Shown piece by piece: positions 1 to 64,000 of a stretch of DNA of 64,000 nt (positions are counted from its first letter, which is position 1; the number at the start of each line of letters is the position of its first letter). Made by a program: the position numbers and the translations under genes. This DNA is from an uncultured Solirubrobacteraceae bacterium (GTDB taxonomy: Bacteria; Actinomycetota; Thermoleophilia; Solirubrobacterales; Solirubrobacteraceae): positions 1 to 64,000 of the forward strand of contig CADCVQ010000009.1 in NCBI GenBank assembly GCA_902806175.1, in the 5' to 3' direction. The notes under the pieces are model-generated. The model saw only the letters and a program-made list of their open reading frames with translations. It did not search any database and was not told where the DNA came from.

Positions 1-1032
1 GCGCCCGCCGAGGCGCCCGCCGTCGCGGTCACGCCTGACGTCGAGCGACCCGCCGTCGGCCCGAGGATCCTCGGGGTCGCCGCGGAGCCCAAGCCGCTGC
101 CGACCGTCAAGGCAGCGCTGCCCAAGCCCAAGCGCCGCCGCCGCCCGTCGGCCGCCGAGCGTCACCGTCGCGCCTTCTTCTCCGCCCTCACCGAGCTTCG
201 CCGCGGCGGCACGATGCCGACGGCCGCGCCCGCCGGGCAGGACGCCGCGCCCGGCGACGAGATGCCACCTGCCGAGGCCGACGCCGATGCGGCCGGCGCG
301 GACAGCACTGCAGAGGCTCCCGCCCCCGAGTCCGCGCCCGCTGCCGACACCGCTGCAGAGGCTCCCGCCGCCGAGTCCGCGCCCGCTGCCGACACCGCTG
401 CAGAGGCTCCCGCCGCCGAGTCCGCTCCCGCGATCGCGGAGCCCTCCGCCGAGCATGCCGCGGCCGCCGAGGAACCCCCCGAGGAATCCGCTTCGGCAGG
501 CGACGAGTCCGGCGCCCCCGGCGCCGACCGCTCGCCGACCTCACCGGCCCGCGTCATTGCGGCGATCGAGCGCGTCGGCGGCGCCGAGGTCATCAAGGAG
601 GCGCTCAAGCCCAAGCAGGACGAGAAGGGTCAGCCGCTGAAGTGGGCCGCGGTCTGCGCACAGTCCGCCGAGGGCCTGAAGCCCGGCGATCCCGTCTTCA
701 ACGCCTGGGTGCGTCTCGCGGCGACGCCCGTTCGCGAGGTGAAGGCCCTGCTGCCGCGCCCGCCTGAGGCCGAGCGGTCCGAGCGCGGCCCCGGTGCCCG
801 CCGTCCCGGCGCGCAGCGCTCCGGTGGAGGCGGCCGCCCGCGCCGCGACGACCGCCCGAACCGCTCCGAGCTCGCCTCACACGCGCAGGACGGCAAGCTG
901 CGCACGAGCATCCGCATCGTCACCGGTCACGACGAGGACCAGGAACGGCGCGAGCGCGAGCGCAACCGCAAGGAGCAGCGCGAGGCCAAGCGCCGCGCCG
1001 AGCGCGAGCGGCTCGCCCGCCTCGGGTACTGA
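1..1032 (+). CDS. Charged repeat-containing hypothetical protein, 5' partial
   Basis: The frame is open from the first base, so the true start lies outside the window; 343 codons remain. The visible product is low-complexity. It has a basic patch, then an Ala/Glu/Pro/Ser-rich section built from about 2.7 copies of a 15-residue unit, then a more ordinary helical stretch of about 70 residues (around residues 185-255) with Trp and Val-rich positions. The Arg/Gly-rich tail ends in a strongly charged Glu/Arg coiled-coil segment. The composition (acidic linker, basic ends) resembles nucleic-acid- or ribosome-associated proteins, but I recognise no family and assign no function. The next complete gene downstream on this strand is a pseudogene, so no operon partner can be inferred. 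Confidence 0.7.
   Translation, partial: APAEAPAVAVTPDVERPAVGPRILGVAAEPKPLPTVKAALPKPKRRRRPSAAERHRRAFFSALTELRRGGTMPTAAPAGQDAAPGDEMPPAEADADAAGADSTAEAPAPESAPAADTAAEAPAAESAPAADTAAEAPAAESAPAIAEPSAEHAAAAEEPPEESASAGDESGAPGADRSPTSPARVIAAIERVGGAEVIKEALKPKQDEKGQPLKWAAVCAQSAEGLKPGDPVFNAWVRLAATPVREVKALLPRPPEAERSERGPGARRPGAQRSGGGGRPRRDDRPNRSELASHAQDGKLRTSIRIVTGHDEDQERRERERNRKEQREAKRRAERERLARLGY
308..430 (+). repeat. 45-bp in-frame tandem repeat, about 2.7 copies
   Basis: Units begin with CTGCAGAGGCTCCCGCC at 308, 353 and 398, a period of exactly 45 bp (15 codons). The first two are nearly identical and the third is partial. The repeat encodes an Ala/Glu/Pro/Ser linker in the protein that ends at 1032 and keeps its frame. 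Confidence 0.9.
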
Positions 1033-1047
1033 CCTGAGGGCCCCGCC

Positions 1048-1211
1048 GAGCTGATCGCCTACGACCGCGCCGAGCTCGCCGACCCCAAGGTCAGCCTGTA
1101 CCGCGTCGTCACGGTCGGCAACCACCTCGCGCTGGTCGACGCGCTGAGCGACTCGCTCGGTTCGCCGACGAGCGGCTCGTCGCCCGCGGCTCTGCGGACC
1201 TGCTGACATGA
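1048..1211 (+). pseudogene. 3' remnant of a decayed gene
   Basis: There is no start codon in a sensible position. The stretch after the upstream stop nevertheless translates into protein-like sequence (LYRVVTVGNHLALVDALSD) in one frame. After about position 1155 it continues plausibly in a different frame (RFADERLVARGSADLLT), whose stop TGA overlaps the ATG of the next gene as ATGA. This arrangement, with the frame switch and the preserved overlap, suggests the 3' end of a gene once co-transcribed with the downstream dehydrogenase and now frameshifted and truncated. The family is not recognised. An alternative is chance coding-like sequence in GC-rich DNA. Confidence 0.4.
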
Positions 1212-1902
1212 CCGACCTCGCCGGCAGGACGATGATCATGTCCGGCGGCAGTCGCGGCATCGGCCTCGCGATCGCGCTGCGCGCCGCGTGCGACCACGAT
1301 GTCGTGTGCGATGCCGTGGAACGGACCTTCGAGCGCTTCGGTGCCGTCGACATCGTCGTCAACAACGCCAGCGCGATCGACGTCAGCCCGAGCACGACGA
1401 TCGCGATGAAGCGCTACGACCTCATGCAGGATGTGAACACGCGCGGCACGTTTCTGTTGTCGCGCACCTGCGTGCCCTACCTGCACGATGCGCCCAACCC
1501 GCATGTCCTGACGCTCAGCCCGCCGCTGAGCCTCGACCCGAGGTGTACGGCCGCCACCTCGCCTACACGCTGGCGAAGTTCGGGATGAGCATGTGCACGC
1601 TCGGCATGAGCGCAGAGCACGCCGCGGCGGGGATCGCCTTCAACTCGCTCTGGCCGCGCACGATCATCGCGACCGCGGCCGTGCAGAACCTGCTCGGCGG
1701 CGACGCCGCGATGGCGCGCTCGCGCCGGCCGGAGATCGTCGCCGACGCCGCGCACGAGATCCTCACGCGCCCCGCCCGCACGACGACGGGCAACTTCTTC
1801 ATCGACGACGAGGTCCTCGCCGAGGCCGGCGTCACCGACCTGAGCGCGTACGCCTACCTGCCCGACGCCGACCTGCAGGTCGACCTGTTCCTCGATCGCT
1901 GA
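1208..1902 (+). pseudogene. Short-chain dehydrogenase/reductase (HSDL2-like), disrupted
   Basis: The 5' part (ATG 1208) shows the Rossmann motif SGGSRGIG, the NNAS motif and a DLMQDVNTRGTFLLSR stretch typical of HSDL2-like SDRs. The 3' part in another frame shows the catalytic YTLAK, an FNSLWPRT motif and a GNFFIDDEVL end. Two lesions are visible. First, the segment between residues about 27 and 32 joins the end of the first Rossmann helix directly to the region before FERFG, so some 45 residues normally present there are missing in frame. Second, one base is lost next to 1545: restoring a TGG codon gives DPRW followed by YGRHLAYT and rejoins the frames. The family normally has about 270-290 residues. 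The product would lack much of the cofactor fold, so this is called a pseudogene. Confidence 0.8.
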
Positions 1903-1908
1903 GTTGCG

Positions 1909-2100
1909 TCAGGCGGCGCGCGTCTCGCGCAGCCACTTCGCCTGCTCGGGCGTGATCGGCTTCGGCGCGCGCACGTCGATGCCGAGGTTGCGGTTCGGCA
2001 GGCCCTCCGCCGAGCGCACGAACAGCGACGCCGCCGGCCGCCCGCCGGGTGGCAGCTTGCCGGTGTCGGCCAGGATCTTGGAGAGCTCGGAGAAGGTCAT
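1909..2100 (-). CDS. Small conserved-looking protein, 63 aa
   Basis: This short reading frame starts at ATG 2100, overlapping the stop of the upstream membrane-protein gene by four bases (ATGA), so it is probably translated by coupling. The product begins MTFSELSKILADTGKLP, contains a Gly/Pro stretch and an RNLGIDVRAPKPITPEQAKW segment near the end. It has no signal peptide or membrane helix. It looks like a small soluble partner or adaptor, but I do not recognise a family. The coupling to the membrane protein is the main clue to its role. Confidence 0.6.
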   Translation of the reverse strand: MTFSELSKILADTGKLPPGGRPAASLFVRSAEGLPNRNLGIDVRAPKPITPEQAKWLRETRAA

Positions 2101-3401
2101 GGGTCTTCGTCTGCGCCGGATCGACTGTGGCGGCGGGTCAGCGATGCTGCTTTGAAGAAGCCTACCGCGAGGCTGAGACATGAAAGCAGGCTCATGCCCC
2201 CGGCCGCATACCAGATGACGTCGCGCAGGCCGTCGCCGGCGCCGAAGGCGACGCTCGCGGCCGCGGCGAGCGCCGCCACCGCCACGATCGACAGCAGCCA
2301 GCGCGGGCCCGCGAAGATCCCCCGCACGAGCCGGTGCTCGCCGCTGCGCGCGACAGCCGTCGCGAACAGCACCGAGCCCGCCAGCAGCAGCGCGACGGAG
2401 GAGCCCGCCGTCGGCGAGCCGAGGTTGCCGAACGCCGCCCCGAGCAGCAGCAGCAGCGTCGTCACGGCGCTCGTGGCGAACGCGAGCGTCGGCAGATCGG
2501 CACGCTCGGGGGAGATCGCGGCGACGAGCAGCGGCTCGGCGTCCAGCGCGACCCGCGGCGCGTGCAGCGACCCGCGGTCGACGCTGCGCTCGATGTCGGT
2601 CGAGAGCAGCTCGTCGCTGCGCGCGTCGAGGATCCACGCGTCCAGACGCAGCTCCTCCGGCACGACGACCTCGGCGTGGTAGGAGGCCGCGTGCGCCGCG
2701 GTCGGAACGGCGACGTCGACCACGAACGGCGACCAGCCGAGCCGGCGCGCCAGGCGGCGGGCCCGTGACGCCCGGCCGCCGAAGCGCAGATGCTCGTCGT
2801 AGGCGTACTTCAGGATCCGGCGGCCGGAGGGATCGCCGAGCAGCGCGATCAGCATGTAGCTCTCGGCGAACGTGGCCAGGAAGTAGCCGCTCGTGTCGTC
2901 GCCGACGACGCGCGCGATCTGCGACGAGCGCGCGGCGCGGGCACGCAGCTCGATCATCGCCCCGCGGGCATCCTCGAGGTCGCTGCGCGCGATCAGCGCC
3001 AGCAGGCTCGCGACCTCGGGCTCCAGCGCGTCGGGCGCGGTCGCCAGGCGGGCCGCCGCCGTGACGATCCCCGCGGTGATCGGGCCACCTGAGCTCGCGC
3101 CGAGGATCGGGCGCGACTCGTCGTGCTCGCGCAGGTCGAAGTTGCGCAGCGGCCGCTTCTCGAGGATCGCGATCGGCACGCACCAGGGGCCGTCGGGGCC
3201 GATCCGCAGATCGTCCAGCAGCGCTGCCGGAAGCGTGAAGTCGACGGTCACCTGCCTGCGTACGAGCTCCTGGGCGAGCAGATCGATCGTCTCGACGCGT
3301 CGGTGGATCCAGCGCGGCTCGTCGGTCAGCAGCTCCAGGCACGCGAGCGCGACGGACTCGGATGCCTGCTCGTAGCGCTCGTCGGGCCAGCTCCCCACCA
3401 C
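2097..3401 (-). CDS. Hypothetical membrane protein, soluble N-terminus, about four C-terminal helices
   Basis: This is a 434-residue product from a GTG start. Residues 1-300 are soluble, with regular helices and an Asp/Glu-rich character, and show no motif I recognise. Residues about 310-415 hold four hydrophobic segments separated by short loops, followed by a short basic and acidic tail. The start is supported by a TAGGCT box lying six bases upstream (3413-3408), the leaderless arrangement seen repeatedly in this window. The stop overlaps the ATG of the 63-residue gene. The two genes form a minus-strand unit divergent from lon. Function unknown. Confidence 0.65.
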   Translation of the reverse strand: MVGSWPDERYEQASESVALACLELLTDEPRWIHRRVETIDLLAQELVRRQVTVDFTLPAALLDDLRIGPDGPWCVPIAILEKRPLRNFDLREHDESRPILGASSGGPITAGIVTAAARLATAPDALEPEVASLLALIARSDLEDARGAMIELRARAARSSQIARVVGDDTSGYFLATFAESYMLIALLGDPSGRRILKYAYDEHLRFGGRASRARRLARRLGWSPFVVDVAVPTAAHAASYHAEVVVPEELRLDAWILDARSDELLSTDIERSVDRGSLHAPRVALDAEPLLVAAISPERADLPTLAFATSAVTTLLLLLGAAFGNLGSPTAGSSVALLLAGSVLFATAVARSGEHRLVRGIFAGPRWLLSIVAVAALAAAASVAFGAGDGLRDVIWYAAGGMSLLSCLSLAVGFFKAASLTRRHSRSGADEDP

Positions 3402-3407
3402 GCGCCA

Positions 3408-3413
3408 AGCCTA
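3408..3413 (-). promoter_or_regulatory. -10 box (TAGGCT), leaderless promoter
   Basis: On the minus strand TAGGCT ends six bases before the GTG at 3401. A start 6-7 nt after a -10 hexamer implies that transcription begins at or next to the initiation codon, with no leader and no Shine-Dalgarno sequence. No convincing -35 box was seen. Confidence 0.5.
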
Positions 3414-3496
3414 CGGAGCAGCCCGGCGGACCGGTTGCGCGGGAGCACAAGATCTCAGCGCGTACGACTCAACGTATGTTTCGTAAGCGGCTGGGG

Positions 3497-3502
3497 TATA
3501 GT
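3497..3502 (+). promoter_or_regulatory. -10 box (TATAGT) of lon
   Basis: TATAGT is a strong -10 match 38 bases before the lon ATG, leaving a leader of about 30 nt that contains the ribosome-binding sequence AGGGAG (3522-3527). The imperfect dyad GTTGTGCGAGCAAC (3501-3514) overlaps the -10 and could bind a regulator. ClgR- or HspR-type control of lon is known in other actinobacteria, but the sequence does not clearly match either operator. Confidence 0.5.
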
Positions 3503-3539
3503 TGTGCGAGCAACGAACTTTAGGGAGACCTCGCAAGAC

Positions 3540-5906
3540 ATGCAAAAGCTGCTCCTCATCCCGCTGGACGACACCGTCATCTTCCCCACGATGGACATCA
3601 ACCTCCCGGTCGACGCGACCGGCGAGGAGCGCGTGCTGCTCTTGCCCCGGCGCGATGGCGAGTATGCGAAGGTCGGCACGATCGCCAACGTCACCGGCAG
3701 CATCCGCCTGCCCGGCGGCGCTCGCGGCGCGTCGCTGGAGAGCATCGCGCGCGGTGCGATCTCCGGCTCGGCCGAGAGCGATGGGCAGGGCCGCCTGCGC
3801 GTCGAGGTCACCGAGCATCCGGACGCAAAGCCCGTCGACAAGCGCACGCGCGAGCTCGAGCGCGAGTACCGCGCCGTCGTCGAGGAGATCCTCGAGGAGC
3901 GCGGTGCCGACGAGCGCATCGCTGCCTTCCTGCGCGGGATCTCCGACCCCGGCCCCCTGGCGGACACCGCGGGCTACAGCCCTGACCTGAACTTCGACCA
4001 GAAGGTCCGCATCCTCGAGACGCTCGACGTGACCGAGCGCCTGGAGCTCGCCCTCGAGCTTCAGCGCGAGCGGCTCACCGAGCTGCAGGTTCGCCGTCGC
4101 ATCCGCGACGACGTCGAGTCCGGCGCCCAGAAGCAGCAGCGCGAGTACTTCTTGCGCCAGCAGATGGAGTCGATCCGCAAGGAGCTCGGCGAGGACCAGG
4201 GCAGCGTCACCGACGAGTACCGCACGAAGATCGCCGAGGCCGGCATGCCCGACGCGGTGCGCGAGCAGGCCGAGCGCGAGCTCGACCGCCTCGAGCGCAC
4301 CGGCGAGCAGAGCGGCGAGGCGTCGATGATCCGCACGTACCTGGACTGGCTGATCGCGGTGCCGTGGAGCAAGCACTCCGACGAGGTGCTCGATCCGGTC
4401 CACGCGCGTGAGGTGCTCGATGCCGACCACGCCGGCCTGGAGGACGTCAAGGACCGCATCACGGAGTACATCGCCGTCAGGAAGCTGCGCGAGGAGCGCG
4501 CGGGTGACGTCGACCGAAGGTCCGAGCTTGCGAGGACCGGGGCGGGTGACATCGACCGCAGGTCCGAGCTTGCGAGGACCGGAGGGCGAAACCCGAACCT
4601 CGGCGCGATCCTCACGCTCATCGGCCCGCCCGGCACCGGCAAGACCTCGATCGGCGAGTCGATTGCCCGTGCCACCGGACGCGAGTTCGTGCGCATGTCG
4701 CTCGGCGGCGTCCGCGACGAGGCGGAGATCCGCGGCCACCGGCGCACGTACATCGGGGCCCTGCCGGGACGGCTTGTCCGTGCCCTGCGCGACGCCGGGA
4801 CGATGAACCCGGTGATCATGCTCGACGAGGTCGACAAGGTCGGCGCCGACTGGCGCGGCGACCCGTCGGCGGCGCTGCTGGAGGTCCTCGACCCCGCGCA
4901 GAACCACTCGTTCCGCGATCACTACCTCGACATCGAGATCGACCTGTCGCAGGTCTTGTTCATCGCCACGGCCAACATGGCCGAGACGATCCCGGGACCG
5001 CTGCTGGACCGCATGGAGGTCATCCGCTTCGACGGCTACACCGTCGCCGAGAAGACGGCGATCGCCCGCGACTACCTGTGGCCGCGCCAGCGCGAGCGCA
5101 ACGGCCTGCGCGAGGATGAGGTCGTCGTCAGCGACGACACCCTCAAGCTCGTCGTGAGCGAGTACACCCGCGAGGCGGGCGTGCGCCAGCTCGAGCGCGA
5201 GCTCGGGACGGTGCTGCGCAAGACCGCGACGAAGATCGCGTCCAACCCGGACGTGGCTCCCGTGACCGTCGACCTCGAGGCGGTGCGCGACGCGCTCGGA
5301 CGCCAGAAGGTCTTCCAGGAGGCCGCGGCGCGCACGGCGGTGCCGGGCGTGGCGACGGGCCTTGCCGTGACCGGAGTCGGCGGCGACGTGCTGTTCGTCG
5401 AGGCCAACGCGATGCGAGGCAAGGGCGGATTGACGCTGACCGGCCAGCTCGGCGACGTCATGAAGGAGTCCGCGCGGATTGCGCTCACCTACGTGCAGGC
5501 GCACGCCGAGTCGCTGGGCATCGACGAGGATGCCTTCGACAAGCGCGAGTTCCACGTCCACGTCCCCGCGGGCGCGATCCCGAAGGACGGCCCGAGCGCC
5601 GGCGTCACGATGACGACCGCGCTGGCCTCGCTGCTCAGCGGCCGCCCCGTGCGCCACACCGTCGGGATGACCGGCGAGGTGACGCTGCAGGGCCGCGTGC
5701 TGCCGATCGGGGGCCTGAAGCAGAAGGTGCTCGCCGCCCACGCGGCCGGGCTGACCGACGTGATCCTGCCCGAGCGCAACCGCGCCGACCTCGACGACGT
5801 CCCCCCCGACGTGCGCGAGGTCATGACGTTCCACCCGGTCATGACAGTTGACGAGGCGCTCGAAGTCGCCCTCGAACCTGCGCGCGCGGAGGCCATCAGC
5901 GCGTAG
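3540..5906 (+). CDS. lon: ATP-dependent Lon protease (endopeptidase La)
   Basis: This is a 788-residue cytosolic AAA+ serine protease that degrades misfolded and regulatory proteins. The N-terminal substrate-binding domain covers about residues 1-200, followed by a helical linker. The AAA+ module has Walker A GPPGTGKT (362-369, Lys368) and a Walker B ending in LDEVDK. The C-terminal protease domain has the catalytic dyad Ser686 (in GPSAG) and Lys727 (in GGLKQK). ATG 3540 is chosen because the product then begins at the conserved N-terminal strand and is preceded by AGGGAG. The open frame extends further upstream, but only into the divergent gene. Oddity: residues about 321-349 carry a 14-residue tandem repeat (RRSELARTG units) inserted just before the Walker A strand. 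Everything else has normal length and intact active sites, so activity is expected. Confidence 0.97.
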   Translation: MQKLLLIPLDDTVIFPTMDINLPVDATGEERVLLLPRRDGEYAKVGTIANVTGSIRLPGGARGASLESIARGAISGSAESDGQGRLRVEVTEHPDAKPVDKRTRELEREYRAVVEEILEERGADERIAAFLRGISDPGPLADTAGYSPDLNFDQKVRILETLDVTERLELALELQRERLTELQVRRRIRDDVESGAQKQQREYFLRQQMESIRKELGEDQGSVTDEYRTKIAEAGMPDAVREQAERELDRLERTGEQSGEASMIRTYLDWLIAVPWSKHSDEVLDPVHAREVLDADHAGLEDVKDRITEYIAVRKLREERAGDVDRRSELARTGAGDIDRRSELARTGGRNPNLGAILTLIGPPGTGKTSIGESIARATGREFVRMSLGGVRDEAEIRGHRRTYIGALPGRLVRALRDAGTMNPVIMLDEVDKVGADWRGDPSAALLEVLDPAQNHSFRDHYLDIEIDLSQVLFIATANMAETIPGPLLDRMEVIRFDGYTVAEKTAIARDYLWPRQRERNGLREDEVVVSDDTLKLVVSEYTREAGVRQLERELGTVLRKTATKIASNPDVAPVTVDLEAVRDALGRQKVFQEAAARTAVPGVATGLAVTGVGGDVLFVEANAMRGKGGLTLTGQLGDVMKESARIALTYVQAHAESLGIDEDAFDKREFHVHVPAGAIPKDGPSAGVTMTTALASLLSGRPVRHTVGMTGEVTLQGRVLPIGGLKQKVLAAHAAGLTDVILPERNRADLDDVPPDVREVMTFHPVMTVDEALEVALEPARAEAISA
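4501..4584 (+). repeat. 42-bp tandem duplication inside lon
   Basis: Copies 4501-4542 and 4543-4584 differ at only a few bases. Each contains GGTCC...GGACC arms around GAGCTTGCGA and encodes a DRRSELARTG-type segment. The period is a multiple of three, so the frame is kept. Confidence 0.9.
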
Positions 5907-5948
5907 CGCCGCGGCTCGGCTCCCCCCAGCCTGAGCCGCTCAAAGCAG

Positions 5949-5981
5949 ACGGCCGCGTCCCCCCTCCCTGGGCGCGGCCGT
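5949..5981 (+). terminator. Hairpin terminator after lon
   Basis: ACGGCCGCG (5949-5957) pairs perfectly with CGCGGCCGT (5973-5981) across a 15-base loop, 43 bases after the lon stop. There is no U-tract, as is common in GC-rich actinobacteria. Confidence 0.65.
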
Positions 5982-6425
5982 CGTGCGTTGAGGTCGTGGC
6001 TGCGAGGGGCGCGGGGGTGGCGGCGTGCGGGCGCGGTCGTGGCGTCGTTGTTGCGGATGGCGCAGCATCGCGCCAGAACCATCGCTCGCGCGCCGCTCAA
6101 CGACCAAGCGGCGGAGCCGGGGCCGGGCGTCATGTCAGTGACCGCCGGAGCCGACCCCGCCCTCACGCGCGCGCCGCCGGGGGAGGTGACGGCGAGCGCG
6201 GGGTGAGGGGCGGTGGCATCGGTCCACCGCCCCTACCCTCGCGGTCTGCGGTTGCGTCAGGTATCGGGAGCGCAACACGCGGTTCTTCCTTGCTCTCCGT
6301 CCCGTTGCCGGGCCGGCGGCAGCCGATCTGGATGGGGGAGGGGTCTCCAGACCGACGAAGAGGAACCTGCGGAGCATTGTGGACCCCCGACCTCAAGATC
6401 CGGTAAGCCGCGCCTCAGGCTGCCT
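5982..6425. other. Region without a convincing gene; possible structured RNA
   Basis: About 440 bases hold only short, overlapping, arginine-rich frames that look like GC-bias artefacts. Two things stand out: a 10-bp perfect hairpin at 6207-6233, and a helix formed by GCGGTTCTTC (6280-6289) with GAGGAACCTGC (6360-6370) that encloses GC-rich internal stems. This could be a structured RNA on either strand, but I could not match it to RNase P, SRP, tmRNA or 6S consensus sequences. Confidence 0.35.
6207..6233. terminator. Strong GC hairpin, orientation unknown
   Basis: GGGGCGGTGG (6207-6216) pairs perfectly with CCACCGCCCC (6224-6233) around a seven-base loop. It may terminate the minus-strand DoxX transcript, which ends about 190 bases away, or bound an RNA gene. 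Confidence 0.4.
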
Positions 6426-6845
6426 TTAAGGTTCTGCGTGGATCGACTGGACGCGCGCGCGGCCTGCCGGGGGTCGCGTCGCGCGCAGCGCCCACCAGAT
6501 CAGCAGCCCCTGCAGCGGCAGGCGCGCCCACAGCAGCGCCGGGTCGAGCGACGCGTACCGGTCGGGGTTCAGCGCCATGTTGATGTTCGCCGGAAACACC
6601 GCCACGAGCGTCGCCGCGATCACCAGGCCGCCGATCCGCCGCGTGCGCGGAAAGACGACCATGACCGCGCCCGCGATCTCAGCCGCGCCGCTGACGAGCA
6701 CGAGCGCCTGGTGCGCGGGCAGGTAGTCCGGCACGATCTCCTCGTACATCTTCGGCCGCAGGAAGTGCAGGGCGCCGGCCGCTGTGAACACGATGCTGAG
6801 CAGCCGCCGCGACCAGCGACCCGTTCCCGTCGAAGCCGCCCTCAC
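6426..6845 (-). CDS. DoxX-like membrane protein
   Basis: This is a 139-residue product with four hydrophobic helices (about 12-30, 44-62, 70-90 and 108-125). It carries the ALHFLRPKMYEEIVPDYLP stretch typical of small DoxX-family proteins of the inner membrane. Family members are loosely linked to quinone or thiol redox chemistry, but the substrate of this subgroup is unknown. The GTG start at 6845 overlaps the TGA of the TetR gene (GTGA), so the two are translationally coupled. Upstream extension of the frame only shadows the TetR gene. It is likely autoregulated by the TetR protein together with the divergent pump. Confidence 0.75.
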   Translation of the reverse strand: MRAASTGTGRWSRRLLSIVFTAAGALHFLRPKMYEEIVPDYLPAHQALVLVSGAAEIAGAVMVVFPRTRRIGGLVIAATLVAVFPANINMALNPDRYASLDPALLWARLPLQGLLIWWALRATRPPAGRARVQSIHAEP

Positions 6846-7417
6846 CGCGTCCGCAGGCCGTCGAGCGCGATCTCGAGGTAGCGCTGCCACTGCATCGGGC
6901 TGCCGGCGCGCTGAGCCGCTGCGACGTGTCCGAAGCCGCACATGATCGTCCTGATGTCGTCGACGGTCGCATCTTCGCGCATGACCCCGGCCGCCTGCGC
7001 GCGCTCGATCAGCGTCGTCATCGCCGCCGCGAGGCGCATCTGCCCGGACGAGGCCGCCTGCGCGGCGGTCGGCTGACCGCCCATGATCTCGCACCACGCG
7101 ACATCGGTGGCGGCGGCGTTCGCCGACCGCCAGATCGCTGCAGCGAAGACCTCCCACGGGTCGCCCCGCTCCTGCAGCGCCCCCTCGGCGATCCCGGCCA
7201 ACTTGTTGAAGTGCTCGGCGGCCAGCGCCTCGACAAGCGCCTCCTTCGTCGGAAAGTGCCGGTAGACGGTGCCCACGCCGACGCTCGCGCGGCGCGCGAT
7301 GTCCTCGACCTGCGCCTCGAGGCCACTCTCGGCAAACGCGGCCGCCGCCGCCGCGAGGACCTTCTCGCGGTTGCGGCGGGCATCGGCTCGCTGCGGCCGG
7401 TGAGCGGTGGTTGACAA
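6842..7417 (-). CDS. TetR-family transcriptional regulator
   Basis: This is a 191-residue repressor. The N-terminal helix-turn-helix lies at about residues 37-56 (VEDIARRASVGVGTVYRHFP, the classic TetR signature); the rest is an all-helical ligand-binding and dimerisation domain. The TTG start at 7417 is chosen because GGAAGGA lies nine bases upstream and the product then begins close to the HTH. An in-frame ATG at 7465-7463 would add 16 residues that overlap the likely operator. It is divergent from an MFS pump across about 80 bases, the classic repressor/pump layout, so it probably represses the pump and its own operon. The inducer is unknown. Confidence 0.85.
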   Translation of the reverse strand: MSTTAHRPQRADARRNREKVLAAAAAAFAESGLEAQVEDIARRASVGVGTVYRHFPTKEALVEALAAEHFNKLAGIAEGALQERGDPWEVFAAAIWRSANAAATDVAWCEIMGGQPTAAQAASSGQMRLAAAMTTLIERAQAAGVMREDATVDDIRTIMCGFGHVAAAQRAGSPMQWQRYLEIALDGLRTR

Positions 7418-7419
7418 GC

Positions 7420-7463
7420 GGAACCGTCCTTCCGTAGGCTGACCCCAACCGGAACCAGCCTTC
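7420..7463. promoter_or_regulatory. Direct repeats, candidate TetR operator
   Basis: GGAACCGTCCTTC (7420-7432) and GGAACCAGCCTTC (7451-7463) are 13-mers that differ at two positions and are spaced exactly 31 bp, about three helical turns. They sit between the divergent regulator and pump genes. Confidence 0.5.
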
Positions 7464-7495
7464 ATGTTAACGCGATCTGAGCGGGAGTACCACCG

Positions 7496-8959
7496 ATGAC
7501 CGATGCCGAAGCGGCCCAGCGGCGCAAGTGGCTCGCGCTGGCCCTGCTGGCCAGCACGCAGTTTGTGATCATCCTCGACGCCGCGATCGTCAACGTCGCG
7601 ATCCCCTCGATCGGCCGGGACCTGAAGTTCTCCGAGGAGGACCTCACCTGGATCCCGAACGCCTACGCGCTGACGTTCGGCGGATTTCTGCTGCTCGGCG
7701 GGCGCATGGCCGACCTGCTCGGCCGCCGCCGCCTGTTCATGGTCGGCCTGGTCGTGTTCTCGATCGCCTCGCTGCTGGGCGGCCTGGCGACGAGCGAGAC
7801 GCAGCTCATCGCGGCCCGCGCGCTGCAGGGGCTCGGCGCCGCCCTGATCGCCCCTGCCGCGCTGTCGATGGTCACGAACATGTTCGCCGAGGGCGCGGAG
7901 CGCAACAAGGCGCTCGGCGTCTGGGGCGCGGTGTCGGGCTCCGGCGGCGCCGCAGGCGTGTTGCTCGGCGGCGTCCTGACCGAGTACGCGGGCTGGGAGT
8001 GGGTCCTCTGGGTCAACGTCCCGATCGGCATCGTCGTCGCGATCCTCGCGCCCCGGCTGCTCGTCGAGAGCCGCCGCGAGAGCGACCTGCACCACTTCGA
8101 CGCGCTCGGCGCGATTACCGTGACGGCCGGTCTGTCGCTGCTCGTCTTCGCGCTCGTCGACACGATCAACGAGGGCTGGGGCTCGACGCAGACGCTGACG
8201 CTGCTGGCGATCTCGCTGGCGCTCATCGCGGCGTTCGTGTTCATCGAGTTGCGCTCGCGCGATCCGCTCATGCCCTTCGGCATCTTCCGCCTGCGAACGC
8301 TGACCGGCGCGAACATCGTCGGCCTGCTCGTCGGCGCCGCGCTGTTTGCGATGTTCTTCTTTTTGTCGCGCTACATGCAGGAGGTGCTGGGCTACAGCGC
8401 GCTGAAGGCGGGCGTCTCGTACCTGCCGCTCGCGCTGGCGATCATCGGCTCGGCCGGCGCCGCATCGGTACTCGTCACGAAGATGGGCTTCAAGAAGGTC
8501 CTCCTCGCCGGCCTGACGCTGATCGCGATCGCGCTGCTGTGGCTCGGGCAGGTGCCCACCAACGGCTCCTACGTGTCTGACCTGCTCGGCCCGATGGTCG
8601 TTGCCGCGATCGGGCTGGGCTTCGCGTTCGTGCCCGTGACGATCGCCGCCGTCAGCCGCGTCTCCGAGCACGAATCCGGCCTTGCCTCCGGGCTCATCAA
8701 CACCTCGCAGCAGATCGGCGGGGCGCTCGGCCTCGCCGTCCTCGGCACGATCGCGAGCTCGCGGACGACGGACATGATCGCCGCTGCGCAAGGCGCTCCG
8801 GCGGCCGTTCCCGAGGCGCTGACGGAGGGCTTTCAGCTCGCGTTCACGACCGGCGCGGGATTTGCCGTGATCGGCATCATCGCGACGCTGCTGCTCGTCC
8901 GCAGCGAGGACTCGGAGGCGGTCGTCGGAGTCGCGCCCGCCGAGCTTCCGATGGCGTAG
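7496..8959 (+). CDS. MFS drug:H+ antiporter, DHA2 (EmrB/QacA) family
   Basis: This is a 487-residue integral membrane protein with about 14 predicted helices, the DHA2 topology. Recognisable motifs are the LDAAIVNVAIPSIGRDL opening of helix 1 and GGRMADLLGRRR in loop 2-3 (motif A). A helix-5 Gly-rich motif C (GAVSGSGGAAGVLLGG) marks an antiporter. ATG 7496 follows GCGGGAG at 7481-7487. The gene lies divergent from a TetR repressor and a DoxX gene. Proton-driven export of a toxic organic compound is the family role; the actual substrate cannot be read from sequence. Confidence 0.9.
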   Translation: MTDAEAAQRRKWLALALLASTQFVIILDAAIVNVAIPSIGRDLKFSEEDLTWIPNAYALTFGGFLLLGGRMADLLGRRRLFMVGLVVFSIASLLGGLATSETQLIAARALQGLGAALIAPAALSMVTNMFAEGAERNKALGVWGAVSGSGGAAGVLLGGVLTEYAGWEWVLWVNVPIGIVVAILAPRLLVESRRESDLHHFDALGAITVTAGLSLLVFALVDTINEGWGSTQTLTLLAISLALIAAFVFIELRSRDPLMPFGIFRLRTLTGANIVGLLVGAALFAMFFFLSRYMQEVLGYSALKAGVSYLPLALAIIGSAGAASVLVTKMGFKKVLLAGLTLIAIALLWLGQVPTNGSYVSDLLGPMVVAAIGLGFAFVPVTIAAVSRVSEHESGLASGLINTSQQIGGALGLAVLGTIASSRTTDMIAAAQGAPAAVPEALTEGFQLAFTTGAGFAVIGIIATLLLVRSEDSEAVVGVAPAELPMA

Positions 8960-8983
8960 CGCCGGGCGGGCCGGGGGGCGCCG

Positions 8984-9463
8984 TCAGGCGCTCGGCTCAT
9001 CGACCGCGAGCTCGAACTCGTGCTCGCCGAGCAGGACGACGAGCGGCTCGCCCGCGCGCGCGGCGATGCCGAGCGGGACGGCCGGATCGCTCGTCTCGTA
9101 GTCGGCGGCGACGACGCTCGCGCCCGGGAGCAGCGCGGCGACGTCGCGCACCGCGCGGCCGAGCATCTCGAGACCGCCGAGCACGCCGGCGACGCGACCG
9201 TCGGCGGGATCGACGTCGAAGGCCGGCAGCTGGCGCATGAACGGCAGCTCGGGCAGCGCGACGTCGCCGGCGGCGTCGTGCGGCAGCTCACGCGCGTTGC
9301 CGTCACCGTCGCGGACGACGATCGCCCGCAGCCGCTCGCACTCGACGATCGCCGGCGCGGCGCTGTCGAGCGCCACGCTGACACGCAGCGCGCCCGACGC
9401 GTGCAGCAGCTCGCGCGCGAGCGCGACCGCGAGGTCCAGCTGCGGGTCGGCGCCGGCGCTCAC
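8984..9463 (-). CDS. Hypothetical soluble protein, 159 aa
   Basis: The GTG start at 9463 overlaps the stop of the phosphoesterase gene (GTGA), so both belong to one minus-strand unit. The product is acidic and soluble, rich in Ala, Val and Asp. A central ELPFMRQLPAFDVDP stretch is followed by an Ala-rich helix. There is no signal peptide, membrane helix or motif I can name. The tight coupling suggests a role linked to the phosphoesterase. It converges on the MFS gene with only 24 bases between the two stops. Confidence 0.7.
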   Translation of the reverse strand: MSAGADPQLDLAVALARELLHASGALRVSVALDSAAPAIVECERLRAIVVRDGDGNARELPHDAAGDVALPELPFMRQLPAFDVDPADGRVAGVLGGLEMLGRAVRDVAALLPGASVVAADYETSDPAVPLGIAARAGEPLVVLLGEHEFELAVDEPSA

Positions 9464-10155
9464 GCGGCTTCCATGCGTGCCTGCGCGAAGCGATACGCGA
9501 GGCGGTCATGCCAGTCGCTGTCGCCGAAGCGATCACGCAGCGCGTCGGTCACGGCGGCGTGGTCGTAGGCGACGCGACGATGCTCGAGCGTCGCGTCGTC
9601 GTGCAGCAGCGCGTACGCGGCGCGATGGTCGCCGTCGAGCGGCATGCCGACGCTGCCGGGGTTGACGAGCTCGATGGCGCCGACCGCGGAGGTGCGCGCA
9701 AACGGCAGGTGCGTGTGGCCGAAGATGAGCCGCGACTCCTGCACGCCCGCCAGCAATTCGGCCTCGTCGCCGGCTGGCTGCGGCGTGAACGAGCGCACGT
9801 CGCTGACCGGCGAGCCGTGCCAGGCGCGCGTGCCGTCACCGATCACGGCGCTCTGCGGCAGGGCGGCGTGCTCTGCCACGAGCTCGTCGCCGAGCGCCGC
9901 GCGCGCGGCCGCGGTCGCGCCGCGCAGGAACTCGGGTGCGGCCTCGGGCTGCGCTGTCCAGCGCTCGCCGTTGCCGCGGATCCAGGTCGCCGGCTGCAGC
10001 TCGCTCAGACGCGCGACGGTCGCCTCGGGCCACGGCCCGAAGAGCGCGACGTCGCCGCCGATCAGGTACGCGTCGGCGCCCTGCCGTGCGGCGTCCTGCA
10101 GCACGGCGTCGAGCGCGCGGACGTTGCCGTGGATGTCGTAGAGCAGCGCGAGCAT
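9460..10155 (-). CDS. Calcineurin-like metallophosphoesterase (YfcE/MJ0936 type)
   Basis: This is a 231-residue cytosolic phosphoesterase. The metal-site motifs appear in order: DIHGN (Asp7, His9), GGD (about residue 38), GNGE (about residue 65, in place of the usual GNHE/D) and FGHTH (about residue 150), followed by NPGSVG. Small enzymes of this type hydrolyse phosphodiesters in vitro and their biological substrates are mostly unknown. ATG 10155 places DIHGN right after the first strand. A TAACAC box 7 bases upstream gives a leaderless promoter, and it is shared symmetrically with the divergent acetyltransferase. It is coupled downstream to the 159-residue gene. Confidence 0.88.
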   Translation of the reverse strand: MLALLYDIHGNVRALDAVLQDAARQGADAYLIGGDVALFGPWPEATVARLSELQPATWIRGNGERWTAQPEAAPEFLRGATAAARAALGDELVAEHAALPQSAVIGDGTRAWHGSPVSDVRSFTPQPAGDEAELLAGVQESRLIFGHTHLPFARTSAVGAIELVNPGSVGMPLDGDHRAAYALLHDDATLEHRRVAYDHAAVTDALRDRFGDSDWHDRLAYRFAQARMEAA

Positions 10156-10160
10156 GCTCG

Positions 10161-10168
10161 TAGTGTTA
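10161..10168. promoter_or_regulatory. Symmetric bidirectional -10 box (TAGTGTTA)
   Basis: Read on the plus strand the box gives TAGTGT eight bases before GTG 10175. Read on the minus strand it gives TAACAC seven bases before ATG 10155. One 8-bp element thus appears to serve as the -10 for two divergent leaderless genes only 19 bases apart. Confidence 0.55.
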
Positions 10169-10174
10169 CCCCCG

Positions 10175-10780
10175 GTGGACGATCTCGCCCTGACCGGACC
10201 GACGCTGCGCGTGCGGATCCCGCGCGCCGAGGACGCGGCCGCGCTGTACGCCGAGGCATCCGATCCCGAGGTCACGCGCTGGTTCTCGTGGGGGCCGTAC
10301 GCGGCGCTCGACGAGGCGCACGCCTACCTCGCGCGGCTGGCCGCGCAGCGCGAGCGCGGCGAGCACCTCGACCTCGTGATCGAGCATCTCGACGCCGGCC
10401 TGATCGGCATCAGCGGGCTGAGCGAGTTCGCGGCCCGCGACCGGCGCGCGACGATCGGCACCTGGCTCGGCCGCGCGTGGTGGGGGACGGGCGCCAACCA
10501 GGAGGCCAAGGCGCTCGTGTGCCACCTCGCGTTCAGGCTGCTCGGGCTCGAGCGCGTCGGCGCGTACTCCAACGTCGAGCACGTGCGCTCGCAGCGCGCG
10601 CTGGAGCGCATCGGCTTTCAGCGCGAGGGCGTGCTGCGGCGCTTTCATCGTCACGACGGGCGCGCCCTCGACGTCGTCATCTTCGGCTTGCTGCGCGCCG
10701 AATGGGAGGCGGGCCCGCTGGCCGCCGTTGCGGTCCAGGTGAGCGGACAGCCGCCGCCCGCGTTCGTCGTGGGCGGCTGA
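10175..10780 (+). CDS. GNAT N-acetyltransferase (RimJ/RimL type)
   Basis: This is a 201-residue cytosolic enzyme predicted to move acetyl from acetyl-CoA to an amino group. The N-terminus LRVRIPRAEDAAALY is typical of the RimJ/RimL subgroup. A later IGTWLGRAWWGTGANQEA segment matches the acetyl-CoA loop, and NVEHVRSQRALERIGFQREG is the characteristic C-terminal motif. GTG 10175 is preferred over an ATG at 10154 because it lies eight bases after the TAGTGT box and avoids overlap with the divergent gene. Substrates in this subgroup range from ribosomal proteins to small amines, so specificity is open. Confidence 0.85.
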   Translation: MDDLALTGPTLRVRIPRAEDAAALYAEASDPEVTRWFSWGPYAALDEAHAYLARLAAQRERGEHLDLVIEHLDAGLIGISGLSEFAARDRRATIGTWLGRAWWGTGANQEAKALVCHLAFRLLGLERVGAYSNVEHVRSQRALERIGFQREGVLRRFHRHDGRALDVVIFGLLRAEWEAGPLAAVAVQVSGQPPPAFVVGG

Positions 10781-10800
10781 GAGAGAGCCGCGGCAGGCCG

Positions 10801-11664
10801 TCAGAGCGCGCTGAGCGGGTCGATGTTCGCGCCGCGCAGCCGCAGTTCGAAGTGCAGGTGCGGGCCGCTGGAGCGACCGGTCGAGCCGACGGTGCCGATC
10901 CGCTGCCCGACGCCGACGGACTGGCCGGGGGCGACGGCGATCGTCGCGAGGTGGGCATAAAGCGTGCGCAGCCCGAAGCGGTGGCCGACGACGACCATGT
11001 TGCCCCAGCCCGACGCGTCGAAGCCGGCCGCCACGACCGTCCCGAAGCCGGCCGCGCTGACCGGCGTCCCGGCAGCGGCCGGGAAGTCGAGGCCTGCGTG
11101 GAAGACGTTCCAGCGCGGGCCGAAGCGATCGCCGATCGGGCCCCGCACCGGCGGGCGCAGCTTGACGGGCGAGCGCGGCGGCGGGGTGCTCAGGGCGCGC
11201 ATCGTGGCGGGGCCGGCGACGCCGTCCGCGCTCATCCCGGCCCAGCTCTGGAAGCGCTGCAGGGCGGCCGTCGAACGCGGCCCGAAGCCGCCGTCGACCG
11301 GGCCGCTCGGAAAGCCGTGCACGGCGAGGCTGAACTGCAGCGCCGCCACGTCCCAGCCGATCGCGCCCGGCGCGATCACGCGGCTTCCGTAGTCGGGGCG
11401 GCCGAGGCGCCCGAGCGCGCGCCGCGTGGCGCGGCCGGCGATCCCGTCGACGGCCAGGCCGGCGTTGCGCTGGACGGCGCGAACGGCGGCCGCCGTGCCC
11501 GGACCCGCCACCCCGTCGACGGTTCCCGAGTACAGGCCGGCGGAGCGCAGTGCGACCTGTAGCGCGGCGACCTCCGCACGCGAGTACGCAGCTGCCGCGG
11601 GAGCGGTCGCCGCGATGCAGAGCAGGCCCATGAGGAGCGCGAGGAACGTCGCTTTGGCGCGCAT
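10801..11664 (-). CDS. Secreted M23 peptidase with two peptidoglycan-binding domains
   Basis: This is a 287-residue exported cell-wall hydrolase. A signal peptide ends near residue 26 (APAAAAYS). Two peptidoglycan-binding repeats follow (about 30-85 and 100-160), each with the VDG.xGPxT pattern. The LytM/M23 domain occupies about 178-285. Zinc and catalytic residues are visible: His189 and Asp193 (HAGLD), His238 (YAHLA) and His269/His271 (GPHLHFE). A complete set predicts an active endopeptidase cutting peptide cross-bridges. ATG 11664 gives the expected signal peptide. The gene faces away from the GlxA-type regulator across an 84-base gap that contains a perfect hairpin. Confidence 0.93.
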   Translation of the reverse strand: MRAKATFLALLMGLLCIAATAPAAAAYSRAEVAALQVALRSAGLYSGTVDGVAGPGTAAAVRAVQRNAGLAVDGIAGRATRRALGRLGRPDYGSRVIAPGAIGWDVAALQFSLAVHGFPSGPVDGGFGPRSTAALQRFQSWAGMSADGVAGPATMRALSTPPPRSPVKLRPPVRGPIGDRFGPRWNVFHAGLDFPAAAGTPVSAAGFGTVVAAGFDASGWGNMVVVGHRFGLRTLYAHLATIAVAPGQSVGVGQRIGTVGSTGRSSGPHLHFELRLRGANIDPLSAL

Positions 11665-11685
11665 GATCCCCGCGCTCTTCGATGG

Positions 11686-11713
11686 CCGCCCAGCCGATCA
11701 TGCGGCTGGGCGG
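11686..11713. promoter_or_regulatory. 11-bp inverted repeat between divergent genes
   Basis: CCGCCCAGCCG (11686-11696) and CGGCTGGGCGG (11703-11713) pair perfectly around ATCATG. It sits between divergent starts, so an operator or mRNA leader structure is more likely than a terminator. Confidence 0.4.
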
Positions 11714-11748
11714 AGGCTTGCGCCGGAAAAAGGATCAACGGCCACACC

Positions 11749-12786
11749 GTGTTCTGCTTTGGCGGATTTCGTGGGGTTTGTGACCTTGCGGACACTATCC
11801 GCGCGCCGCACTATGTCCTCATCTCAAGTGCTCGCCACATCCTTGTCCTTGCCGTCGAGGGCTCTCAGTCGCTGGATGTGCTGGGCCCGGTGGAGGTCTT
11901 CGACTACGCGTGTTCCCAGGTTCCGGGGGCCTATCGCGTCGAGGTCGTAGGGCCGACAGCAGGCGACTCGATCACGCTGAGCAACGGCATCCGGCTAGGT
12001 GTGGCGCCGCTGCCTGAGCCGCCACCCCGCCACGACACGCTGCTCGTGGCGGGCGGACCTGGCGCACGCGCCGGAGTCGACGACGTCGCCGTCGTGAACT
12101 GGGTTGCCCGCGCTGCTGCCCAGGCCGGACGTACGGCCTCGGTGTGTACGGGCGCCTATCTGCTGGCGGCAGCGGGTCTGCTAGACGGCCGGCGCGCGAC
12201 GACGCACTGGCAGTTCTGCGAGGACCTCGCCAGCAGCCATCCGGCCATCCACGTCGACGCACATCCGTTGTTCATTCGTGATGGCCAGGTGTGGACTTCC
12301 GCCGGCGTGACCGCCGGGATCGACCTCGCGCTGGCCTTGGTCGAAGACGACCTCGGCCCGGAGGTCGCCCTCGCAGTCGCGCGATTGCTGGTGGTCTTTC
12401 TGAAGCGGCCGGGCGGCCAGTCGCAGTTCAGTGGCGCGTTGTCTGCCCAGCAGGCGTCGGTCCCTGCCTTGCGCGGGCTGCAGGCATGGATAGCAGCGAA
12501 CCTGACCGAGGATCTGTCCGTTGGTGCGCTCGCCAGGCGCGCCAACCTCACCGAGCGTTCGTTCGCCCGCGCCTTTCGACGCGAGCTTGGGCAGACACCT
12601 GCTGCGTACGTAGAGGCACTGCGGATCGAGCGCGCACAAACGCTGCTCGAGGACGGCGCGCAGTCACTCGACGTGGTCGCCCAAGCCTCCGGCTTCGGGA
12701 GTGCGGAGGTGCTTCGACGTGCGTTTCACAGACGTGTCGGCGTCGGGCCGGCCGCTTACCGCGAGCGCTTCAGCTCAGCGGCCTGA
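11749..12786 (+). CDS. GlxA-family regulator: DJ-1/PfpI-like domain plus AraC HTH
   Basis: This is about 345 residues with two parts. The class I glutamine amidotransferase/DJ-1-like N-terminal domain has LDVLGPVEVFDYA and the nucleophile-elbow-like SVCTGAYLLAAAGLL. The C-terminal AraC/XylS DNA-binding domain (about 245-340) has paired helix-turn-helices, LSVGALARRANLTERSFAR and LDVVAQASGFGSAEVLRRAF. The family usually regulates nearby catabolic genes in response to small molecules. The start is uncertain. GTG 11749 is the only usual start upstream of the conserved region in this frame and has no well-placed ribosome site. An ATG at 11814 lies in a different frame just before the conserved strand, so a one-base error or frameshift near 11830 is possible. 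Confidence 0.85.
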   Translation: MFCFGGFRGVCDLADTIRAPHYVLISSARHILVLAVEGSQSLDVLGPVEVFDYACSQVPGAYRVEVVGPTAGDSITLSNGIRLGVAPLPEPPPRHDTLLVAGGPGARAGVDDVAVVNWVARAAAQAGRTASVCTGAYLLAAAGLLDGRRATTHWQFCEDLASSHPAIHVDAHPLFIRDGQVWTSAGVTAGIDLALALVEDDLGPEVALAVARLLVVFLKRPGGQSQFSGALSAQQASVPALRGLQAWIAANLTEDLSVGALARRANLTERSFARAFRRELGQTPAAYVEALRIERAQTLLEDGAQSLDVVAQASGFGSAEVLRRAFHRRVGVGPAAYRERFSSAA

Positions 12787-12904
12787 TGCATACGGACTTG
12801 CCGGTACACGTCGCGTCAGAACCACCCCGGGTCGCGAGGCGCTCTGGCACCACCGGTGTCTTGCGGCGCTCAAACGAACTACTACGGAAGGGGCTCGCGC
12901 TCTC

Positions 12905-15070
12905 ATGAACGACGTGTCGGCACCATGGCTCGACCAGGCCGCGTCCTCCAGGGCGCTGAGCCTCCGCCGCCGGCGCGCGGCGCACGCCGTCCGCGCAGCG
13001 ATCGCTGCTGTCGTGGCGACGCTGATCCTCGGGGTTCCCGGTGCGACGGCAGCGACGCCGTCGACCGACTACGCCACCAATCTCACGCGATTTGAATCCC
13101 CGCACCCGCAGCCAAGCGGTCAGTGGGCGCAGCGCCTGAGGACCGTGCCCGACCTCAACGGGGACGGCAAGAACGAGATCCTCGTCGTCGATCACCAAGA
13201 GGCCGTCGGCGGGGTTTCCGTGGCCGGGCGGGTGTACATGCAGGACGGCGCGACGCGCAGCATCATGTACTTCGTCGACTCGCCGCAGGTTCAGGCCGGC
13301 GCCCAGTTCGGCTACATGTCCGCCGTGATCGGCGACGTCGACGGTGACGCCAAGGCAGACTTCGTGGCCGGCGCCAACCGCCAGGACACGCTGGCGGACG
13401 GTACCCCGTGCCTCGCGCCCGCCACGGGCCCGCTGGGGACCTGCAATCAGGATCAGGGCAAGGCGTGGGTGTTCAGCGGCGCCGACGGCGACACGCTCTA
13501 CGAGCTCAACCATCCCAGCCCCCAGGGCTTCTCGAGCTTCAGCCTCTGGACCGGGCGCGCCGGCGACATCAACAACGACGCTGTCGCGGACGTCATCATC
13601 GGCTCGGTCTTCAGCGACCAGCCGACCGGGTGCGGCAACGGAGCCGACGGCCGCAGGCTGGCAGCGGCCTCACTGCCTGCCGGCTGCCGTGCCGACGAGG
13701 GGGCGGCCTACGTCTTCTCGGGCAAGGTCAGCGATCACGCAGGCGGTGCGTCCGGGCTGCTGCGCAGCCTCAACCTGCCCGCCTCCGACCGCACTGCGGC
13801 GCCCTGTGGCGGCACCGGGGTCGGCGTCACGCCGTGTGGCAGCTTCGGCCTTCCCGTGCAAGGGGTCGGTGACGTCACCGGTGACGGCGTCGTCGACCAA
13901 CAGGTCGGTGCCGCGAGCTTCAACTTCGACACGGCCACGAACGGTCCCTGCACGACCCCTGCCCCAACCTGCAACAAGGGCCAGGGCACCGTGTACCTCT
14001 TCAACGGCGCGACGGGCGCCTTCATCCGAAGGACCGACGCACCCGCGCCACAAGCCGGAGCACAGTGGGGCGTGCAGGACGCAGAGCCTCTCGCTCCCGG
14101 CGACGTCGACGGCGACGGCAGGGACGACTACTTCGCCAACGGGACGATGCTGACGGCCTCCGGGCATTTGACCGCGGGCCGCTCATGGGTCTTCAGCGGT
14201 GCGACCGGCGCCGTCCTCTACGAGGTCAAGGACCCCAATCCGGGTCAGGCGGAAGCGTTCGGCTTCTCGATGAGCCGCACCGACTACGACAAGAACGGCC
14301 TCCCCGATCTGTACGTCGGCCAGAATCCGCACCATTCCGCCGGTCCCACGATCAACGGAACCGGCGGGACGTACGTGTTCAACGGCCAGGACGGCTCGCT
14401 GCTGAAGAGCTTGGAGATGCCAGAGAGCGATGCCCAGCGCGGTGACACCGGCAACATCGGGTCCAGCCTCGGCTACTCGAGTATCTCTCCCGGCGATCTC
14501 AACGGTGACGGCGAGCCCGACTACGTGGCCGGCGCCCCCTTCACGGACATCGGACCCTCGGGCCTGAACTGTCAGGCGCCGACGATCGGGTGCGTCAAGG
14601 ACGTCGGTAGGCAGTACTTCTTCTACTCGAACGTGCCGGCCGCGACCCCAACCGCGTCCCCGAGTGAAACGCCCACGCCCACGCCCACGCCCACGCCCAC
14701 GCCCACACCCACACCGGCACCGGCCGTGCTTCGCCAGCGTCCCGGACTGACGGCGAAGGTGAGCCCCACGCGCGATCGCCGCCGGCCCTACCGGTTCACG
14801 ACGCGCGGAAGGCTCACGCTGCCTGCGGGTGTCAGCGCGGCGGCAGGCTGTCGGGGCAGTGTCCGCATCACGACCAAGCGCAAGGGCAGCGTGAAGACGC
14901 TGTCAAGCCGCCTGGTCTTCGTCAGACGCTCGTGCACGTTCTCGAGCCCGACGGCGATGAGCAGGCGCACGTTGTCGGGGCGCAGGGGGACGTTGCGCAT
15001 CACGATCCGCTTCCAGGGCAACGCGCAACTGTTGCCCAGGACGATCACGCGCCTGGCGCGCTACGGCTGA
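12905..15070 (+). CDS. Secreted FG-GAP (integrin alpha-like beta-propeller) protein
   Basis: This is a 721-residue extracellular protein. After an Arg-rich N-region, a hydrophobic signal segment ends near ATAATPS. At least five FG-GAP blades follow, each with a calcium-binding DxNxDGxxD-like loop (DLNGDGKNE, DVDGDAKAD, DVTGDGVVD, DVDGDGRDD, DLNGDGEPD). A Pro/Thr linker leads to a basic C-terminal domain of about 120 residues with paired Cys residues, found also at the end of the 38-kb secreted protein here. ATG 12905 is preceded by GGAAGGGG and gives the best signal peptide. A wall- or surface-attached adhesive role is the family expectation. Confidence 0.85.
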   Translation: MNDVSAPWLDQAASSRALSLRRRRAAHAVRAAIAAVVATLILGVPGATAATPSTDYATNLTRFESPHPQPSGQWAQRLRTVPDLNGDGKNEILVVDHQEAVGGVSVAGRVYMQDGATRSIMYFVDSPQVQAGAQFGYMSAVIGDVDGDAKADFVAGANRQDTLADGTPCLAPATGPLGTCNQDQGKAWVFSGADGDTLYELNHPSPQGFSSFSLWTGRAGDINNDAVADVIIGSVFSDQPTGCGNGADGRRLAAASLPAGCRADEGAAYVFSGKVSDHAGGASGLLRSLNLPASDRTAAPCGGTGVGVTPCGSFGLPVQGVGDVTGDGVVDQQVGAASFNFDTATNGPCTTPAPTCNKGQGTVYLFNGATGAFIRRTDAPAPQAGAQWGVQDAEPLAPGDVDGDGRDDYFANGTMLTASGHLTAGRSWVFSGATGAVLYEVKDPNPGQAEAFGFSMSRTDYDKNGLPDLYVGQNPHHSAGPTINGTGGTYVFNGQDGSLLKSLEMPESDAQRGDTGNIGSSLGYSSISPGDLNGDGEPDYVAGAPFTDIGPSGLNCQAPTIGCVKDVGRQYFFYSNVPAATPTASPSETPTPTPTPTPTPTPTPAPAVLRQRPGLTAKVSPTRDRRRPYRFTTRGRLTLPAGVSAAAGCRGSVRITTKRKGSVKTLSSRLVFVRRSCTFSSPTAMSRRTLSGRRGTLRITIRFQGNAQLLPRTITRLARYG
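14669..14716 (+). repeat. Hexanucleotide microsatellite (ACGCCC)n encoding Pro-Thr
   Basis: About eight near-perfect 6-bp units encode the Thr-Pro linker of the FG-GAP protein. Unit loss or gain keeps frame and would change the linker length. Confidence 0.85.
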
Positions 15071-15073
15071 TGC

Positions 15074-15115
15074 GCCCGGTCGCGACCGGGGCGCCGCGCG
15101 TGCCCGGTCGCGACC
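15074..15115. terminator. Bidirectional GC palindrome and repeat between convergent genes
   Basis: CCCGGTCGCGACCGGG (15075-15090) is a perfect 16-bp palindrome. GCCCGGTCGCGACC recurs at 15074 and 15102. The position between convergent stops suggests a two-way terminator. Confidence 0.5.
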
Positions 15116-15168
15116 CGCGCGTCGGTCACCTGGCCGAGGTGCCTTCCCGCATTAGTCGCGCACGGACG

Positions 15169-15918
15169 TCAGCCGCGCCGCGCCTCCCAGCTGAAGCCGC
15201 GCACCGCCGGCACGGCGCCCAGCGCGCCCCAGATCAGCAGCACGGCGAGGTCGTCGAGGTGGTCGGAGAACGCGGCGCCGGTGACGATCGCTGCCGACAG
15301 CCCGTCGATGAGGTGCGTCAACGGCAGCGCCTGCGCGATGTCGCGCAGGAACGTCGGCGCGGCCTCGGCGTCGTAGAAGACGCCGCTGAGGACGATCACC
15401 GGCAGGAAGATCGCGTTGACATACGCGGGCGCGGAGTCGAAGTTCGGGATCGCGTGCGAGAGCGCGACGCCGAGTGATGCCAGGCACGCGACGCCCGCGC
15501 CGACGAAGATCGCCAGCATCGGCCAGTCCTGCGGCAGCCCGACGCCGAACAGCAGCGCGCCGGCGCCGACGACGATCGACAGCTGGATCGTCGTGTTCGT
15601 GACCGCATGCGCCGCGAGGCTCGTGAGATAGGCGCCGCTGGGCAGCGGGGTGCCGCGCAGGCGCTTGAGGACGCCCTGCTCGCGCAGGAACACGAGGTTC
15701 ATCGCCAGCGCGGAGAAGGTCGTGGTCATGATGCTCATCCCGGCGATCCCCGGGACGATGATGTCGAGGTCCGCCTGGCTGCCGGAGTAGATCGCGCCGA
15801 ACAGCGCGAGGAACAGCAGCGGCAGCACGAAGTTGAAGAACGCGGCGCTGGGATTGCGCCAGAACATCTTGCGCTCCAGGCGATATTGGCGCCAGGTCAG
15901 CGCGAGCGCGGCGCTCAT
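15169..15918 (-). CDS. ABC-2 type transporter permease
   Basis: This is a 249-residue integral membrane protein with six hydrophobic helices. It contains the segments MSIMTTTFSALAMNLVFLRE and PVIVLSGVFYDAEA, the latter typical of the ABC2_membrane family. It is the membrane half of an exporter, together with the ATPase immediately upstream. Its ATG at 15918 overlaps the ATPase stop by four bases, so 1:1 synthesis is likely. Relatives export drugs, antibiotics or lipids. The substrate here is unknown. Confidence 0.88.
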   Translation of the reverse strand: MSAALALTWRQYRLERKMFWRNPSAAFFNFVLPLLFLALFGAIYSGSQADLDIIVPGIAGMSIMTTTFSALAMNLVFLREQGVLKRLRGTPLPSGAYLTSLAAHAVTNTTIQLSIVVGAGALLFGVGLPQDWPMLAIFVGAGVACLASLGVALSHAIPNFDSAPAYVNAIFLPVIVLSGVFYDAEAAPTFLRDIAQALPLTHLIDGLSAAIVTGAAFSDHLDDLAVLLIWGALGAVPAVRGFSWEARRG

Positions 15919-16802
15919 CGGGCGGACTCCTCGTCGACCTCGGCCGTCAGCTCGAGGTAGACGTCCTCCAGCGAGGGGCGGCTCACGCTGAGATCGGCAA
16001 GGCCGGTTCCCCGCGCGAGCGCGGCGCTCGTGAGCTGGTGCAGCAGCCCGGTCGGGTCGTCGGTTTCGCGACTGACGAGCTCGCCGGACTCGTCGCGCCA
16101 GCTCACGCGGTAGCGCGAGGAGGCGCCGACGCCGAGCTGCGCGGGCGCGCCGACGGCGAGGACGCGGCCGTCCTTGACGATCGCGACCCGATCGCAGAGC
16201 GCCTGCGCCTCGTCGAGGTAGTGCGTCGTGAGCAGCACCGTCTTGCCGAGGTCGGCGAGCGCGCGGATCGTCTCCCAGGCCGCGCGCCGCGCGGCGGGAT
16301 CGAAGCCGGTCGTCGGCTCGTCGAGGAATATCAGCTCCGGGTCGCCGACGAGCGCCAGCGCGAAGTCCAGCCGCCGCGCCTGGCCGCCGGAGAGCTTGCG
16401 CGTCAGGACGTTCTCGGACGCGCGCAGGCCGGCGAGCTCGATGACCTCGTCGACGTCGCGCGCTCGCCGATAGAAACCGGCCCAATGGGTGATCAGCTCG
16501 CGCGGCGTGGCGTGGCGGTAGATGCCACTCGATTGCAGCACGATGCCGACGCGCTCGCGCAGCGCGCGCGGGCGCCCGCCCGGATCGTGGCCGAGCACCG
16601 ACACGATCCCGCGCGTGCGCTCGCGGTAGCCCTCGAGCACCTCGACGGTCGTCGTCTTGCCCGCGCCGTTGGGCCCGAGCAGGCCGAAGACCTCGCCGCG
16701 CGCGACCTCGAAGTCGATGCCTGCAACCGCGTGCACGCTGCCATAGGACTTGTGCAGGTCGCGCACGAGGATGGCTGGAGCTGCGCTGTCCACGGCGCGC
16801 AA
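15915..16802 (-). CDS. ABC transporter ATP-binding protein (drug/lipid exporter type)
   Basis: This is about 295 residues with a full nucleotide-binding domain: Walker A GPNGAGKT (43-50), signature LSGGQ (about 138), Walker B ending IFLDEP, then the H-loop TTHYLDEA. A 70-residue C-terminal regulatory extension follows, as in DrrA-like ATPases. The longest start is TTG 16802, only two bases from the divergent ppx-like ATG. GTG 16793, nine bases inside, gives an equally good protein. The gene is coupled to the permease (ATGA). Two divergent genes with nearly touching starts imply that the promoter of each lies inside the coding region of the other, or that leaderless starts are used. Confidence 0.9.
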   Translation of the reverse strand: MRAVDSAAPAILVRDLHKSYGSVHAVAGIDFEVARGEVFGLLGPNGAGKTTTVEVLEGYRERTRGIVSVLGHDPGGRPRALRERVGIVLQSSGIYRHATPRELITHWAGFYRRARDVDEVIELAGLRASENVLTRKLSGGQARRLDFALALVGDPELIFLDEPTTGFDPAARRAAWETIRALADLGKTVLLTTHYLDEAQALCDRVAIVKDGRVLAVGAPAQLGVGASSRYRVSWRDESGELVSRETDDPTGLLHQLTSAALARGTGLADLSVSRPSLEDVYLELTAEVDEESAR

Positions 16803-16804
16803 TC

Positions 16805-17710
16805 ATGACAAGATCGCCTGCGGCGACCGCCTTGCCTCGTTGCGCGTGCATCGATATCGGCTCGAACACCACGCGACTGCTCGTCGCGGAGGACGACGGA
16901 TCGCGGTTGCGCGAGGTCGTCTCCGGGCGCGCCTTCACGCATCTGGGAGCGACCGGCGCGGGCGCGCTGGGGGCCGACAAGATCGCCGAGGTGGCGGCGA
17001 TCGTCGCGCGCCAGATGCGACTGGCCGACGAGCTCGGCGCCGACTCGCTGCGCGTCGTCGCGACGGCGGCCGTGCGCCAGGCGGTCGACCGCGAGGCGCT
17101 GGCTGCCGCGATCGCCGCGTCGTGCGGGGCGACGCTCGAGATCCTCTGCAGCGAAGACGAGGCGCGGCTGGCGTTTCGCGGGGCGATCGGCGCGCTCGCC
17201 GCGCCTCCGGATGGGGTGCTCGGCGTCGTCGACGTCGGCGGCGGCTCCACCGAGCTCGTCGTCGGCACCGCGGCCGGCGGCGTCACGTGGTCGGTCTCGC
17301 TGCCCGTCGGCTCGTCGTCGCTGACGCGTACCGATCTGCCCGCCGATCCGCCCTCGCAGGCGCAGCTCGCCGGGCTGCGCGAGAAGCTCCGCGGGCTGTT
17401 CGGCCGGATCGACGCACCACAGCCGGCGGCCGCCTATGCCGTCGGCGGCAACGCCACCTCGCTGCAGCGGTTGATGGGCGCCGAGCTGGACCGCGCTGCG
17501 CTGACGCGCGGGCTGCACGCGCTCGTCGCGCGCCCGTCCGGCGAGATCGCCCTACGGCTCGGGCTGCACGCCGACCGCGCGCGGCTGCTGCCCGCCGGGA
17601 TCTTGCTGCTCGACGCCGCGTCGCGCGCGCTCAGGGCGCCGCTGCTGCTGGCCGGCGGCGGCTTGCGCGAGGGCATCGTGCTCGAGCAGCTGGCCGCGCT
17701 CAAAGCGTGA
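16805..17710 (+). CDS. Ppx/GppA exopolyphosphatase family phosphatase
   Basis: This is a 301-residue cytosolic enzyme of the actin-like ATPase fold. It has the phosphate-1 motif IDIGSNTTRLL near the N-terminus and the phosphate-2 motif VVDVGGGSTELVVG near residue 145. A third Gly-rich segment (YAVGGNATSLQRL) completes the site. It is the short, two-domain form without the C-terminal HD domains of E. coli Ppx. Members release phosphate from polyphosphate ends or hydrolyse pppGpp. Polyphosphate kinase lies immediately downstream on the same strand after about 90 bases, which favours a polyphosphate role. Confidence 0.9.
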   Translation: MTRSPAATALPRCACIDIGSNTTRLLVAEDDGSRLREVVSGRAFTHLGATGAGALGADKIAEVAAIVARQMRLADELGADSLRVVATAAVRQAVDREALAAAIAASCGATLEILCSEDEARLAFRGAIGALAAPPDGVLGVVDVGGGSTELVVGTAAGGVTWSVSLPVGSSSLTRTDLPADPPSQAQLAGLREKLRGLFGRIDAPQPAAAYAVGGNATSLQRLMGAELDRAALTRGLHALVARPSGEIALRLGLHADRARLLPAGILLLDAASRALRAPLLLAGGGLREGIVLEQLAALKA

Positions 17711-17740
17711 ACGTGGCGGGCGCACCGGAGCGCACGTTGT

Positions 17741-17753
17741 GAACACGATGTTC
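17741..17753. promoter_or_regulatory. GAAC-N5-GTTC dyad upstream of ppk
   Basis: GAACACGATGTTC is a near-perfect inverted repeat 50 bases before the ppk start and upstream of a GATACT -10-like box (17783-17788). The spacer is five, not the four of an actinobacterial LexA box, so it is only a candidate operator. Confidence 0.3.
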
Positions 17754-17802
17754 TCGCCGGGATGACGGGGTGGCGCGCCGGGGATACTGTCACCGTGACC
17801 AC

Positions 17803-19965
17803 ATGACGAGCCCCGACACCGAGATCACGCTGCAGGAGTCGATCGGCCAGATCGAGGCCTCGCCCCAGCCGCCGCCGAGCGATCTGGATCTGCACGACAA
17901 GTCGCTGTACTTCGGCCGCGAGCTGTCGTGGCTGGACTTCAACGACCGCGTCCTGCAGCTCGTCCAGGACGACGGGATGCCATTGCTCGAGCGCGTCAAG
18001 CTCGCGGCCATCTGGAGCTCCAACAACGACGAGTTCTTCCAGATCCGCGTCGCTGGCGTGCACGATCAGATCGACGCCGGACTGTCGGCGAGGGGGCCCG
18101 ACGGCCTGACCCCGATGGAGACGATCGACGCGATCCGCGCCCGCGTCCGCGGCCAGCAGCAGCGCCTCGAGGAGGTCGTCCTGGGCGACCTCTTCCCGGC
18201 GCTCGCCGAGCAGGGAATCCGGATCCTCGCGCTCGACGACCTCTCCAAGTCACAGCGCAAGGCGCTCGCCAAGCGCTTTCGGCGCCAGATCTTCCCGGTG
18301 CTCACGCCGCTCGCCGTCGGCCAGGGCCGGCCCTTTCCGTACATCTCGAGCCTGTCGCTGTCGCTCGCCGCGCTCGTGCGCGACCCCGACACCGACGAGC
18401 AGACCTTCGCCCGCGTCAAGGTGCCGACCGAGATGCTCGAGCGCTTCGTCGAGGTCGACGACGAGCGGCACACGTTCGTCACGCTCGAAGAGGTCATCGC
18501 CGCGAACATCGAGGCGCTCTTTCCGGGCATGGAGGTCGTCAGCCACGGCTTCTTCCGCGTCACGCGCGACGCCGACTTCGAGGTCTCCGACGAGGCCAAC
18601 GACCTGCTGCAGGCCGTCGAGGCCGAGCTGCGCCGGCGGCGCATGGGCGAGGCCGTGCGCCTGGAGGTCGACGTCAACATCGACCGTGGCGTGCGCACGC
18701 TGCTGCTCGAGGCGCTGGACCTCGAGGAGCGCCAGGTCTACGACGTCGACGGCATCCTCGGCCTCGGCGACCTGTGGCAGATCTACGGGCTGCGCGGGTT
18801 CGCCGAGCTGCGCGATCCGCCGTGGACCCCGGTGACACAGCCGCGGCTGCAGGCCAACGAGCCCGAGCACGGCAACCTGCTGACCGAGATGCGGCGACGG
18901 GACATCCTCGTGCACCACCCGTTTGACTCCTTCGCCACGTCGGTGGAGCGCTTCGTCGATCAGGCCGTCGCCGATCCCGACGTCCTGGCGATCAAGCAGA
19001 CCGTGTACCGCACCTCCGACGACTCGCGTCTCGTGCAGGCGCTGATCCGTGCGACCGAGAGCGGCAAGCAGGCGGTCTGCATGGTCGAGCTCAAGGCGCG
19101 CTTCGACGAGCGCGCGAACATCGAATGGGCGCGCTCGCTCGAGCAGGCCGGCGTCCACGTCGTCTACGGCTATCCGGGCCTGAAGACGCACGCCAAGTGC
19201 ATCCTCGTCGTGCGCCGCGAGGGCAGGGGCGTACGCCACTACGTCCACATCGGGACGGGGAACTACCACCCCAAGACCGCGCGCCTGTACACGGACTTCG
19301 GGCTGTTCACCTGCGACGAGGACATCGGCAACGACGTCGCGGACATGTTCAACTTCCTCACCGGGCTCGGGCGCCCGAGCGAGTACCGCAAGGTCCTCAT
19401 CGCGCCGCGCGGGATGCGCGAGGGGATCCTCGAGGAGATCGATCGTACGATCGCGTCGCACCAGCGCGGCGAGCCCGCGCGGATCCGGCTGAAGATGAAC
19501 TCGCTCGTCGACCGGCGCTGCATCCGCGCGCTGTACCGCGCCTCGCAGGCCGGCGTGCCGGTGTCGCTGAACGTGCGCGGCATCTGCTGCCTGCGTCCCG
19601 GCGTCCCCGGCATCTCGGAGAACATCACCGTGACGAGCGTCCTGGGCCGCTTTCTCGAGCACTCGCGCATCTACAGCTTCGACTACGACGGCCAGACGCG
19701 CGTGCTGATCGGCTCCGCCGACCTCATGCCGCGCAACCTCGACACGCGCGTCGAGCTCATCACCCCGGTCGAGGACGACCACGCAAAGGCCGACCTGCTC
19801 GACGCGCTCGAGCGCTCGCTGGCGACCGACGTGTGGGCGTGGGAGCTGTGCGCCGACGGCTCGTGGAGCAAGCGCGAGCCGGCCAAGAAGCCGCGCTCGG
19901 TCCAACAGGAGCTCATGGTCCTGCACGCCGCACGGGCCAGCGAGAGCTCGCCGCCCGACGAGTAG
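17803..19965 (+). CDS. ppk1: Polyphosphate kinase (PPK1)
   Basis: This is a 720-residue enzyme that reversibly polymerises the gamma-phosphate of ATP into polyphosphate. The N-terminal domain has RELSWLDFNDRVL and SSNNDEFFQIRVAGV, typical of PPK1. The head domain is followed by two phospholipase-D-like catalytic domains. The autophosphorylated histidine is His463 in KTHAK, followed by the HIGTGNYHP signature. ATG 17803 is chosen because a GATACT box ends 14 bases upstream and because the extra residues from GTG 17770 are not family-like. It lies between the Ppx-type gene and the HD-like gene, so synthesis, breakdown and a third function are grouped. Confidence 0.97.
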   Translation: MTSPDTEITLQESIGQIEASPQPPPSDLDLHDKSLYFGRELSWLDFNDRVLQLVQDDGMPLLERVKLAAIWSSNNDEFFQIRVAGVHDQIDAGLSARGPDGLTPMETIDAIRARVRGQQQRLEEVVLGDLFPALAEQGIRILALDDLSKSQRKALAKRFRRQIFPVLTPLAVGQGRPFPYISSLSLSLAALVRDPDTDEQTFARVKVPTEMLERFVEVDDERHTFVTLEEVIAANIEALFPGMEVVSHGFFRVTRDADFEVSDEANDLLQAVEAELRRRRMGEAVRLEVDVNIDRGVRTLLLEALDLEERQVYDVDGILGLGDLWQIYGLRGFAELRDPPWTPVTQPRLQANEPEHGNLLTEMRRRDILVHHPFDSFATSVERFVDQAVADPDVLAIKQTVYRTSDDSRLVQALIRATESGKQAVCMVELKARFDERANIEWARSLEQAGVHVVYGYPGLKTHAKCILVVRREGRGVRHYVHIGTGNYHPKTARLYTDFGLFTCDEDIGNDVADMFNFLTGLGRPSEYRKVLIAPRGMREGILEEIDRTIASHQRGEPARIRLKMNSLVDRRCIRALYRASQAGVPVSLNVRGICCLRPGVPGISENITVTSVLGRFLEHSRIYSFDYDGQTRVLIGSADLMPRNLDTRVELITPVEDDHAKADLLDALERSLATDVWAWELCADGSWSKREPAKKPRSVQQELMVLHAARASESSPPDE

Positions 19966-19976
19966 ATGGCTCGCTG

Positions 19977-20795
19977 ATGACCGGCGACGCCCGCCCGGCG
20001 GTTGCGCGCGGCGCGCCGCAGGACGCGCGCGTGCACGCGCCGGCGCGCGGCAACAAGCGCCTCAAGAAGCTGCTGGAGGCGATCGACGCAGACCTTCAGG
20101 TCAAGGGCTGGTGGCACGCCGCGGCGATCAACGCCGAGCGGCTGAACATGTCCGACCACTCGTGGGTGCACATCCAGATCGTGCTGAACATCGCGCTGCG
20201 CCTCTCGCGGCTGCTGTTCGGCCGCGGTGTCCAGCCCAGCATCGTCTCCGACCATGGCCTGGAGGTGCGCGACGCCGAGGTCGTGATCGCCGCCGCTGCC
20301 CTGCTGCACTGCATCGGGATGTCGATCCATCGCACCGACCACGAGGCCTATTCGCTGTTTCTGACGGCCGACAAGCTCGGCACGCTGCTGCAGGACGTCT
20401 ACGAGGAGCCGACGCGGTCGATCGTCGTCGCAGAGACGATGCACGCGATCATCTCGCACCGCTCCAAGGGCGATCCGCTGACGATCGAGGGCTCGATCGT
20501 GCGCGTCGCCGACGCGCTGGACATGGCCCGCGGGCGCTCGCGCGTGCCGTTCGAGGCCGGCCACACGAACATCCACTCGCTGTCGGCGTACGCGATCGAG
20601 CAGGTCAAGATCGGTGCCGGCGACGAGAAGGCCGTCCGCGTCGAGATCGAGATGTCCAACTCGGCCGGGATCTTCCAGGTCGACGAGGGTCTCGGCACGA
20701 AGCTGCGCGGCACGCTGCTGGAGCCGCACATCGAGGTCGTCGCGCGCATCGAGGCCGAGCACGAGCAGCGCCTCGTGCCGATCTTCCGCCTGTAA
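19977..20795 (+). CDS. HD-domain-like protein with altered HD motif
   Basis: This is a 272-residue soluble protein 11 bases after ppk, hence co-transcribed. It has the helical layout of an HD phosphohydrolase: DHSWVHIQI (His61, His65), then LLHCIGMSIHRTDHEAYS, where the usual His-Asp pair reads His111-Cys112, then further His residues (MHAIISHRS) and an IVRVADALDMARGR segment that supplies the late Asp. The C-terminal third is a small beta-rich domain. HD enzymes cleave phosphoesters or nucleotides. Replacement of the metal-binding Asp by Cys could change the metal or abolish catalysis. Context suggests a role in polyphosphate or nucleotide turnover, which is inference. ATG 19977 is the first good start. 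Confidence 0.75.
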   Translation: MTGDARPAVARGAPQDARVHAPARGNKRLKKLLEAIDADLQVKGWWHAAAINAERLNMSDHSWVHIQIVLNIALRLSRLLFGRGVQPSIVSDHGLEVRDAEVVIAAAALLHCIGMSIHRTDHEAYSLFLTADKLGTLLQDVYEEPTRSIVVAETMHAIISHRSKGDPLTIEGSIVRVADALDMARGRSRVPFEAGHTNIHSLSAYAIEQVKIGAGDEKAVRVEIEMSNSAGIFQVDEGLGTKLRGTLLEPHIEVVARIEAEHEQRLVPIFRL

Positions 20796-20888
20796 GTCAA
20801 GACTGTCTACGCGCCAGCGCGTGATCTGGCGGGTCGCTATACGCGCTAACACCTCCACTGTCAACTTCGAGTCCGGAGGCACGTTTTC

Positions 20889-21590
20889 GTGACCGACTCA
20901 GCACTGCGTGAGCTCGCAGACGATCCGTCTTCGCGCAAGCGCTTTTTCAAGATGCTCGGCGGTGCCGGCGCGGTCAGCGCCGCCACCGTCTTCCTCGCCG
21001 CCTGTGGCGGCGACGACGACGACGACGAGGCGGCGAAGCCGACGCCCGACGCGTCCGGCGTCCAGGACAACAACAACAACTCCGACCTCAAGGTCCTCAA
21101 CTACGCGCTGACGCTCGAGTTCCTCGAGGCCGACTTCTACGACAAGGTCATCGCCAGCGGGCTCGTCAAGGACCCCAAGGTGGCATCGATCGCCAAGAAG
21201 TTCGGCCAGACCGAGCAGGAGCATGTCGACGCGCTCACGGCGACGATCAAGAAGCTCGGCGGCAAGCCCGTCGAAGCGCCGAAGACGAAGTTCCAGCCGA
21301 CGCTCGACAAGGGCCTCATGGCAGTTCTCGAGACCGCTGCCACCGTCGAGAATCTCGGCGCCGCCGCGTACCTCGGACAGGCCGGCAACATCAAGAGCAA
21401 GGAAGTTCTCGCCGCCGCGCTGGCGATCCACTCTGTCGAGGCGCGTCACGCCGCGGCGCTGAACACCCTCGTCGGCCGTGGCTTCGGCGACGGCAAGGGC
21501 GGCCTCGAGGGCTCACTGCCCGACGGCGCATTCGCAAAGCCGATGGACGAGAAGGCGGTCCTCGCGGCCGTCAAGCCGTTCCTCGCGTAA
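20889..21590 (+). CDS. Exported ferritin-like lipoprotein
   Basis: This is 233 residues from GTG 20889, with GGAGG nine bases upstream. The N-terminus has a twin-arginine-like SRKRFFKM followed by a hydrophobic stretch and a lipobox LAAC (Cys39), so the protein should be anchored outside the membrane. A low-complexity Asp/Asn linker leads to a four-helix ferritin-like domain. Its candidate di-iron ligands are Glu77 or Glu80, Glu111-His112, Glu154 and Glu184...His187. Such domains oxidise or store iron or protect against peroxide. A paralogue follows after 33 bases, and the two probably act together. Physiological substrate unproven. Confidence 0.85.
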   Translation: MTDSALRELADDPSSRKRFFKMLGGAGAVSAATVFLAACGGDDDDDEAAKPTPDASGVQDNNNNSDLKVLNYALTLEFLEADFYDKVIASGLVKDPKVASIAKKFGQTEQEHVDALTATIKKLGGKPVEAPKTKFQPTLDKGLMAVLETAATVENLGAAAYLGQAGNIKSKEVLAAALAIHSVEARHAAALNTLVGRGFGDGKGGLEGSLPDGAFAKPMDEKAVLAAVKPFLA

Positions 21591-21623
21591 ACGACCACCA
21601 CGATCACGAAAGCGAGACTCCAC

Positions 21624-22262
21624 ATGGCTTCATCGCGACTGGTGGCTCCTGAGCTTGCCACCATCAAGGTTCACGGAATGACGCGTGAGGCGTTCCTCAT
21701 GCGATCCACCCTCGCCGCGGGCGCCGCCTACGGCGCGATGTCGGCGACCGGGCTGATCTCCTCTGCGCTCGCCGAGTCAGGCGGCGGCGACGTCGACATC
21801 CTCAACTTCGCGCTCACGCTCGAGCACCTCGAGACCGAGTTCTACACGCAGGGCGTCAAGCGGGTGAAGGGGCTCTCCAAGGAGGAGAGCGACCTCGCCA
21901 AGCGGCTGCGCGACGACGAGGCAGAGCACGTCGACGCGCTCACCGCGACGATCAAGGACCTCGGCGGCAAGCCGGGCGCCAAGCCGACGTTCCAGTTCGG
22001 CGGCGCGTTCGGCAACCGTACGGCGTTCCTCAAGACGGCGAACGTCCTCGAGGACACAGGCGTCAGCGCCTACAACGGCGCCGCCCCGATGATCGAGTCC
22101 GTCGACGTGCTCGCCGCGGCGGGCGGCATCGTCCAGATCGAGGGGCGCCACGCGGCGCTGATCCGCCTCGTGCGCAACAAGCCGCCGGCGCCGCTGGCCT
22201 TCGACAAGGCCAGCGAGATGGAGGAGATCCTGAAGGCGGTCAAGCCGTTCATCAGGGCCTGA
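21624..22262 (+). CDS. Exported ferritin-like protein, paralogue of the preceding gene
   Basis: This is a 212-residue protein with an N-terminal MTREAFLMRSTLAAGAA stretch resembling a Tat-type signal, but with no lipobox. The ferritin-like four-helix domain then repeats the neighbour's motifs: ALTLEHLETEFY, EAEHVDALTATIKDLGGKP and VQIEGRHAALIRL. The DALTATIK.LGGKP segment is almost identical in both proteins, which marks a gene duplication. One anchored and one soluble copy suggests division of labour in the cell envelope. It is followed by a strong terminator. Confidence 0.85.
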   Translation: MASSRLVAPELATIKVHGMTREAFLMRSTLAAGAAYGAMSATGLISSALAESGGGDVDILNFALTLEHLETEFYTQGVKRVKGLSKEESDLAKRLRDDEAEHVDALTATIKDLGGKPGAKPTFQFGGAFGNRTAFLKTANVLEDTGVSAYNGAAPMIESVDVLAAAGGIVQIEGRHAALIRLVRNKPPAPLAFDKASEMEEILKAVKPFIRA

Positions 22263-22297
22263 CGCTGCTTCGCGCTGCAGACGGTTGTGTGATCCTG

Positions 22298-22322
22298 GGG
22301 CCCGGCGCAAGCCGGGCCCTTG
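22298..22322. terminator. Intrinsic terminator between convergent genes
   Basis: GGGCCCGGC (22298-22306) pairs perfectly with GCCGGGCCC (22311-22319) around a GCAA tetraloop, followed by TTGT. The symmetric stem lies between the ferritin-like gene and the convergent hydrolase gene and can serve both. Confidence 0.85.
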
Positions 22323-22925
22323 TCACAGCAGCGGCGCTCGGTCTGGCGCCGAGCAGTGCTCGAGCTCGTCGGCGAGCTGCGCCACGAGCGGATGCTCGGG
22401 AGCGACGCGCTCGAGCATCGCGAGGCTCTTGCAGTAGTGCTCGAGGCGCATCGCATGGTGATGTGCGAGATAGCGGCGCGCGCGGCTGTGCGGTGGCAGC
22501 TCCTGTAGCTGCTCCTGCTCACGGCGACGATGCCTGGGCCATTCGCGAACCTTTGAGATCTTGTCCGCCGCGAACAGCAGCGCGACATCGCCTCCGACGA
22601 AGCGGACGTTGTCGCGCAGCACCTGCTTGCGCTCGCGGTAGCTCTCGATGCACGAATGGTCGGTGACCGCGTCCACGAGCGCCGCAACGTCGTCGCCGAA
22701 GCGATCGGCGATCTCGCCGACGGCCACGTGGGCGTTCTCGACGACGTCGTGCAGCAGGCCGGCGGCGACGACCGCCTCCGAGCAGCCTGCGTCGCGCAGC
22801 AGCCTGGCGACCTCGAGCGGATGCTGGATGAACGGCGCACCGTCGCTGCTGCGGCGCTGTCCGGAGTGACAGCGGACGGCGAATGCCAGCGCGCGTGGCG
22901 CGAGCTCGTGGGGTATGGAAGACAT
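22323..22925 (-). CDS. Small HD hydrolase of the RelA/SpoT type
   Basis: This is a 200-residue single-domain protein resembling the (p)ppGpp hydrolase half of SpoT. It has FAVRCHSGQRR at the N-terminus, FIQHPLEVARLL (His35), GLLHDVVENAHV (His59-Asp60) and LLFAADKISKVRE, which supplies the late Asp. There is no synthetase or TGS domain, so it is a stand-alone small alarmone hydrolase (Mesh1/SAH-like) or a relative acting on another nucleotide. ATG 22925 is preceded by GGAGGGAG at a good distance. The frame continues upstream, but those residues are not family-like. It is transcribed toward the shared terminator. Confidence 0.82.
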   Translation of the reverse strand: MSSIPHELAPRALAFAVRCHSGQRRSSDGAPFIQHPLEVARLLRDAGCSEAVVAAGLLHDVVENAHVAVGEIADRFGDDVAALVDAVTDHSCIESYRERKQVLRDNVRFVGGDVALLFAADKISKVREWPRHRRREQEQLQELPPHSRARRYLAHHHAMRLEHYCKSLAMLERVAPEHPLVAQLADELEHCSAPDRAPLL

Positions 22926-23064
22926 TGCTCTCCCTCCGCGCCCGCCGCCGGTCCAGTCCCTGTCCCGTGCACGGTCGCCAGATGGTCGTATCCGACGCCC
23001 GCCACACCAGGTGCTGCGGGCGCCACTAGATCCTGTATACCAACCCGCCGCTACTCCCAAGCGT

Positions 23065-25056
23065 CTACCAGTGCACGCCCTTCATGATGTTCGCCATCGC
23101 GATCTGCTCGACGTTGGCGCGCTCGGGCTCGGCGGGCGCCTTGTCGCCCTTGGACGCCGCCGAGTCGGGAAAGACCTTGTAGGCCATGTGCAGGATCTGG
23201 TCCATGACCTTCGGTGCGACCGCGTGCAGCACCTCGCCCGCCGTCCCGAGGCGCGTGTTGATCTGCGTCGGGCGGGCGCGCAGCGCCTCGCAGATGAGGT
23301 CGGCGGCCTCGTCGGGGCTGATCGTCGGAAAGTGGTCGTAGAGCTTCGTCGGGGCGATCATCGGCGTGCGGACCAGCGGCATGTGGATCGTCGTGAACGT
23401 GATCCCGTCGCCGACGACCTCCGAGGAGACGACGCGCGTCCATGAGTCCAGCGCCGACTTCGACGCGACGTATGCGCTGAAGCGCGGCGGGTTGGTCTGC
23501 ACGCCGATCGACGAGACGTTGACGATGTGGCCGAAGCGGCGCTCGCGCATGTGCGGCAGCAGGGCCATGATCATCTTGATCGCGCCGAAGTAGTTCAGCT
23601 GGACGGTGCGCTCGAAGTCGTGGAAGCGATCCTCCGAGAGCTTGATCGAGCGGCGGATCGAGCGCCCTGCGTTGTTGACGAGGAAGTCGACCGCGGGATG
23701 GTCGGCGAGGATCCGCGCCACGACGTCGTCGATCGCCTCCATGTCCGACAGGTCTGCGCTGTAGACGTGCGCGGTCCCGCCCGCGGCCTGGATCTCGTCG
23801 CGCAGCGCCTCGAGCTTCTCCATCCCGCGCGCCACGAGCAGCGGGACGCCGCCCGCCGCGGCGACCTTCAGCGCGGTCGCGCGGCCGATGCCGCTCGACG
23901 CGCCCGTGATGATCACCGTGCGCCCGTTGATGATGTGCCCGAACGAGCGGTCCTTGAAGAGGTCGGGATCGAGATTTCGCTCCCAGTAGTCCCACAGCTT
24001 CTCGGCGTACGTCGCAAGGTCCGGCGCCACGATCCCCGAGCCCGCCAGCGCGCGCTCGGTGTCACGCGTGTCGAACTGCGGCTTGAGCGCCATGTGGTCG
24101 ATCACCGCCTCCGGGATCCCGAAGTCGGCCAGCACGGCGCGGCGGATGTCGCGCACCTGCGGGAGCTTCATGAGCATCGAGACGGTGCCCTTGGGCAGCG
24201 CGTCGGTCAGGCGCTTGTCGACGCGGATCGCGAGCTTCGGCGCGTGCGCCGCGCCGGCGAAGGCGTTCAGCGACTCGCCGACGCGCATCGCCTTGGGGTT
24301 CGTCAGGTGAAAGGCCTGCGCGTCCAGCCCCGGCTGATGGGCGATGTGGTCCATCGCGCCGGCGACGAAGTCGACGGGCACGATGTTCGTGTAGCCGAGC
24401 TCGGGGCCGACGAGCGGAAACCACTCCGGCAGCGCGAAGCGGGCCTTCTGGATCGCCTTGAAGAAGTAGTAGGGCCCGTCGATCTTGTCCATCTCGCCGG
24501 TCTGCGAGTGCCCGACGACGATTGCCGGGCGATACACGCGCCACGGCACCTTCGCCTGCTCGCGCACGAGCTTCTCGGACTCGAACTTCGTGCGGTGATA
24601 GGCCGACGGCAGCCGCTGGCCCTGGTCGAACATGTCCTCGCGGAACAGGCCCTTGTACTCGCCGGCGGCGGCGACCGAGGAGACGTGGTGCAGGTGCCCG
24701 GCGGACAACGTGTTGGCGAGCTCGACGGCATGGCGGGTGCCGGTCACGTTCAGGCGCTCGTTGACCTCTTCGGGCGCCGTCATGTCGTAGATCGCGGCGA
24801 GGTGGAAGAAGTGCTCGACCTGGCCGCCCAGCGCGGCGATCTGCTCGTCACAGACGCCAAGCCGCGGCTGCGCCAGGTCGCCCAGGACGGGCTTGACGCG
24901 CTGTGCCGCGCGCGCGCCCCAGCGCTCGATCAGCGCGTCGAGGCGGTTCTGCGAACGCGCACGGACGAGCACATGGATGTCGCCCTCGCGCTCGAGCAGC
25001 CGCTCGACGAGATGACGACCGATGAAGCCGGTCGCGCCCGTCACGAAATACGCCAT
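23065..25056 (-). CDS. Bifunctional fatty acyl-CoA reductase / short-chain dehydrogenase (AcrA1-like)
   Basis: This is a 663-residue fusion of two Rossmann reductases. The N-terminal half is an extended SDR of the acyl-CoA reductase type: TGATGFIGRHL (6-16), VSSVAAAGEY and the active-site pair in YHRTKFESEKL. The C-terminal half (from about residue 380) is a classical SDR with TGASSGIG, NNAGRSI and the catalytic YVASK. The same architecture occurs in mycobacterial AcrA1, which reduces fatty acyl thioesters toward alcohols for wax ester or envelope lipid synthesis. GAGGAG lies just before ATG 25056. No lipid gene is adjacent, so the product is inferred only from the family. Confidence 0.88.
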   Translation of the reverse strand: MAYFVTGATGFIGRHLVERLLEREGDIHVLVRARSQNRLDALIERWGARAAQRVKPVLGDLAQPRLGVCDEQIAALGGQVEHFFHLAAIYDMTAPEEVNERLNVTGTRHAVELANTLSAGHLHHVSSVAAAGEYKGLFREDMFDQGQRLPSAYHRTKFESEKLVREQAKVPWRVYRPAIVVGHSQTGEMDKIDGPYYFFKAIQKARFALPEWFPLVGPELGYTNIVPVDFVAGAMDHIAHQPGLDAQAFHLTNPKAMRVGESLNAFAGAAHAPKLAIRVDKRLTDALPKGTVSMLMKLPQVRDIRRAVLADFGIPEAVIDHMALKPQFDTRDTERALAGSGIVAPDLATYAEKLWDYWERNLDPDLFKDRSFGHIINGRTVIITGASSGIGRATALKVAAAGGVPLLVARGMEKLEALRDEIQAAGGTAHVYSADLSDMEAIDDVVARILADHPAVDFLVNNAGRSIRRSIKLSEDRFHDFERTVQLNYFGAIKMIMALLPHMRERRFGHIVNVSSIGVQTNPPRFSAYVASKSALDSWTRVVSSEVVGDGITFTTIHMPLVRTPMIAPTKLYDHFPTISPDEAADLICEALRARPTQINTRLGTAGEVLHAVAPKVMDQILHMAYKVFPDSAASKGDKAPAEPERANVEQIAMANIMKGVHW

Positions 25057-25153
25057 TGCTCTCCTCTTCGGTATTGCCGCCTGACCCGCGTCAACCCTAT
25101 CGGCGCGGGCCGGTCTTCAGAAGACGCTGACGTTCAAGCGGGCCGAGCGGGCG

Positions 25154-25435
25154 CTACCAGCCGCCCGCGGCGTGCGCGCGACGCTTGGCCTCGGCCTTGC
25201 GCCGATCCTTGCGCTTCTCGAGCTGCCACTGGATGAGCGACGCGAAGAACACGAACAGCGGAAAGAAGGCGATGAGCACGAAGCCCGCGTTCGTCACCAC
25301 GCGGTCGTCCGTCTCGCCCCACCAGCCCTCGCCGCCGTCATGCGCGAAGGCGGGTGCCGCCACGACGAGCAGCGCGGTGACCGACAACAGCACGATCGCG
25401 GGCAGGCGGCGAAGCACGCCACGCAGTTTATTCAC
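25154..25435 (-). CDS. Small membrane protein with signal peptide, 93 aa
   Basis: The product from GTG 25435 has a signal-like hydrophobic segment ending PAFAHDGG, a short Trp-rich loop, one further membrane helix (FVLIAFFPLFVFFASLIQW) and a highly basic cytoplasmic tail rich in Lys and Arg. No family is recognised. Divergent from the acidic 111-residue gene across about 40 bases. An internal GTG at 25417 is an alternative start. Confidence 0.6.
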   Translation of the reverse strand: MNKLRGVLRRLPAIVLLSVTALLVVAAPAFAHDGGEGWWGETDDRVVTNAGFVLIAFFPLFVFFASLIQWQLEKRKDRRKAEAKRRAHAAGGW

Positions 25436-25477
25436 CTCGGCGATGGATCGCGCTGCGAACGGGTAGCGTGACGCACC

Positions 25478-25813
25478 ATGGAACGCTACGAACCGATCGA
25501 CGACGAGCCCGACTTCGCCACCCGGCAGGAGTGGGAGGCCGCCGAGGAGGCCGGCGCGATCGGCGGCGCGCGCCCCGACGTCGGCGGCGTCGACCCCGAG
25601 GAGCCGATCGACGAGGCGCTGCGGGCGGTGTACGAGGCCGGCGGCGGCGACGCCGAGGGCTTCGAGCTCGCCGAGCGCGACCTCGTGCGCAACGCCTCCC
25701 ACGACGACGGCTCCGGGTTTCCCGAGCGCGACGCGTTCACGCCCGAGGTCGAGTCTGACCTGTCGCCCGCGGAGTACGGCGAGGCCGACGAGGAGGAGGG
25801 CCCGGACCGCTAG
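25478..25813 (+). CDS. Acidic hypothetical protein, 111 aa
   Basis: This soluble, strongly acidic protein (many Glu and Asp, few Lys) begins MERYEPIDDEPDF. It has a central AERDLVRNASHDDGSGF segment and no signal or membrane helix. A TAGCGT box nine bases before ATG 25478 suggests a near-leaderless transcript. Function unknown. It ends 43 bases from the convergent MFS gene. Confidence 0.6.
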   Translation: MERYEPIDDEPDFATRQEWEAAEEAGAIGGARPDVGGVDPEEPIDEALRAVYEAGGGDAEGFELAERDLVRNASHDDGSGFPERDAFTPEVESDLSPAEYGEADEEEGPDR

Positions 25814-25856
25814 GTTGTGGCGCCTCCCGCGTCCCGCGGCGCCGATCTCGCTGCCG

Positions 25857-27449
25857 TCATGCCGCGACGGGCGTCGTCCGCTCGCGCGCCGCATCCAGGG
25901 GCGCTGCCGTCAACTGGCCGGCCGCGCAGTCGGCGCACGGAACGTCGCGGCGCGGGTTGCGCACGAAGGCGAGCCCGAGCATCCCGCCGAGAGCGACGAG
26001 CGCGGCGCTGATCGCCATCCCGGTGTGGAACGCCTCGACGGAGGCGGCCTCGGTCGCGCGCGCCACCGCCGCGGCCTCGTCGCGCTCGAGGCCCGTGACG
26101 TCGGCGCGCACGAGCACCCGATCCTCGGCCCGCTGCACGGCAGCGCGCCCAGCCGGCGACAACGTCGCCGGGTCGATCTCCGCGCGCAGCGCGCCGGAGA
26201 ACTGCGCCGCGATCACGGCGCCGAGCGCCGCCACGCCGAGCAGACCGCCGACACGCGCGATCGCGTTGTTGACGCCGGACGCGATGCCGGCCTGGTTCTC
26301 TTCGGCGTCCGACAGCACCGTCGCGGTCAGCGGCGCGACCGTCGCCGTCAGGCCGAGCGAGAAGATCAGCAGCGCGGGCAGGACCTCCGTCACGTAGTCG
26401 ACGTCGGCACCGACGCGCAGCAGCGCCAGCAGGCCGGCGGCTGCGAGCAGCGGGCCGAAGCCGAGAAACCAGCGCGGGCCGAAGCGGTCGGCCAGCCGGC
26501 CGGCGCGCTTGGACAGCACGAACATGACCAGCGTCGTCGGCAGCGTCGCGAGGCCGGCCTCGGTCGCCGTGAAGCCGCCGACCTGCTGCAGGAACAGGAC
26601 GAGGTAGAAGAAGAGAATCGAGAGGCCCGCGTACATCGCGAGCGTCTCACCGTTGCCTGCGGCGAAGTTTCGCCGCCGGAAGAGCCCGAGCGGGAGCATC
26701 GGGTGCGCCGTCCGCACCTCGCGCGCAAGGAAGATGGCGAGAAACAGCACGCCCGCGGCGCCGGGCACGAACACGTCCATAGCGCCCCAGCCCGACTCGG
26801 GCTGGCGGATCAGCGCGAGCGTCGGGCCGGCGAGGCCGAGAAACGACAGCGCGCCGCCGGGCCAGTCGACGGGCGGTCGCGCTTGCGCGCGCGGGCGCTG
26901 CGGCACCGCCGCCGCGACGATGACGAGCGTCAGCACGACGAACGGCACGTTGATGGCGAAGACCCAGCGCCACGACGCCGTGTCGATCAACTGGCCGCCG
27001 ACGAATGGTCCGAGGACCGCCGCCATCCCCGACCACGCCGTCCACGTGCCGACCGCCGCGCCGCGCTCGGCAGGCGCAAACGCCGCGACGATGACCGCCA
27101 GCGCGCTCGGCGTCAGCAGCGCGCCGAAGACGCCCTGCAGCACGCGCCCGGCGACCAGCACCTCGATGCTCGGCGCCAGCGCGCAGATGAGCGACGTCAG
27201 CCCGAAGCCGACCACGCCGATGCTGAAGACGCGGCGCTCGCCGAAGACGTCGCCCAGCGACCCGCCGACGAGGATCAGCGCCGCGAGCGCCAGCAGGTAG
27301 CCGTTGGATACCCATTGCTGCCCGGCGAGGCCGCCGCCGAGGTCCTCCTCGATCGCCGGCAGGGCGACGTTGACCACCGTCCCGTCGAGAAACACGACGA
27401 AGGTCCCCATGATCGAGGCGAACAGGCTCAGGCGCTGCGTTCTCGTCAT
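25857..27449 (-). CDS. MFS transporter, DHA2 family
   Basis: This is a 530-residue, roughly 14-helix proton-driven exporter with LDGTVVNVALPAIEEDL in helix 1, GGSLGDVFGERR (motif A) and VLGPFVGGQLIDTASWRWVF around helices 5-6. The last residues include a Cys pair in PCADC before a basic tail, which is unusual for the family and could be redox- or metal-sensitive. The start overlaps the histidine kinase stop (ATGA). It is therefore the third gene of an operon with a sensor kinase and a receiver/thioredoxin-reductase fusion, which suggests export under redox or nucleotide control. Substrate unknown. Confidence 0.88.
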   Translation of the reverse strand: MTRTQRLSLFASIMGTFVVFLDGTVVNVALPAIEEDLGGGLAGQQWVSNGYLLALAALILVGGSLGDVFGERRVFSIGVVGFGLTSLICALAPSIEVLVAGRVLQGVFGALLTPSALAVIVAAFAPAERGAAVGTWTAWSGMAAVLGPFVGGQLIDTASWRWVFAINVPFVVLTLVIVAAAVPQRPRAQARPPVDWPGGALSFLGLAGPTLALIRQPESGWGAMDVFVPGAAGVLFLAIFLAREVRTAHPMLPLGLFRRRNFAAGNGETLAMYAGLSILFFYLVLFLQQVGGFTATEAGLATLPTTLVMFVLSKRAGRLADRFGPRWFLGFGPLLAAAGLLALLRVGADVDYVTEVLPALLIFSLGLTATVAPLTATVLSDAEENQAGIASGVNNAIARVGGLLGVAALGAVIAAQFSGALRAEIDPATLSPAGRAAVQRAEDRVLVRADVTGLERDEAAAVARATEAASVEAFHTGMAISAALVALGGMLGLAFVRNPRRDVPCADCAAGQLTAAPLDAARERTTPVAA

Positions 27450-28843
27450 CGCAGCGGCAGGCGCACGAGGAAGGTGGTGCGGCCGGGCTCGGACTCGACG
27501 CCGATCGAGCCGTCGTGGCGGTCCACGACGATGCCGCGCGCCGTCGCCAGGCCCAGGCCGGTGCCCTGGCCGATCTCCTTCGTCGTGTAGAACGGGTCGA
27601 AGATGCGTGCGGCGACGTCGGCGGGGATGCCGGGGCCGTCATCGCTGACCGCGACCTCCGCGCAATCTCCGTCGCGGCGCGTCGTGACGGTGATCGTGCC
27701 GCGGTCGCCGACCGCGTCGATCGCGTTGTCGAGCAGGTTCGTCCAGACCTGGTTGAGCTCGGAGCCGTGCAGCGTGAGCTTGGGCAGGTCGCGGTCGTAG
27801 CTGCGCACGACCTCGATCGAGGTCTGCTTGAGCTTGTGGCCGAGCACGGCGAGCGTCGTTTCCAGGCCCTCGTGCAGGTCGATCTCCGCCAGGCCGTCCT
27901 TGTCCATGTAGGCGTAGCTCTTGACGGCGCCGACGAGCGCCGAGATGCGCTGCGTCGAGTCCTGCAGCTCGGTCGCCAGGCGTCCGGCGCTGAGCGTCGC
28001 GGCGACCCAGCGCAGCGCCGCGTCGGTTGCCGGCCCCGCGAGCAGCGCGACCTCGTCGAGCCACGCCTGGTCGACGCCGACCGCGGCCAGCGGCTCGGCG
28101 ATCCGCCACGGTTCGGGGATCCCGAGCGCCTCCAGGCGCGCGAGCAGTTCGTCCTCGGCGTCGGCGAAGTCCAGCGCGTCGAGCGCCGTGCAGGTGGCGG
28201 CGCGGCCGACCGCCTGCTGTTGCAGCTCGACGAGCTTGGCGGCCTGCGCGCGCTCGACCCCCGACTCGACGAAACGGCCCAGCGAGGAGCTGATCACGTC
28301 GAGCATCTCGGCGAGCTCGGCGGCGCTGCGGCGCGCCGCAGCGGCCGGGTTGTTGAGCTCGTGGGCCAGGCCGGCCGCCATCGTGCCGAGCGACGCGAGC
28401 CGCTCGCGGTGCGCGCCGATCCCCGCGAACTTGCTGATGACCGGCGTGACCTGCGCGATGACGCGCTGGTGCACTGCCTGGTGGGCGAACAGGAGCCGGT
28501 GAAAGTCGGCCGGCTCGATCAGCGCGATGCGCAGCGGGCTGTCGGCGCGCATCCGCAGGCGCATCTGCTCTCCGGTGAGGACGGAGATCGCACCCGTCCA
28601 CGTCGGCGCGGCCTGGCGCCCGAGGGGCTCGGCGCGCTGTTGCTCGACGAGCAGCATCTGCATGCTCCCCTCCAACAGCAGCATCAGCCCCGGGGGCGCG
28701 GCGCCCTCCTCGACGACGATGTCACCGACCGCGAAGCGCTGGTCGTGCGCCGCGGCCACCCATTCGTCGAGCTGCTCGTCGCCGAGGTCGTCGAACAGGT
28801 CGATCGTGCGCAGGTCAGAGCGCGTGACGTGGCCGGAAGTCAT
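27446..28843 (-). CDS. Sensor histidine kinase with N-terminal cyclic-nucleotide-binding-like domain
   Basis: This is a 465-residue soluble kinase with no membrane helix. Residues about 14-125 form a cNMP-binding beta-roll (FAVGDIVVEEGAAPPGLMLL). A dimerisation helix carries the phospho-acceptor His161 in GLAHELNNPAAA. The ATPase domain shows NLLDNAIDA (N box), DDGPGIP (G1) and GTGLGLA (G2). It senses an intracellular signal and phosphorylates a receiver, presumably the one fused to the reductase encoded immediately upstream, whose stop overlaps this ATG. GAGG precedes the start. Whether the roll binds cAMP, another nucleotide or nothing cannot be decided, because the usual phosphate-binding Arg motif is not obvious. 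Confidence 0.88.
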   Translation of the reverse strand: MTSGHVTRSDLRTIDLFDDLGDEQLDEWVAAAHDQRFAVGDIVVEEGAAPPGLMLLLEGSMQMLLVEQQRAEPLGRQAAPTWTGAISVLTGEQMRLRMRADSPLRIALIEPADFHRLLFAHQAVHQRVIAQVTPVISKFAGIGAHRERLASLGTMAAGLAHELNNPAAAARRSAAELAEMLDVISSSLGRFVESGVERAQAAKLVELQQQAVGRAATCTALDALDFADAEDELLARLEALGIPEPWRIAEPLAAVGVDQAWLDEVALLAGPATDAALRWVAATLSAGRLATELQDSTQRISALVGAVKSYAYMDKDGLAEIDLHEGLETTLAVLGHKLKQTSIEVVRSYDRDLPKLTLHGSELNQVWTNLLDNAIDAVGDRGTITVTTRRDGDCAEVAVSDDGPGIPADVAARIFDPFYTTKEIGQGTGLGLATARGIVVDRHDGSIGVESEPGRTTFLVRLPLR

Positions 28844-30522
28844 GCCTCTGCCAGGTACTCGTGGATGAGCGAGACCGCCATCGCGCCCTCGCCGACCGCG
28901 CTGGCGACGCGCTTGATCGAGCGCGCGCGCACGTCGCCGGCGACGAACACGCCGGGAACCGTCGTCTCGAGCAGGTACGGGGCGCGGTTCAGCGACCAGC
29001 CCGCGGCCTGCGCGTCGGCTCCCGCGAGGATGAAGCCGTGTTCGTCGCGCGCGACGACGCCCTCCAGCCAGTCCGTGCGCGGCGACGCTCCGATGAAGAC
29101 GAAGCAGGCGTCGACCTCCATCGTCTCCTCCTCGCCGCTCTGCGCGTCGCGCACGCGCAGGCAGCGCAGGTGGCCGTCGCGGGCCTCGGCGGCGACCGCC
29201 GAGGACGACGGCCGCACGTCGATGTTCGCGATCGCCGCGATCTGCTCGATGAGGTAGTGCGACATCGACGTCTCCAGCGCCGGTCCGCGCACGAGCATCG
29301 TGACGTTGCGCGCGTAGTCGCTGAAGTGGACGGCGGCCTGGCCGGCGGAGTTGGCGCCGCCGATGACGACCACGTGCTGGTCGGCGCAGGAGCGCGCCTC
29401 GGTCATCGCGGCGCCGTAGTACACGCCCCTTCCGATCAGCTCCTTGAAGCCCGGCGACTGGATCTGGCGGTAGGAGACGCCCGAGGCGATCAGGACGCAG
29501 TTGGCGCTCAGGACACCGCCGTCGGCCAGCTCGACGAGCCGCCCCGCCCCCTCGGCACGCAGCGCGACGACGTCCTGCACGGTCAGCAGCTCGGCGCCCA
29601 GGCGCCGTGCCTGGTCGGTCGCGCGGCGCGCGAGGTCCGATCCGCTGAGGCCGGCCGGGAAGCCGAGGTAGTTCTCGATCAGGCTGGACTGGCCGGCCTG
29701 GCCGCCGGGCGCCTCGCGCTCGACCATCACCGTGCGCAGTCCCTCCGACGCGCCGTAGACCGCCGCGCCCAGGCCGGCGGGGCCACCGCCGACGACGACC
29801 AGGTCGTAGTGCTCCTGCGCGGGCCGGCCGGCGACGCCGAGCCGCTGGGCGAGCTCGAGCACCGTCGGGCGCTCGAGCACCGTGCCGTCCTCGAGCAGCG
29901 CCACCGGCAGGCGGTCGGCGGGGACGCCCGCGACCGTCAGCAGCTCGCGCGCCTCCCGGTCGCGCTCGACGTCCAGCCAGCGCGCCGGCACCCGGTTGCG
30001 CGCGAGGAAGTCGCGCAGGTCGTGGGACTGCTTGGAGAAGCGGTGCCCCACGATCCGCACACCGCCGGCCTCCAGCGCCGCGCCGGACTCCCACGTCGTC
30101 AGCAGGTCCTCGAGGACCGGGAAGAGCTGCTCCTGTGGCGGGTCCCACGGCTTGAGCAGGTAGTAGTCCAGGGCGACGTCGTTGATCGCGGCGATCGCGG
30201 CCTCGGTGTCGGCGTACGCCGTGAGCAGCACGCGCTTGGCGTCGGGGACGATCTTGCGTGCCTCGACGAGGTAGTCGGTCCCGGCCATCCCGGGCATCCG
30301 CTGGTCGGCGATCAGCAGCGCGACGACGTCGCCGCGCGTGCGCAGCTGGCGCAGGATGTCCAGCCCCTCGGCGCCCGACGTCGCGCGCATGATCCGGTAG
30401 CGCTCGCCGAAGCCGCGCCGCAGGTCGCGCGCGACGGCCGCGAGCACCGCCGGCTCGTCGTCGACGGCGACGATCGCCGGGCGACGCTCCGGCGCCTGGG
30501 GTTGCGCGGCTGCTGCCGACAT
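28840..30522 (-). CDS. Response regulator receiver fused to a thioredoxin-reductase-like flavoprotein
   Basis: This 560-residue protein combines three parts. The receiver (about 15-130) has the acidic pair Asp21/Asp22 and phospho-acceptor Asp73. A short thioredoxin-fold-like segment spans about 150-230. The FAD/NAD(P)H module has VVVGGGPAGLGAAVYG (about residue 242) and VVVIGGANSAGQAA (about residue 398), and ends in the FVAGDVR motif that binds FAD. The dithiol CxxC expected in the NADPH domain is absent; the corresponding region reads GAAMTEARSC with a single Cys. It probably passes electrons to something other than thioredoxin, under phosphorylation control. A TACGGT box lies nine bases before ATG 30522. 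First gene of the three-gene operon. Confidence 0.9.
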   Translation of the reverse strand: MSAAAAQPQAPERRPAIVAVDDEPAVLAAVARDLRRGFGERYRIMRATSGAEGLDILRQLRTRGDVVALLIADQRMPGMAGTDYLVEARKIVPDAKRVLLTAYADTEAAIAAINDVALDYYLLKPWDPPQEQLFPVLEDLLTTWESGAALEAGGVRIVGHRFSKQSHDLRDFLARNRVPARWLDVERDREARELLTVAGVPADRLPVALLEDGTVLERPTVLELAQRLGVAGRPAQEHYDLVVVGGGPAGLGAAVYGASEGLRTVMVEREAPGGQAGQSSLIENYLGFPAGLSGSDLARRATDQARRLGAELLTVQDVVALRAEGAGRLVELADGGVLSANCVLIASGVSYRQIQSPGFKELIGRGVYYGAAMTEARSCADQHVVVIGGANSAGQAAVHFSDYARNVTMLVRGPALETSMSHYLIEQIAAIANIDVRPSSSAVAAEARDGHLRCLRVRDAQSGEEETMEVDACFVFIGASPRTDWLEGVVARDEHGFILAGADAQAAGWSLNRAPYLLETTVPGVFVAGDVRARSIKRVASAVGEGAMAVSLIHEYLAEA

Positions 30523-30571
30523 AGCCGGAGAACCGTACCTCGCGCGCCATGCCGGCCCGCGGGTGTGCTCC

Positions 30572-30577
30572 TACCAT
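30572..30577 (+). promoter_or_regulatory. -10 box (TACCAT), leaderless promoter of the ABC-F gene
   Basis: TACCAT ends six bases before ATG 30584. No usable Shine-Dalgarno spacing exists, so the transcript is probably leaderless. Confidence 0.5.
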
Positions 30578-30583
30578 GGAGAG

Positions 30584-32644
30584 ATGGCCGTCTTGATCGC
30601 CTCCGACCTGTCAAAGGACATGGCCGGCAACCCGCTGCTGCGCGGCGTCTCCTTCAAGCTCGAGCGCCGCGACCGGCTCACGATCGCCGGGCGCAACGGC
30701 GCGGGCAAGACGACCCTGCTGCGGATGCTCGCCGGTGAGACATCGGTCGACGGCGGCGAGCTGAGCTTCGAGAAGGGCTGCAAGGTCGCGCTGCACGACC
30801 AGCGCCCGCCGCGCGACCGTGAGCTGAGCCTGCGCGACTACATCCTCAGCGGCTGCGCCGACCTGATCGCCGTCGAGCAGGACCTCGCCCGCCTCGCGCA
30901 GGAGATGGCCGACGGGCGCGAGGCCGCCTTCGACGCCTACGCTCGGGCGGAGGCGCGCCTGGAGCACGCCGGCGGCTGGACCTGGCGCGACCGCGCGACG
31001 GCGATGGTGCGCGGCCTGGGCTTCTCCGAGGAGGACCTCGACCGCGAGCTCAAGACGTTCTCGGGTGGCGAGCTGACCCGCGCCTCGCTGGCGCGCGCGC
31101 TGGCGGGCGACCCCGACCTGCTGCTGCTCGACGAGCCGACGAACCACCTCGACATCGAGTCGCTCGAGTGGCTCGAGAAGACGCTCGTCGAGCTTGACAC
31201 GGCGATCGTGCTCGTCGCGCACGACCGCTGGTTTCTCGAGGCTGTCGGCACCGCGGTGCTCGAGCTCGAGGCCGGCCGCTCGAAGTTCTTTCCCGGCACC
31301 TGGACGCAGTGGCGCAAGGAGCTTGCCGCGCGCGAGATCGCGCTCGGCCGGGCGATCGACAAGCAGCAGGCCGAGATCGCGCGCCTGGAGCGCTTCGTCG
31401 AGCGCTTCCGCGCGAAGGCGACGAAGGCCAAGCAGGCGCAGTCGCGCGTCAAGCGGCTGGACAAGATCGAGCGCATCGAACGAGGGGTGGGTGGGGCGAA
31501 ATCCGAGACGCTGAAGTTCGACTTCAAGGCGCCCGAGCGCTCCGGCCGTGTCGTCTTCGAGCTGACCGGCGGGCGCATCGAGGTCGGCGATCCGGGTGGG
31601 CGGGTCCGAGTCCTGGTCGAGGATGCCGAGCTGTGGCTCGAACGCGGCGAGCACGTGTCGCTCGTCGGGCCCAACGGCGCCGGCAAGACGACGCTGATCG
31701 ACACGCTGGCCGGGCTGCGGCCGCTGGCTGCCGGGAAGCTCGCCACCGGCCACAACGTCAAGCTCGGCCATCTGTCCCAGCACGCCGACGAGCTGTCGAA
31801 GGGGCCGGGCGCGCGAGCGCGCACCGTCATCGAGGCCTGCGGGATCGCCACCGGGCTGCCGCCGCAGAAGGCGCGCGCGCTGCTCGGCCGGTTTCTGTTC
31901 AGCGGCGAGGAGGCCGAGAAGCCGCTGGACGGCCTCAGCGGCGGCGAGCGGCGGCGCCTGTCGCTCGCGATCCTCGTCGCCTCGGGCGCCAACGTGCTGA
32001 TCCTCGACGAGCCGACGAACCACCTCGATCTCGAGAGCCGCGAGGCGCTCGAGGACGCGCTGCTGGCCTTCGAGGGCGCGCTGCTGCTCGTCTCGCACGA
32101 CCGCGCGCTGCTGGATGCCGTCGGGACGCGAACGGTCGCCGTGCTCGACGGCACGCTGCGCTCCTACGACGGCGGCTGGCAGGAGTTCCTGCGCGTACGC
32201 GAGGAGAAGCGCCTGGCCCAGCGGGCGCCGAAGAAGCCCAAGCCGCTACCGCTGCCGCCGAAGGCTGCGGCGGCGGTAAAGGTCAAGGCCCAGCAGAAGG
32301 CCAAGCCGGTGGCGAAGGCGAAGACCAAGCCCGTGGGCACCAACTGCGCCGGCGAGCGGCTCGCCGCGGCGACGGCCGCCGCGCTCGCCGACGGCGCCAA
32401 CGCCAACGGGGCCAACGGCGGCCCCGAGGCAGCGCCGCTGTCGAAGAACGCGCGCAGGCGCATCCGCGAGCTCGAGCGCGAGATCGAGCAGGCCGAGGAG
32501 ACGCTCAAGCAGCTCGAGGCCGAACTCGCCGAGCCCGGCGCCTGGTCGACGCCCGAGCGCACGGCGCAGTCGACGGCGCGTCACGCCGCCGCCAAGCGGG
32601 CGGTCGAGGAGGCGTTCGCGCGCTGGGAGGTCGCCGTCTCGTGA
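30584..32644 (+). CDS. ABC-F family ATPase (ribosome-associated, EttA/Uup-like)
   Basis: This is 686 residues with two ABC ATPase domains in one chain and no membrane helix. Domain 1 has GRNGAGKT (36-43) and FSGGE; domain 2 has GPNGAGKT and LSGGERRR; both have Walker B ending LLDEPTNHLD. A charged interdomain linker (RAKATKAKQAQSRVKRLDKI) matches the ribosomal P-site tRNA interaction motif. The C-terminus is a Lys/Ala/Pro-rich stretch followed by a coiled coil, as in Uup. ABC-F proteins act on stalled or antibiotic-bound ribosomes. Transcribed divergently from the redox two-component operon. Confidence 0.93.
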   Translation: MAVLIASDLSKDMAGNPLLRGVSFKLERRDRLTIAGRNGAGKTTLLRMLAGETSVDGGELSFEKGCKVALHDQRPPRDRELSLRDYILSGCADLIAVEQDLARLAQEMADGREAAFDAYARAEARLEHAGGWTWRDRATAMVRGLGFSEEDLDRELKTFSGGELTRASLARALAGDPDLLLLDEPTNHLDIESLEWLEKTLVELDTAIVLVAHDRWFLEAVGTAVLELEAGRSKFFPGTWTQWRKELAAREIALGRAIDKQQAEIARLERFVERFRAKATKAKQAQSRVKRLDKIERIERGVGGAKSETLKFDFKAPERSGRVVFELTGGRIEVGDPGGRVRVLVEDAELWLERGEHVSLVGPNGAGKTTLIDTLAGLRPLAAGKLATGHNVKLGHLSQHADELSKGPGARARTVIEACGIATGLPPQKARALLGRFLFSGEEAEKPLDGLSGGERRRLSLAILVASGANVLILDEPTNHLDLESREALEDALLAFEGALLLVSHDRALLDAVGTRTVAVLDGTLRSYDGGWQEFLRVREEKRLAQRAPKKPKPLPLPPKAAAAVKVKAQQKAKPVAKAKTKPVGTNCAGERLAAATAAALADGANANGANGGPEAAPLSKNARRRIRELEREIEQAEETLKQLEAELAEPGAWSTPERTAQSTARHAAAKRAVEEAFARWEVAVS

Positions 32645-32664
32645 GCGCCCGTCGCCGCGCGCTG

Positions 32665-32683
32665 TGCCCGCGGGTGGCGGGCA
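32665..32683 (+). terminator. Hairpin after the ABC-F gene
   Basis: TGCCCGC (32665-32671) pairs with GCGGGCA (32677-32683) around GGGTG, 21 bases after the stop. A second inverted repeat lies near 32730-32755. No U-tract. Confidence 0.45.
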
Positions 32684-32814
32684 ACCGCCGGATATAGAGG
32701 GTTTCGCGCCAACTTCGCGCCGATTCCCGCCGGCGCTCCCGGATGGCGCCGGGCATGGCGCGCCTGGCGCGTCGCCGCTATGGTCGCGGACGAGCCATGC
32801 AGCATGCTGCCCTC

Positions 32815-32982
32815 ATGAGGTTCCTCACGCGCGCGCTCGCCGTGACGTTCGTCGTGGTCGCGCACGCGTTCCTGCTGAATCTCGCGCATCCGGCGACGGT
32901 CGCGCTCGGGTTCGCGTACGCGGCGAGCGTCGTCGTGCTCGCCGTGGCGGCGGTGCTGCTGTGGCGCAAGACGATGGATTGA
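32815..32982 (+). CDS. Small two-helix membrane protein, 55 aa
   Basis: Starting at ATG 32815 (or ATG 32797, six residues longer), the product is almost entirely two hydrophobic helices with a short loop and the ending LLWRKTMD. No family is recognised. Its TGA overlaps the TTG start of the thioredoxin-fold gene, so the two are coupled. It could anchor or help the partner at the membrane. Confidence 0.6.
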   Translation: MRFLTRALAVTFVVVAHAFLLNLAHPATVALGFAYAASVVVLAVAAVLLWRKTMD

Positions 32983-33524
32983 GCCGGCAGGCCGCCGTCG
33001 CGATCGGCGACCTGTTCGTGGACGCGCCGCTGCTGACGGCCGCGGGGGAGACCGTGGGGCTGGCCTCGATCGTGCAGCAGCGTCCGGCGGTGCTGATCCT
33101 CATGCGCCACCTCGGCTGCCTGCCGTGCCGCGAGCACCTGCTCGAGGTGTCGCGCCGGCGCGCCGAGTTCGGCGACGCCCGCCTGCTGTGCGTGACGTTC
33201 GTCGAGCCCGCGCTGCTGGCGGCCTACGAACGCGAGCTTGCGCTCGACGGCATCGAGTTCTTCGGTGACCCGGCGCGCGCGTCCTACGCGGCGCTGGGCT
33301 TCGAGCGGGCGTCGTTCGCGCGCGTCTGGCTGCACCCGGCGGTCTGGCGGCGCTACGCGGCGCTGATCGCGCGCGGCCGGCGCCCGCACCCGCCGGGCCA
33401 GGACGTCTACCAGCTCGGCGGCGATGCCGTGCTCGACGCGGGCGGGCGCCTGCGCTGGGTGTTCGCGTCGGCCGGACCCGAGGATCGACCGACGGTCGAG
33501 GAGCTGCTGCGAGCGTTGCACTGA
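32979..33524 (+). CDS. AhpC/TSA-like thioredoxin-fold protein (PRXL2/SelL-like)
   Basis: This is 181 residues from TTG 32979, which overlaps the preceding stop (TTGA). The motif LMRHLGCLPCREHL contains a CxxC in the position typical of the PRXL2/AhpC-TSA_2 group. It is followed by FVEPALLAAYERELAL and a GGDAVLDAGGRLRWVF segment near the end, typical of peroxiredoxin-like folds. A thiol-dependent reductase or peroxidase role is likely, with the exact substrate unknown. The upstream two-helix protein may bring it to the membrane. Confidence 0.8.
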   Translation: MSRQAAVAIGDLFVDAPLLTAAGETVGLASIVQQRPAVLILMRHLGCLPCREHLLEVSRRRAEFGDARLLCVTFVEPALLAAYERELALDGIEFFGDPARASYAALGFERASFARVWLHPAVWRRYAALIARGRRPHPPGQDVYQLGGDAVLDAGGRLRWVFASAGPEDRPTVEELLRALH

Positions 33525-33680
33525 CGTCGGCAGCTCCTTGGCGCGGGCGACGTGGTTCGTCCGTGAGCGGCGCTCTGCACGCAAGAAAGCGTCGGTGGCG
33601 CCCGCGATACGCAAGATCATGTCGCTCACGAGCAACGGCCGCCTCTTGGCGGACGGGCGCTGAACGGCGACGATCCGCGC
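33525..33680. other. Intergenic region with a long-spaced inverted repeat
   Basis: No gene is seen in these 156 bases. GTGAGCG (33563-33569) and CGCTCAC (33623-33629) form an inverted pair 53 bases apart. A GACGAT box (33669-33674) lies six bases before the next ATG, matching the leaderless pattern. It could hold a regulatory site for the arginine operon. Confidence 0.4.
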
Positions 33681-35756
33681 ATGACCCAAGAGCTCACCTG
33701 GGGCCGGCGCTACCTCATGTGTCCGCCCACGCACTTCGACGTCACCTACGCGATCAACCCGTGGATGGACGTCACGGTGACGGTCGACCGCGCGCGCGCC
33801 CAGCGCCAGTGGGACGCGCTCGTCGCCACGCTGCGTGAGGCGGGGGCGCAGGTCGAGACGCTCGCGCCGCACCCGAGCCTGCCCGACCTCGTCTTCACCG
33901 CCAACCTCGGCATCGTCGACGGCGACAGCTTCGTCGCCGCGCGCATGCGCCATCCCGAGCGCCGGGACGAGCCCGCGCACGCCGCGAACTGGTTTCGCGA
34001 GCACGGCTACAGCGTGCGCCATCTGAGCGAGGACGTCGTCCAGGAGGGCGCCGGCGACGGCCTGCCCTTCGAGGGCACCCTCGTGGCCGGCTATCGCACG
34101 CGCTCGTCCGCCTCGTCGTACGTCGAGCTCGCGCGCCTGACGGATGCGCGGATCCTGCCCGTCGAGCTCGTCGACGAGCGCTTCTACCACGTCGACATCG
34201 TCTTCTGCCCGCTCGACGCCCGCAGCGCGCTGCTCGCGCCGACGAAGGTCGATGCGCAGAGCGCGCGGCTCATCCAGGAGCTCGTCGGGGACCCGATCCT
34301 GCTGACCGACGCAGAGGCCGAGGCGTTCAGCGCCAACACCGTCGTCGTCGGCCGGACGCTCGTCATGCCGGCCTGCTCGCCGCGCCTGGACGGCGAGCTG
34401 CGCGCGCGCGGCTTCGAGCCCGTCGTCGTCGACGTCTCGGAGTTCCTCAAGGCCGGCGGCGGGCCGCGCTGCCTGACGCTCGCGCTCGACGTGCAGCTCT
34501 CCAGCCAGGACACCGCGGCGCTCGCCGACCGCTACACCGCGCACAACTACCACCCGCTGCCCGTCACGGTCACGGCCGCCGAGGGCGCCTGGGTGCACGA
34601 CGACCGCGGCCGGCGCTACCTCGACGCGCTCAGCGCCTACAGCGCGCTGAACTTCGGCCATCGCCATCCGCGCCTCGTCGGGGCCGCCCAGCAGCAGCTC
34701 GGGCGCGTCACGCTGACCAGCCGCGCGTTCTCCAACGACCAGCTCGGACCATTCGCCCGCGACCTGTCGGCGCTCACCGGCAAGGACCGCATGCTGCCGA
34801 TGAACACCGGCGCCGAGGCCGTCGAGACGGCGCTCAAGGCCGCGCGCAAGTGGGGCTATGAAGTCAAGGGCGTCGCGCCCGGCCGCGCGACGATCATCGT
34901 CTGCGACGGCAACTTCCACGGCCGCACGACGACGATCGTCTCCTTCTCCGACGACCCGCTCGCGCGCGGCGGCTTCGGGCCATACGCGCCGGGCTTCGTG
35001 AGCGTCCCCTTCGGGGACGCGGCCGCGCTGGAGGCCGCCTTGAAGGCCCACGGCGAGGACGTCGTCGGCTTTCTCGTCGAGCCGATCCAGGGCGAGGCCG
35101 GCGTGATCCTGCCGCCCGACGGCTACCTGCGCGCCGCGCGGCGCCTGTGCAGCGAGCACGGCGCGCTGCTCATCGCCGACGAGATCCAGTCCGGCCTGGG
35201 CCGCACCGGGCGCACGTTCGCCTGCGACCACGAGTCCGTCGTGCCGGACATCTACGTGCTCGGCAAGGCGCTGGGCGGCGGGATCGTCGCGCTGTCGGCG
35301 ATCGCCGGCGACGACGACGTGCTCGGCGTCTTCGAGCCGGGCACGCACGGCTCGACGTTCGGGGGCAACCCGCTGGCCTGCGCCGTCGGCCGCGCCGTGC
35401 TCGAGCTGCTCGCATCCGGCGAGCCGCAGGCCAACGCCGCGCGCCAGGGCACGAAGCTGCGGACGGCGCTGGACAGCGCCGCGCCCGCGGTGCTCGACGA
35501 CGTGCGCTCGCGCGGGCTGTGGTTCGGCCTGGATCTGCGCGCCCGCCACGGCAGCGCGCGCGACATCTGCGAGCAGCTGCTGGGTGTCGGCGTGCTGGCG
35601 AAGGACACGCACGAGCAGACGGTCCGCCTCGCCCCGCCGCTGACGATCACCGACGCCGAGACGGACTGGCTGCTGGAACGGCTGCTCGAGACGCTCGCCG
35701 CCGGCGAGCTGTTGCGGCTCGCCGCGCCGCCCGAGGCTTCATCCTTCGCGGCATAG
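33681..35756 (+). CDS. Fusion: arginine dihydrolase/DDAH-like domain + ornithine aminotransferase
   Basis: This 691-residue two-enzyme protein has an N-terminal amidinotransferase-fold domain (about 1-285). It shows MCPPTHFDVTYAINPWM, VFTAN (Asn75) and the nucleophile Cys264 in GPRCLTLAL. The C-terminal domain (about 290-680) is a class III PLP aminotransferase of the RocD type, with FHGRTTTIVSFS, DEIQSGLGRTG and the PLP lysine Lys529 (LGKALGGG). Together they would turn arginine into ornithine and then glutamate semialdehyde, feeding proline or glutamate. Asn in the VFTAN position, where deiminases carry an acidic residue, recalls cyanobacterial arginine dihydrolases (ArgZ/AgrE), which release ornithine directly. 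That reading is inference; DDAH activity is the alternative. Co-transcribed with an Lrp regulator. Confidence 0.9.
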   Translation: MTQELTWGRRYLMCPPTHFDVTYAINPWMDVTVTVDRARAQRQWDALVATLREAGAQVETLAPHPSLPDLVFTANLGIVDGDSFVAARMRHPERRDEPAHAANWFREHGYSVRHLSEDVVQEGAGDGLPFEGTLVAGYRTRSSASSYVELARLTDARILPVELVDERFYHVDIVFCPLDARSALLAPTKVDAQSARLIQELVGDPILLTDAEAEAFSANTVVVGRTLVMPACSPRLDGELRARGFEPVVVDVSEFLKAGGGPRCLTLALDVQLSSQDTAALADRYTAHNYHPLPVTVTAAEGAWVHDDRGRRYLDALSAYSALNFGHRHPRLVGAAQQQLGRVTLTSRAFSNDQLGPFARDLSALTGKDRMLPMNTGAEAVETALKAARKWGYEVKGVAPGRATIIVCDGNFHGRTTTIVSFSDDPLARGGFGPYAPGFVSVPFGDAAALEAALKAHGEDVVGFLVEPIQGEAGVILPPDGYLRAARRLCSEHGALLIADEIQSGLGRTGRTFACDHESVVPDIYVLGKALGGGIVALSAIAGDDDVLGVFEPGTHGSTFGGNPLACAVGRAVLELLASGEPQANAARQGTKLRTALDSAAPAVLDDVRSRGLWFGLDLRARHGSARDICEQLLGVGVLAKDTHEQTVRLAPPLTITDAETDWLLERLLETLAAGELLRLAAPPEASSFAA

Positions 35757-36190
35757 ACGACCTGGACCGCCGCATCGTCGCCGAGCTGCTCGAGGACGGC
35801 AGGCTCAGCCTCGCCGAGATCGGCGAGCGCGTGAGCCTGTCCTCGCCCGCGGTCAAGCGGCGCGTCGACCGGCTGCGCGAGACCGGCGTCATCACCGGCT
35901 TCACGGCGATCGTCGACCCGGCGGCGCTGGGCCAGCGCACCGAGGCGTTCGTGGAGATCTTCTGCGTCGCGAACATGAGCCCGATCGCGCTGCGCGAGAC
36001 GCTCGCCGGGGAGCCGGAGATCGTGGCGGCCTACACGGTCACGGGCGAGGCGGACGCGCTCGTCCAGGTGCGCGCAGACGACGTCGCGCATCTCGAGGCG
36101 GCGCTGGAGCGCATCCGGACCAACCCGGGCATCGCGCGCACGAAGACGATCATCGTGCTCAGCCGGCTGATCGCGCGCAGCGAGCCGTAG
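35753..36190 (+). CDS. Lrp/AsnC-family regulator
   Basis: This is about 145 residues: a winged HTH (LDRRIVAELLEDGRLSLAEIGERVSLSSPAVKRR region, about 5-45) and a C-terminal RAM ligand-binding domain (VAAYTVTGEADALVQVRADD). No ATG, GTG or TTG precedes the conserved N-terminus in this frame within a sensible distance. The coordinates given use ATA at 35753, which overlaps the TAG stop of the aminotransferase fusion as ATAG, mirroring the usual ATGA coupling. An ATC at 35741 or a frameshift fusion are alternatives. Lrp regulators next to rocD commonly respond to arginine or ornithine, which fits the location. Confidence 0.85.
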   Translation: MDDLDRRIVAELLEDGRLSLAEIGERVSLSSPAVKRRVDRLRETGVITGFTAIVDPAALGQRTEAFVEIFCVANMSPIALRETLAGEPEIVAAYTVTGEADALVQVRADDVAHLEAALERIRTNPGIARTKTIIVLSRLIARSEP

Positions 36191-36244
36191 GTCAACCGTC
36201 CGTTGGCTGCAAGTTCATGCTCATCGCCGGCCGCGATGGGAACA

Positions 36245-36661
36245 ATGCACCGTATGGATGTGCAGCTACATCGCTCGATGGCGGCGGTGCCCGCCTCGGT
36301 GCCGGCATTGCGCAGCGACGTCGCGGACTACGCGTGCGCCGCGGGCGTGCGCGAACCGCTGTTGTCGGCGGTGAAGCTCGCCGTCTCCGAGGCCGTGACG
36401 AACGCGGTGCTGCACGCCTACGTCGGCCTGCGGCCCGGACCCGTGAGCGTCGCCGCATGGCTCCAGGACGACCGCCTGCTGATCGAGGTCTCCGACGACG
36501 GCGCCGGCATGATGCCGCGCCTGGACAGCCCCGGGCTGGGGGTCGGCCTGCCGTTCATCGCCGACACCGCCGACGCGCTCGACATCTCGAGCTCGCCGCG
36601 CGGCGGCGCGCAGCTGCTGATGACGTTCGAGCTGCATCCGGCGGCGCAGCCTTGCGCTTGA
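36245..36661 (+). CDS. RsbW-like anti-sigma/serine kinase (HATPase_c)
   Basis: This is a 138-residue stand-alone GHKL ATPase domain: EAVTNAVLHAY (N box), SDDGAGM (G1) and GLGVGLPFIADTAD (G2). There is no dimerisation helix or phospho-accepting His, so it belongs to the RsbW/SpoIIAB-like group. Members bind sigma factors or phosphorylate anti-anti-sigma partners. No sigma factor or STAS gene is adjacent, so the partner is elsewhere. ATG 36245 and ATG 36254 are both possible starts. Confidence 0.82.
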   Translation: MHRMDVQLHRSMAAVPASVPALRSDVADYACAAGVREPLLSAVKLAVSEAVTNAVLHAYVGLRPGPVSVAAWLQDDRLLIEVSDDGAGMMPRLDSPGLGVGLPFIADTADALDISSSPRGGAQLLMTFELHPAAQPCA

Positions 36662-36698
36662 GCCGCAGCCGCCTACCCGTGTAGCGTTCCGCAGCGCG

Positions 36699-38855
36699 AT
36701 GTCCGGCCGAATCCTCCTTTGCGGTGCCTTCCTGCTCGCGGCGCTTGTCGTCGTGCTGCCGACGGCGCCCGGCGGCGCGCATCCCGGCGAGGCGCACAGC
36801 CTCGCGCAATCCGCTGCGATCGGCGGCAAGGGCCTCTTCTCCAACCTCGCGGGCGCGCGCCAGGCGAACGCCGCCTCGGTCCTGACGCGCTTCGCGACGC
36901 CGCGCCAGGCGGCGACGCCGGCCGGTCCGTGCACGGAGGCCGCGACCAAGGCGATGCCGGTGGGCGACGGTCACCGCCACGACGACATCGCCTCGCACGA
37001 GTTCGCCTGCCGGATGCGGCAGGCGGCGTTCGTCCCGCTCACCGAGCAGCTCAAGGACCGCCCGAACGTGATCCTCGGCGAGATGGACGTCAAGGCCGAC
37101 ATCGCCGCGATCGAGATCACCTACCCGCAGGCCGGCGTCCTGTTCTTCGACGTGTCCGACCCGTCGCAGCCGAAGTTCCTCTCGCGCTATGACGCCACCG
37201 AGTGCGACCAGCTGCTCATGGACATCAACTGCGGGGCGTTCGTCGACCTCGCGCCGGACGGCAAGACCGCCTACCTGTCGATCCAGAAGCTCACGCTGCT
37301 GCCGACCCTGCCGCTGGACCCCAACGCGCTCAACCAGGCGGGGCCTGGCGTCGACGTCATCGACCTGGCCAACCCGCGCAAGCCGGTCCGCACCCAGTTC
37401 TATCCGATCGCCGGGCTGGGCGGCGTGCACACGGTGCGCTCGCACACGATCCCCAGCGGGCCGTCCAGCGCCGACAAGCCGCGCGCGCCGGGCGAGTACG
37501 TCATCTCCAACCAGAACGGCGTCGGGATCGACATCGCGAAGGTGACGAAGGTCGCCGGCAAGCGGATCCTCACGACCGTGCGCAACATCCTCAGCCGCGA
37601 CCTGACCGCGACGATCGTCAACAACGAGGTCCACGACACGTTCATCCAGAACGACCCGCTCGACGGGCGCACGTACCTCTACAACGCCGCCGGCTTCGCG
37701 ACCGGCTTCAGCGTCTACGACATCACCGACCCGACGCGCCTCAAGCAGGTCGCCGAGTGGGACCTGACGCCGGAGTGCGAGGACGACTGGTACGCGCACA
37801 CGATCGACGTCACGCACAGAGACGGCCGGCGCTACGTGACGATGCCCGCCGAGATGCTGCTGATGGCCGACAAGAACACCCCAACCGGCCTGGCGGAGAT
37901 GACCGCCGAGGACCAGCGCGCGGGCTGCGGGACGTTCGTCGGCAACGGCGACAAGCCGGGCCCGCTGTGGATCGTCGACGCGACGGACTTCTCCAAGCTC
38001 GGCCCGGCCAACGACCGCAAGACGCCCTCGGAGGCCGCGGCGACCGACGCGGCGCTGAAGAAGGCCTCCCAGGACGCACTCGTCGCGACGTGGACCAACC
38101 CGGCGGGGCGCGCCGGCGGTTCGCTGACGTTCTCGCCGCACAACCAGCAGATCGTGGGCGACAAGATCTACCTGTCGCACTACCACGGCGGCGTGTACGT
38201 GCTCGACGCGTCGGCGGCCTTCGCGGGCAGGCGCGAGCGCCCGAAGGAGCTCGGCTTCATCGTGCCGCACGACAGGCGCACGCGGCCGCTGCTCGGCCAG
38301 CCGCCGCTGACCGGCCTGCTCGGGCGCTTCTTCACCGACTTCCCGCTGGGCCGGCCGGAGATCTGGGACATGGTCGTCTACAAGGACTACGTGCTCGCCT
38401 CGGACATGACCGGCGGGCTGTACTCGCTGAAGTACGACGCCAGCCCGACGCAGCTGTGCGCCGACGCCAGCCGCCCACGCTCGGTGCTGAGCCGCAAGCG
38501 CTCCAGGCTGCGCTCGGACCGCATCCTGCTGCGCGGCACCGCGAGCGACCGCGGTTGCGCTGCGAGCAGCACGACCCGCAAGCGGGCGGGCTCCGTGAGC
38601 AAGGTCAGCGTCGCCGTGGCACGCGAGGCGGGCAAGACGTGTCGCTTCCTCAGCAAGCGCGGCAGGCTCGGCGAGGCGCGCGCGTGCTCCAAGCCCGTCT
38701 ACCTGCGCGCGAAGGGCACGAAGAGCTGGCGCCTGGAGCTCAAGGGCTCGTTCGGCACCGGGACCTATCGCGTGCTCGTTCGCGCGCGCGACGGCGCCGG
38801 CAACCGCGAGCGCGTGAAGACGACCACGCTGCGGCTGCGCTCCGCCAGGCGCTGA
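36699..38855 (+). CDS. Secreted LVIVD-repeat (beta-propeller-like) protein
   Basis: This is a 718-residue extracellular protein. It has an N-terminal signal peptide (hydrophobic core LLCGAFLLAALVVVLP, then GGAHPGEAH). A long central region contains LVIVD-type strands in which each blade reports a change in state (LFFDVSDPSQPKFLS, VDVIDLANPRKPVRT, FSVYDITDPTRLKQV, VYVLDASAAFAG). It contains several His/Asp-rich stretches and paired Cys that could bind metal or form disulfides. The basic C-terminal domain of about 130 residues, with Cys pairs, resembles the tail of the FG-GAP protein at 13-15 kb, suggesting a shared surface-attachment module. A TAGCGT box lies 11 bases before ATG 36699. Confidence 0.8.
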   Translation: MSGRILLCGAFLLAALVVVLPTAPGGAHPGEAHSLAQSAAIGGKGLFSNLAGARQANAASVLTRFATPRQAATPAGPCTEAATKAMPVGDGHRHDDIASHEFACRMRQAAFVPLTEQLKDRPNVILGEMDVKADIAAIEITYPQAGVLFFDVSDPSQPKFLSRYDATECDQLLMDINCGAFVDLAPDGKTAYLSIQKLTLLPTLPLDPNALNQAGPGVDVIDLANPRKPVRTQFYPIAGLGGVHTVRSHTIPSGPSSADKPRAPGEYVISNQNGVGIDIAKVTKVAGKRILTTVRNILSRDLTATIVNNEVHDTFIQNDPLDGRTYLYNAAGFATGFSVYDITDPTRLKQVAEWDLTPECEDDWYAHTIDVTHRDGRRYVTMPAEMLLMADKNTPTGLAEMTAEDQRAGCGTFVGNGDKPGPLWIVDATDFSKLGPANDRKTPSEAAATDAALKKASQDALVATWTNPAGRAGGSLTFSPHNQQIVGDKIYLSHYHGGVYVLDASAAFAGRRERPKELGFIVPHDRRTRPLLGQPPLTGLLGRFFTDFPLGRPEIWDMVVYKDYVLASDMTGGLYSLKYDASPTQLCADASRPRSVLSRKRSRLRSDRILLRGTASDRGCAASSTTRKRAGSVSKVSVAVAREAGKTCRFLSKRGRLGEARACSKPVYLRAKGTKSWRLELKGSFGTGTYRVLVRARDGAGNRERVKTTTLRLRSARR

Positions 38856-38943
38856 ACCGCATCGGGCCCGGCGGCGCGATCGCTGCGTGGCGAGGTGCCT
38901 GCGAGCCCGCCGGGAGCGTCCGGAGGTAGCGTCCGCCCAGCCC

Positions 38944-38949
38944 TAGGAT
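38944..38949 (+). promoter_or_regulatory. -10 box (TAGGAT), leaderless promoter
   Basis: TAGGAT ends six bases before GTG 38956. It matches the recurring leaderless pattern in this window. Confidence 0.5.
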
Positions 38950-38955
38950 GGAAGC

Positions 38956-39414
38956 GTGTTGGAGGTCAGGCTACTCGGAGCGCTCGAGGCGCGGGCAGGC
39001 GAGGTCGTGCTGCCGCCGCCGGCCCATCCGCAGGGTCCGGCGCTGCTCGCGTGGCTGGCGCTGCACCCCGGCGAGCACGAGCGCGGGCCGCTCGCTGCAC
39101 TGCTGTGGCCGGGACTGCCGCCCGCCAACGCGCGGACCGCGCTGCGCAGCGCAACATGGGCGCTGCGGCGGATGCTGGGTCCCGAACAGGGTCTCGTGCT
39201 CAACGGCCGCTACTCGATCGGGCTGCGCTGCAGCACCGACGTGCAGGAGTTCGAGCGCCACGCCGCTGCCGGCGACGTCGCCGCGGCGCTCGAGCTCTGC
39301 CGCGGCGAGCTGCTGGCCGACCTCGGCCACGACCTCGGCTGGGTCCTGGCCGCGCGGGCCGACCACGCAGAGCGCGTGCAGGCGCTGCGCGCGCAGATGC
39401 CCGCCGAGCGCTAG
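38956..39414 (+). CDS. Truncated SARP/AfsR-type regulator
   Basis: This 152-residue product from GTG 38956 has the OmpR-like winged-helix DNA-binding domain of SARP regulators (LEVRLLGALEARAG opening, then ALLAWLALHPGEHERGPL and LRSATWALRRML). It is followed by only the first part of the bacterial transcriptional activator domain, ending at a TAG that lies inside the 170-bp palindromic element. Full SARPs have a complete BTAD and often an ATPase and TPR region. No continuation was found beyond the element, so this is either a natural short form or a gene cut off by the insertion. Confidence 0.75.
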   Translation: MLEVRLLGALEARAGEVVLPPPAHPQGPALLAWLALHPGEHERGPLAALLWPGLPPANARTALRSATWALRRMLGPEQGLVLNGRYSIGLRCSTDVQEFERHAAAGDVAAALELCRGELLADLGHDLGWVLAARADHAERVQALRAQMPAER

Positions 39415-39580
39415 TGGACGCGTCCGCAAGTTCTGCGGGTTTTCCGGGCGCCCGATCCGCGCCTGACGTCCGCCGGCGCCCGCCCCCGTGCCACCAGCAC
39501 GAAGGCGGGACACCGTCGACCGTCAGATCACGGCCGGGCATCCCGCAAAACCTCGCACAACTTCCGGACGCGCCCACTAG
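39411..39580. mobile_element. 170-bp palindromic, MITE-like element
   Basis: The sequence folds back on itself almost end to end. The left arm begins CTAGTGGACGCGTCCGCAAG (39411-39430). The complement of the right end reads CTAGTGGGCGCGTCCGGAAG. Similarity continues inward, with scattered mismatches and small gaps, to a centre near 39495 (GTGCCACCAGCAC). CTAG at both tips could be a target-site duplication or part of the repeat. No protein is encoded. Length, terminal symmetry and position at a gene's 3' end fit a miniature inverted-repeat element. A large RNA hairpin or terminator is the alternative. Confidence 0.65.
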
Positions 39581-39699
39581 CTGCACGAACCCGGCGCCGT
39601 GCGTTCCCGCGTACGCACCGGGTCGTGGCGCCTATGCAGCGCCAGGCGCGGCATCTCCGCCACGACGCGCTCGCCGGGGACCATCCCCAGCGCCCTCCG
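39581..39699. other. Intergenic, no gene seen
   Basis: These 119 bases hold no convincing reading frame. I looked for the missing SARP domain here and did not find it. Confidence 0.5.
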
Positions 39700-39705
39700 T
39701 AGACT
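39700..39705 (+). promoter_or_regulatory. -10 box (TAGACT), leaderless promoter of the two-component operon
   Basis: TAGACT ends seven bases before ATG 39713. No Shine-Dalgarno sequence precedes the start. Confidence 0.5.
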
Positions 39706-39712
39706 CGCCCTC

Positions 39713-40378
39713 ATGTCAGACCCGGCCGTGCTGCTGGTCGACGACGACGCCCCGATCCGGCGCATGCTCGAGCGGACGCTGGCCGCCGAGGGCTACGCGG
39801 TCGCCGCGGTCGCCGACGGTGGTGCCGCGCTCGCGCAGGTCGAGCGCTCGCTGCCCGACCTCATCGTGCTCGACGTCACGATGCCCGGGATCGACGGGCT
39901 CGCCGTCACGCGGCGGCTGCGCGCGAAGGGGCTGCCCGTCCCGATCCTGCTGCTGACCGCGCGCGACGCGCTCGCCGAGCGCGTCGCGGGGCTGGACGCG
40001 GGCGCCGACGACTACCTCGTCAAGCCGTTCGAGGTCGAGGAGCTGACGGCCCGCGTGCGGGCGCTGCTGCGACGCAACCAGCCGGCCGGCGACCAGCTCG
40101 CCTTCGCCGACCTCGCGCTCGACGTCGAGTCGCTGGCCGCCAGGCGCGGCGGCCGCGACCTCGAGCTCACGCGCCGCGAAGCGCAGCTGCTCGAGCTGCT
40201 GCTGCGCAACGCGCGTACGGTCGTGACGCGCGAGCTCGCGCTCGACGAGGTGTGGGGCGCCGACGCCGAGGCCGGGACGAACGTCGTCGACCGCTACGTC
40301 GCCTACCTGCGCCGCAAGCTCGGCGACCCCGCGCTGATCCACACCGTCCGGGGAGTCGGCTTCCGGCTGGACACGTGA
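39713..40378 (+). CDS. OmpR/PhoB-family response regulator
   Basis: This is a 221-residue DNA-binding regulator. The receiver has the acidic triad at residues 10-12, phospho-acceptor Asp54 (VLDVTMPG) and conserved Thr and Lys in LLLTARD and LVKPFE. The C-terminal winged helix (about 130-221) ends YVAYLRRKLGDPALIHTVRGV, typical of the OmpR family. Its TGA overlaps the GTG of the kinase (GTGA). Position upstream of the LolA-like and ABC genes suggests these could be targets. Leaderless start as noted. Confidence 0.93.
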   Translation: MSDPAVLLVDDDAPIRRMLERTLAAEGYAVAAVADGGAALAQVERSLPDLIVLDVTMPGIDGLAVTRRLRAKGLPVPILLLTARDALAERVAGLDAGADDYLVKPFEVEELTARVRALLRRNQPAGDQLAFADLALDVESLAARRGGRDLELTRREAQLLELLLRNARTVVTRELALDEVWGADAEAGTNVVDRYVAYLRRKLGDPALIHTVRGVGFRLDT

Positions 40379-41769
40379 GCACGCTGAGCCTGCGGGCGCG
40401 CGTGGCGGCCGCCGCCGTCGTCGCGATCGTCGTCGCCGTCGTGCTGCTCGCGGTCGCAGTCCCGGCGCTGCTGCAGCGCCAGCTCACCGGCGAGCTCGAC
40501 AGCGCGCTGCGCAGCCGGGCGGTCGAGGTCGCGCGGCTGGCGTCCTCGACGCCCGCGCTGCTGACGCAGCCGGGCGCGCTGGAGGGTCGCCTCACCGGCG
40601 GGGCGCTGTTCGTGCAGGTCGTCGACCGTCGCGGCCGGATCGTCGCGCGCTCCGGCGCGCTCGGCGGACGCCTGCTGCCGGCGGGCTCGGCCCTGCGCGG
40701 CGCGCTGGCGCAGCGCCGCACCGGCTATGCGGACGATGCCCTCGGCAGCGAGCCGATCCGCATCTACGCCGCGCCGCTCGGCGAGCTCGGCGGTGGCTCG
40801 GCGCGCGGCGGCGCGGTCCTCGTCGCCGCCACCACGGCGGAGATCGACGAGACGCTCGGCCGTGCGCGCCGGCTCGTGCTGCTCTGCGCGCTCGCAGCCG
40901 CCGCGCTCGCGGCGCTGACCGCGACGCTGCTCACGCGCCGCGCGCTCGGGCCGCTGGCGCGACTGTCGTCCGGCGCGCGCCGGATCGAGCGCACCGGCGA
41001 CGCCTCCGAGCGGCTGCCGGTACCCGCCGCGCGCGATGAGGTCGGCGAGCTGGCCGACACGCTCAACGCGATGCTCGCCTCGCTGGAACGGGCGCGCGAG
41101 GCCGAGCAGCGCTTCGTCGCCGACGCGTCGCACGAGCTGCGCACGCCGCTCACGGCCCTACGCGGCAACGCCGCCTACGTCGCGCGCCACGGCGCCGACC
41201 CCGCCGTCCTGGCCGACATCGAGGCAGACGCGGCGCGGCTGGCGAGCCTGCTCGACGACCTGCTCGCACTTGCCCGCGAGGATGCCGCCGAGCCCGCCGC
41301 GGCGCGCGGGGAGAAGGTGGCGCTCGGCGAGCTCGCGCGTGCCGTCGCCGCGACCGACGCCCGCGCCGAGGTCGTGATCGCGCCCGGCGCCGGGCAGGCG
41401 GCCGTCCAGGCCGAGCCGGTCGCGCTCGAGCGCGCCGTCGGCAACCTCGTCAGCAACGCGCGCACGCACGGGCCCGCCGACGGCGCGATCACGATCACCG
41501 TCGCGCTGTCGCCGGACGGCGAGCGCGCGCGCATCACCGTCGCCGACGAAGGCGCCGGGCTCGGCGCCGACGCGGCACGCCACGCATTCGAGCGCTTCTG
41601 GCGCGGGTCGCAGGCGCGGGCCGGCGGCTCCGGGCTGGGGCTTGCGATCGTCCGCGCGACGGCCGAGCGCCACGGCGGCTCGGCGACCGCCGACGGCGCG
41701 CGCTTCACGATCGAGCTTCCGGCCCTCAGAGATCTCTCAGACTCCGGGCGTAGAACACCGGCTGCCTAG
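40375..41769 (+). CDS. Membrane sensor histidine kinase
   Basis: This is 464 residues with two membrane helices (about 8-30 and 165-185) enclosing an extracytoplasmic sensor domain. A HAMP domain follows, then the dimerisation helix with the phospho-acceptor His253 in FVADASHELRTPL. The ATPase domain shows GNLVSNARTHG, DEGAGLGAD and GGSGLGLAIV. The GTG start overlaps the response-regulator stop. Classical two-component partner of that regulator; signal unknown. Confidence 0.92.
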   Translation: MSTLSLRARVAAAAVVAIVVAVVLLAVAVPALLQRQLTGELDSALRSRAVEVARLASSTPALLTQPGALEGRLTGGALFVQVVDRRGRIVARSGALGGRLLPAGSALRGALAQRRTGYADDALGSEPIRIYAAPLGELGGGSARGGAVLVAATTAEIDETLGRARRLVLLCALAAAALAALTATLLTRRALGPLARLSSGARRIERTGDASERLPVPAARDEVGELADTLNAMLASLERAREAEQRFVADASHELRTPLTALRGNAAYVARHGADPAVLADIEADAARLASLLDDLLALAREDAAEPAAARGEKVALGELARAVAATDARAEVVIAPGAGQAAVQAEPVALERAVGNLVSNARTHGPADGAITITVALSPDGERARITVADEGAGLGADAARHAFERFWRGSQARAGGSGLGLAIVRATAERHGGSATADGARFTIELPALRDLSDSGRRTPAA

Positions 41770-41799
41770 CGCAACGCCGATCTCCGAGGACCTACCGCC

Positions 41800-43008
41800 A
41801 TGTCACGACTTCGCACCGCATCCGCCCGCAGGCTCGCCGCCATCCTGGCCGTCGCGGCCGGCCTCGCGCTGACCGCCGCGGTCGCGCAGGGCGCGCTCAG
41901 CGGCAGCGGCCCGACGCCGCAGCCCAAGGCGCTCGCCAGCGCGATCCTTGCTGCGTTCAACGCCCCGGCGCCCGACGGCGTCACCGCGAAGATCGAGTTC
42001 TCCAACGACCTGCTGCCGTCCGGCTCGCTGCCCAGCGGCAGCGCCTCGCCGCTGCTGTCGGGCGCCGACGGACGGCTCTGGATCCAGCGCAGCGGCGACT
42101 TCCGGATCGAACTGCAGTCCGACGCCGGCGACGCGCAGATCGTCGCGGTCGGCGACAAGGTCACCGTCTACGACGCCAGCTCGCAGACGCTGTACCGCGC
42201 GACGCTGCCCGACGACGGCAGGGACCTCACGAAGCCGGGCGACCACGACGGCGAGAAGCTCACGCTCGCGAAGGTCCAGCGGGCGCTCGACCGGCTCGCC
42301 AGGACGTGGACCGTCTCGGGCGCCGAGCCGACCTCGACCGCCGGGCGACCGAGTTACACCGTGAAGATCTCGCCGAAGGACGACGGCGGGCTGCTCGGCG
42401 CGGCCGAGCTGGCATGGGATGCGGTCCGCGGCGCACCGCTGCGGGCCGCGATCTACGCGCAGGGCAAGTCGGCGCCCGTGCTCGAGGTCAAGGCGACCGA
42501 GGTCTCCTACGACGCCGTCGCGGACTCCGACGTGCGCGTGGCGCCCCCGGCCGGCGCCGAAGTCGTCGACCTCAGCGCGTCGCGCGACGAGCGGCGCAGC
42601 GATCGCACGCGCGCCGACAGGCGCAAGGATTCCGTGGTCGCCGGCGTCGCCGCCGTCCAGCGCGAGCTGGGCTTCGAGCTCGCGGCACCGGCCACGCTCG
42701 CCGGCCTGCCGCGCCGGGAGGTTCGCCTCGTGACGTTCGACGGCGCCAACGGCGCGCTTGCGATCTACGGCGAGGGCCTCGGCGCGATCGGCGTCCTGCA
42801 GCGCAAGGCGCAGCCCGCCGACGAGAAGCGGCGCAAGGGCGACAACGCCCTGCGCCTGCCGCAGATCAACATCGACGGCGCCACCGGCTCGGAGCTTGCG
42901 ACCGCGCTCGGGACGATCGTGACCTTCGAGCGCAACGGCGTGTCGTATGTCGTCGCCGGGTCGGTGCCGCCGGTCGCGGCCGAGAACGCGGCACGAGGGC
43001 TGAAGTGA
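41800..43008 (+). CDS. Exported LolA-like protein
   Basis: This 402-residue protein has a signal peptide (LAAILAVAAGLALTAAVAQG) and a periplasm-type domain reading like LolA/RseB folds. These form half-barrels that carry lipids or sense envelope stress, with short strands such as LWIQRSGDFRIELQSD and GDKVTVYDASSQTLYRATL. The middle is repeated in the C-terminal half. A TAGAAC box upstream and GAGGACC before ATG 41800 are present. Its stop overlaps the GTG of an ABC ATPase (GTGA), so it works with that exporter, probably as an extracytoplasmic chaperone or sensor for its substrate. Confidence 0.7.
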   Translation: MSRLRTASARRLAAILAVAAGLALTAAVAQGALSGSGPTPQPKALASAILAAFNAPAPDGVTAKIEFSNDLLPSGSLPSGSASPLLSGADGRLWIQRSGDFRIELQSDAGDAQIVAVGDKVTVYDASSQTLYRATLPDDGRDLTKPGDHDGEKLTLAKVQRALDRLARTWTVSGAEPTSTAGRPSYTVKISPKDDGGLLGAAELAWDAVRGAPLRAAIYAQGKSAPVLEVKATEVSYDAVADSDVRVAPPAGAEVVDLSASRDERRSDRTRADRRKDSVVAGVAAVQRELGFELAAPATLAGLPRREVRLVTFDGANGALAIYGEGLGAIGVLQRKAQPADEKRRKGDNALRLPQINIDGATGSELATALGTIVTFERNGVSYVVAGSVPPVAAENAARGLK

Positions 43009-44012
43009 GCGCCGCGCCCGCCGTCGAGGCGCGCGCGCTCGTCAAGCGCTACGGCCGCATCACCGCGGTCGATCACGTCGACCTGACGGTCAAGGCGGGC
43101 GACGTGTATGGCTACCTCGGACCCAACGGCGCGGGCAAGACGACGACGCTGCGGATGATGCTCGGGCTGATCACGCCCGACGCCGGCACCGTCAAGCTGT
43201 TCGGCCGCGACCCGCTGGTCGACGGCGTGCGCGCACTGGATGGCGTCGCCGGGTTCGTCGAGGCGCCGCGCTTCTACCCCTACCTCAACGGCCGCAAGAA
43301 CCTCGAGCTCGTCGCCGCGCTCGACGGCGGCGACGCGGCCTCCCGCATCGATGCTGCGCTGGACACGGTCGAGCTCGCCGACCGCGCGCGCGACAAGGTC
43401 GGCGGCTACTCGCACGGGATGCGCCAGCGTCTCGGCCTCGCGGGCGCGCTGCTGCGCGACCCGCGCCTGCTGATCCTCGACGAGCCCGCGACAGGCCTCG
43501 ACCCGGGCGGCATGCGCGACATGCGCCTGCTGATCCGCCGGCTCGCCGACCAGGGCATGACGGTGCTGCTCTCCTCGCACCTCATGGCCGAGGTCGAGGA
43601 GCTCTGCGACCGCGTCGTGATCATCTCCAGCGGGCGGGTGCGCTACGAGGGCGCGCTCGACGAGCTCATCGCGACGACGGCCGGGCGCTACGAGCTGCGT
43701 ACGACCGACGACGAGCGCGCGCAGCAGATCGCCGCCGCGCAGCGCGGGATCGGAGACCTCGAGCGCGACGCGCGCGGCCTGACGTTCGCCGCCGGCGAGC
43801 GCGCCGCGACCGCGCTGTCGATCGCACTCGGCGAGGCGGGCGTCGGGATCGCGGCACTCGTGCCGCGGACCGCGACGCTCGAGGAGCTGTTCTTCCGCAT
43901 GACCGAAGAGGCGCCGGCTGGGGACCTCGCGCCGGCGGGTGTGTCGAATGACCGTCGCTCCGCGACGACGGATCGCCACACCCCCCGCGCCGAGGAGGAG
44001 GTGCGCGCATGA
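43005..44012 (+). CDS. ABC-2 exporter ATP-binding protein
   Basis: This is 335 residues with Walker A GPNGAGKT (39-46), signature YSHGMRQRLGLAGAL, Walker B LLILDEPATGLDP and H-loop SSHLMAEV. A C-terminal extension of about 100 residues follows, whose end contains an unusual palindrome-encoded stretch (VSNDRRSATTDRHTP). It couples GTGA to the LolA-like gene and ATGA to the permease gene. With those it forms a three-gene export unit, plausibly under the adjacent two-component system. Confidence 0.9.
   Translation: MSAAPAVEARALVKRYGRITAVDHVDLTVKAGDVYGYLGPNGAGKTTTLRMMLGLITPDAGTVKLFGRDPLVDGVRALDGVAGFVEAPRFYPYLNGRKNLELVAALDGGDAASRIDAALDTVELADRARDKVGGYSHGMRQRLGLAGALLRDPRLLILDEPATGLDPGGMRDMRLLIRRLADQGMTVLLSSHLMAEVEELCDRVVIISSGRVRYEGALDELIATTAGRYELRTTDDERAQQIAAAQRGIGDLERDARGLTFAAGERAATALSIALGEAGVGIAALVPRTATLEELFFRMTEEAPAGDLAPAGVSNDRRSATTDRHTPRAEEEVRA
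43935..43985. repeat. Palindromic insert within the ABC ATPase gene
   Basis: GGGTGTG (43937-43943) pairs with CACACCC (43977-43983), and GTCGC (43954-43958) with GCGAC (43962-43966); both stems share an axis at 43960. The element lies in frame near the C-terminus, like other palindromes inserted in coding sequence. Confidence 0.5.
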
Positions 44013-44869
44013 GTACCGTCGCCGCGCCACGCACCGTCGAGCGTCGCGAGCACAAGCACCCCGGCGTGGGCACCGTCTATGCCTGGGAGCTGCGCAAGCT
44101 GCGCTCCCAGAAGCGCACGTACCTCGGCCTCGGCGCCGCGGCGCTCGTGCCGCTGATCTTCGTCATCGCGCTGCTGTCGAGCAGCGGCGGCCCCGACGAG
44201 GTCCCGTTCGGGCGCTACGTCAAGGAGACGGGCCTGGCGGTCCCGCTCGTCGGTCTGCTGTTCAGCTCGGTCTGGCTGTTTCCGCTCATCACGTCGCTCG
44301 TCGCCGGTGACATCGTCTCCTCGGAGGACAACCACGGGACGCTGAAGACGATCCTCACGCGCTCCACCGAGCGCTGGCAGATCTTCGTCGCCAAGCTGCT
44401 CGCCGCGCTGACCTACGTCTTCGCCGCGCTCGTCGTCTTCGTCAGCGTGGGGCTCGTCCTCGGCGGCACGTTCTGGGGCTTCGATCCGCTGACGTCGCTG
44501 TCGGGAACGCAGATCCCCGCGGGCCGCGGGATGCTGCTGATCGGCGCGTCCGCGCTGGCGTACTTCATCCCGCTGATCGCGATCGCCGCGATCGCCTTTT
44601 TGCTGTCGACGGTCACCCACAACTCCGCGGCGGCCGTCGTCGGCACGCTGATCCTGTCGTTCATGATGCAGCTGCTGGCGATCATCTCGGGCCTGGACTT
44701 CATGGCGCCCTACCTGCTCTCCGAGCAGTTCGACGCCTGGCAGGGGCTGCTGCGCGATCCGACGGATTGGGCGCCGATCACGCACGCCGCGTGGGTGTCG
44801 GCGTGCTATGCGGTGCCCGCCGTGCTGTGGGCGTTTCTCGCGTTCCTGCGGCGCGACGTCGCCGGCTGA
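44009..44869 (+). CDS. ABC-2 type permease
   Basis: This is 286 residues with about six membrane helices, a soluble loop after helix 1 (SSGGPDEVPFGRYVKE) and SLVAGDIVSSEDNHGTLK, typical of ABC-2 permeases of the NatB/YhgE-like group. The ATG overlaps the ATPase stop. It forms the membrane part of the exporter. Substrate unknown. Confidence 0.88.
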   Translation: MSTVAAPRTVERREHKHPGVGTVYAWELRKLRSQKRTYLGLGAAALVPLIFVIALLSSSGGPDEVPFGRYVKETGLAVPLVGLLFSSVWLFPLITSLVAGDIVSSEDNHGTLKTILTRSTERWQIFVAKLLAALTYVFAALVVFVSVGLVLGGTFWGFDPLTSLSGTQIPAGRGMLLIGASALAYFIPLIAIAAIAFLLSTVTHNSAAAVVGTLILSFMMQLLAIISGLDFMAPYLLSEQFDAWQGLLRDPTDWAPITHAAWVSACYAVPAVLWAFLAFLRRDVAG

Positions 44870-44895
44870 CGCAACTGGCACGCGCGCGGCGGCGG

Positions 44896-44901
44896 TAGGG
44901 T
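44896..44901 (+). promoter_or_regulatory. -10 box (TAGGGT), leaderless promoter of the amidohydrolase
   Basis: TAGGGT ends seven bases before GTG 44909. An earlier in-frame GTG at 44900 overlaps the box itself and is therefore unlikely to be the start. Confidence 0.5.
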
Positions 44902-44908
44902 GACCGCC

Positions 44909-46096
44909 GTGCCAGTCGACGTCGACGCGATCCTGCGGCCCTGGTTTGACGCGCTCATGCAGGAGGCGGGGCGCCCGGCGCTGTTCGATGCGCACACGCA
45001 CTTCGGCCAGAACGACCCCGACACCTTTCGTCAGACGGCCGCGGAGCTGCTGGCGGATCTGCGACGCGTCGATGCCCGCGCGCTCGTCTTCCCGATGCAC
45101 GAGCCCGACGGCTACGCGGCCGCCAACGACGCGGTCCTCGAAGCCGTCGCGGCCTCGGACGGCACGCTGCGCGCCCTGTGTCGCGTGCAGCCGCGCGACG
45201 ACGACGCGCTCGCCGAGGCGCGGCGCTGCATGGACGCGGGGGCGGCCGGCATCAAGCTGCACCCGCGCGCGGAGGCGTTCGACATGGACGAGCCCTCCGT
45301 GCGTGAGCTCGTGGCGCTCGCGCACGAGCGGCGCGCGGTCGTGCTCATGCACGCCGGGCGCGGCATCGAGGCGCTCGGAACCAACACGATCCGCTACTCC
45401 GAGCAGTTCCCCGACGCGCGGCTGATCCTCGCGCACTGCGCGATCTCCGACCTGGCGTGGCTGGCCGGCGAGCTTCCGGCGCACCCCAACGTGTACGTCG
45501 ACACCGCGTGGTGGCACCCCGCCGACATCCTCACCTTGTTCTGTCTCGCGCCACCGGGCCAGGTGCTGTGGGCCAGCGACTCGCCCTATGGCCAGCCACT
45601 TCCGAGCGCGATCAATGCGCTGCGCTGCGCGCATGAGGCGGGCCTGACGCACGAGCAGATCGCGAGCGTGTTCGGCGCGCAGCTGGAGCGGCTGATCAGC
45701 GGGCAGGACGCGGTCGGCGCCGGACCGGCGCCGGGACCGAGCGCGGCACTGGATCCGCTGCTCGAACGCGTCGTCGCGCACCTCACGACCGCGATGGGGC
45801 GCGCGTTCGCCGGCAGCGACCCGAGCGAGTCGATCGGCCTCGCGCGCCTGTCGGCCGGCGTCGGCGACGCGCACCCGCACGCCGACGTCTGCGCGGCGAT
45901 CCTCTGGCTGCTGGACCTCATGGAGGAGCACATGGCGCCGCCACCGTCCGGGCGCGGGTTTCCGCTCGCCGGCCGCTTCGCCGTGGCAGCGCTCGTGCTC
46001 GCCCGCACGCCGCGCGCGGCCCTGCCGCCGGACGTCGCCGCCGGCGCGGGCAGCGCCAGCCACGAGCACGCGCAGCGCGGAACGACCGCCAGCTGA
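44909..46096 (+). CDS. TIM-barrel amidohydrolase (amidohydrolase_2 type)
   Basis: This 395-residue metal-dependent hydrolase or decarboxylase shows the N-terminal metal site FDAHTHFG (His29, His31), then a Lys in GIKLHPRAEAF, His residues in VLMHAG and LILAHCA, and the final Asp in WASDSPYG. This set is typical of the family that includes ACMSD-like decarboxylases and lactonases. The last 100 residues form a separate, Ala- and Leu-rich helical domain of unknown function. GTG 44909 is chosen from the position of the -10 box. Substrate unknown. Confidence 0.85.
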   Translation: MPVDVDAILRPWFDALMQEAGRPALFDAHTHFGQNDPDTFRQTAAELLADLRRVDARALVFPMHEPDGYAAANDAVLEAVAASDGTLRALCRVQPRDDDALAEARRCMDAGAAGIKLHPRAEAFDMDEPSVRELVALAHERRAVVLMHAGRGIEALGTNTIRYSEQFPDARLILAHCAISDLAWLAGELPAHPNVYVDTAWWHPADILTLFCLAPPGQVLWASDSPYGQPLPSAINALRCAHEAGLTHEQIASVFGAQLERLISGQDAVGAGPAPGPSAALDPLLERVVAHLTTAMGRAFAGSDPSESIGLARLSAGVGDAHPHADVCAAILWLLDLMEEHMAPPPSGRGFPLAGRFAVAALVLARTPRAALPPDVAAGAGSASHEHAQRGTTAS

Positions 46097-46160
46097 CGCA
46101 GACGCGCCAACGGATGGGCGTTGGTTGCGGCCGGCCGCGATCGGGGAGACAGGAGCGGTC

Positions 46161-46994
46161 ATGGCCATCGATTCTCACACCGAGCCCGATACCGACCAGC
46201 CGCAGGAGGCGCCCGAGCCGCGTGAGGTGTTCGCCCGCACGCGCGAGGAGGGCGAGCGGCGCCTCACGCGCACGAACCTCGAGCTGACGACGACGTCGCT
46301 CGTCGCCGGCTTCGACGTCGTCTTCGGGGTCATCGCGCTGGCCGCCGCCACAGCGGCGATCACGCCGCGCTTCGGCCCCAGCGCCGGGCACTTCGTCGGC
46401 TCGCTGTTCTTCGGGATCGCCTTCATCTTCATCGTCGTCGGTCGGTCGGAGCTGTTCACAGAGAACTTCCTGGTGCCGATCACGGCGCTGCGCTCGCGCA
46501 GGATGACGGGGCGCAAGCTCGCGCAGCTGTGGACGATCTCGCCGGTCATGAACCTCGTCGGCGGAACCGCCCTGGTGCTGATCGTCAGCTCCAAGGGCGT
46601 GCTGCCGGAGGGGGCCGCGCCGGCGCTCGTCGACGTCGCCGAGACGATCGGCGAGCTCGACTACTGGGCAGCCTTTCTGAGCGCGGTCGTCGGCGGCGCG
46701 CTGATCACCGTCATGACCTGGATGGTCGAGGGCGTCGGCACCGTCGGCGGGCGGATCGTGGTCGCCTGGATCGCCGGCGTGATGCTCGCGCTGCTGTCGC
46801 TCAACCACGTCATCGTCGTCACGCTGGAGCTGATCATGGGCATGCGCTTCGGAGCCGACATCAGCGGCGGCGACGTGGCGCTGAACTTCGCGATCGCCGT
46901 GGCGGGCAACCTGGTGGGAGGCCTGCTCTTCGTCACCCTGACGCGCACGAGCCAGGCGATCGGCTCCGAGCAGACCGACGGGTCGTCGGAGTAG
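46161..46994 (+). CDS. Formate/nitrite transporter (FNT) family channel
   Basis: This 277-residue membrane protein has six helices in the FNT pattern. Its N-terminal charged cytoplasmic tail is longer than in FocA. FNT features include FGIAFIFIVVGRSELFTENF (a conserved Glu/Asn pair) and MNLVGGTALV. Members conduct small anions such as formate, nitrite or hydrosulfide. CAGGAGCGG before ATG 46161 decides the start; an earlier GTG at 46125 has no such site. No formate or nitrite enzyme is adjacent. Confidence 0.88.
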   Translation: MAIDSHTEPDTDQPQEAPEPREVFARTREEGERRLTRTNLELTTTSLVAGFDVVFGVIALAAATAAITPRFGPSAGHFVGSLFFGIAFIFIVVGRSELFTENFLVPITALRSRRMTGRKLAQLWTISPVMNLVGGTALVLIVSSKGVLPEGAAPALVDVAETIGELDYWAAFLSAVVGGALITVMTWMVEGVGTVGGRIVVAWIAGVMLALLSLNHVIVVTLELIMGMRFGADISGGDVALNFAIAVAGNLVGGLLFVTLTRTSQAIGSEQTDGSSE

Positions 46995-46995
46995 T

Positions 46996-47072
46996 CGCCG
47001 GCGCCGGCCACAGCGCCGCGCTGACCGCCGCGACAACGCCTGAGCACGGCGCGCGGCCGGGGGGCGCCGGCG
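46996..47072. terminator. Possible bidirectional terminator
   Basis: CGCCGGCGCC (46996-47005) and GGCGCCGGCG (47063-47072) are perfect 10-bp arms 57 bases apart between convergent genes. Each arm is itself palindromic, so the pairing may be a GC artefact. Confidence 0.3.
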
Positions 47073-47080
47073 CGAGCTGA

Positions 47081-48136
47081 CTACCCGCGCGAGCGCCCGC
47101 CGACGCCGGTCAGCAGCTCGCGCACGCGCGCGGGGCCGGCACTGCCCGGCTCCAGCGGCGCGGTCTGCAAGCCGTCGCCGCGGCGCATCGCGTCGATCAG
47201 CTCGAGCAGCGCCTCGCCGGCGCTGTGCTTCGGGATCCATCCGAGCTCGGTGCGTGCGCGGGTCGTGTCCATCAGCGGGACGTTCAGGGCCAGGTCAAGC
47301 CAGCCCGGCGGCGTTGGCTGCAGGCGCAGCTTCCATGACAGGTCGACCGCCGCCCGCAGCGGCTTCTCGGCGATGCGGACGGGGCGCGCGTCCAGCAGCC
47401 GACCGAGCTCGGGCGGGTCGAGCACCGGCTCGGCGGCGATGTTGAACGGGCCGCGCACGTCGCTCAGCAGCGCAAGCTTGTAGGCCTCGCCGATGTCAAG
47501 CGAGTGGACGGCCTGGAAGCGCAGGCGATCGAGCGCGGGAACGACGGGGATCAGGCGGCGGCGCAGCAGCGGCGTCGGCAGCAGCGGCCCGGCGAACAAC
47601 CGCCGGATTCCCGACGCCGCATCGCCCTTGAAGATCAGCCCCGGCCGCAGCCGGACGACGCGGATCTCCGGATGCGCGCGCTCGAACGTGTCGAGGATCG
47701 TCTCGACATCGGCCTTGTCACGCGAGTAGAACGACGTCTGGATGCCGCCGGTCGGCCAGCTCTCGTCGACCCTGCGGTCCTTCGGCCCCGGCGAGTACGC
47801 GCCGATCGAGGACGCGTGGACGAGCGACGAGACGCCGGCGGCGGCGGCCGCCTCGAACACGCGCCGCGAGCCTTCGACGTTGACGGCGTACGTCACGTCG
47901 CGGTCGCGCGAGGGCTGGATCAGCCACGCGAGGTGGACGACGGCGTCGACGCCCGCGAACGCCTCGGTCAGGTCGTCGCGCGTGACGTCGGCGCAGACCC
48001 AGCGGGTGCGCTCGAAGGAGATCCCCGGGCGCCGCCGCGCGATCCCGACGATCTCCTCGACGGCGCCGTCGCCGTCGAGCGCGGCCAGCAGGCTCGTACC
48101 GACGTTGCCGGTCGCGCCGGTGATCGCGATCTTCAT
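47081..48136 (-). CDS. NAD-dependent epimerase/dehydratase (extended SDR)
   Basis: This 351-residue cytosolic enzyme starts with the Rossmann motif GATGNVGTSLL (7-17). It has VVHLAWLIQPS and the active-site pattern SSIGAYSP...YSRDKADVE (Tyr and Lys spaced for YxxxK), then LRPGLIFK. It resembles the atypical epimerase group of unknown substrate rather than a sugar-nucleotide enzyme. It converges on the FNT gene. On its upstream side is a short frame whose TGA overlaps its ATG (TGATG). Confidence 0.85.
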   Translation of the reverse strand: MKIAITGATGNVGTSLLAALDGDGAVEEIVGIARRRPGISFERTRWVCADVTRDDLTEAFAGVDAVVHLAWLIQPSRDRDVTYAVNVEGSRRVFEAAAAAGVSSLVHASSIGAYSPGPKDRRVDESWPTGGIQTSFYSRDKADVETILDTFERAHPEIRVVRLRPGLIFKGDAASGIRRLFAGPLLPTPLLRRRLIPVVPALDRLRFQAVHSLDIGEAYKLALLSDVRGPFNIAAEPVLDPPELGRLLDARPVRIAEKPLRAAVDLSWKLRLQPTPPGWLDLALNVPLMDTTRARTELGWIPKHSAGEALLELIDAMRRGDGLQTAPLEPGSAGPARVRELLTGVGGRSRG

Positions 48137-48336
48137 CAGAGGACCGTGGGCGGCGGCGTGCGGCCGGCGCCCGGCGTCGCGCTACGGCGCCCGCCATCTG
48201 ATCTCATCGCGCGGACGGCGCTGGCCATCGCCGCCTGCATCGCCCGGCGCTGCGCGGCGGGGTTGCGCGACGGCATGTCGCGGGTCGTCCGGGTCGGTCG
48301 CAGCGGATCCGGACCGGCGGGCGTGGGCTGCAGCAT
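48136..48336 (-). CDS. Possible small basic protein, 66 aa
   Basis: The frame begins MLQPTPAGPDP and is rich in Arg, Ala and Pro. Its stop overlaps the epimerase ATG as TGATG, the classic coupling arrangement. That overlap is the only support; composition is close to what GC-rich non-coding DNA yields. Confidence 0.3.
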   Translation of the reverse strand: MLQPTPAGPDPLRPTRTTRDMPSRNPAAQRRAMQAAMASAVRAMRSDGGRRSATPGAGRTPPPTVL

Positions 48337-48399
48337 GCACCGCGGGCTACCCGCAGATGCACGCCTGCCAACACCATCTTCACATCGGCCTCGCGCCGT

Positions 48400-49116
48400 T
48401 CAGGCCGCCTCGCACAGCCACATCTCGTGGCCCGGATGCGCGACGATCCGCAGTCCGCTGGAGCGCAGCATCGCCTCGACACACGCCGCGTTGGGCGCCC
48501 ACCAGTTCGTCGGGTCGCCGGCCAGCTCGTGCTCGATGAACGCCATCGACGGCCAGCCCCGCGCGCGCAGCATGGCGCGGTCGTCGATGTCGACGTTCGC
48601 GGGAGCGTCGGCGCGCTCCTCGCCCGGCGTCGTCAGCGTCTGCACGACGAGCGTCCCGCCGACGAGCGGCGCGACGATGTCCAGCGCGAGCAGCGGATGG
48701 CGCAGGTGGTAGAGCACGCCGAGAAACAGGACGACGTCGAACGGCTCGACGTCGAGCGTGGCCAGGTCATAGACGCCGAGCTTGCGCAGCGTGACGCGGC
48801 CGGCGAGGCCGAACTCGCCCGCCGCCCAGCGGGCCTGGCGCAGGTAGTGCTCGTCGACGTCGATCGCCAGCACGTCCGCGCCGCGGCGCGCGAGCTCGAA
48901 GGTGTAGAAGCCCGCGTTGCAGCCGATGTCCAGCGCGCGCGCACCGCGCAGGTCGGCGGGCAGGTGCGGCGCGATCTGCTCCCACTTGAACGCGGGGAAG
49001 TCGCCGAGCGGATGGTCCGGAGCGGTCCGCCGGCCGCCGGGCAGGTGCAGGTTGTGAAACCACGGTGCGAGCTCGGGAGCGGCGGATCCGCCGCTGTGCG
49101 ATTGCAGGGTGCTCAT
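48400..49116 (-). CDS. SAM-dependent methyltransferase (class I)
   Basis: This is a 238-residue enzyme with the SAM motif ALDIGCNAGFYTFELARRGAD and the acidic residue closing strand 2 in VLAIDVDEHYL. It also has FDVVLFLGVLYHLRHPL and a C-terminal NWWAPNAACVEAML segment. This arrangement resembles the CmoB-like methyltransferases that accompany glycosyltransferases. Last gene of the nine-gene glycan operon; its ATG overlaps the preceding stop. It probably methylates the sugar chain. Confidence 0.85.
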   Translation of the reverse strand: MSTLQSHSGGSAAPELAPWFHNLHLPGGRRTAPDHPLGDFPAFKWEQIAPHLPADLRGARALDIGCNAGFYTFELARRGADVLAIDVDEHYLRQARWAAGEFGLAGRVTLRKLGVYDLATLDVEPFDVVLFLGVLYHLRHPLLALDIVAPLVGGTLVVQTLTTPGEERADAPANVDIDDRAMLRARGWPSMAFIEHELAGDPTNWWAPNAACVEAMLRSSGLRIVAHPGHEMWLCEAA

Positions 49117-50180
49117 GCTCGCGTCACCGCCTCTTCGATCGTCCGTTCCAGCTCGGCCGCGCGCGCCTTCGCCGTATGGCCGGCGAGCACGCGCTCGCGG
49201 GCGCGGCGGCCGATCGCGCGCCGCGCGGGCTCGCTGATGTTGGCCAGCGCGAGCAGCACGTCGCGCGGCTCGCAGGCGATCAGGATCTCGCTGCCGGCAG
49301 CGAAGAACGTCTCGATGCCGTCCCAGTCGTCGGAGATGACGGGTACGGCACAGGCGGCTGCCTCGAACAACCGCACGCTCGGCGACCAGCCGGCCGCCAC
49401 CATGTCGGCGCGGGTGACGTTCACGGTGAAGCGCTGGGCGGCGTAGAAGGCGGGATGCTCGGCGGGCGCCAGGTGCTCGATGCGCTGGACGTTGCTCGGC
49501 CAGTCGATCTCGTCGGGGTACTGCGGCCCGGCGACGACGCAGCGCAGCGACGGCTCGCGCCGGGCGGGCTCGAGCAGCAGGCGCTCGAGCGCCGGCTGGC
49601 GATCGGGCGAGTACGTGCCGAGGTAGCCGAGGTCCCAGCGCAGCGGCACGTCGAGCAGCGGATAGGCGTCGGGGTCGACGAGGCAGTGAAACGCGCGCGC
49701 GCACGGCGAGCCGAGCTCGTCTTCGATGCGCCGCAGCGTCGGGCCGCCGGTGAAGGAGAGGTACACGCGGTAGGCGGGCACGAGCTGCGGGGCGAGGTAC
49801 GCGCAGTCGCCGCGCTGCAGCGCCGCGAGCGTCACCGGCGTGTCGATGTCGTAGAAGACCGGGACGCCGCGCGCCGTCGCGGTCACCCATTCGCCGGCGG
49901 CGATCCCGTCGGGGACGTAGGAGCCGACGATCACGGCGTCGGCGTCGCGCACGGCGTCGCCGTGGCGCGCGCGCAGCTCGTCCAGCGATCCGTACAGGCG
50001 CGTCGTTCCCCACGGCGGCTGCGGCAGGTCGCGCTGCGCCGCGTACCACGGCATGTCGCGCTCGAGAAACAGCACGTCGTGCCCGCGCTCGGTCAGCGCG
50101 CGCATGAGCGCGCGGTAGTTCGTCGCGTGCCCGTTGCCCCACGACGACGTGATCGACAGGCCGAGGATGACGATCCTCAT
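49113..50180 (-). CDS. Glycosyltransferase, CgeB-like (GT-B fold)
   Basis: This 355-residue cytosolic enzyme has an N-terminal Rossmann-like domain (MRIVILGLSITSSWGNGHATN) and a C-terminal sugar-nucleotide domain with RLFEAAACAVPVISDDW. The latter matches the CgeB/spore-maturation glycosyltransferase group. It is one of four successive glycosyltransferases and shares with the next two the N-terminal pattern of an aromatic residue, a Trp and an Asn-Gly. Donor and acceptor are unknown. ATGA overlaps on both sides. Confidence 0.85.
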   Translation of the reverse strand: MRIVILGLSITSSWGNGHATNYRALMRALTERGHDVLFLERDMPWYAAQRDLPQPPWGTTRLYGSLDELRARHGDAVRDADAVIVGSYVPDGIAAGEWVTATARGVPVFYDIDTPVTLAALQRGDCAYLAPQLVPAYRVYLSFTGGPTLRRIEDELGSPCARAFHCLVDPDAYPLLDVPLRWDLGYLGTYSPDRQPALERLLLEPARREPSLRCVVAGPQYPDEIDWPSNVQRIEHLAPAEHPAFYAAQRFTVNVTRADMVAAGWSPSVRLFEAAACAVPVISDDWDGIETFFAAGSEILIACEPRDVLLALANISEPARRAIGRRARERVLAGHTAKARAAELERTIEEAVTRA

Positions 50181-51244
50181 GCGAGGATCTCCTCGACCTG
50201 CGCGGCGCGGTGGGCGTAGGTGTGCTTGGCCAGCACGCGGGTGCGGGCGGCCGCCCCGATCGCGGCGGCGCGCTCGCGATCGAGCCCCTCGAGCAGCTCG
50301 GCGACATGGGCGCCGTCGCAGGCGACGAGCACCTCGCGACCGGGCTCGAGCACCTCGTCGATGCCCTCCCACTCGTCGGTGATCAGGCAGGCGCCTGCGC
50401 CCGCCGCCTCGAACACGCGCGTCGCCGGCGAGAAGCCGTTTGAGGCCATGCTCTCGCGGCTGATGTTCAGCACGGTCAGCGCCGAGCAGTTCAGCGCGTT
50501 GTGGTCGCGCGTGGAGACGTGGCCGAGGTAGCGCACGCCGCCCGCCGTGCGCTGCACGCGGTCCTCCCAGCCGCTGCCGCCCAGCAGGTACGCCCGCTGC
50601 GGCGCGACCGCCGCTGCGCCGAAGAAGAAGTTCTCGACGCGCGCCTCGCGGTCGGGCAGGCGGTTGCCGAGGAAGGCGAGGTCCGAGCGCAGCTCCGGGC
50701 GCGGCTTGACGGGGTGGTGCGTCGTCGGATCCAGCGCGTTGGGAACCGGGATGCAGTCGCGCGCGCCGAGCGCGCGGTAGCGGCGCACGACCGGCTCGCC
50801 GCCGCCGTAGGTCAGGACGAGGTCGAAGTCGGCGATCCGTGCGCGCAGCGGGTCGTCGGGATCGGCCTCCATGCGCGCGAGGGTGGCCGGCGCGTCGACG
50901 TCCAAGTGGATCGTGACCGGGGCGCCGAGGTCGAGCAGCGCCTGCTCGAGCAGCTCGTCGAAGACGCCGACGCCGCTGCACTTCACGACGACGTCGGGGC
51001 GGCGCCGGCGAGCGGTCTCGACGGCGTCGAGCACCTGCTCCTCACTGTCGGCGGGATAGATCGTCACGCGCGCGTACTCGGGATCGTCGATATCGCGGTG
51101 CTCCTGGCGGCCGTAGGCGATCGGCTCGTAGAAGTCGATCTCGTGGCCGCGCTCGTGCAGGCAGCGCAGCAGGCCGCGGTAGTACGTGCAGGCGCCGTTC
51201 CAGTACGCCGAGACGAGACTCGATCCGAAGAACGCGAACCTCAT
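50177..51244 (-). CDS. Glycosyltransferase, CgeB-like
   Basis: This is exactly as long (355 residues) as its downstream neighbour and similar in plan: MRFAFFGSSLVSAYWNGACT at the N-terminus, GGGEPVVRRYRALGARDCIP in the middle and RVFEAAGAGACLITDEWEGI near the end. It is a likely paralogue by tandem duplication followed by divergence, giving a second sugar-transfer step. ATGA overlaps both neighbours. Confidence 0.85.
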   Translation of the reverse strand: MRFAFFGSSLVSAYWNGACTYYRGLLRCLHERGHEIDFYEPIAYGRQEHRDIDDPEYARVTIYPADSEEQVLDAVETARRRRPDVVVKCSGVGVFDELLEQALLDLGAPVTIHLDVDAPATLARMEADPDDPLRARIADFDLVLTYGGGEPVVRRYRALGARDCIPVPNALDPTTHHPVKPRPELRSDLAFLGNRLPDREARVENFFFGAAAVAPQRAYLLGGSGWEDRVQRTAGGVRYLGHVSTRDHNALNCSALTVLNISRESMASNGFSPATRVFEAAGAGACLITDEWEGIDEVLEPGREVLVACDGAHVAELLEGLDRERAAAIGAAARTRVLAKHTYAHRAAQVEEILA

Positions 51245-52374
51245 GCGACGGCCCCGCCGGTGGTGGCGACTGCAAGCCCCAGCGAGCCGCAGATCGCCAG
51301 CAGCTCGTCGACGCGGTGCGCGCACGTGTGGCGCGCCCGGATCGTCTCCAGGCCGCTGGCGCGCAGCGACGCGGCGAGGTCGCGATCGTGCAGGATCGCG
51401 CGCAGCTGCTGGCGCATCTGCGTACCGTCGCGCGCGACGAGGAAGTCGCGGCCGGGACGGAACAGCCCTTCGGCGTCCTCCCACGGCGCGCTGACGAGCG
51501 GGATCCCGCAGGCCAGCGCCTCGAACGGGCGGATCGTCGGGATCCCCGGCAGCTTCGCGACGTACGGGCGGCGCGGGACGTGGACCGTCACGCGGTGGCG
51601 CGCGAAGACCTCGGGCGCGCGGTGGTTGGCCAGCCAGCCGCGGTAGCGCAGGCCGGCCAGGGCGATCGACCAGCGCGCGCGGCGCGGGTAGCGCACGCCG
51701 TGGATCGTCCCGCGCAGGCGCAGGCGGCGGGCGGGAGCGAGCAGGAACTCGCGCAGCTCGCCGCCGCGCTCGTCGTCGCCCCAGTTGCCGATCCAGACGA
51801 GGTCGCGCCGGTCGGCGCCGGCGGCGGGCGCCAGCGGCCGGAAGACGCGCGTGTCGGCGGCCTCGTGCCAGGTCCAGGCGCGCTGCGTCCAGCCCTGCTC
51901 GAGGTAGATCGAGCGGATCACCTCGCCGAACGCGAGCACGCCGTCGTAGTGGCGCAGGTCATAGCGCGCCATCTGCTGCGGGACGCTCGCCGCACGGTGG
52001 TGGGTGTCGTGGAAGAGCAGCGCAAACCGTGCGCCGGCGGCGCGGCAGGCGCCGATCCGCGCGACGAGCGCAGGCTCGCTCCACTCGTGCACGATGACGA
52101 GGTCGCAGCCGTCGAGCGCCGCGTCGACGTCGAACGAGGCGCGATCGTAGGTGCGCATGACACCCTCGATCCAGGGAAACGCGGCGTGCACCTCGTCGAT
52201 TGCGGCGCTGCCGCCGTCGCGCAGCAGGTTGCGGCGACTCCAGCCGTCCTGCGGCTCGTATGCCGTCACCTCGTGGCCGCGGTCCAGCAGCTCGGCGACG
52301 ATGCCGCGCAGGAAGTGCGCGTTGCCGTGGTTCCAGTCCGACAGCAGCGAGTGACAGAAGATCGCGATCCTCAT
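51241..52374 (-). CDS. Glycosyltransferase, CgeB-like
   Basis: This is a 377-residue third member of the series. The N-terminus reads MRIAIFCHSLLSDWNHGNAH. A DLVWIGNWGDDER segment marks the start of the C-terminal Rossmann domain, and IRPFEALACGIPLVSAPWED forms the donor-binding region. Several His residues (LLFHDTHHRA) lie in the central cleft. ATGA overlaps both neighbours. Probable third glycosyl transfer step. Confidence 0.85.
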   Translation of the reverse strand: MRIAIFCHSLLSDWNHGNAHFLRGIVAELLDRGHEVTAYEPQDGWSRRNLLRDGGSAAIDEVHAAFPWIEGVMRTYDRASFDVDAALDGCDLVIVHEWSEPALVARIGACRAAGARFALLFHDTHHRAASVPQQMARYDLRHYDGVLAFGEVIRSIYLEQGWTQRAWTWHEAADTRVFRPLAPAAGADRRDLVWIGNWGDDERGGELREFLLAPARRLRLRGTIHGVRYPRRARWSIALAGLRYRGWLANHRAPEVFARHRVTVHVPRRPYVAKLPGIPTIRPFEALACGIPLVSAPWEDAEGLFRPGRDFLVARDGTQMRQQLRAILHDRDLAASLRASGLETIRARHTCAHRVDELLAICGSLGLAVATTGGAVA

Positions 52375-53408
52375 GCCGTCACCCGGCGCCGCGCGCAGAG
52401 GCGCTCGTAGAGCTCGCGATAGGCGCCGGCGGTCGTGCCCACATCGCGCGCCTGGGCGCGCACCCGTGCCGCCCGCGCCAGCTTGCTGCGCAGCGGATCG
52501 TCGTCGACGAGCCCCTGCAGCGCGGCGTGCAGCGCGGCGCTGTCGCCCGGCTTGACGAACACGGCAGCTCCGTCCCACTGCTCGCGCAGCGAGTCGATGT
52601 CGCCGAGCACGAGCGCGCCGCCGCCGAGCGCCGCCTCGAGCACGACGAGACCGAACGGCTCGTAGCGGGTGGGGTGGGCGAAGATCGCGGCGCGTCCCAT
52701 CCGTGCGCGCAGCGCGACGCGCTGCAGGTGGCCGAGCAGCCGGACGTACCGCGCCTCGCGCCCGCCGGCCGCGCCCGCGACCTCGACGGGCCACGGCAGG
52801 CCCTGCGCCGCGGCGTCGAGCGTGTCAAGTCCCTTCGCCTCGTCCCACAGCCGCCCGGCGGCGAGCACGAGGCGTTCGCGCGTCGCGAGGGCGAGCGGGT
52901 GCGCAGAGACCCCGTTGGGGATCACGCGGCAGCGCTGCGTGAGGTCGTAATGGCGGCGCAGCGCGCTGCGCATCGCCGCGGTGGGGGTGACGATCGCGTC
53001 GGCGCCGCGCAGCCCGGTCGCGACCGCGTCGCGGTAGCGCGCCCAGGCCGCGCCGCCCGGCGCGCCGCGCACCGCCTCGTGCCAGGACAGCACGCACGAG
53101 TGCGCGACGGTGACGACCGGCACGTTCCAGTCCAGCGCCGCGTGGGCGTAGCCGTTGAGGTGCACGACGTCGGCGCCCACGGCACGAGCCTGCTCGCGCA
53201 GCCACTCGCCCGACGCCCGCACGTCGTCCCACGGGTCGTCCTGCCACTCCAGGCGGCAGTCCAGCCAGCGACCGCCCGGCTCGAGCGGCGGCTGCGGGCC
53301 GAGCGTGGCGAGCGTGACGTCGACGCCGGCCGTCGCCAGCTCGGCGCGCAGCTCGCTGGCGTACGTCCATACGCCACCGACGGCGTCGGTGCTCATCAGG
53401 ACCCTCAT
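52371..53408 (-). CDS. Glycosyltransferase family 4
   Basis: This 345-residue enzyme has the GT4 opening MSTDAVGGVWTYASELRAEL (Gly-Gly-x-x), then VVTVAHSC, VIPNGVS, and AHPTRYEPFGLVVLEAAL, which is the EX7E-type donor motif. It belongs to the retaining GT-B group that uses nucleotide sugars. It is distinct in sequence from the three CgeB-like enzymes, so it adds a different linkage. Coupled (ATGA) to the oxidoreductase upstream and the glycosyltransferase downstream. Confidence 0.9.
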   Translation of the reverse strand: MRVLMSTDAVGGVWTYASELRAELATAGVDVTLATLGPQPPLEPGGRWLDCRLEWQDDPWDDVRASGEWLREQARAVGADVVHLNGYAHAALDWNVPVVTVAHSCVLSWHEAVRGAPGGAAWARYRDAVATGLRGADAIVTPTAAMRSALRRHYDLTQRCRVIPNGVSAHPLALATRERLVLAAGRLWDEAKGLDTLDAAAQGLPWPVEVAGAAGGREARYVRLLGHLQRVALRARMGRAAIFAHPTRYEPFGLVVLEAALGGGALVLGDIDSLREQWDGAAVFVKPGDSAALHAALQGLVDDDPLRSKLARAARVRAQARDVGTTAGAYRELYERLCARRRVTA

Positions 53409-54406
53409 CGGCCGAGCATCCCGTCGACCACGGCGGCGACGTCGATCAGCCGCCGCACCTCCGGATCGAAGCGCTCGCCGGCGCGCAGGCGCCGCGCCCA
53501 GTCGACGGCGGCGCGCCCGCCCCAGTCGTCGGGCGGCGAGACGATCGCGTGCGCGCTGGTACCGCGCCGCAGCTGCACGCCGAAGTCATAGAACGAGCCG
53601 CCCGTGTTCTGCAGGCTGACCGCGCCGTCGCGCCCGCGGAACGTCGCCTCCAGGACGCAGTCGCGCCCCTCGTGGGAGAACCAGGAGCAGGCCAGCCGGG
53701 CGACCGTGCCGCCGGCCAGGTCGATCGTCGCGAGGCAGAGGTCCTCTGCGACGCCGGCGCCGGCGGGCGCCCCGGCCCGCCAGCGCCGCGCGTCGACCCC
53801 TGTGACGACAGGGAAGTCGAGCACCCAGAGCAGCAGATCGGCGAGGTGGATCCCGAGGTCGACGGCGCAGCCGCCGCCCGACAGAGCGGGATCGAGGAAC
53901 CATGGCTTGTCCGGTCCGTAGGCGTTGTGGAAGACGAGGTCGACCGCGTGCACCGGGCCGATCGCGCCCGCCCGGACGCGTTCGCGCAGCGCGAGCGCCG
54001 CGGCCGTGTGGCGATAGGACATGTCGACGCCGAGCAGCAGCCCGGAGCGCTGCGCGGCCGCGACGACGGCGCTCGTCTCGGCTGCGGTGCGGCCCAGCGG
54101 CTTCTGGCAGAACACCGCGACGCCGTGCTCCAGCGCGCGGATCGCCTGCCCGGCGTGCAGCGCGCTGGGCGTGGCGATGACGATCCCGTCGAGGTCGGCC
54201 GCGAGCAGCTCGTCGAGGTCCGCCCTGTGCAGCGCCGCGCCCGGCGCCGTGCGCGCGGCCGCCGCGAGGCAGTCGCCGTCGGGATCTGCGAGCGCCGCCA
54301 CGTCGGCGACCCCGCTGGCCGCGATCGCCTCCATGCGCAGGCGCCCGATCCAACCCGTGCCGAGAAACCCGAGGCGCGGCACGGCGGGGGCGGTGACGGC
54401 GCTCAT
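53405..54406 (-). CDS. Gfo/Idh/MocA-family sugar oxidoreductase
   Basis: This is 333 residues with an N-terminal NAD(P) Rossmann domain (RLGFLGTGWIGRLRM) and the conserved catalytic EKP-like motif reading CQKPLGRT. The C-terminal beta-sheet domain has GGGCAVDLGIHLADLLLW, which carries the His that contacts substrate. Glu is replaced by Gln in the EKP motif, a known minor variant. It is predicted to oxidise or reduce a sugar, sugar nucleotide or inositol intermediate for the glycan. ATGA overlap on both sides. Confidence 0.88.
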   Translation of the reverse strand: MSAVTAPAVPRLGFLGTGWIGRLRMEAIAASGVADVAALADPDGDCLAAAARTAPGAALHRADLDELLAADLDGIVIATPSALHAGQAIRALEHGVAVFCQKPLGRTAAETSAVVAAAQRSGLLLGVDMSYRHTAAALALRERVRAGAIGPVHAVDLVFHNAYGPDKPWFLDPALSGGGCAVDLGIHLADLLLWVLDFPVVTGVDARRWRAGAPAGAGVAEDLCLATIDLAGGTVARLACSWFSHEGRDCVLEATFRGRDGAVSLQNTGGSFYDFGVQLRRGTSAHAIVSPPDDWGGRAAVDWARRLRAGERFDPEVRRLIDVAAVVDGMLGR

Positions 54407-55353
54407 GGTCGCACCAGCGCCTTCAGAAAGCCCTCGGGCCGCTCGATCGCCGCGGCGAACGCATCGCCGATCCGCGCGAGCCCGAACTCGTGCGTGTAGA
54501 GCGGCTGCGGGTCCAGCAGACCTGCGGCGATCGCGTCGGCGGCTTCGCGCACGCCGCGCACGTAGGTGACCTGCTCGCGCTCGTGGGCGTTGACGACGTC
54601 GATCCCGCGCCAGTTCCACAGGCCCATGTCGACCGTGCGCGGGCCGTCCTGGTGATAGCCGGCGATGACGAGCCGCCCGCGCACGCGCACGAGCCGCGCG
54701 GCGAGGTCAAGCGGGCCCTGATGGCCGGTGACCTCGAGTACGCGGTCGCACAGCATGCCGCCTGTGAGCTCCTCGACCGCACCGACGACGTCCTCGTCGT
54801 CGGTGCTGAACGTGTGCTCGGCGCCCATCTCGCGCGCGACCCGCAGCGCGTACGGGCGCCGTGCGATCGCGATCACCCGGGCACCCGCGCGGGCGGCGAT
54901 CTGCACGAGCAGCGCGCCGAGAAACCCGACGCCGACGATCGCGACCGTCTGGCCGGCTTCGAACTCGCAGCGGCGCGCGACGTTCATCGCGCAGCCGAGC
55001 GCCTCGCCGGGAAACGGCTGCCCGTCGAGCTCGGCGGGCAGCGTCACGACGGCATCGGCCGCGGCGACGTCGAACTCGGCGTCCGACGCGAAGCAGATCG
55101 CCGCGACGCGCGCGCCCGGCGCGGGCCCACGCACGTCCGCGCCGACGTCGACGACGCGGCCCCACCCCTCATGACCGGGAGCGCCGGGCGCGCGCGGATA
55201 CTCAAACCACGGCCGTCCCTCCCAGACCGGCAGATCCGAGCCGCACACGCCGCAGCCCTCGATCGCCACGAGCACCTCGCCGGGACCCGGTTCAGGCGTC
55301 GGCACCTCGCTGATCTCGGCCGCGCCAGGGCCCGTGATGACGGCGGCGCGCAT
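54403..55353 (-). CDS. Zinc-type alcohol dehydrogenase-like (MDR) protein
   Basis: This 316-residue medium-chain dehydrogenase has catalytic zinc ligands in GCGVCGSDLP and GHEGWGRV and a Rossmann domain AIVGVGFLGALLVQ. The cluster of four Cys that binds the structural zinc in many MDRs is absent, and the protein is slightly short. It may set the oxidation state of a sugar or polyol used by the operon. The ATG at 55353 sits in the proximal copy of a 45-bp tandem duplication; the stop overlaps the next ATG. Confidence 0.85.
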   Translation of the reverse strand: MRAAVITGPGAAEISEVPTPEPGPGEVLVAIEGCGVCGSDLPVWEGRPWFEYPRAPGAPGHEGWGRVVDVGADVRGPAPGARVAAICFASDAEFDVAAADAVVTLPAELDGQPFPGEALGCAMNVARRCEFEAGQTVAIVGVGFLGALLVQIAARAGARVIAIARRPYALRVAREMGAEHTFSTDDEDVVGAVEELTGGMLCDRVLEVTGHQGPLDLAARLVRVRGRLVIAGYHQDGPRTVDMGLWNWRGIDVVNAHEREQVTYVRGVREAADAIAAGLLDPQPLYTHEFGLARIGDAFAAAIERPEGFLKALVRP

Positions 55354-55430
55354 CTAGGCAGCCGCCACGGCTTCGTCACGTGCGCCGGCGGCGCGCATCT
55401 AGACAGCCGCCACGGCTTCGTCGCGTGCGG
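55341..55430 (-). repeat. 45-bp tandem duplication across a gene junction
   Basis: Copies 55341-55385 and 55386-55430 differ at three positions. Each contains the end of the epimerase (codons for ARDEAVAA) and the start of the dehydrogenase (ATGCGCGCCGCC) around a TAGATG junction. One copy is an extra stop-start junction with a 14-codon mini-frame between the two genes. Confidence 0.92.
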
Positions 55431-56439
55431 CCGCCAGCCACGCGGCCAGCGAGCGTACGCCGTCGCGCGGCGCGACGCGGGCGCGCCAGCCGGTGGCCGC
55501 CGTGAACGCCGCGCAGTCAGAGACGTAGTAGCGCTGGTCGCCCTGGCGCCAAGCCGCGTAGTCGACGCCCGGCTCGCGGCCCTGCGTCTGGGCGATGAGC
55601 TCCAGCAGCTCGCGCAGGCTGACCGTGTTGCGCGCGCCGCCGCCGATGTTGAACGCACGTCCCGCGAGCCGCTGCGCATCCTGCTCGGCGCGCAGGAACG
55701 CATCGACGAGGTCGTCGACGTAGAGCACGTCGCGGACCTGCTTGCCGTCGCCGTAGATCGTGATCGGCCGGCGCTCGAGCGCGCGGATGAGGAAGTGCGC
55801 GACCCAGCCCTGGTCCTCCGTGCCGAACTGGTGCGGGCCGTAGATGCAGCTCATCCGGAAGACGACCGTCGGCACGCCGTAGGAACGGGCGTAGTCGACG
55901 ACGTACTGATCGGCGGCGCCCTTCGAGCAGCCGTACGGGGTGCAGAACGCCAGCGGCCGCGACTCGCCGATCCCGCTTGCCAGGATCGGCGCGTCGAGCG
56001 GCTCGTAGCGCGTCGGCTGCTCGGCGAGCTCCACGTCGCCGAGTCCGCCGTACACCTTGTTCGTCGAGGTGAAGAGCACCGGTGGCGGACTCGTCCGCGC
56101 GCGCGCCGCCTCGAGCACGTTGATCGTGCCGTGCAGGTTGACGTCGACGTCCTCGACGGGCTCGTCGAGGCTCGTCGTGACCGCGACCTGCGCCGCGAGG
56201 TGAAAGACCCGGTCGCAGGCGTCGACCGCGCGCGCCACGGCGCTCGCGTCGCGCACGTCGGCGAGCTCGACGTCGACCGCCCGCCCGTGCCGGCGCGTGA
56301 GCCACGCGAGGTTCTCCTCGACGCCGGCGCGCGAGAGGTTGTCGAAGACGATCACGCGCTCGCCGTCGCGCAGGATGCGGTCGGCGAGGTTCGTCCCGAC
56401 GAAGCCGGCGCCGCCGGTGATCAGCGTGCGGCGCCTCAT
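55399..56439 (-). CDS. Sugar-nucleotide epimerase, CDP-paratose 2-epimerase-like
   Basis: This 346-residue extended SDR has TGGAGFVGTNLADR and HLAAQVAVTTSLDEP. It also has the long, specific PYGCSKGAADQYV block with the catalytic Tyr and Lys and FRMSCIYGPHQFGTEDQGWV, both characteristic of CDP-paratose 2-epimerases (tyvelose pathway) and close relatives. Substrate identity from sequence alone is tentative. The gene is followed by the junction duplication and preceded by an ATGA overlap with a second epimerase. Confidence 0.88.
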   Translation of the reverse strand: MRRRTLITGGAGFVGTNLADRILRDGERVIVFDNLSRAGVEENLAWLTRRHGRAVDVELADVRDASAVARAVDACDRVFHLAAQVAVTTSLDEPVEDVDVNLHGTINVLEAARARTSPPPVLFTSTNKVYGGLGDVELAEQPTRYEPLDAPILASGIGESRPLAFCTPYGCSKGAADQYVVDYARSYGVPTVVFRMSCIYGPHQFGTEDQGWVAHFLIRALERRPITIYGDGKQVRDVLYVDDLVDAFLRAEQDAQRLAGRAFNIGGGARNTVSLRELLELIAQTQGREPGVDYAAWRQGDQRYYVSDCAAFTAATGWRARVAPRDGVRSLAAWLAAARDEAVAAV

Positions 56440-57557
56440 ACCGTGAGCCCCCGCGAGGCGAGCTCGGCAGCGGCGTCGTCGACACGGTCGGTCGCGACCT
56501 GGTGCGCGAGCCACTCGGCGAGCTCGCCCATCCCGTCGGCGCGCGCGACCTGCGGCACGTAGCCGAGCGTCCGCTCGGCGCGGCTGATGTCGGCGAAGCA
56601 GTGCCGGATGTCGCCGACGCGGTACTTGCCGGTGACCTGCGCGGCGACATCCTCGCGACCCATCACACGCGCGAGTTCGTCGGCGATCTGCAGCACCGAG
56701 ACGCTCTCGCCGGAGCCGACGTTGAGGATCCGCCCGTCCTCATCGGGGCGCTCGAGCGCCAGCCGCACCGCGCGCGCGACGTCGTAGACGCTGACGAAGT
56801 CGCGCCGCTGGCGGCCGTCCTCGTAGATGAGCGGCGCGCGCCCGTTCAGCAGCCGGCCGGCGAAGATCGCGAGGACGCCCGTGTACGGGTTCGACAGCGC
56901 CTGGCGCGGCCCGTAGACGTTGAAGAAGCGCAGCGCCGTGACCGGCGTGTGGTAGGCCGAGCCGAACAGCAGGCTCATGCGCTCCTGGTCGTACTTGCCC
57001 AGCGCGTAGATCGACGACAGCGCGGGCGGCTTGTCCTCGGGCGTCGGCAGGGGCGCGAGCCGCTGGCCGTTCTCGCCGACCGGCTCCCACGCGCCTTGCC
57101 TGAGCTGCTCGCGGGAGCGCTCGACGACATCGGTGACGCGCCTGCCGGCGGCGCCCGCGTACAGCCCCTCGCCGTAGATGCTCATGCTCGACGCGACGAC
57201 GAGCTGCGCCACCGGGTGGTCGAGCAACGCCTGCAGCAGCACGCCGGTCCCCAGCCCGTTGACGCTCGTGTAGTCGGCGATCTCGTACATGCTCTGGCCG
57301 ACGCCGACGCGCGCGGCGAGGTGCACGACGGCGTCGACGCCCTCCAGCGCGGCGCGCACGCAGTCGGCGTCGCGAACGTCGCCGACGACGAGCTCCACGT
57401 CGGGATCGAGGTACGCGGGCCGCTCGCCGCGGTTCTCGTGGACCTGCGGCGTGAGGTTGTCGAGCGCGCGCACCCGCCAGCCGTGTGCGAGGAGCTCGTC
57501 AGCAAGGTGCGAGCCGATGAAGCCGGCGCCACCGGTGATGAGGATTCTGCTGCTCAC
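56436..57557 (-). CDS. UDP-glucose 4-epimerase-like sugar-nucleotide epimerase
   Basis: This 373-residue extended SDR is the first gene of the glycan operon. It shows TGGAGFIGSHLADEL (8-22), VVHLAARVGVGQSMYEI and YALGKYDQERM, which carries the YxxxK pair. ALRFFNVYGPRQALSNPYTG is followed by GDIRHCFAD, as in UDP-hexose and UDP-glucuronate epimerases. An insertion of about 25 residues precedes the catalytic Tyr. GTG 57557 is preceded by AGGAAAGG. No strong -10 was found in the 167-base divergent region upstream. Confidence 0.88.
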   Translation of the reverse strand: MSSRILITGGAGFIGSHLADELLAHGWRVRALDNLTPQVHENRGERPAYLDPDVELVVGDVRDADCVRAALEGVDAVVHLAARVGVGQSMYEIADYTSVNGLGTGVLLQALLDHPVAQLVVASSMSIYGEGLYAGAAGRRVTDVVERSREQLRQGAWEPVGENGQRLAPLPTPEDKPPALSSIYALGKYDQERMSLLFGSAYHTPVTALRFFNVYGPRQALSNPYTGVLAIFAGRLLNGRAPLIYEDGRQRRDFVSVYDVARAVRLALERPDEDGRILNVGSGESVSVLQIADELARVMGREDVAAQVTGKYRVGDIRHCFADISRAERTLGYVPQVARADGMGELAEWLAHQVATDRVDDAAAELASRGLTV

Positions 57558-57724
57558 GGGACCTTTCCTGCAGCGTTGGGGACGTTGCGCCCCCTCCCAT
57601 ACCCAGCCTTCGCAGGATCAACCCACGTTCTATGTCAATGTCATCAACCCGACATCCGGCGGATAGGGCGATGCGACACGGGTAACTCCAGCCGGAGCCC
57701 CTGCATCCGACCGAGGAGCCTCAC

Positions 57725-57952
57725 ATGAGCACCGAGACCGGCGAAGTCACCGGCACGAAGGACAAGGACTACAACATCATCTGGTTCACGGAGCAGTGCC
57801 TGAACAACGCGCTGCGCCTGGAGACCTACATCCAGGACGCCGAGCGCGACGGTGACAGCGACCTTGCAACGTTCTTCCGCAAGGCGCAGGCCGACAGCCG
57901 CAAGGGCGCCGAGTCGGGCAAGCGGATGCTCGCCGAGCGGCTCTCCGCCTAG
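57725..57952 (+). CDS. Small helical hypothetical protein, 75 aa
   Basis: A GAGGAG site precedes ATG 57725. The product is soluble and helical, with YNIIWFTEQCLNNALRLETY and FFRKAQADSRKGAESGKRM blocks that look conserved rather than random. No family name is recalled. Followed after six bases by an acidic 69-residue gene. Divergent from the glycan operon. Confidence 0.7.
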   Translation: MSTETGEVTGTKDKDYNIIWFTEQCLNNALRLETYIQDAERDGDSDLATFFRKAQADSRKGAESGKRMLAERLSA

Positions 57953-57958
57953 CGCGGG

Positions 57959-58168
57959 ATGGACGACGAGGAGGACAAGGCCCCGCCGCACGACAGCGAC
58001 GCCAGCGAGCCGCTCGGGCCGATGACGCCCGACGACGAAACCCCGGCGGGGGACACGCCCGAGGCGCACGACGAGATCTCGCCGCACGACCTGCCGCCCG
58101 GCCACCCGGGCCGCGAGGAGGCCGAGCGCCAGGCCGGCTCGGGTGGGACGACGCGAGGCAACGTGTGA
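57959..58168 (+). CDS. Small acidic disordered protein, 69 aa
   Basis: This product is rich in Asp, Glu, Pro and His, without hydrophobic segments. It begins MDDEEDKAPPHDSD and ends RQAGSGGTTRGNV. It is likely disordered. The start follows the preceding stop by six bases, so it is probably co-transcribed. Function unknown. Confidence 0.55.
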   Translation: MDDEEDKAPPHDSDASEPLGPMTPDDETPAGDTPEAHDEISPHDLPPGHPGREEAERQAGSGGTTRGNV

Positions 58169-58219
58169 TCACGAGGTGACCGGCGCGCCGCCGTCGCGGC
58201 GCGCTGGCAGACTGCGCGC

Positions 58220-59767
58220 ATGGACGCGCGCGCGACCGTTCTGCTGCTCCCGGATGGCCTGAGTGCCTCGGGGGCGGCCGACCGGCTGGCGGCGCTCGTG
58301 CCGGTCGTGACACAGAGCACGCACGCGATCGAGCGCACGTTCTGGGACACGTTCGACGGGCGCCTGCACCGCGCCGGCCTCGCCCTCGCCGACGCGGCCA
58401 GTCGGCTCGTCCTGATGGACGCCGCGACGTCCGTCGAGCAGGCCAGCGGCGATCAGCCGCGGGGCGCGCGCAGGCTGACGCTCGAGATCCTGCCGGCCGG
58501 GATCCTGCACGACCGGCTGGCGCCGATCGTCGAGATGCGCGCGCTGACCCCGATCGCCCGCGTGCGTAGCCGTCAGCTGCCGATCAACGTGCTCGACGAC
58601 GTCGGCAAGATCGTCGTGCGCCTGCGCGCCGAGGAACCGGCGGCGCTCGCGGGCGGCGCCGCAGAGCACCCGCTGCGCCCGCGCCTGCACGTCGTCGGCG
58701 TGCGCGGCTATGACGCCGACTACGACCGCGTGCTGGCGATCCTGACGGGCGCGGTCGGCCTGCAGGCTGCCCCGCGGCCGGTGCTCGACGACGCCGTCGC
58801 GGCGCTCGGCCGCCCGATCGGCGGCATGTCGTCGAAGCTGCGCATCGAGCTGGACCCGGCCGGTCGCGCCGACGCGGCCGCTGTGGCGATCCTGCGCCGC
58901 CTGACCGAGGTCATCGAGGACAACACGCCGGGAACGCTGGCCGACGTCGACTCGGAGTTCCTGCATGACCTGCGCGTCGCGGTGCGCCGCTCGCGCGCGC
59001 TGCAGCGCGAGCTGCGCGGGGTGTTCTCGCCCGAGCCGCTGCGTGTCTTTCGCGCCGGCTTTCGCGAGCTGCAGGTGCTGACCGGGCCGACGCGCGACCT
59101 CGACGTGCAGCTGCTCGAGTTCGGCGAGCTTGCGGCGGGGCTGGGGGAGAGCACGGCGGGCGACGTCGCGCCGTTGCGGCGGCTGCTCGAGCAGCGCCTC
59201 GTGATCGAGCGCAGGAAGATGGTCAGCGGGCTGCGCTCGGAGCGCACGCGAGGGCTGCTGGCGAACTGGGCGGACTTCCTCGACGGCCTCGTCGATGCGC
59301 CGCAGGGCGATCGTCCCGATGCCACCCGGCCGATCGCCGACGTCGCCGCCGAGCGGATCAGCGCGGTCTACCGGCGGATGGTGAAGATGGGCCGGGCGAT
59401 CGACGACGACAGCCCGCACGAGGCGCTGCACGACCTGCGCAAGAAGGGCAAGGAGCTGCGCTACCTGCTCGAGTTCTTCGCGTCGCTGTATCCGCCGGAC
59501 GTCGTCAAGCCGATGGTGTCGACGCTGAAGGGGCTGCAGGACGTGCTCGGCCGCTTCCAGGACCGCGAGGTGCAGGCGGACCTGCTGCGTGCGCTGGGCG
59601 ACGAGATCGCGGCGATGGAGGGCGGCGCGGCGGCGCTGATGGCGATGGGCGTCCTCGTCGAGCGGCTCGTCGAGCAGCAGGAGCAGGCGCGGGCACAGTT
59701 CGCCGCGAGCTTCGCGCAGTTCGCGGCCAAGCCGCAGCGCAAGATCGTCCGCGAGACGTTCGGATGA
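58220..59767 (+). CDS. CHAD-domain protein with degenerate CYTH-like N-terminus
   Basis: This is a 515-residue soluble protein. Residues 1-200 look like a degenerate CYTH/triphosphatase domain (ERTFWDTFDGRLHRAGLALAD), but the ExExK active-site motif is not evident. Residues about 225-500 are a CHAD domain, with the conserved His/Arg blocks FLHDLRVAVRRSRALQREL and ALHDLRKKGKELRYLLEFF. CHAD helical bundles bind polyphosphate, and CHAD proteins locate to polyphosphate granules in other bacteria. A CAGACT box lies six bases before ATG 58220. Its TGA overlaps the ATG of a ParA-type ATPase (ATGA), so the two are made together. Confidence 0.9.
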   Translation: MDARATVLLLPDGLSASGAADRLAALVPVVTQSTHAIERTFWDTFDGRLHRAGLALADAASRLVLMDAATSVEQASGDQPRGARRLTLEILPAGILHDRLAPIVEMRALTPIARVRSRQLPINVLDDVGKIVVRLRAEEPAALAGGAAEHPLRPRLHVVGVRGYDADYDRVLAILTGAVGLQAAPRPVLDDAVAALGRPIGGMSSKLRIELDPAGRADAAAVAILRRLTEVIEDNTPGTLADVDSEFLHDLRVAVRRSRALQRELRGVFSPEPLRVFRAGFRELQVLTGPTRDLDVQLLEFGELAAGLGESTAGDVAPLRRLLEQRLVIERRKMVSGLRSERTRGLLANWADFLDGLVDAPQGDRPDATRPIADVAAERISAVYRRMVKMGRAIDDDSPHEALHDLRKKGKELRYLLEFFASLYPPDVVKPMVSTLKGLQDVLGRFQDREVQADLLRALGDEIAAMEGGAAALMAMGVLVERLVEQQEQARAQFAASFAQFAAKPQRKIVRETFG

Positions 59768-60513
59768 CGAAGGTCGTCGCGCTCTACAACATCAAGGGCG
59801 GCGTCGGCAAGACGTCGGCCGCCGTCAACCTCGCCTGGACGGCGGCCGAGCAGGGATCGCGCGTGCTGCTGTGGGACCTCGATCCGCAGGGCGCGGCGAG
59901 CTTCCTGCTGCGGATCAAGCCGAAGGTGCGCGGCGGCGGCGCCAAGCTCGTGCGCGGCAAGAGCGATCCGGTCGCGCTGCTGAAGGGGTCCGACCACGAG
60001 CTCCTGGACCTGCTGCCGGCCGACTTCTCCTATCGCAACATGGACCTCGCGCTGGATGCGACGAAGCGCCCGACGCAGGGGCTGCAGCGCGTGATCGCGC
60101 CGCTCGCCCACGACTACGACTACGTCTTCCTGGACTGCCCGCCAGCGATCTCGCTGGCCTCCGAGAACGTCTTCGCGGCAGCCGACCTGCTGCTCGTACC
60201 GCTGATCCCGTCGCCGCTGTCGCTGCGCACGTTCGAGCAGCTCCAGCGCTTCGTCGCCGGCGAGGTGCCCAAGCCGCGCCCGCAGATCGCGGCCTTCTTC
60301 TCGATGGCCGACGGCCGCAAGACGCTGCACCGCGAGGTCATGGACGAGCTCGGCGCGCGCGTGGACGGCGCCGTGCTCGAGACCGCGATCCCGGCGGCCA
60401 GCGACGTCGAGAAGATGGCCCTCAGGCGCCGCGCGCTCGCCGGCTTTGCGCCCCACGGCCGCGCCGCGCGCGCCTACGCGGCACTGTGGGACGAGCTGCG
60501 GCCGCGGCTGTAG
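59764..60513 (+). CDS. ParA/MinD-family ATPase
   Basis: This 249-residue P-loop ATPase has the deviant Walker A KGGVGKTS (Lys11 and Lys16 present), the Walker A' LWDLDPQGAAS and Walker B VFLDCPPAIS. It is typical of ParA/Soj and McdA-like positioning ATPases, which form gradients on the nucleoid and move cargo. There is no ParB gene and no parS-like site nearby, which argues against plasmid or chromosome partition. It is coupled to a CHAD gene, so the likely cargo adaptor is the polyphosphate-binding protein. The function as a granule positioner is inference. Confidence 0.92.
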   Translation: MTKVVALYNIKGGVGKTSAAVNLAWTAAEQGSRVLLWDLDPQGAASFLLRIKPKVRGGGAKLVRGKSDPVALLKGSDHELLDLLPADFSYRNMDLALDATKRPTQGLQRVIAPLAHDYDYVFLDCPPAISLASENVFAAADLLLVPLIPSPLSLRTFEQLQRFVAGEVPKPRPQIAAFFSMADGRKTLHREVMDELGARVDGAVLETAIPAASDVEKMALRRRALAGFAPHGRAARAYAALWDELRPRL

Positions 60514-60611
60514 GGACAGGACTTGCGGCGATTGACTGCCCGCGTGGCGACGTCCAGGCGCTGCCCGTGTGCACCGGCGCAGAAAGACTCTAGTGGCCCA
60601 GCGGCTGGCGG

Positions 60612-62876
60612 TCAGGCGCTCGTGCTCGCGTGTGCTGCTGGGGCGATCATCGGCAGCGCGGGCGCGGGTCGGCCGACGTAATAGCCCTGGGCGTGGTCGA
60701 TGCCGACGTCGCGCACGAGTTGCAGCGTCGCCGCGTCTTCGACGTACTCGGCGACCGTCTGCTTGCCGAGGCCGCGCGCGAGCGCCACGAGCGACTCGAC
60801 GAGGACGAGGTCGCTGGGATCGGTCGTGAGGTTCTTGATGAACTGGCCGTCGATCTTCAGCTCGTCGAAGGGCAGGTTCTTGAGGTAGTGAAACGAAGCG
60901 AAGCCAGAGCCGAAGTCGTCAAGGGCGATCCCGCAGCCCAGATCCGAGAGGCTCGTGAGGAAGCGTCGTGCGTCGTCGAGGCTTGCGATCGCGGCGGTTT
61001 CGGTGACCTCGAAGACGAGCCCGGCGGGATCGATCGGCGAGTTCTCGAGGGCGTTGCAGATGAAGTCGAGGAAGTCGTGGTCTGACAGCGAGCGCGCGGA
61101 GATGTTGATCTGCAGGCGAACCGGGTCGGCGGTGGCGTTGCGGCGTTCAAGGAGCGCGATCGCCTCGCGCACCACCCAGCGGTCGATGGTGCGGATCATC
61201 CCGCGGCGCTCGGCGATCGGCAGAAAGGCTCCCGGCAGGATGACTTCGCCGTCGGGGCCGAGCATGCGCAGTAGCAGCTCGTAGTTGGTGATCTTGCCCG
61301 ACGCGATGTTCAGGATCGGCTGCGCGTAGAGCGTCAGGTGCTGCTCGTCGAGGGCGCGCCTGATCCGGTCGGGCCATGAGATCTGGTTGACGACGCCGGT
61401 GCTCTGGACGGTCGCGGTGCAGTAGACGACGCAGCGATTGCCTCCGGCGTCCTTGGCCTCGTACATCGCCAGATCGGCGTCGTTGAGCAGCTCGTCGCCG
61501 GTGAGGTCGGTGTCGGCGGCGTGGACGACGACGCCGACGCTCGCGGTGCGCTGGATGCGGCCGCCGGCGATGTGCACAGCATGCTCGCTGACGCGCTGCA
61601 CGAGCGCGGCCCCGAGGATTTCGGCCTGCTCACGGCCCAGGTCGCCGACGAGGACGGCGAACTCGTCACCGCCGAGGCGCGCGACGATGTCGCTTTGGCG
61701 CGTGCCTTCGCTGAGGGCGTTCGCCGCGGAGACGAGCATCTCGTCTCCGACCTGGTGGCCGAGCGTGTCGTTGACTTCCTTGAAGTTGTCGAGGTCGACG
61801 ACGATCACAGCGCCGCCACGGCCGCAACGGCGTGCGCGCTCAAGCTGCGCGGACAGCTCGCGCTCAAATCGACGCCGGTTGAACAGCCCGGTGAGTGGGT
61901 CGATGTCGGCGAGGTCTTTGAGCTCGCGCGCCAGGCGGTTGCGCTCGGTGACGTCTTCGATCTGCACGATCACGTCGCGCACGTCACCGCAGCCGGCGAC
62001 GACCGACATGCTCAGGCGCCCCTCGAACGCGACGCCGGTGCGGTCCAGCAGCGCGAGCTCGTCATGAAAGACGGGTGAGCGGCCGGCGGTCAGGTCGTCG
62101 ATTGCGTCCAGGATGCGTCCCTCTCCCGCGGCATCGAGCAGCACCGAGACGTGCGCGCCGGCGAGTTCGGACTCTGTGTAGCCAAAACGCTGGCAGAGCG
62201 TGCGATTGACGCGCACGAGCGCGCCGCGCGTCGGGCCGTCGGCGCCGATCAGCGCCATGCCGACCGGCCCGTCTTCGAAGGCGCTGCGAAAGCGCGCGTC
62301 GCTTTCGCTGGCATGGTCGCTGGCGCGCCGGCTCTCGGCGCGGACGTCCTCGTTCATCCGCCATGACACCACGGCGGCGATCGACGCCGCCAGGACAAAC
62401 CCGCCGTGGACGCCGGCCAGGACCCACGGATCGCCGCCGTGGTTATACACCGAGTCGCGATCGAGGAACCCGGCCGCCAGGTGGTGCACCACGACGAATC
62501 CGAACGCGATCAGAAACGGGCGCCAGTCCTCGTACAGCGAGACGACGATGATCATCACAAAGAACATGAAGTGCGCCTCGATCGCCCCCGCCGCGAGATG
62601 CACCGCCAGCGCGGTTGCCGTGCACAGCCCCAGCGACACCAGTGACGACGACGTGGCCTGCCGGGCGCGCCCCCGGCTTGCCAGCAGGGCGATCACGAGC
62701 AGCGCGCCGCCGCCTACAGCGGCGTGGGCCCCCGCGTGCCCGACGGCCAGGCCATACAACGGCAGCGCCAGGGCCAACAGCCACAGCACAAGCAAGATCC
62801 CTTGATGGCGACGCACCCACTCGGCTGCGGGCAGGGTCTCACCCGACGGCAGCTGTCCACGTAAAAAGCTTCGCAT
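60612..62876 (-). CDS. Membrane GGDEF-EAL protein with PAS domain
   Basis: This 754-residue c-di-GMP enzyme starts with about six membrane helices (about 25-190; a segment contains HFMFFVMIIVVSLYEDW), then a PAS domain (ARFRSAFEDGPVGMALI). The GGDEF domain has an intact RLGGDEF. The EAL domain has an ELL variant in the first motif (NYELLLRM) and DDFGSGFASF and KIDGQFI intact. Both synthesis and breakdown of c-di-GMP are possible. ATG 62876 gives a short cytoplasmic N-terminus; the frame is open further upstream. It lies convergent to the ParA gene and divergent from the choice-of-anchor P gene. Confidence 0.92.
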   Translation of the reverse strand: MRSFLRGQLPSGETLPAAEWVRRHQGILLVLWLLALALPLYGLAVGHAGAHAAVGGGALLVIALLASRGRARQATSSSLVSLGLCTATALAVHLAAGAIEAHFMFFVMIIVVSLYEDWRPFLIAFGFVVVHHLAAGFLDRDSVYNHGGDPWVLAGVHGGFVLAASIAAVVSWRMNEDVRAESRRASDHASESDARFRSAFEDGPVGMALIGADGPTRGALVRVNRTLCQRFGYTESELAGAHVSVLLDAAGEGRILDAIDDLTAGRSPVFHDELALLDRTGVAFEGRLSMSVVAGCGDVRDVIVQIEDVTERNRLARELKDLADIDPLTGLFNRRRFERELSAQLERARRCGRGGAVIVVDLDNFKEVNDTLGHQVGDEMLVSAANALSEGTRQSDIVARLGGDEFAVLVGDLGREQAEILGAALVQRVSEHAVHIAGGRIQRTASVGVVVHAADTDLTGDELLNDADLAMYEAKDAGGNRCVVYCTATVQSTGVVNQISWPDRIRRALDEQHLTLYAQPILNIASGKITNYELLLRMLGPDGEVILPGAFLPIAERRGMIRTIDRWVVREAIALLERRNATADPVRLQINISARSLSDHDFLDFICNALENSPIDPAGLVFEVTETAAIASLDDARRFLTSLSDLGCGIALDDFGSGFASFHYLKNLPFDELKIDGQFIKNLTTDPSDLVLVESLVALARGLGKQTVAEYVEDAATLQLVRDVGIDHAQGYYVGRPAPALPMIAPAAHASTSA

Positions 62877-63190
62877 GAAGGGCTTTATCGGCAGCCAAGC
62901 ACGCGAACACAAACCCTGCTCGATCCTGGGTGAGCGCTGGCGCGGCAGGTGATCACCGTGGAACGCGCGTCCGGGCCGTTTGGGTCCCGGCGCCCGCGAA
63001 CACGCGCGTTTGCACGGATTCTGCGGTCGGTCCTTTGCACTGCGTACGGTTGACGCATCGGACATTTTTGATGGGCTACTACGTGTCGCGGTCCCCGTCT
63101 CATGATGGGACGGGTGGCGGAGAGTCCCACGAGTGCTCCGCGCGCAGACGCCCGGGAGGTAGGCCATAACCCCGGATTAAAGGAGATCTT
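62877..63190. promoter_or_regulatory. Divergent region with probable structured leader
   Basis: No gene is seen in these 314 bases. On the plus strand TTGACG (63050-63055) with TACTAC (63077-63082) suggests a promoter with loose spacing. After it, about 105 bases contain two hairpins: CCCGTC/GACGGG around 63097-63116, and GCGGAG/CTCCGC between about 63116 and 63140. A long 5' leader then leads to AAAGGAG before ATG 63191. I could not match the consensus of known riboswitches. Confidence 0.45.
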
Positions 63191-63913
63191 ATGCACTCTG
63201 TGCACAGCGGCCGCATCGGCCGCAGTCTGTCGCTGGCCCCGCCCGCGTCGAGTAGCCGTCATCGGCTTGCATTGATGACCGCGGTCTCGCTGACGGCGAC
63301 GCTTGCCGGCACCGGCTCAGCCGGCGCGGCGGTGTCCGTCACGGGCGGCGCGTACGGCGTCAACGCGAACGTCAACGCGCTGCTGGCTCCTGTCTCCGTG
63401 GGCGCGCTGCCGTCGGTGAGCCTTCCGGTGGACGGCGGCGGGCCATTTACCGAGTCATTGCTGTCGGCGAACGTTGGCGGCCTTGCGCCCATTGGGGTGG
63501 CGAGGATGAGCACCGAGGGCAATTCGGGCATCGGCACGGTGAGGAGCTCGGTTGTGACGGCCGACGTCGGCGTCGCCGGACTGGTTGCTGCATCGGCCGC
63601 GCGCAGCCGCTGCTCGGTCACGACGACCGGCGCGGATGGCTCGGCGTCGGTCGTGGGTCTCGTCGTGGCGGGGATCGCGATCTCGACGATCGATGCCGGC
63701 CCGAACACGTCAATCGCACTGCCGGTCGGCCGCGTGATCGTCAACGAGCATCGCCGTGGCGGCGATTCGCAGATCACCGTCAACGCCGTGCACGTCATCC
63801 TCAACGCGGCCTTCGTCACAGGCGATGTCGTGATCGCGCAATCACGCTGCGCCGTCGCGACGTCGACGCGCACGAAGAGCCGCAAGCCGCGCCGTCGCGG
63901 CGCACGCGCATGA
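63191..63913 (+). CDS. Secreted choice-of-anchor P family protein
   Basis: This 240-residue protein has an N-terminal signal peptide (hydrophobic run ending AGAAVS). The choice-of-anchor P body follows: short repeated strands, a VSLPVDGGGPFTESLLSANV segment and two Cys far apart. A basic tail (TRTKSRKPRRRGARA) ends the protein in place of the usual C-terminal anchor. AAAGGAG gives a strong translation site before ATG 63191. Such proteins are exported and their role is unknown. The TGA overlaps the ATG of the next gene (ATGA). Confidence 0.8.
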   Translation: MHSVHSGRIGRSLSLAPPASSSRHRLALMTAVSLTATLAGTGSAGAAVSVTGGAYGVNANVNALLAPVSVGALPSVSLPVDGGGPFTESLLSANVGGLAPIGVARMSTEGNSGIGTVRSSVVTADVGVAGLVAASAARSRCSVTTTGADGSASVVGLVVAGIAISTIDAGPNTSIALPVGRVIVNEHRRGGDSQITVNAVHVILNAAFVTGDVVIAQSRCAVATSTRTKSRKPRRRGARA

Positions 63914-64000
63914 GCCCTCGTCGCGCAGCACTCGCGCTGGCGTTGACGTTTGTGGCGGCCGCGCCCGCCGTGGCAGCCGCCGCTGCGGACCCGCTGCGCA
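63910..64000 (+). CDS. Start of an exported protein, 3' partial
   Basis: ATG 63910 overlaps the previous stop. Thirty codons are visible: MSPRRAALALALTFVAAAP and then an Ala-rich cleavage region, a signal peptide. The rest lies outside the window. Probably co-expressed with the choice-of-anchor P protein. Confidence 0.65.
   Translation, partial: MSPRRAALALALTFVAAAPAVAAAAADPLR

Follow-up and report, generated by a model that had tools for sequence, protein, structure and literature searches.

A conserved CHAD–ParA gene pair as a candidate system for positioning polyphosphate granules

In 64,000 nucleotides of DNA from an uncultured Solirubrobacteraceae bacterium (the whole stretch analysed, hereafter the window; features are on its forward strand unless stated), the gene for a 515-aa CHAD-domain protein (58220..59767; ORF with Pfam CHAD match PF05235, E 8.5e-55) overlaps that for a 249-aa ATPase (59764..60513), assigned to the ParA family by an AAA_31 match (E 6.5e-33) and by the family tree. 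That the two form a real functional unit tied to polyphosphate (polyP) is close to certain. The unit is probably a cargo-positioning system of the ParA type, with the polyP granule as cargo and the CHAD protein as the proposed granule adaptor, and the balance tips slightly towards the broader proposition that an unnamed, widespread ParA subfamily uses a globular adaptor of its own to position polyP granules actively in many phyla. The basis in sequence and model is the conserved operon, the intact ATPase motifs, the polyP-binding residues and fold, and the polyP gene context.

The sequence-only reading from which positioning had been proposed is partly supported, and its descriptive claims are borne out. 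Both ORFs are present and share the 4-nt ATGA of the CHAD stop and ParA start (59764..59767, within ...TTCGGATGACG...), an arrangement of translational coupling; the ATPase has the deviant Walker A that was called intact (10-IKGGVGKTSA-19); and, as claimed, ParB and parS are absent from the surroundings, with no parS-like 16-mer (up to 3 mismatches) anywhere in the window and the sole ParB_N match of the genome assembly on another contig (C171). Flanking the pair are a 69-aa acidic, proline-rich ORF just 5′ of the CHAD gene on the same strand (57959-58168), without a Pfam match, and a large gene convergent with that for ParA (60612-63167) whose product by eye resembles a GGDEF-EAL (cyclic-di-GMP) protein.

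Conservation of the pair and its polyphosphate context

Among 149 genomes of the class, six carry relatives of this ParA subfamily (E < 1e-50): three belong to the same genus, two to the same family, and one lies elsewhere in the class. Comparison of coordinates places a CHAD gene directly upstream on the same strand in all six. Other ParAs of the class (~29-38% identical and largely ParB-type) are in no case less than 5 kb from a CHAD match in the lists, which were compared by eye. A profile from nine aligned ParAs was then run against ~85,000 species genomes and the best 80 loci kept; since these are the loci closest to the query, the CHAD-adjacent fraction among them is no census. In 50 of the 80 ParA is preceded on its own strand by a CHAD ORF at a gap of 0-104 bp (at most 24 bp in 48), where chance, with kinship ignored, would give ~0.02 loci. 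The adjacent loci span at least seven phyla, with representatives in Actinomycetota, alpha-, beta-, gamma- and zetaproteobacteria, Chlorobiota, Chloroflexota, Dormiibacterota, Dadabacteria, Thermodesulfobacteriota and Myxococcota, and adjacency is distributed over deep branches of the ParA clade. Absence of conservation had been set beforehand as refuting the sequence-only reading; what was found is a pair strongly conserved over many phyla, with independent polyP-metabolism neighbours.

In several proteobacteria the pair is preceded by a gene for a small protein of ~62 aa (L062:6296-6484, L063:4285-4473, and in L126, L128, L130, L135 and L143), ribbon-helix-helix-like by eye, with no Pfam hit and possibly a regulator of the operon. 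A different type of variation is seen in the genome with the family's deepest-branching ParA (G131; loci L008 / L047), which pairs with a CHAD from an otherwise ParA-lacking clade, possibly a switch of partner that kept the ParA–CHAD pairing.

The other 30 loci, at least three of which have a contig end just 5′ of ParA (L067, L115, L145) and which include two from Halomonas with CHAD on the opposite strand, were followed up by whole-genome CHAD search. A CHAD was found somewhere in 19 of these 30 genomes lacking a same-strand adjacent one. In six Methylococcales and the acidobacterium Mor1 the ParA and CHAD genes are apart, and the CHAD is high-scoring and, by tree, of the same subfamily; such co-occurrence without adjacency is independent support for the pairing. 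The separated CHADs of this subfamily mostly adjoin a histidine phosphatase gene, that of Mor1 being near genes for PPK1 and a PhoU-like protein, and in another acidobacterium (L082) ParA, CYTH, PPK1 and CHAD are all in one cluster. Counting against positioning via CHAD is a single ParA branch of ten Bacteroidota loci (L107, L112, L113, L115, L121, L122, L129, L138, L139, L140), mostly without CHAD in the genome, which possibly serves another cargo or partner. A gene for a ~245-aa esterase-like protein (PF00756) lies downstream in nine of the ten, the exception being L121.

The window also has ppx (Ppx/GppA phosphatase, 16805..17710; PF02541, E 8.1e-35) and ppk1 (polyphosphate kinase 1, 17770..19965; PP_kinase domains), of the same pathway and outside the operon, directly followed on the same strand by a gene for an HD-domain protein (19980-20795). 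The sequence-only reading rightly placed ppx and ppk in the same window as the pair, about 40 kb away; the distance is ~38 kb, upstream of the pair. As evidence this linkage is weak, since two genomes of the genus have the genes ~13 kb and ~60 kb apart and other class members (G017, G139, G131) show no linkage. More pertinent is the immediate neighbourhood across bacteria. PPK1 is encoded in six of the 80 fetched loci against 0.3 expected (P ~1e-6), within a few kb of this ParA in L071, L079, L082, L102, L111 and the Marinobacter locus L105, where it is close to ParA though no CHAD was detected in the genome. Also recurrent, and Pfam-verified on examples, are PPK2, CYTH, histidine phosphatase, NUDIX, PhoU and a Na+/Pi cotransporter. 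In Paracoccus marcusii a CHAD-ParA-CYTH-NUDIX unit comes after pst-phoU-phoB, and a member of the window's own family (G017) has CHAD-ParA-CYTH. At the level of whole genomes PPK1 is present in 28 of 30 plus 37 of 50 with this ParA (65/80) versus 87/149 of the class, an enrichment between taxonomically unlike samples that is not relied on here. In 13 of the 50 CHAD-linked genomes, some with PPK2 and some MAGs, PPK1 is not detectable, which counts against the positioning reading.

The two proteins

An AlphaFold2 model of the CHAD protein from 46 family sequences (mean pLDDT 95.4) has no disordered stretch. The CHAD domain (residues 223-457, 58886..59590; PF05235) superimposes on that of the Chlorobium tepidum CtCHAD-polyP complex 6QVA with an rmsd of 1.8 A at 34% identity. 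In CtCHAD, mutation of H253, R256, R260, R296, R418 or Y419 weakens polyP binding (PMC6537752); the counterparts in the window protein are H249, R252, R256, R292, R414 and Y415, each kept in 45-46 of 46 homologues, so that the CHAD fold with His/Arg polyP contacts by which phosins are recognized is present. A Chlorobium CHAD encoded directly upstream of ParA (L101) is a close homologue of CtCHAD and accordingly the best-studied polyP-binding CHAD belongs to the ParA-linked subfamily.

Preceding the CHAD domain is a TTM/CYTH-like domain (about residues 1-202, 58220..58825), recognized by fold; its Foldseek resemblance to ygiF, thiamine triphosphatases, SaTTM and Med18 is weak (E ~1e-3 for the domain). 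Pfam CYTH has no match in the window protein, and by eye no ExExK motif is evident in its first strand or in the N-terminal alignment of homologues; D43, R107, K130, G163 and Y164 are conserved across the family. The C-terminal helices (residues 469-501 and 504-514, 59624..59761), delimited from the model, the alignment and comparison with CHADs of ParA-lacking genomes, carry a conserved F..F...LF tail and are a candidate ParA-contact region. The strict tail pattern is found in 29 of 57 linked CHADs, 9 of 11 separate ones and none of 25 from ParA-lacking genomes, a distribution inseparable from shared ancestry; the tail is therefore not upheld as a contact motif.

The ATPase, which matches CbiA as well as AAA_31 in Pfam and has ParA and Soj proteins as its closest solved structures in the PDB, has the deviant Walker A KGGVGKT at residues 11-17 (59794..59814) with signature Lys11. 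The hallmarks of the ParA/MinD group are all there, KGGxGKT with its signature lysine, a Walker A′ DxDPQ and the Walker B aspartate, and in alignment K11, K16, T17, D38, D40 and D124 are invariant in 58 of 58 CHAD-linked ParAs. In a FastTree phylogeny the family is one clade (support 100) relative to six ParB-type ParAs of the class, from which it is distinguished by invariant R91, E134, P149, E216 and M218 and nearly invariant R50, H189 and R222. Phage and plasmid collections were also searched, phages holding only distant ParAs. The arginine of the Soj segment PRNxRxxEAPS is required for Soj DNA binding. In the linked ParAs PxxxDVExMGxxRxP stands in place of that segment, and in consequence nucleoid binding cannot be assumed; other basic positions (R50, R91, K186, R222) are kept.

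Positioning and the alternatives to it

Positioning is favoured because known positioning systems usually pair a ParA ATPase with a co-encoded, dedicated cargo-binding partner. For the present pair we infer contact between ParA and CHAD, nucleoid binding, ATPase stimulation and granule movement. The CHAD protein would coat or dock on the granule via its basic CHAD domain and be the partner of ParA in place of ParB or McdB. ParA-ATP dimers would be located on the nucleoid, where granule-bound CHAD may stimulate ATP hydrolysis and so local ParA release, and granules tracking the resulting ParA gradient would be spaced and shared between daughter cells. Given the altered Soj segment, which counts against positioning, regulation, tethering and sensing keep some probability, each well below that of positioning.

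Least improbable among these, and still unlikely, is a regulatory role: much as FleN or BcsQ act as switches in their own systems, a ParA that responds to nucleotide would govern how polyP is made or broken down, controlling CHAD, PPK or CYTH activity on the granule but leaving the granule where it is. There are enzymes among the operon partners (CYTH, PPK1, PPK2, NUDIX, histidine phosphatase), the CHAD domain of ygiF enhances polyphosphatase activity (PMC6537752), and the C-terminal region of the ParA is unlike that of Soj. However, the constant partner is CHAD and no enzyme, and positioning systems are usually built from just such an intact signature-lysine ParA dimer ATPase and a partner that binds the cargo. 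Distinctly less probable is a static tether, in which ParA and CHAD merely anchor granules to the nucleoid without ATP-driven dynamics; the presumed role of AlgP, nucleoid tethering, is the sole described arrangement mechanism for polyP granules (PMC13052382), but the hydrolysis motifs invariant in all 58 linked ParAs would be superfluous for it.

As improbable as the tether is a reversal of roles, with CHAD-bound polyP controlling ParA so that segregation or division answers phosphate or energy stress, the cargo being DNA or a division factor. PolyP is linked to the cell cycle in Pseudomonas. Such a link is also described in Caulobacter (PMC13052382). Against polyP sensing of this kind, the genome has a separate ParB, and no parS or division genes recur beside the pair whereas polyP genes do. 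That the genes adjoin by chance, or are what is left of a plasmid partition locus, is scarcely credible: Paracoccus megaplasmid copies are among the nearest annotated plasmid ParAs, yet these plasmid copies pair with the same CHAD partner, contigs are mostly of chromosomal size, and the cross-phylum conservation and absence of ParB/parS contradict such an origin.

An ATP-driven system for positioning a polyP body would, if that is what the pair is, be the first, and could account for the orderly passing on of granules in bacteria that have no known factor for it. According to a 2025 review the granule-positioning proteins of Caulobacter are unidentified, AlgP in Pseudomonas is the only one known and ATP dependence is unknown; no ATP-dependent polyP positioning is listed there (PMC13052382), and a survey of multiple ParA/MinD cargos does not mention polyP (PMC10241942). 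The literature covered was open-licence, and further accounts may exist in subscription papers or preprints. Granule localisation is established for Ralstonia CHAD proteins only, whose deletion gave no apparent phenotype (PMC6537752), a point against positioning, though these CHADs may or may not be ParA-linked. The pair offers a concrete candidate of two genes, found in many phyla and extending to the Chlorobium CHAD subfamily with its existing polyP-bound crystal structure, and the question of polyP positioning becomes directly testable.

Comparison with known systems

With ParABS (Soj/Spo0J) the pair has in common the ATPase domain and deviant Walker A, but there is no adjacent ParB or parS, the ParA clade is separate and PRNxRxxEAPS is replaced, so that it is not classed as a partition system. 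The CHAD fold and polyP-contact residues are common to the phosins (Ralstonia CHAD proteins, E. coli ygiF, CtCHAD), from which the window protein differs in its fixed ParA pairing, a TTM domain without evident ExExK and the C-terminal F..F..LF tail. Closest in gene order is folD-ppk-parA-CHAD of Acidithiobacillus, likewise with parA beside CHAD and ppk and conserved in that genus, which was noted in passing in 2024 for the genus only and without the idea of positioning (PMC10892726); the pairing there was already on record. AlgP of Pseudomonas aeruginosa is a factor that keeps polyP granules evenly spaced on the nucleoid, as is proposed for the pair, but is a histone H1-like DNA-binding protein with no ATPase known (PMC9239181).

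McdAB, where the ParA/MinD ATPase McdA works with the adaptor McdB on carboxysomes, is compared with the CHAD-linked ParA by layout and not by tree. Carboxysome genes are not recurrent neighbours among the clusters seen, which sets the pair outside McdAB proper; the partner of this ParA, a globular TTM-CHAD protein of 515 aa, differs from McdB, which is small and disordered or coiled-coil, and the proposed cargo is polyP. The likeness is that in both the ATPase is co-encoded with a cargo-specific partner other than ParB, and that the cargo is a protein or storage body.
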